Shown: positions 1 through 12,002 of the stretch, one piece after another
Layout of the letters: every line of letters begins with the position of its first letter
How positions within the stretch are numbered: the first letter of the stretch is position 1
DNA from: Propionibacteriaceae bacterium
GTDB taxonomy: Bacteria; Actinomycetota; Actinomycetes; Propionibacteriales; Propionibacteriaceae
Direction of reading: 5' to 3'
Length of the DNA stretch: 12,002 bases
Assembly (NCBI GenBank): GCA_030538175.1
Contig: JAUNUL010000057.1
Coordinates: forward strand, 1-12,002
Notes under the pieces: model-generated
The model's input: only the letters and a program-made list of their open reading frames with translations
The model's database searches: none
What the model was told of the DNA's origin: nothing
Made by a program: the position numbers and the translations under genes

Positions 1-19
1 CCTCAGGCAGGACCAAGCG

Positions 20-1288
20 TCAGGCTGGACCCAAGGCCGGGAGGGCTGGCACAACCGGGCCGGCGATCTGGCGTACGCGATCGCGCAGCTTCGCCCGCAG
101 ACCACCGGCCGCCTCGCCCACCGCACTGGCGATGATCTGCGCGCGAGAACGACCCGGCTCAGCCTCCGGCAGCGACAGACGGAAGAACTTCGCCCACACC
201 GAGGTCAACTGACGCGGCAGCGACCCGGCGGCATAGTGCAGCCCGTGCCGCTCGAACAGGGCCTTCACCCGGGGAGCGACCTCGGCATACCGGTTGCTGG
301 GCATGTCCGGGAAGATGTGGTGCTCGATCTGGTGGGACAGGTTGCCCGACATGATGTGCATCAGCTTCGACCCGGTGATGTTGGCCGAACCGAGCATCTG
401 CCGGACATACCAGCGACCGCGGGTCTCCCCGACCAGGGATTCCTCGCTGAAGGTCTGCACGCCCGCAGGGAAGTGCCCGCACATGATGATCGCGTTGCTC
501 CACATGTTGCGGATGATGTTCGCGACCACATTGGCCGCAAGCGTCGGCACGAACGCGGGACCCGAGATCAGCGGATGCACCAGGTAGTCCTTGGTGGCCT
601 GCTTGCGCATCTTCGCCACCCACGCCTTGAGTCGGGGTTCGAAGGTTTCCTTGTCGATCTCCCCGCGCAGATAGGGGCCGACCTTGGCGTCATAGGCACC
701 GATGCCGTACTCAAAAACCAACGCGTTCCCCGCAGCCACCGCCGGATTGCCAAGGGACTTCAGCGTCCACGGCTGCGCCGGGTCGACACGCAGGACGCCG
801 TATCCCAGGTCGTCATCCTTGCCCAGCACGTTCGTCCACGTGTGGTGGGAGTCGTTGTGCGACTGCTTCCAGTGGGCGGCGGGGGTGACGTGATCCCATT
901 CCCAGCTTGTGGAGTGGATCTTCGGGTCACGCATCCAGTCCCACTGTCCATGCAGGACGTTGTGGCCGATCTCCATGTTCTCGAGGATCTTGGCGACCGC
1001 AAGGCCCGCGGTTCCAGCGATCCAGGCGGGCGGGAAGCCGGAGAACAGCAGGATCGCCCGGCTCGTCATCTCCAGCGACCGCTGGACCTTGATGATGCGA
1101 CGGATGTACGCCGCGTCCGCTTCCCCGAGATCACCCATGACCTCTTCGCGGATCGCATCGAGCTCAGCGCCGATGGCGTCGATCTCGGCAGGGGTCAGGG
1201 AGTCGGCGGAGCGATAACCGTCAGCGGTCCGGTCGAGGTCGTGACCGGGGGTGGGCTCGGTGTCGGGCGTACGCAGGGCGAGGCTCAT
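20..1288 (-). CDS. desA3: DesA3-type membrane acyl-CoA (stearoyl-CoA) delta-9 desaturase
   Basis: A 422-residue di-iron membrane desaturase that would introduce a cis double bond into saturated acyl-CoA at the cytoplasmic membrane, with electrons from the reductase encoded just upstream. All three histidine boxes of the family are present: HNVLH at residues 109-113, HNDSHH at 144-149 and QIEHH at 320-324. The context ENMEIGHNVLHGQWDWM and the later RQMLGSAN stretch match mycobacterial DesA3 (Rv3229c) as I remember it. Hydrophobic segments lie just before box 1 and before the GHFPAG stretch. I chose the ATG at 1288. The frame stays open back to a TTG at 1327 that overlaps the stop of the reductase, but the added residues look unlike a desaturase N-terminus. 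The Shine-Dalgarno is weak (GGAA) at the chosen start, so coupling to the reductase is possible. The basic, Ala/Pro-rich C-terminal tail after about residue 370 is not part of the catalytic fold. The family is certain; chain-length specificity is not visible. Confidence 0.93.
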   Translation of the reverse strand: MSLALRTPDTEPTPGHDLDRTADGYRSADSLTPAEIDAIGAELDAIREEVMGDLGEADAAYIRRIIKVQRSLEMTSRAILLFSGFPPAWIAGTAGLAVAKILENMEIGHNVLHGQWDWMRDPKIHSTSWEWDHVTPAAHWKQSHNDSHHTWTNVLGKDDDLGYGVLRVDPAQPWTLKSLGNPAVAAGNALVFEYGIGAYDAKVGPYLRGEIDKETFEPRLKAWVAKMRKQATKDYLVHPLISGPAFVPTLAANVVANIIRNMWSNAIIMCGHFPAGVQTFSEESLVGETRGRWYVRQMLGSANITGSKLMHIMSGNLSHQIEHHIFPDMPSNRYAEVAPRVKALFERHGLHYAAGSLPRQLTSVWAKFFRLSLPEAEPGRSRAQIIASAVGEAAGGLRAKLRDRVRQIAGPVVPALPALGPA

Positions 1289-1323
1289 GTGATTCCGTTC
1301 GCGGGTCCGGGGGGCGGGGTGGG

Positions 1324-2397
1324 TCAACGATCGAGCTGGCAGGGACCCGCTGCTTCGTTGATGCAGGTCTGGATGGGCAGGGACTCCCCGTCGGGGGCGG
1401 TGGTGATGGCTCCAGTCCGCACGTCACGGACCGCACCCTTGCTGAGGGGGGTGAGGCAGCCGTGGCAGATGCCCATGCGGCAGCCGGACGGCATGAGCAC
1501 ACCGGCCTGTTCGCCGGCCTCCAGCAGGGTCTGGCCCGCGGGCACGTCGACTTCGATGGCGCTGCCGCTGAAGCTGACGAGACCGCCGTCACCGATGACC
1601 GCGCGCTGCGGCGGGGTGAAGCGTTCGATGTGCAGGTGATCGGTGAGGTCGTGATCAGCCCAGTGCGTGGTGAGGGCATCGAGCAGTTCAGCCGGGCCAC
1701 ACGCCCAGGTCTGCCTGTCGGTCCAGTCGGTGACCAGCGCACAGAGTTCGCTCGGGGTGAGGCGGCCGTGCCGGGAGCTGTGGTGCTCGATGAGCCGCAG
1801 ACGTCCGGCGGCGGCGAGGCCGCGCACGTCAGCGCCCCCGATCACGTCGTCCGCAGTCGCGTCCAGGTGGACGTGGACCACGTCGGCGGCTGCGGCAAGA
1901 CCGGCCCGGAGCATGCCCAGCGCCGGGGTGATGCCGGAACCGGCAGTGATGAGCAGCACCTTGGCCGGCACATCCTCGGGCAGATGGAACTCCCCGGTGG
2001 CCTGGCTGAGGTGGACCAGATCGCCCACGCGGGAATGCTCCACCAGGTGGGTGCTGACCACCCCGTCGCGCAGGCGCTTGGGGGTGATGGTGATCGTCGC
2101 CCCGCCGGGGGCGGAGGTCAGCGAATAGGTGCGGTGGTGACGGACACCGTTGACGTCGACGCCCACCCGCACGTGCTGGCCGGGCACGTGGCTCCGCCAG
2201 TCAGCGCCGGGGCGGATCTCGATGGAGACAGCATCGGCCGTTTCCCGCCGCCGGGCGACGATGCGCCCGCGCAGATCCCCACCGGGCCTCAAAGGGTTGA
2301 TGAGGTCCAGATAGTCTGCGGGGACCAGCGGGGTGGTCACCAGGTTGAGGAAACGATGGACACGGTGGCGGACAGTCGTCCTTGTCTCGGTCACCAT
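1324..2397 (-). CDS. Flavin/[2Fe-2S] oxidoreductase, electron donor to the desaturase (Rv3230c-like)
   Basis: A 357-residue NAD(P)H-dependent electron-transfer protein of the ferredoxin-reductase type fused to a plant-type [2Fe-2S] ferredoxin domain. In order: a FAD-binding barrel with RTYS at residues 89-92, a nucleotide-binding domain with GSGITP at 153-158, and a C-terminal ferredoxin domain with cysteines at 306, 311, 314 (C-x4-C-x2-C) and 345. The reductase is followed after 35 nt by the desaturase, matching the Rv3230c-Rv3229c pair, in which the reductase feeds electrons to the stearoyl-CoA desaturase. The start is the ATG at 2397, or the adjacent GTG at 2394. Longer forms run back through the operator at 2406-2438 and encode an implausible Arg-rich leader. 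No Shine-Dalgarno is visible upstream of either start. Function is confident; the exact start is less so. Confidence 0.93.
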   Translation of the reverse strand: MVTETRTTVRHRVHRFLNLVTTPLVPADYLDLINPLRPGGDLRGRIVARRRETADAVSIEIRPGADWRSHVPGQHVRVGVDVNGVRHHRTYSLTSAPGGATITITPKRLRDGVVSTHLVEHSRVGDLVHLSQATGEFHLPEDVPAKVLLITAGSGITPALGMLRAGLAAAADVVHVHLDATADDVIGGADVRGLAAAGRLRLIEHHSSRHGRLTPSELCALVTDWTDRQTWACGPAELLDALTTHWADHDLTDHLHIERFTPPQRAVIGDGGLVSFSGSAIEVDVPAGQTLLEAGEQAGVLMPSGCRMGICHGCLTPLSKGAVRDVRTGAITTAPDGESLPIQTCINEAAGPCQLDR

Positions 2398-2398
2398 T

Positions 2399-2404
2399 TC
2401 AGAA
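2399..2404 (-). promoter_or_regulatory. Possible -10 element of the reductase-desaturase operon
   Basis: Reading the minus strand, the operator is followed by TATTCT (roughly 2399-2404), four of six matches to TATAAT, ending just upstream of the reductase ATG at 2397. A start site 6-7 nt downstream would fall on the ATGGTG itself, which would make the mRNA leaderless. A -35 candidate (TTCGTA) at a 17-bp spacing is poor. This is a suggestive positional match only. Confidence 0.3.
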
Positions 2405-2405
2405 T

Positions 2406-2438
2406 ACCTACGGGATCGTAGGTTACGAAACCGTAGGT
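2406..2438. promoter_or_regulatory. Twin inverted-repeat operator of the reductase-desaturase operon
   Basis: Site 1 (2406-2423) is a perfect palindrome, ACCTACG-GGAT-CGTAGGT, with 7-bp arms and a 4-bp spacer. Site 2 (2421-2438) shares its centre design: TACG-AAAC-CGTA, with a perfect right half (CGTAGGT) and a degenerate left half. The two centres are 15 bp apart, so the sites overlap. This size and symmetry suit a TetR-family dimer, or two dimers, which is the usual regulator class for desaturase operons. That assignment is inference, and no regulator gene lies in the window. On the minus strand the site lies 9 nt upstream of the reductase ATG, a position suited to blocking RNA polymerase. 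Confidence 0.75.
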
Positions 2439-3751
2439 TCCGTGATGGAACGCTCACCGCGGTCCATCTCCCCGTCGGCCGACAACCCACTCTGGAAGCG
2501 CAGAATCCTGGTCAATGCCTCGGCGACCGCCTCCCGACCGGCCGCCAGGGAGATCCGAATCGTCTGATCCCCATGCACACGGTCGAAATCGACGCCAGGT
2601 GTCACCGCGACCCCCTCGGCCGCCAGCAACGCATCCGCCCACGCCCGGGAGTCCGCGTGCTCGCCGAGCACGGGGGTGATCCGGGCGTACACATAGAAAG
2701 CACCATCCGCCGGTGCAACATCGACCCAGCCGAGCTCGTCCAGCCGGTCCAGCACGACCGTGCGGGCCTCTGCATAGTCGGCCATCGCCGCGCGACCCTC
2801 GGCGTACGACTGCTCGGTGAACGCCTCGACCGCCGCATGCTGGGCGGGCACGGGCGGACACAGCGCGAGGTTGCCGGCGAGCGCCTCAAGCGTGTCGATC
2901 AGGTCATCGGGGACCAGCGCCCAGCCGAGCCGCCAGCCAGTCATGCCCCAGAACTTCGAGAACGACGAGACCACGAACCCGGAGCGATCGGTGGCCCACG
3001 CGCAGTCGCCACCCCACACCTGCTCCGCGTTGCCAGGCGCCTCGCCATCGGTCGTCTCTTCGTCGCTCGCCTCGCCATCAGCCGTCGAAGGGTCCGAATC
3101 GCTGAACGTGATGCCGTGATAGATCTCGTCGCTGACCAGGCGCACGCCCTCCGCCGCACACCACGTCGCGATCTCCGCCAGCTGCCCGGGCGCGAACATC
3201 GTGCCCGTCGGGTTGGCGGGTGAGGCGACGACCAGCCCGGCCAGCGGGGTCGCCGCGTGCGCCTGTGCGAGCTGGGCGACCGTCGGCTGGAACCGTTCGG
3301 CGGGCCCACAATCGAGCTCGACCACATCGAGATCGAGGGCGGTGAGAATGTTCTGGTACGCCGGGTAGCCCGGCCGCGCCAGCGCCACCCTGGCGCCCGC
3401 CTCGAAGGCGGTGAGGAAGCTCAACAGGAACGCACCGGAGGAACCCGTGGTGATCGCAATGTTGTCGATCGGAACGTCGAGCCCATAGCTGCGGCGATAG
3501 TGCCCGCTCAGCTCCTCGCGCAGTTCGGTCAGGCCGAGGGCGTTGGAATAGCCCAGTGGGGTGCCATCGGTGACGACCTCGGCACCTCTGCGGCGTACGC
3601 CCGAGGGCGCGCCCGAGGCCGGCTCACCCGCACACAGCGAGATGACATCCCGCCCGGTCGCCCGCAGCTCCGACACCTTCCGCAGCACGGTCATCACCTC
3701 GAACGGCGGGACCTGGGCACGGGCGGCGACCTTCATGGCTCCCCGGATCAT
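2423..3751 (-). CDS. Class I/II PLP-dependent aminotransferase with acidic insertion
   Basis: A 442-residue fold-type I aminotransferase of the aspartate/aromatic class. Visible landmarks are SPANPTG with N180, the cofactor-binding SDEIYHG with D208 and Y211, the Schiff-base lysine K266 in SSFSKFWGMTGWRLGW, and the substrate-carboxylate arginine R399 in TIRIS. The amino-acid substrate cannot be read from the sequence. The family is usually near 390-400 residues. The extra length comes mainly from an Asp/Glu-rich insertion at residues 217-244, between the PLP tyrosine and the lysine. I chose the ATG at 3751, with AAGGAG about 11 nt upstream; a second in-frame ATG at 3736 is possible. The TAA stop at 2423-2425 lies inside the operator of the downstream desaturase operon. 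The gene is divergent from fdhD. Confidence 0.9.
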   Translation of the reverse strand: MIRGAMKVAARAQVPPFEVMTVLRKVSELRATGRDVISLCAGEPASGAPSGVRRRGAEVVTDGTPLGYSNALGLTELREELSGHYRRSYGLDVPIDNIAITTGSSGAFLLSFLTAFEAGARVALARPGYPAYQNILTALDLDVVELDCGPAERFQPTVAQLAQAHAATPLAGLVVASPANPTGTMFAPGQLAEIATWCAAEGVRLVSDEIYHGITFSDSDPSTADGEASDEETTDGEAPGNAEQVWGGDCAWATDRSGFVVSSFSKFWGMTGWRLGWALVPDDLIDTLEALAGNLALCPPVPAQHAAVEAFTEQSYAEGRAAMADYAEARTVVLDRLDELGWVDVAPADGAFYVYARITPVLGEHADSRAWADALLAAEGVAVTPGVDFDRVHGDQTIRISLAAGREAVAEALTRILRFQSGLSADGEMDRGERSITEPTVS

Positions 3752-3821
3752 CGGGCGTCACACTCCTTCGCGGGCAGGAACAGCAGCGCATCCCGGCTGG
3801 GCCGGGTCGAGCGCCTGCCGG

Positions 3822-3895
3822 CCGCGGCCAACCGTTGCCGAGGCCATAGCTGAATTGACCGCGGCTGACCGTTGCCGAGGCCATGGCTGGATCGT
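3822..3895. repeat. Two tandem 37-bp imperfect direct repeats between aminotransferase and fdhD
   Basis: Copies at 3822-3858 and 3859-3895 both begin CCGCGGC and share the uninterrupted core ACCGTTGCCGAGGCCAT. They match at 31 of 37 positions. They lie head to tail in the middle of the 220-bp region from which the aminotransferase and fdhD diverge, so they could be paired binding sites or a simple duplication. I recognise no known operator in them. Confidence 0.75.
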
Positions 3896-3971
3896 ACGCG
3901 GGCCTGGTCACCTACCCTGTCAGCAGGTGTGGAGCCGACCGCGAGGCCGGCCGGGCAGGCGAGGAGTGGTG

Positions 3972-4832
3972 ATGGGGCGAGTGACCGCGCGCTATCCGGT
4001 GACCCGGATCAATGTCGGCGAGACGGTGACGACGACGCGCCGGCCGGATTCGGTGAGCGCCGAGGAGCCGCTGGAGATCCGGGTGAACGGGACGCCGCTG
4101 GCCGTGACGATGCGGACACCGGGCGCCGACATCGAGCTGGCGCACGGGTTCCTGCTCACCGAGGGCGTCATCCGCAGCCTCGAAGACATTCGCACCGCGC
4201 GCTATTGCGATGGGGCGGTGGTCGATGACGAGTCGGGGCACCCGCAGAACACCTACAACGTCCTGGACATCCAACTGGGGGCCAACGTGCCCCCGCCGGT
4301 GGTGGATCCGAGCCGGAATTTCTACACGACGTCGTCGTGTGGGGTGTGCGGAAAGGCGAGCATCGACGCCATCCGGCAGCAGGTGCGCTGGCCGATCGCC
4401 GATGACCCGGTGACGTTCGACCCGGCGGTGCTGGTGTCCCTGCCCGATCGCCTCCGCGAACACCAACGGACGTTCGATCGCACCGGGGGGCTGCATGCGG
4501 CGGCACTCTTCACCGCCGACGGCGAGATCATCCACGTCGCTGAGGACGTCGGTCGGCACAATGCCGTCGACAAGGTGCTGGGTGCAGCGCTGTTGGCGGG
4601 CCGGGTGCCGGCCCACGGTCACGTGCTGGTGGTCTCGGGCCGGGCGAGTTTCGAGTTGACCCAAAAGGCGTTGATGGCCGGCGTTCCGGCGCTGGTGGCG
4701 GTGTCCGCGCCGTCGTCACTGGCCGTGGAGATGGCGCTGGAGGCCGGGATGACGCTGACCGGTTTCACCCGCGCGCCCACCATGAATGTGTACTCCGGCG
4801 CGCACCGACTCACGCTGCCCTCACCGGCATAA
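3972..4832 (+). CDS. fdhD: FdhD, sulfurtransferase/sulfur carrier for formate dehydrogenase
   Basis: A 286-residue cytoplasmic protein that, in the characterised family, receives sulfur from a cysteine desulfurase and hands it to the molybdenum cofactor of formate dehydrogenase, which is needed for enzyme activity. Signatures: IELAHGFLLTEG near the N-terminus, the catalytic CxxC at C123 and C126 in TTSSCGVCGKAS, then GGLHAAALF, EDVGRHNAVDKVLG and VSGRASFELTQKA, ending with GFTRAPTMNVY. The start is the ATG at 3972, with GAGGAG at 3961-3966 (5-nt spacing). The frame is open far upstream, but that part runs antisense to the aminotransferase and is not credible coding. No formate dehydrogenase or cofactor-biosynthesis gene is in view, so its partner must be beyond the window or elsewhere. 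Confidence 0.95.
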   Translation: MGRVTARYPVTRINVGETVTTTRRPDSVSAEEPLEIRVNGTPLAVTMRTPGADIELAHGFLLTEGVIRSLEDIRTARYCDGAVVDDESGHPQNTYNVLDIQLGANVPPPVVDPSRNFYTTSSCGVCGKASIDAIRQQVRWPIADDPVTFDPAVLVSLPDRLREHQRTFDRTGGLHAAALFTADGEIIHVAEDVGRHNAVDKVLGAALLAGRVPAHGHVLVVSGRASFELTQKALMAGVPALVAVSAPSSLAVEMALEAGMTLTGFTRAPTMNVYSGAHRLTLPSPA

Positions 4833-4871
4833 TCTGCAGTCATCTGCGCTGCTGTCGGCGTTTTCCCTGGT

Positions 4872-4893
4872 CACGGGACAGCTTTCTCCCGTG
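4872..4893 (+). terminator. Hairpin between convergent genes, likely fdhD terminator
   Basis: A perfect 7-bp inverted repeat, CACGGGA (4872-4878) and TCCCGTG (4887-4893), with an 8-nt loop, sits 39 nt after the fdhD stop in the 97-bp gap between convergent genes. The downstream T-richness on the plus strand (TTTTGTCGTTT) is interrupted and begins about 9 nt later, so it is a weak intrinsic terminator. On the minus strand it is not followed by T residues. Confidence 0.5.
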
Positions 4894-4929
4894 CGCTGCA
4901 GGTTTTGTCGTTTCCGAGCGGCGCTCTGG

Positions 4930-5364
4930 TCAGCCGCGCATCATGCTGCGCCAAGGGCGACGCAGCTGATAGCGGCGACCGGTGACCTCGGCGGGCCGAA
5001 TAGCGACCAACACGGGCCGGTCATGGCCGAGCCAGGCGCGCAGGCCCACCTGCTCGATGCGGTATTCCTCATCAGCGGACAACACATGCGCCTCACCGCG
5101 CACCACAACGCTCACACCGACCTCGTCGGCGTCGTCGACCTCATCGACCTCAAAGGCCACGCGCGGATCGGCGATGATGTTGTGGAGCTTGGTGCCGTCG
5201 GTGGTGCGGAAGACGAGCTGATCACCATCGACGACATAGTTGATCGGCGCAATCGATGGCGCACCCTCGATGACATAGGCGAGGCGACCGAATTCACGGG
5301 ATCGCAGGACCGCCCAGCAGTCCTCGGTGGACAACACGCCCTGTTCGGTGGACGTTTCGTCCAT
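4930..5364 (-). CDS. Pyridoxamine 5'-phosphate oxidase-like / NimA-type flavin-binding protein
   Basis: A 144-residue protein of the split-barrel flavin-binding superfamily (PNPOx-like, including NimA-type and F420-binding members). The pattern FGRLAYVIEGAPSIAPINYVVDGDQLVFRTTDGTKLH is characteristic: a first strand, the P-x-I-x-P-x-N-Y turn, then an F-R-T-x-x-G-x-K-L strand that normally contacts the flavin phosphate. The middle is acidic (EVDEVDDADEVG). The start is the ATG at 5364, because AGGAGGGG sits immediately upstream; an in-frame ATG at 5391 would add nine Ala/Gly-rich residues without a comparable site. Members bind FMN, FAD, F420 or haem and reduce varied substrates, so neither cofactor nor substrate can be assigned. 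It is convergent with fdhD and divergent from the penicillin-binding lipoproteins. Confidence 0.85.
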   Translation of the reverse strand: MDETSTEQGVLSTEDCWAVLRSREFGRLAYVIEGAPSIAPINYVVDGDQLVFRTTDGTKLHNIIADPRVAFEVDEVDDADEVGVSVVVRGEAHVLSADEEYRIEQVGLRAWLGHDRPVLVAIRPAEVTGRRYQLRRPWRSMMRG

Positions 5365-5551
5365 GACCCCTCCTGCGACTGCGGCGCTCATTCTCCAACC
5401 CTAGACGCGCGGGCTCGCGGCGCCCGCATCGCGAACCGGTGACCGGCACGCCACCGCACCTTAACCCGCACCGGGATGGCCGCACGCCCCCGGGCACGCG
5501 TGATGCCCACAGTGTTGTTGGATCGTTGCTCCCCGGCCCGCGTGTCGCGAT

Positions 5552-5557
5552 TAGACT
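5552..5557 (+). promoter_or_regulatory. Possible -10 element of the penicillin-binding lipoprotein pair
   Basis: TAGACT in the context GATTAGACTCG lies 50 nt upstream of the GTG start at 5608, within the 243-bp gap between divergent genes. It is the most AT-rich point before the start. A convincing -35 at 16-18 bp is absent; TTGCTC is 20 bp upstream. The rest of 5392-5607 shows no other signal I can name. Confidence 0.25.
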
Positions 5558-5607
5558 CGAATCCGATCTCGTGGCGTGAGTCGCGGGTGGCGGAGGGAGA
5601 CATTTTC

Positions 5608-7440
5608 GTGCGACTACGGCGATCCGTGGCTGGCCTGCTGGGGTTGGCGCTCGTGGCTGGCTGTGCCGGTGATCCGGCACCCGAGGAGCCGGTGGGCCCA
5701 CAGGAAACTGCGGACGCGGTGGCTGCGGCCCTGTCCAAAGGCTCGGTCGAGGGCATCAAGATCCACGAGGGCAACCCCAAGGAAGAGCTCCCCGAGTTGC
5801 TCAAGGGCATGAACGGGATGCTGCCGGAAGTCACCGTGGGCCACATCTCCCCATCCGCCCAAGCGGCCTCCATCAAGCTCGACTACCGCTGGCCTCTGTC
5901 CTCCCCGTGGACCTATCAGACCGATGCCACGCTGGTGAAGAAGGGCGACGACTGGGAGCTGACCTGGTCACCGGAGGTCCTGCACCCCAAGCTCACCGCG
6001 GAAACCCGCCTCGAACGCCAGCGCGGGGACGCGACGGAGCGGGGCAACATCACCGGCGAGGGCAGCGCCGTGTTGGTCGAGAACATCCCGGTGCAGATGT
6101 TGGGGCTCGACAAGGCCGGGCTCGCACCGGAGGAGGTCGAGGAATCCGCGCGCAAGGTGGCGGAGAAGGCCGAGATCGATCCGAACGCGTTCGTGGCCAA
6201 GGCACAGGCGGCGGGGGCACAAGCCTTCGTCGACGCCAAGGCTGTGCGCCAGGAGAACCTGCCTGCTGACTTCCTCGCCATCAAGGGTGCGGCGCTGCGC
6301 ACCGTGACCATGCCCGCTCCCCCCACGACCGGTTATGCCCAGGCACTGCTGGGCACCACCGGTTATGCCACCGAGGAGCAGGTCAAGCCCGGCTCGGACT
6401 TGGCCGTCGGTGAGTTGGTCGGGGTGAGCGGCCTGCAGCAGACCTATGACAAGGACTTGCGCGGCAGCACGGGCAACAAGGTCTTCCTCGCCAAGCGGGA
6501 GGATCCGGTCGGTTCCGGTCGCCCGACCAACGCGACGTTGCTCGCCGACTTCCCGGATTCGCCCGGCAAATCACTCGCCACGACCGTCAATGACGACGTC
6601 CAGACCGCGGCGGAGTCCGCGCTGAAGGGCTTGAAGACCCCGGCATCGGTCGTGGTGATCCGGGTGGAGAACGGCGCCATCCTCGCGGCGGCGGATTCAG
6701 GCGCGGCCCGGCACACCGACGCATCGATGACTGGTCGGTTCGCGCCCGGGCTGGCCGCATCCCCGGTGACCGCACTGGCGCTGTTGCGTTCGGGGGTTGA
6801 CCTCAGCCAGACCGTGCAGTGCGAGAAGCAGGTGACGGTCGGGGGCGCCACGATCGAGAACGACAAGAACTATGCCGGCAGCACCGGCCAGATCACTCTG
6901 GCCCGTGCGTTGAGCGACCAGTGCCTCACCGCAGTGGCGCAGGCTGCCCAGCAACTCGACGCGGGCAAGCTGCCGGAGGCCGCGAAGTCCCTCGGGCTGG
7001 GCCAGGACCTCGACATCGGTGTCCCCAACGCCATGGGCACGTTCCCGGCCCCGGCCGATGATCGGGCCAAGGCCGAGGCACTCACGGGCCTCGGGTCCGG
7101 CGGGGGCCTCCAGGCGTCCACGGTGGCCCTGGCCACGATGGCCGCCTCCGTGCAGGCGAAGCAGGTCGTGTCGCCGTTCGTCGTGCCGGGTCGGGAACCC
7201 AAGATCGAGGGCGCTGCGCCGCTGAGCGATGCTGAGGCCAAGGCCCTGTCCGACATGTTGCGGGCCCGGGCCAGTTCCTATCGTCCGCTGACCTCGGTCG
7301 CCGCCGGGCAGGCCGACGGCCGGCAGTGGGCGGTGGGTTCCACGAGCAAGTACGCGATCGCCGTCGTGATCGCCGACGAACCCAAGGCCTCCACCACCCC
7401 CGCACAGCTCGTGCGGACCGTGGCCAACGCGGTGGACTGA
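5608..7440 (+). CDS. Catalytically dead penicillin-binding lipoprotein (pseudo-transpeptidase)
   Basis: A 610-residue lipoprotein with the layout of a class B penicillin-binding protein: lipobox VAGC with C19 as the lipidated residue, a MecA_N/NTF2-like domain (about 25-140), a dimerisation region with VGVSGLQQTYDKDLRGSTG, and a transpeptidase-like domain (about 340-610). It aligns along its length with the next gene, but every catalytic motif is gone. SxxK (PGSTFKPVTALAL in the neighbour) is here PGLAASPVTALAL, so Ser is L382 and Lys is S385. SxN is QCL (438-440). KTG is ADG (569-571). It cannot acylate a peptide stem or a beta-lactam in the usual way. The frame is full length with no stop, so it looks maintained rather than decayed. 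The start is GTG 5608, because GGAGGGAGA lies just upstream and a clean signal peptide follows. The stop is 6 nt before the active paralogue. Confidence 0.9.
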   Translation: MRLRRSVAGLLGLALVAGCAGDPAPEEPVGPQETADAVAAALSKGSVEGIKIHEGNPKEELPELLKGMNGMLPEVTVGHISPSAQAASIKLDYRWPLSSPWTYQTDATLVKKGDDWELTWSPEVLHPKLTAETRLERQRGDATERGNITGEGSAVLVENIPVQMLGLDKAGLAPEEVEESARKVAEKAEIDPNAFVAKAQAAGAQAFVDAKAVRQENLPADFLAIKGAALRTVTMPAPPTTGYAQALLGTTGYATEEQVKPGSDLAVGELVGVSGLQQTYDKDLRGSTGNKVFLAKREDPVGSGRPTNATLLADFPDSPGKSLATTVNDDVQTAAESALKGLKTPASVVVIRVENGAILAAADSGAARHTDASMTGRFAPGLAASPVTALALLRSGVDLSQTVQCEKQVTVGGATIENDKNYAGSTGQITLARALSDQCLTAVAQAAQQLDAGKLPEAAKSLGLGQDLDIGVPNAMGTFPAPADDRAKAEALTGLGSGGGLQASTVALATMAASVQAKQVVSPFVVPGREPKIEGAAPLSDAEAKALSDMLRARASSYRPLTSVAAGQADGRQWAVGSTSKYAIAVVIADEPKASTTPAQLVRTVANAVD

Positions 7441-7446
7441 GACCCC

Positions 7447-9408
7447 GTGGCTCGGCCGACGCGGGCCCGCGTACGCCTCGTGGGCGGCGTCACCGCCGCG
7501 ATTCTGTTGGTGACCGCCTGTGGCGGGCGTACGCCGGCCCCACCAGAGCCGGACGACCCCGTCGGGGCCGCGGACCGACTGGTGGCTGCCCTATCGGCCG
7601 GGGATGTGCGCGGCATCCCGGCCACTGCCGACATGCAGACCGAGCTCAACGAGATCCTCGCCGGCATGGACGGGATCCGACCGACCGTCACCCACGGTGA
7701 GGTGCGGCGGACCGGCAATGCGGCGGAAGTGCCGCTGACCTATGTCTGGCCGTTCGCGGCGGCGCGCTGGGAGTACACGTCGACGGGCACGCTCATGTGG
7801 TCCGGCACCGAGTGGCGGGTCGACTGGCTGGCCGGGATGATTCACCCCGAGTTGACCTCCCAGACCCGCCTGGTGCACACCTCACGGGCGGCCGACCGGG
7901 GCAAGATCCTCAACGGTGCCGGGGCCAAGCTGACCGACGACGTCGTGGTCATTCGGTTCGGCCTGGACAAGTCCCTCCTCGGTGAGGACGAGTGGGAGGG
8001 CGCGGCGCGGCGGATCGCCGAAAAGTTCGGTGTGAACGCGGACCGGTTCGCGGCGCGGGTCCAGGCCTATGGACCCCTCGCCTTCGTCGAAGCCATCGCC
8101 CTGCGTCACGATGCCGAGCATCCGGACGGCTGGGAAACCCTGCCGGGCGTCGCGGGTTTGACGTCGACCCGGTCATTGCCGGTCGATCGGGATTTTGCTC
8201 CCGAGCTGCTCGGCACCGTGGGACCCGCGACAGCCGAACAGGCGCAGGCGGCTGGGCCACCGGTGCTGGCGGGCGACCCGATCGGCATCAGCGGGCTGCA
8301 GCGGCGACAGGACCCGGTCCTGCGGGGCAAGTCCGGGGCCGTGGTGCAGCTTGCCCCGCGTCGCACCAGACCGGCCGCGGAGCCAGCCGATCCGTCCGCG
8401 TCCCCCACCGCATCCGCGACCACCGCGCCCAGCACCACCTCGGCGGCCACCCCGATCCCGCGGAAGCTGTTGTTCGAGGCAACGGCGCTGCCGGGGCAGG
8501 ATCTGCGGACGACCCTCGATTCGGCATTGCAGCTGAACGCGGAACGGACCCTGGCCGACGTGACCGGGTCCGCGGCGCTCGTGGCGGTCCGGCCCAGCGA
8601 TGGAGCGATCCTGGCCGCGGCGGTCTCCCCGGGCAGCGGGGTGGACCCCCACGCGACGTTCGGACATTTCCCGCCGGGGTCCACGTTCAAGCCGGTTACC
8701 GCGCTGGCCCTGATGCGGGCCGGGCTCACCGCCGATTCGCTGGTCGAGTGCGCGCCGTCGGTGACGGTGGGTGGGCGTACGTTCACCAACTACAGCGGCT
8801 ATCCGGCCTCCGGTCAGGGACGCATCACGCTGCGGGAGGCGATCGCGCGGTCATGCAACACCGCGCTGATCGCTGAGCATGCCCGGATCACCCCGGCAGA
8901 TCTTCAGCGCGCCGCAGCGAGCCTCGGGCTGGGTCAGGACTATGAGGCCGGCTTCTCCTCCTTCTTCGCCACGGTGCCCGAGCCCGACCCCGCGAACCCG
9001 ACCGTCGGCTTTGCGGAGAATCTGATCGGCCAGGGACGGATCGAGGCGTCGCCCATGGCGATGGCGGGCGTGGCCGCGTCCGTCTCGGCGGGCCGGACCG
9101 TCGTGCCCCGGCTATTGGAGGGGTACGCCCCACCCGATCCCGCCACTCCCCTGTCCAGTGCGGAAGCCGCCGCACTGCGGTCGATGATGGCCGCGACGGT
9201 GACCTCCGGCACCGCGGACGACTTGCGCGGTCTCCTGCAGGGGGCAAAGACGGGGACTGCCGAATTCGGCACCGACACCCCACCGCGGACCCATGCCTGG
9301 TTGATTGTGTATGCCGATGATCTGGCCGTGGCCGTGTGGGTCCACGACGGGACGTCCGGCTCGGGAACCGCAGCACCCCTGATGAGGGCTTTCCTGACCG
9401 GCCGGTAA
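7447..9408 (+). CDS. Penicillin-binding lipoprotein, active D,D-transpeptidase (class B PBP)
   Basis: A 653-residue cell-wall transpeptidase expected to crosslink peptidoglycan stems on the outer face of the membrane, anchored by a lipid on C25 (lipobox VTAC). In order: MecA_N/NTF2-like domain, PBP dimerisation region with IGISGLQRRQDPVLRG, a Ser/Thr/Pro/Ala-rich linker at about 307-338, and the transpeptidase domain from about 350. All catalytic motifs are intact: S412-T-F-K415 (SxxK), S469-C-N471 (SxN) and K601-T-G603 (KTG, followed by TAEF). It resembles the mycobacterial penicillin-binding lipoprotein Rv2864c in layout. The start is GTG 7447, with GGTGGA at 7431-7436 overlapping the end of the preceding gene, so the two are co-transcribed and probably translationally coupled. 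The linker is absent from the paralogue and could be glycosylated, which is a guess from its composition. Confidence 0.92.
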   Translation: MARPTRARVRLVGGVTAAILLVTACGGRTPAPPEPDDPVGAADRLVAALSAGDVRGIPATADMQTELNEILAGMDGIRPTVTHGEVRRTGNAAEVPLTYVWPFAAARWEYTSTGTLMWSGTEWRVDWLAGMIHPELTSQTRLVHTSRAADRGKILNGAGAKLTDDVVVIRFGLDKSLLGEDEWEGAARRIAEKFGVNADRFAARVQAYGPLAFVEAIALRHDAEHPDGWETLPGVAGLTSTRSLPVDRDFAPELLGTVGPATAEQAQAAGPPVLAGDPIGISGLQRRQDPVLRGKSGAVVQLAPRRTRPAAEPADPSASPTASATTAPSTTSAATPIPRKLLFEATALPGQDLRTTLDSALQLNAERTLADVTGSAALVAVRPSDGAILAAAVSPGSGVDPHATFGHFPPGSTFKPVTALALMRAGLTADSLVECAPSVTVGGRTFTNYSGYPASGQGRITLREAIARSCNTALIAEHARITPADLQRAAASLGLGQDYEAGFSSFFATVPEPDPANPTVGFAENLIGQGRIEASPMAMAGVAASVSAGRTVVPRLLEGYAPPDPATPLSSAEAAALRSMMAATVTSGTADDLRGLLQGAKTGTAEFGTDTPPRTHAWLIVYADDLAVAVWVHDGTSGSGTAAPLMRAFLTGR

Positions 9409-9428
9409 CTCGGCTCGAGACGAGTGCA

Positions 9429-9521
9429 GTGCGGTGGACCCATTCAGCCCAGCTCGGGATAGTGCCGCAGACTCACCGGGGATAGGGCTGCAGACCCATC
9501 CCGGGCGAGTGCCGCGGGCCT
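9429..9521. repeat. Degenerate tandem repeats, about four copies, downstream of the PBP genes
   Basis: A 13-mer of the form GTGCCGCAGACYC recurs at 9429-9441 (GTGCGGTGGACCC), 9462-9474 (GTGCCGCAGACTC), 9485-9497 (GGGCTGCAGACCC) and 9509-9521 (GTGCCGCGGGCCT). The two central copies are part of adjacent 23-bp units, 9456-9478 and 9479-9501, which match at 18 of 23 positions and both begin GGGATAG. The outer copies are more diverged and the offsets are 33, 23 and 24 bp. The array is non-coding. It may be a member of a dispersed intergenic repeat family, or a binding-site cluster. Confidence 0.6.
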
Positions 9522-9545
9522 ACGCGGAGATTCTTAGGGGAAACC

Positions 9546-9583
9546 GTCGATTTCCGGCCGCCTGAGGTCGCCGGAAACTCGAC
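9546..9583 (+). other. Imperfect 13/14-bp stem-loop upstream of the terminator
   Basis: GTCGATTTCCGGC (9546-9558) pairs with GCCGGAAACTCGAC (9570-9583), leaving one bulged base and an 11-nt loop that itself holds CCT-G-AGG. It is followed by an AT-rich spacer (9584-9603) and then by the perfect terminator hairpin. Together they make a two-hairpin 3' structure that could be the tail of the PBP mRNA or of a separate small RNA. Confidence 0.6.
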
Positions 9584-9603
9584 AAATCTGCTAGAAATAT
9601 ATC

Positions 9604-9647
9604 GCTGGACCCGCCCATCCCCCGAAGGGCGGGTCCAGCAACTTTTT
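9604..9647 (+). terminator. Strong intrinsic (Rho-independent) terminator
   Basis: A perfect 13-bp G+C-rich stem, GCTGGACCCGCCC (9604-9616) with GGGCGGGTCCAGC (9627-9639), and a 10-nt loop, followed by AAC and TTTTT (9643-9647). It is 195 nt after the stop of the active PBP and 159 nt before cobO. It most simply closes the PBP transcription unit and insulates the cobalamin operon. Such a canonical terminator is conspicuous in a G+C-rich genome. Confidence 0.9.
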
Positions 9648-9806
9648 CTGCCCGCAACCATATTGGCTGGACTCCATTGCCTCGGGGAACTGCCACGGCA
9701 GGAATGACCGCCGGCGTGCTGGCCGCCGCTCGGCGTTTGTGTCAGTGGCCTCTGGCAGGATCACTGGGACCCGAAGAACCTGGGACCCGGACAGAGGAGA
9801 ACGCCC
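9648..9806 (+). promoter_or_regulatory. Leader region of the cobO operon, with a 10-bp direct repeat
   Basis: This 159-nt stretch must hold the promoter or leader of the cobalamin operon. It contains CTGGGACCCG twice, at 9764-9773 and 9780-9789 (16-bp period), a small CTGCC-AC-GGCAG hairpin after GGGGAA, and a CAGTG...CACTG inverted pair at about 9743-9766. The ribosome-binding site GAGGAG (9794-9799) is 7 nt from the cobO ATG. Parts recall a cobalamin riboswitch, but the conserved B12 box is not convincingly present, so I do not call one. Confidence 0.45.
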
Positions 9807-10421
9807 ATGGCCCGCGGAGTCACGCCCGTCACCCCCACCGATGGCCTGACCACCCGACAGCGCCGCCACCAGCCCCTGGTCGTTGTGCATACCGGCCCCG
9901 GCAAGGGCAAGTCGACGGCCGCGTTCGGGCTCGCGCTGCGGGGCTGGAATCAGGGCTGGTCAATCGGGATTTTCCAGTTCGTGAAATCCGCAAAATGGAA
10001 AATCGGCGAACAAGCCGCACTGGAGGCACTCGGCAAGGTCCACGCAGACACCGGTGCCGGCGGACCCGTCGAATGGCACAAGATGGGCGCTGGCTGGTCC
10101 TGGTCCCGCAAGTCCGGCAGCGAGGAGGACCATGCGGCCCAAGCCGCTGAGGGCTGGGCCGAGGTCCGGCGCCGGTTGGCCGAGGAGACCCACACCGTCT
10201 ATGTGCTCGACGAGTTCACCTACCCGTTGAAGTGGGGCTGGATCGATGTCGAGGAGGTCGTGACCACTCTGACCGAACGGCCCGGCTATCAACACGTCAT
10301 CATCACCGGTCGGGACTGTGACCCCAGGATCATCGAGATCGCCGACCTCGTCACCGAGATGACCAAGATCAAGCACCCCTTCGATCAGGGGCGTCCGGGC
10401 CAGAAGGGCATCGAGTGGTAG
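9807..10421 (+). CDS. cobO: CobO, cob(I)yrinic acid a,c-diamide adenosyltransferase
   Basis: A 204-residue cytoplasmic ATP:corrinoid adenosyltransferase of the CobA/CobO/BtuR family, which transfers the 5'-deoxyadenosyl group of ATP to the reduced cobalt of a corrinoid. The P-loop GPGKGKST is at residues 30-37, using the family's specialised glycine/lysine spacing; VLDEFTYPL with D135 and E136 supplies the Walker-B-like acidic pair; HVIITGR follows; and the C-terminal HPFDQGRPGQKGIEW matches the family's closing signature. Length is typical. The start is the ATG at 9807, with GAGGAG at a 7-nt spacing. Its TAG stop overlaps the start of cobC by 7 nt, making this the first gene of a coupled cobalamin operon. 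Confidence 0.96.
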   Translation: MARGVTPVTPTDGLTTRQRRHQPLVVVHTGPGKGKSTAAFGLALRGWNQGWSIGIFQFVKSAKWKIGEQAALEALGKVHADTGAGGPVEWHKMGAGWSWSRKSGSEEDHAAQAAEGWAEVRRRLAEETHTVYVLDEFTYPLKWGWIDVEEVVTTLTERPGYQHVIITGRDCDPRIIEIADLVTEMTKIKHPFDQGRPGQKGIEW

Positions 10422-11434
10422 GGCCGGATCTCACCTTCCACGGTGACCGTGAGCTTGATGGAAGCTTGGTGGACCTCGCGGTCAACGTGCGTCTGCGGAC
10501 GCCACCTCCGTGGCTTGCCACCGTGCTCATCGAGGAGATCGGCCGCCTCGGTGATTATCCCGACCCGACCGCTGCGACGGCTGCAATCGCCGCACACCAC
10601 GACGTGGATCCGGTGATGGTCCTGCCGACTGCTGGCGGCGCGGAAGCGTTCACCCTCCTGGCGAGGGCGGGCCTGGGGGTCCGTCCGCTGATCATCCACC
10701 CGCAGTTCACCGAGCCGGAGGCCGCGTTGCTGGCGGCCGGCAGCCAGCCAGAGCGCTGGATCCTCCCACCCGAGTCCGGTTTCGCCCTCGATCCGGCGGC
10801 CGTGCCCACTGGTCCGGATCTCGTCGTGGTCGGCAATCCGACGAACCCCACCGGGGTGCTGCACCGGGCGGTTGATCTGCTCACGCTGGCCCATCCGGAC
10901 CGGACGCTGGTGGTCGACGAGGCCTTCATGGACGCTGTGCCCGGGGAGTCGGAGTCGCTGATCTCACCAACCATGCCTGGCATGTTGGTGCTGAGGTCCC
11001 TCACCAAGACCTGGGGGCTGGCCGGGCTGCGGGCCGGCTATGTCATCGGCGATCCGGGCCTCGTCGCAAGGTTGCGGGATCAGCAGCCGCCTTGGTCGGT
11101 GTCGGCCCTCGCCCTGGCCGCGATGGTCGCCATCTGCACCCCACGCGGTGCGGCGGAGGCACAGGCCGCCGCGGAACAGTACGCAACGGACCGCGCCCAC
11201 CTTGTCACCGGTCTGACCCGGCTTGGCCTGCCCGTCATCGCATCGCAGGCCCCCTTCGTGCTCGTCCGCGCCTGGGCGGGCGCCCGGGCAGCGTTGCGGG
11301 AACGGGGGTACGCGGTCCGGCGCGGGGAGACTTTTCCTGGGCTGGGACCCGAGTGGATCCGCATCGCCGTCCGGGACACGGTGACAAGTGATGCGTTCCT
11401 CGCCGCGCTCGCCGACGCGATGGACCACCGATGA
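10415..11434 (+). CDS. cobC: CobC/CobD-like PLP enzyme (threonine-phosphate decarboxylase type)
   Basis: A 339-residue fold-type I PLP enzyme of the histidinol-phosphate-aminotransferase-like group, which in cobalamin operons makes the (R)-1-amino-2-propanol-phosphate linker from threonine phosphate or serves the equivalent CobC role. It begins with the family's FHGD motif, has VVGNPTNPTG, LVVDEAFMD (D168) and the Schiff-base lysine K198 in RSLTKTWGLAGLRAGY. The start is GTG 10415, with AGAAGG 7 nt upstream inside the end of cobO; the 7-nt overlap implies translational coupling. The mycobacterial counterpart is Rv2231c. Without the cob setting it could be read as a HisC homologue; the HGD start and the cobO/cobS neighbours favour CobC. 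Confidence 0.88.
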   Translation: MVGPDLTFHGDRELDGSLVDLAVNVRLRTPPPWLATVLIEEIGRLGDYPDPTAATAAIAAHHDVDPVMVLPTAGGAEAFTLLARAGLGVRPLIIHPQFTEPEAALLAAGSQPERWILPPESGFALDPAAVPTGPDLVVVGNPTNPTGVLHRAVDLLTLAHPDRTLVVDEAFMDAVPGESESLISPTMPGMLVLRSLTKTWGLAGLRAGYVIGDPGLVARLRDQQPPWSVSALALAAMVAICTPRGAAEAQAAAEQYATDRAHLVTGLTRLGLPVIASQAPFVLVRAWAGARAALRERGYAVRRGETFPGLGPEWIRIAVRDTVTSDAFLAALADAMDHR

Positions 11435-11496
11435 CCCCCGTGAGGGACGTACGCCGCGTCGGGGCCGTGCGCCGCGTGCGCCTGGGCCGACCATGA
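11431..11496 (+). CDS. 21-residue Arg-rich mini-ORF bridging cobC and cobS
   Basis: An ATG at 11431 overlaps the cobC TGA (ATGA), and this frame ends at a TGA (11494-11496) that overlaps the cobS ATG (again ATGA). The predicted peptide has 21 residues, seven of them Arg, and contains a hexapeptide-scale duplication, VRRVGA then VRRVRL, from an 18-bp repeat (GTACGCCGCGT at 11449, GTGCGCCGCGT at 11467). cobS lacks a clear Shine-Dalgarno, so this ORF could carry ribosomes from cobC into cobS. A peptide function is not supported, and it may simply be spacer DNA with fortunate overlaps. Confidence 0.4.
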   Translation: MTPVRDVRRVGAVRRVRLGRP

Positions 11497-12002
11497 GCCT
11501 GCGTTCCGGGTGGCGGTTGGCGATCGGCACCCTGACTATCCTGCCCAGCGGCCCTGTCGATCCGTCGGCTTCGGCCGCGCGGTGGTTGGTTGCCCTCGCC
11601 CCGATCGCAGTCCTCCCCCTCGCTGTCGGAGCAGCAGCCGTCAGCGCGGCCGGAACAGTTGTCGGCGCACCAGGACTGGTGACCGGGCTGCTTGTCGTCG
11701 GTCTGTTGGCGATCCTGACCCGGGGCATGCATCTCGACGCCGTGGCCGATGTCGCCGACGGCACAGGCGCGGGCTGGGATCCCGAGCGGGCGCGGGCGGT
11801 GATGAAGCGCGGTGACATCGGGCCGATGGGTGTCATCGCTCTCATCGTCGTCCTCGGCCTGCAGGCGGCTTCGATCGCCGCCGTCACGGCAACTCCGAAC
11901 GGATGGCTGCTGATCGGCATCGTCGTGGCGGCGAGCCGGTGGCTGCTGGCGCCGGTGTGTGCCGGAGTGCCCGCGATGCCCGGTTCTTCGCTGGGCGCGG
12001 TC
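11493..12002 (+). CDS. cobS: CobS, adenosylcobinamide-GDP ribazoletransferase (5' part, cut by window edge)
   Basis: The first 170 codons of an integral-membrane cobalamin synthase that joins adenosylcobinamide-GDP to alpha-ribazole (or its phosphate), the last assembly step. Recognisable features are the N-terminal WRLAIGTLTILP, the catalytic-loop motif RGMHLDAVADVADG (family form GGLHLDGLADTADG), and the following ERARAVMKRGDIGPMGVIAL. Several hydrophobic membrane segments surround the motif. The frame is open to the last base, so the gene continues beyond the window; the family is usually about 250 residues. The start is ATG 11493: no in-frame ATG, GTG or TTG lies between here and the end of cobC. 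There is no good ribosome-binding site, so coupling to the mini-ORF is plausible. Confidence 0.9.
   Translation, partial: MSLRSGWRLAIGTLTILPSGPVDPSASAARWLVALAPIAVLPLAVGAAAVSAAGTVVGAPGLVTGLLVVGLLAILTRGMHLDAVADVADGTGAGWDPERARAVMKRGDIGPMGVIALIVVLGLQAASIAAVTATPNGWLLIGIVVAASRWLLAPVCAGVPAMPGSSLGAV

Follow-up and report, generated by a model that had tools for sequence, protein, structure and literature searches.

A class B penicillin-binding protein paralogue of Propionibacteriaceae that lacks its catalytic motifs and is probably kept for a non-catalytic role

Described relatives and inactive class B PBPs

The mycobacterial PBP-lipo (MAB_3167c / Rv2864c) resembles the protein considered here, the product of gene 1, in being an actinobacterial class B PBP, a hypothetical lipoprotein with a transpeptidase domain, and it is reported to localise to the septum in M. 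abscessus (PMC9170245). By that published description PBP-lipo binds bocillin FL and needs its predicted catalytic serine, whereas gene 1 has no catalytic motif; the catalytic-serine mutant of the M. abscessus protein did not rescue growth, so a purely structural role is not general for lipoprotein class B PBPs. A structural role of a class B PBP that is independent of catalysis has been described for B. subtilis PBP 2B carrying S309A, and gene 1 may work in the same way, although PBP 2B S309A is a laboratory mutant of a divisome PBP and gene 1 is a natural, fixed paralogue; with catalytically inactive PBP 2B, PBP 3 is reported to become essential in B. subtilis (PMC5656894). Naturally inactive enzyme relatives with a regulatory role are also known in the C. 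difficile pseudoproteases CspC and CspA, which, however, come from a different protein family and act in a different process.

S. aureus PBP2a, B. subtilis PBP3 and Enterococcus PBP4/PBP5 are, by the titles of their entries, penicillin-binding enzymes, whereas gene 1 is without the catalytic residues. Among the titles and abstract openings listed in searches of an open-access library, none describes a natural dead/active PBP pair, and tables in PMC6273383 list missing motifs of beta-lactamases. What share of a class B PBP's contribution is chemistry and what share is scaffolding has so far been probed with artificial serine mutants.

Gene layout and loss of the catalytic motifs

The window, by which we mean the whole stretch of 12,002 nucleotides analysed, carries two adjoining paralogues on the forward strand, gene 1 (5608..7440; 610 amino acids, P0001) and gene 2 (7447..9408; 653 amino acids, P0002). 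Pairwise alignment and domain search identify both products as lipoprotein class B PBPs, 38% identical and with the same order of domains: MecA_N, PBP_dimer and Transpeptidase, the last of these degenerate in gene 1. The preliminary description of this DNA had been accurate in its coordinates, strand, uninterrupted frames (610 and 653 codons), shared domain order, lipoboxes (by eye VAGC in gene 1 and VTAC in gene 2) and 6-nt gap, gene 1 ending with its stop at 7440 and gene 2 beginning with a GTG at 7447. The lipobox cysteine of gene 1, C19 (5662..5664), occupies a near-invariant column of alignment A3. Gene 1 contains both the NTF2-like domain (PF05223 MecA_N, 23.3 bits against a cut-off of 22) and the pedestal (PF03717 PBP_dimer, 46.1 bits against 24.4), and its GC content at the three codon positions (0.69/0.51/0.87) is that of a working gene.

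Gene 1 has the Transpeptidase fold of a class B PBP of the MecA_N subtype and fails to show the SxxK, SxN and KTG motifs of a functional one. Gene 2 retains all three, as the preliminary description had it: STFK at residues 412-415 (8680..8691), SCN at 469-471 (8851..8859) and KTG at 601-603 (9247..9255). The replacements that had been read in gene 1 were LAAS, QCL and ADG. LAAS, at residues 382-385 (6751..6762), and QCL, at residues 438-440 (6919..6927), where Cys439 is retained, stand, but the third motif of gene 2 aligns with AAG at residues 565-567 (7300..7308) in both the pairwise alignment and A3; ADG (569-571), which lies four residues downstream of AAG, was the placement given by two quick alignments. 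The KTG lysine is missing under either placement.

The same state is found throughout a clade. In A3 (52 rows, with P0003, P0045, P0046, P0048-P0051, P0054 and P0055 omitted), on which the residue counts given here are based, all 24 dead rows lack the SxxK lysine, the SxN serine and the KTG lysine, all 24 have Cys439, and the nucleophile position is occupied by Leu in 20, Ala in two, Met in one and Ser in one. The expectation that the first gene would always be without the three motifs held, both catalytic lysines being missing throughout, with the nucleophilic serine left in one protein, P0031 (SAGG); the dead protein of G022 in addition keeps the Asn of SxN (GCN). For 23 of the 24 dead proteins the aligned sequence rules out acylation at the usual serine. 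Their catalytic residues have mostly been replaced by small or hydrophobic ones, and L382, P386 and R572 (7321..7323) are conserved at the former active site specifically in the dead clade, position 572 being Arg in 23 of 24 dead rows and His in all 31 active rows. The dead proteins form one Propionibacteriaceae clade (SH-aLRT 100) in a quick tree search, run like the other trees without bootstrap; the G062 and G076 loci were omitted from it and so, as duplicates or fragments, were P0003, P0004, P0009, P0017, P0019 and P0021. A topology that unites the dead proteins and the active copies from their own genomes in one clade, the expectation for a single duplication in the carriers' ancestor, received a p-AU of 0.33, which neither rejects nor demonstrates it; the later tree, this topology test and the second-loss comparison were made with P0058-P0062 dropped, and one A3-based analysis with P0057-P0062 dropped too. 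Loss of the catalytic residues with a homologous fold is a fixed trait of the clade, as in pseudoenzymes.

AlphaFold models of both proteins are of high confidence (pLDDT 91.1 for gene 1 and 90.8 for gene 2), and the gene 1 model retains the fold, including the helix of the former active site. The models differ after the third motif, where the strand pair of gene 1 (563-569/572-578) is predicted to make a tighter turn than that of gene 2 (599-607/614-623). The best whole-protein matches by sequence and fold are in the PBP2a / PBP3 / PBP4(5) group.

Distribution and constraint

How widespread is the dead form? Motifs were read in all 136 of 198 family genomes that had a match (40 earlier loci, 95 others and G206), the other 62 having none at 1e-40. 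Seven carry a dead gene of this first clade, five belong to a second group discussed below, 123 have all three motifs and one, G028, was scored 110, with an RTGT string near a cut end; eight rows of one motif alignment also scored 110, because there the active gene runs past the end of the sequence. On a dead-gene profile the seven carriers score 855-989 bits and other genomes at most 483, a gap that by itself is no proof that the dead form is absent elsewhere, the profile having been built from the same seven; indeed dead P0031 (424 bits) scores below active P0027 (485 bits).

The carriers are the window genome, G001, G002, G003, G004, G013 and G022, and the motif-dead state occurs in Enemella evansiae, E. 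dayhoffiae, Granulicoccus phenolivorans, Propioniferax innocua and Ammonicoccus fulvus (G003). The active twin is present in five of the seven. That the pair would be conserved as neighbours was not borne out: the two genes adjoin in four carriers, with spacings, on start codons picked to fit the lipobox, of 6 nt in the window, 1 nt in G003 and a 1-nt stop/start overlap in G002 and G004; they lie on separate contigs in Granulicoccus (G013), and gene 2 is absent from Propioniferax (G022) and from G001, a single MAG listed as 99% complete, gene 1 being intact in both. The place of gene 2, between gene 1 and cobO, is taken in G001 by a winged-helix-type ORF on the opposite strand and in G022 by a permease-like ORF. 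The surroundings of the dead gene can be followed through domain search and comparison of the carrier loci. A PPOX-family gene (4930..5391, reverse strand, in the window) lies 5' of it in six carriers and was not detected in the stretch examined of the seventh, G002. Downstream, cobO (9807..10421, forward strand) follows gene 2 at a short distance in both the window and G013 and about 4.3 kb 3' of it in G003, and was not found within the G002 and G004 stretches. Each of 12 genomes has two SEDS proteins, so the carriers do not stand out by an additional SEDS partner.

For the two closest pairs of dead genes dN/dS is 0.27 and 0.42, and the upper 95% limits over the whole gene are 0.33, 0.52 and 0.44 in three near pairs; these ratios are rough because divergence at synonymous sites is high (pS 0.39-0.58 even in the near pairs), and in farther pairs the ratio approaches or exceeds 1, reaching 1.12 over the whole gene. 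Judged by the near pairs the dead gene is under purifying selection, in agreement with the argument drawn earlier from its unbroken frame, and the proposal of a full-length pseudoenzyme under selection is supported by these ratios and by the clade-wide loss of catalytic residues. Relative to active copies, constraint has shifted in the dead gene from the transpeptidase domain, which is still constrained, to the PBP_dimer pedestal in all six pairs, although the dN/dS intervals of pedestal and transpeptidase domain overlap within gene 1 and their order is reversed between the window and G003 (0.40 against 0.32). The NTF2-like domain departs from this trend: in just two of the six pairs is it the dead gene that shows the greater similarity there.

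A second loss is seen in genus g17. Five of its six genomes encode proteins in which the pedestal is kept and the transpeptidase domain gutted, most of the pocket region being deleted, and no active MecA_N-type PBP partner was found in these five carriers, three of which are listed as 84-89% complete. On sequence comparison this loss is independent of that in the first clade. By eye the g17 proteins look membrane-spanning, not lipid-anchored, so they need not share the job of gene 1.

What is the dead copy for?

We consider it probable that gene 1 is a lipid-anchored pseudo-transpeptidase kept for a non-catalytic job, with its pedestal as scaffold or regulator. By sequence, a class B PBP paralogue arose once in a subset of Propionibacteriaceae, lost the residues for acyl-transfer chemistry across the clade and was retained; its NTF2-like/PBP_dimer pedestal would act in peptidoglycan synthesis, perhaps by docking to other PBPs or to divisome or elongasome proteins, and the transpeptidase domain would persist as a folded module that beta-lactams could not acylate at the usual serine. 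The second loss in g17 strengthens this explanation, and weakens both the idea of an obligate pair and that of a sensor.

The preliminary description had proposed that the dead copy is a partner of its neighbour, for example an allosteric subunit, a scaffold or a binder of stem peptides. The pseudoenzyme part of this proposal stands. An obligate heterodimer with gene 2, in which gene 1 would serve as allosteric or stabilising subunit, would suit the close spacing in four carriers and the well conserved PBP_dimer region, but the active gene is lost from G001 and G022 and unlinked in G013, and the g17 proteins have no active twin; we regard such a heterodimer as improbable, and an obligate dead-plus-active system fails as a general rule. 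On this distribution, the function of gene 1 would not depend on a gene 2 partner, but in genomes that have the two genes co-translation is probable and the products may act in concert. A little less improbable, though still unlikely, is a sensor of wall status, in which stem peptide or nascent glycan would be bound non-covalently by the pedestal lobe or by the emptied pocket. The fold and helix retained in the model, and the dead-clade residues L382, P386 and R572, would be compatible with binding, and the structure matches include a PBP2a entry, 3zg5_A, whose title names a peptidoglycan analogue bound at an allosteric site. The replacement residues, however, offer mostly small or hydrophobic side chains, the domain search detected no signalling domain in gene 1, and such binding would be less general, g17 having deleted most of the pocket yet kept the pedestal. 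Of the three options a scaffold fits best, and the poorest fit is a protein that acts on gene 2 alone as its allosteric subunit.

Could another nucleophile confer a new or residual activity? The persisting constraint on the transpeptidase domain, the conserved Cys439, Thr441 and Ser504 and the serine of P0031 might be read in this way, but across the 24 dead proteins the aligned domain has no conserved lysine and no clade-specific substitute for the Ser/Lys pair, and Cys405, Cys439, Thr441 and Ser504 are equally conserved in active copies and therefore more likely structural; a hidden enzyme is very improbable. Least probable of all, and effectively refuted, is a decaying duplicate or assembly artefact. 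That the window comes from a fragmented MAG (553 contigs, 88% complete) might have favoured this reading, but the frame is open in all seven carriers, so that the frameshifts which would have spoken against a working first gene did not appear, and the recurrence of this state in several named strains rules out a fault of assembly; the near-pair dN/dS intervals below 1, the normal GC by codon position and the retention of the dead copy where the active one is lost also oppose it.

If gene 1 is a scaffold or regulator, were structural and catalytic jobs split more than once? Tentatively, and with the balance somewhat against it, we suggest that they were split at least twice in Propionibacteriaceae, and that pseudo-PBPs out of reach of ordinary beta-lactam acylation took over the assembly or regulation of a wall-synthesis complex so completely that the catalytic form could be dispensed with and was lost. 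If true, nature would here have done what laboratory serine mutants were made to do, telling scaffolding by a PBP apart from its catalysis. With two origins of natural pseudo-PBPs kept by selection, and with relatives that do and do not have the active copy, the question is open to genetics. A smaller matter is annotation: P0009 and P0019 are recorded as 'penicillin-binding transpeptidase domain-containing protein', and proteins in which the sequence precludes acylation at the usual serine would under such names be counted as beta-lactam targets.

A gene pair and the erosion of its catalytic sites

The two paralogues, gene 1 (5608-7440, + strand; 610 aa) and gene 2 (7447-9408, + strand; 653 aa), share 38% identity, and in both the MecA_N (NTF2-like), PBP_dimer (pedestal) and Transpeptidase domains score above the Pfam cut-offs. 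All three catalytic motifs (SxxK, SxN and KTG) are intact in gene 2 and none is present in gene 1, so that the preliminary description of two paralogues with the same domains, one motif-complete and one without any motif, was borne out by Pfam and by alignment. Its reading of the third site of gene 1 as ADG recurred in two alignments but became AAG in two others, the lysine being missing in both versions. Because the three defining motifs were looked for and are absent, gene 1 is homologous to the MecA_N-type class B PBPs yet stands outside that functional family. The genome that holds the window (3.2 Mb, 553 contigs) has seven PF00905 places in total.

Across 85 aligned rows, some of which are one protein from two sources, 56 have three motifs and 29 have none, a motif being scored only if both of its end residues were present. 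Among 24 dead (motif-less) rows, the nucleophilic serine is kept in one, and the SxxK lysine, the SxN serine and the KTG lysine in none (each 0/24); the dead protein of Propioniferax innocua (G022) retains the asparagine of SxN (GCN). We found no conserved lysine (≥85%) across the transpeptidase domain of the dead rows. The former catalytic sites bear conserved residues of their own: Leu382 in 20/24 dead rows, Arg572 in 23/24 (versus His in 31/31 active rows) and, in a 22-row dead set, Pro380 and Gly381 in every row and Pro386 in 21. Cys405 (6820-6822) and Cys439 (6922-6924) of gene 1 are invariant in all 24 dead and all 31 active rows; together with Cys435 (8749-8751) and Cys470 (8854-8856, inside SxN) of gene 2, they perhaps mark a disulphide near the active site that has outlasted catalysis. 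The one row with a serine at the nucleophile position (SAGG), P0031, is a dead-clade protein of 527 aa from which both lysines are gone, possibly a trace of the order in which residues were lost.

Distribution, origin and loss of the active twin

A profile of seven dead proteins matched 136 of the 198 family genomes (E 1e-40) and, because its own seven rows rank highest by construction, we read the motifs in all 136. Seven genomes have a dead protein of the window's type, five have a second type, 123 show nothing but motif-complete copies in the stretches read, and one (G028) is incomplete. Relatives with named contigs are Enemella dayhoffiae, E. evansiae, Granulicoccus phenolivorans, Propioniferax innocua and a MAG labelled Propionibacterium sp.; protein records added Ammonicoccus fulvus and Mariniluteicoccus flavus, and the names point to Propionibacteriaceae as the family. 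A profile search of a large protein set at 1e-80, which scored the 7999 candidates sharing most words, gave at least 53 proteins, all already in the first search, and the Granulicoccus and Propioniferax proteins were not among the matches listed. Another genome of the family, G026, has a motif-complete MecA_N-type PBP on each of two contigs (L045 8711-10714; L046 7812-9683), so this type has also been duplicated without death.

The 23 dead rows in the tree form one side of a branch with SH-aLRT 100, and since pedestal-only and transpeptidase-only columns (99 each) give the same grouping, it is not an artefact of common motif loss. A clade uniting the dead proteins and their own genomes' active copies was not rejected (p-AU 0.33), a result compatible with a single tandem duplication in the carriers' common ancestor.

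The gene order in the window is aminotransferase, fdhD, PPOX, dead, active, cobO, cobC. The expectation that the pair would be conserved as neighbours did not hold for all carriers: the two genes adjoin only in the window (gap 6 nt), G002 (overlap 1), A. fulvus (G003; gap 1) and G004 (overlap 1). CobO lies about 4.3 kb beyond the pair in G003 and was not found within the 18-19 kb fetched for G002 and G004; G002 also showed no PPOX. In G. phenolivorans (G013) the dead gene is next to PPOX on one contig and the active gene next to cobO-cobC on another. Judged by eye from translations, the dead gene is followed in the MAG G001 by an opposite-strand winged-helix-type (response-regulator-like) ORF (L038 1945-2418) and in P. 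innocua by a permease-like ORF (L044 10363-11772), and then in each by cobO. With gene 2 as query, we found no active MecA_N-type PBP in either genome; both still have PbpB-, PbpA- and class A-type proteins, classified by us on size and match strength. Of the dead proteins sampled, that of G001 is closest to the window's, the window itself retains gene 2, and P. innocua is a separate lineage; the simplest account is therefore that the active copy was lost twice.

Elsewhere in the window, 9807-12002, downstream of the pair, holds cobO, a cobC-like aminotransferase gene and the first part of a presumed cobS, truncated where the contig ends, and at 20-2490 (- strand) a fatty acid desaturase adjoins a 2Fe-2S/FAD oxidoreductase (Pfam), likely an electron-transfer pair.

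Selection and a second, independent loss

The proposal that dN/dS of the first gene is well below 1 was confirmed in near pairs (Nei-Gojobori with codon bootstrap): 0.27 (0.21-0.33) for window-G001, 0.36 (0.29-0.44) for window-G003 and 0.42 (0.34-0.52) for G002-G004, the active gene giving 0.26 (0.20-0.33) and 0.33 (0.25-0.41) in the latter two. More distant pairs are near saturation, and their whole-dead-gene ratios of up to 1.12 were not relied on. Compared pairwise between the window, G002, G003 and G004, the dead proteins have higher identity than the active ones in 6/6 pairs for PBP_dimer and in only 2/6 for the NTF2-like domain, and lower identity in 6/6 for the transpeptidase domain. 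The fractions of columns conserved at ≥90% (NTF2/pedestal/transpeptidase) are 0.29/0.32/0.26 in 22 dead rows versus 0.09/0.24/0.36 in 24 active rows, of which only the within-set ratios are informative because the dead set is less diverse.

Five genomes of one genus, g17 (G020, G042, G073, G086 and G206; loci L213-L216, L236, L237 and L239-L241), encode a protein with a gutted transpeptidase domain: sequences such as PDDFAPV or PKSFPPV take the place of SxxK, a deletion extends through SxN, and KTG is gone. In the G020 protein (P0063), Pfam finds PBP_dimer (42.0 bits), Transpeptidase under its cut-off (13.5 against 22.1 bits) and no MecA_N; the N-terminal region can be aligned with its counterpart in genes 1 and 2. 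The anchor of the g17 proteins is apparently a membrane helix, not a lipid. The sixth g17 genome, G059, has a motif-complete protein. Because the five cluster with it (support 100), in a clade of their own (99) separate from the first dead clade, catalytic state has changed at least twice. No active MecA_N-type PBP was found in the five carriers (0/5), in which size and match strength assign the PF00905 hits to the PbpB, PbpA and class A types, and the 6.7-16 kb surrounding their loci contain none of the other window genes. Here dN/dS is 0.28-0.49 for the pedestal and 0.43-0.82 for the remnant, lower for the pedestal in 10/10 pairs; upper limits for the pedestal are all ≤0.67, and two remnant intervals extend to ≥1.00.

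A probable role in binding

That gene 1 is a selected pseudoenzyme is well supported. For a lipid-anchored, motif-free class B PBP that is under selection and outlasts its twin, binding is the most likely mode of action, and the protein's working surface would be the pedestal, because in the first clade constraint has moved onto PBP_dimer and because the g17 clade keeps its pedestal next to a gutted transpeptidase domain. We infer that the gene 1 protein is probably a scaffold or regulator, and put this no higher because the step from selected pseudoenzyme to such a role is the weak link. Precedent is found in one report, in which PBP 2B has a structural role independent of catalysis (PMC5656894), and a counter-precedent in another, in which a serine mutant of PBP-lipo, the mycobacterial lipoprotein class B PBP, fails to rescue M. 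abscessus (PMC9170245). The kinds of domain are already known; our searches of open-access literature found no natural pseudo class B PBP beside, or outliving, an active twin.
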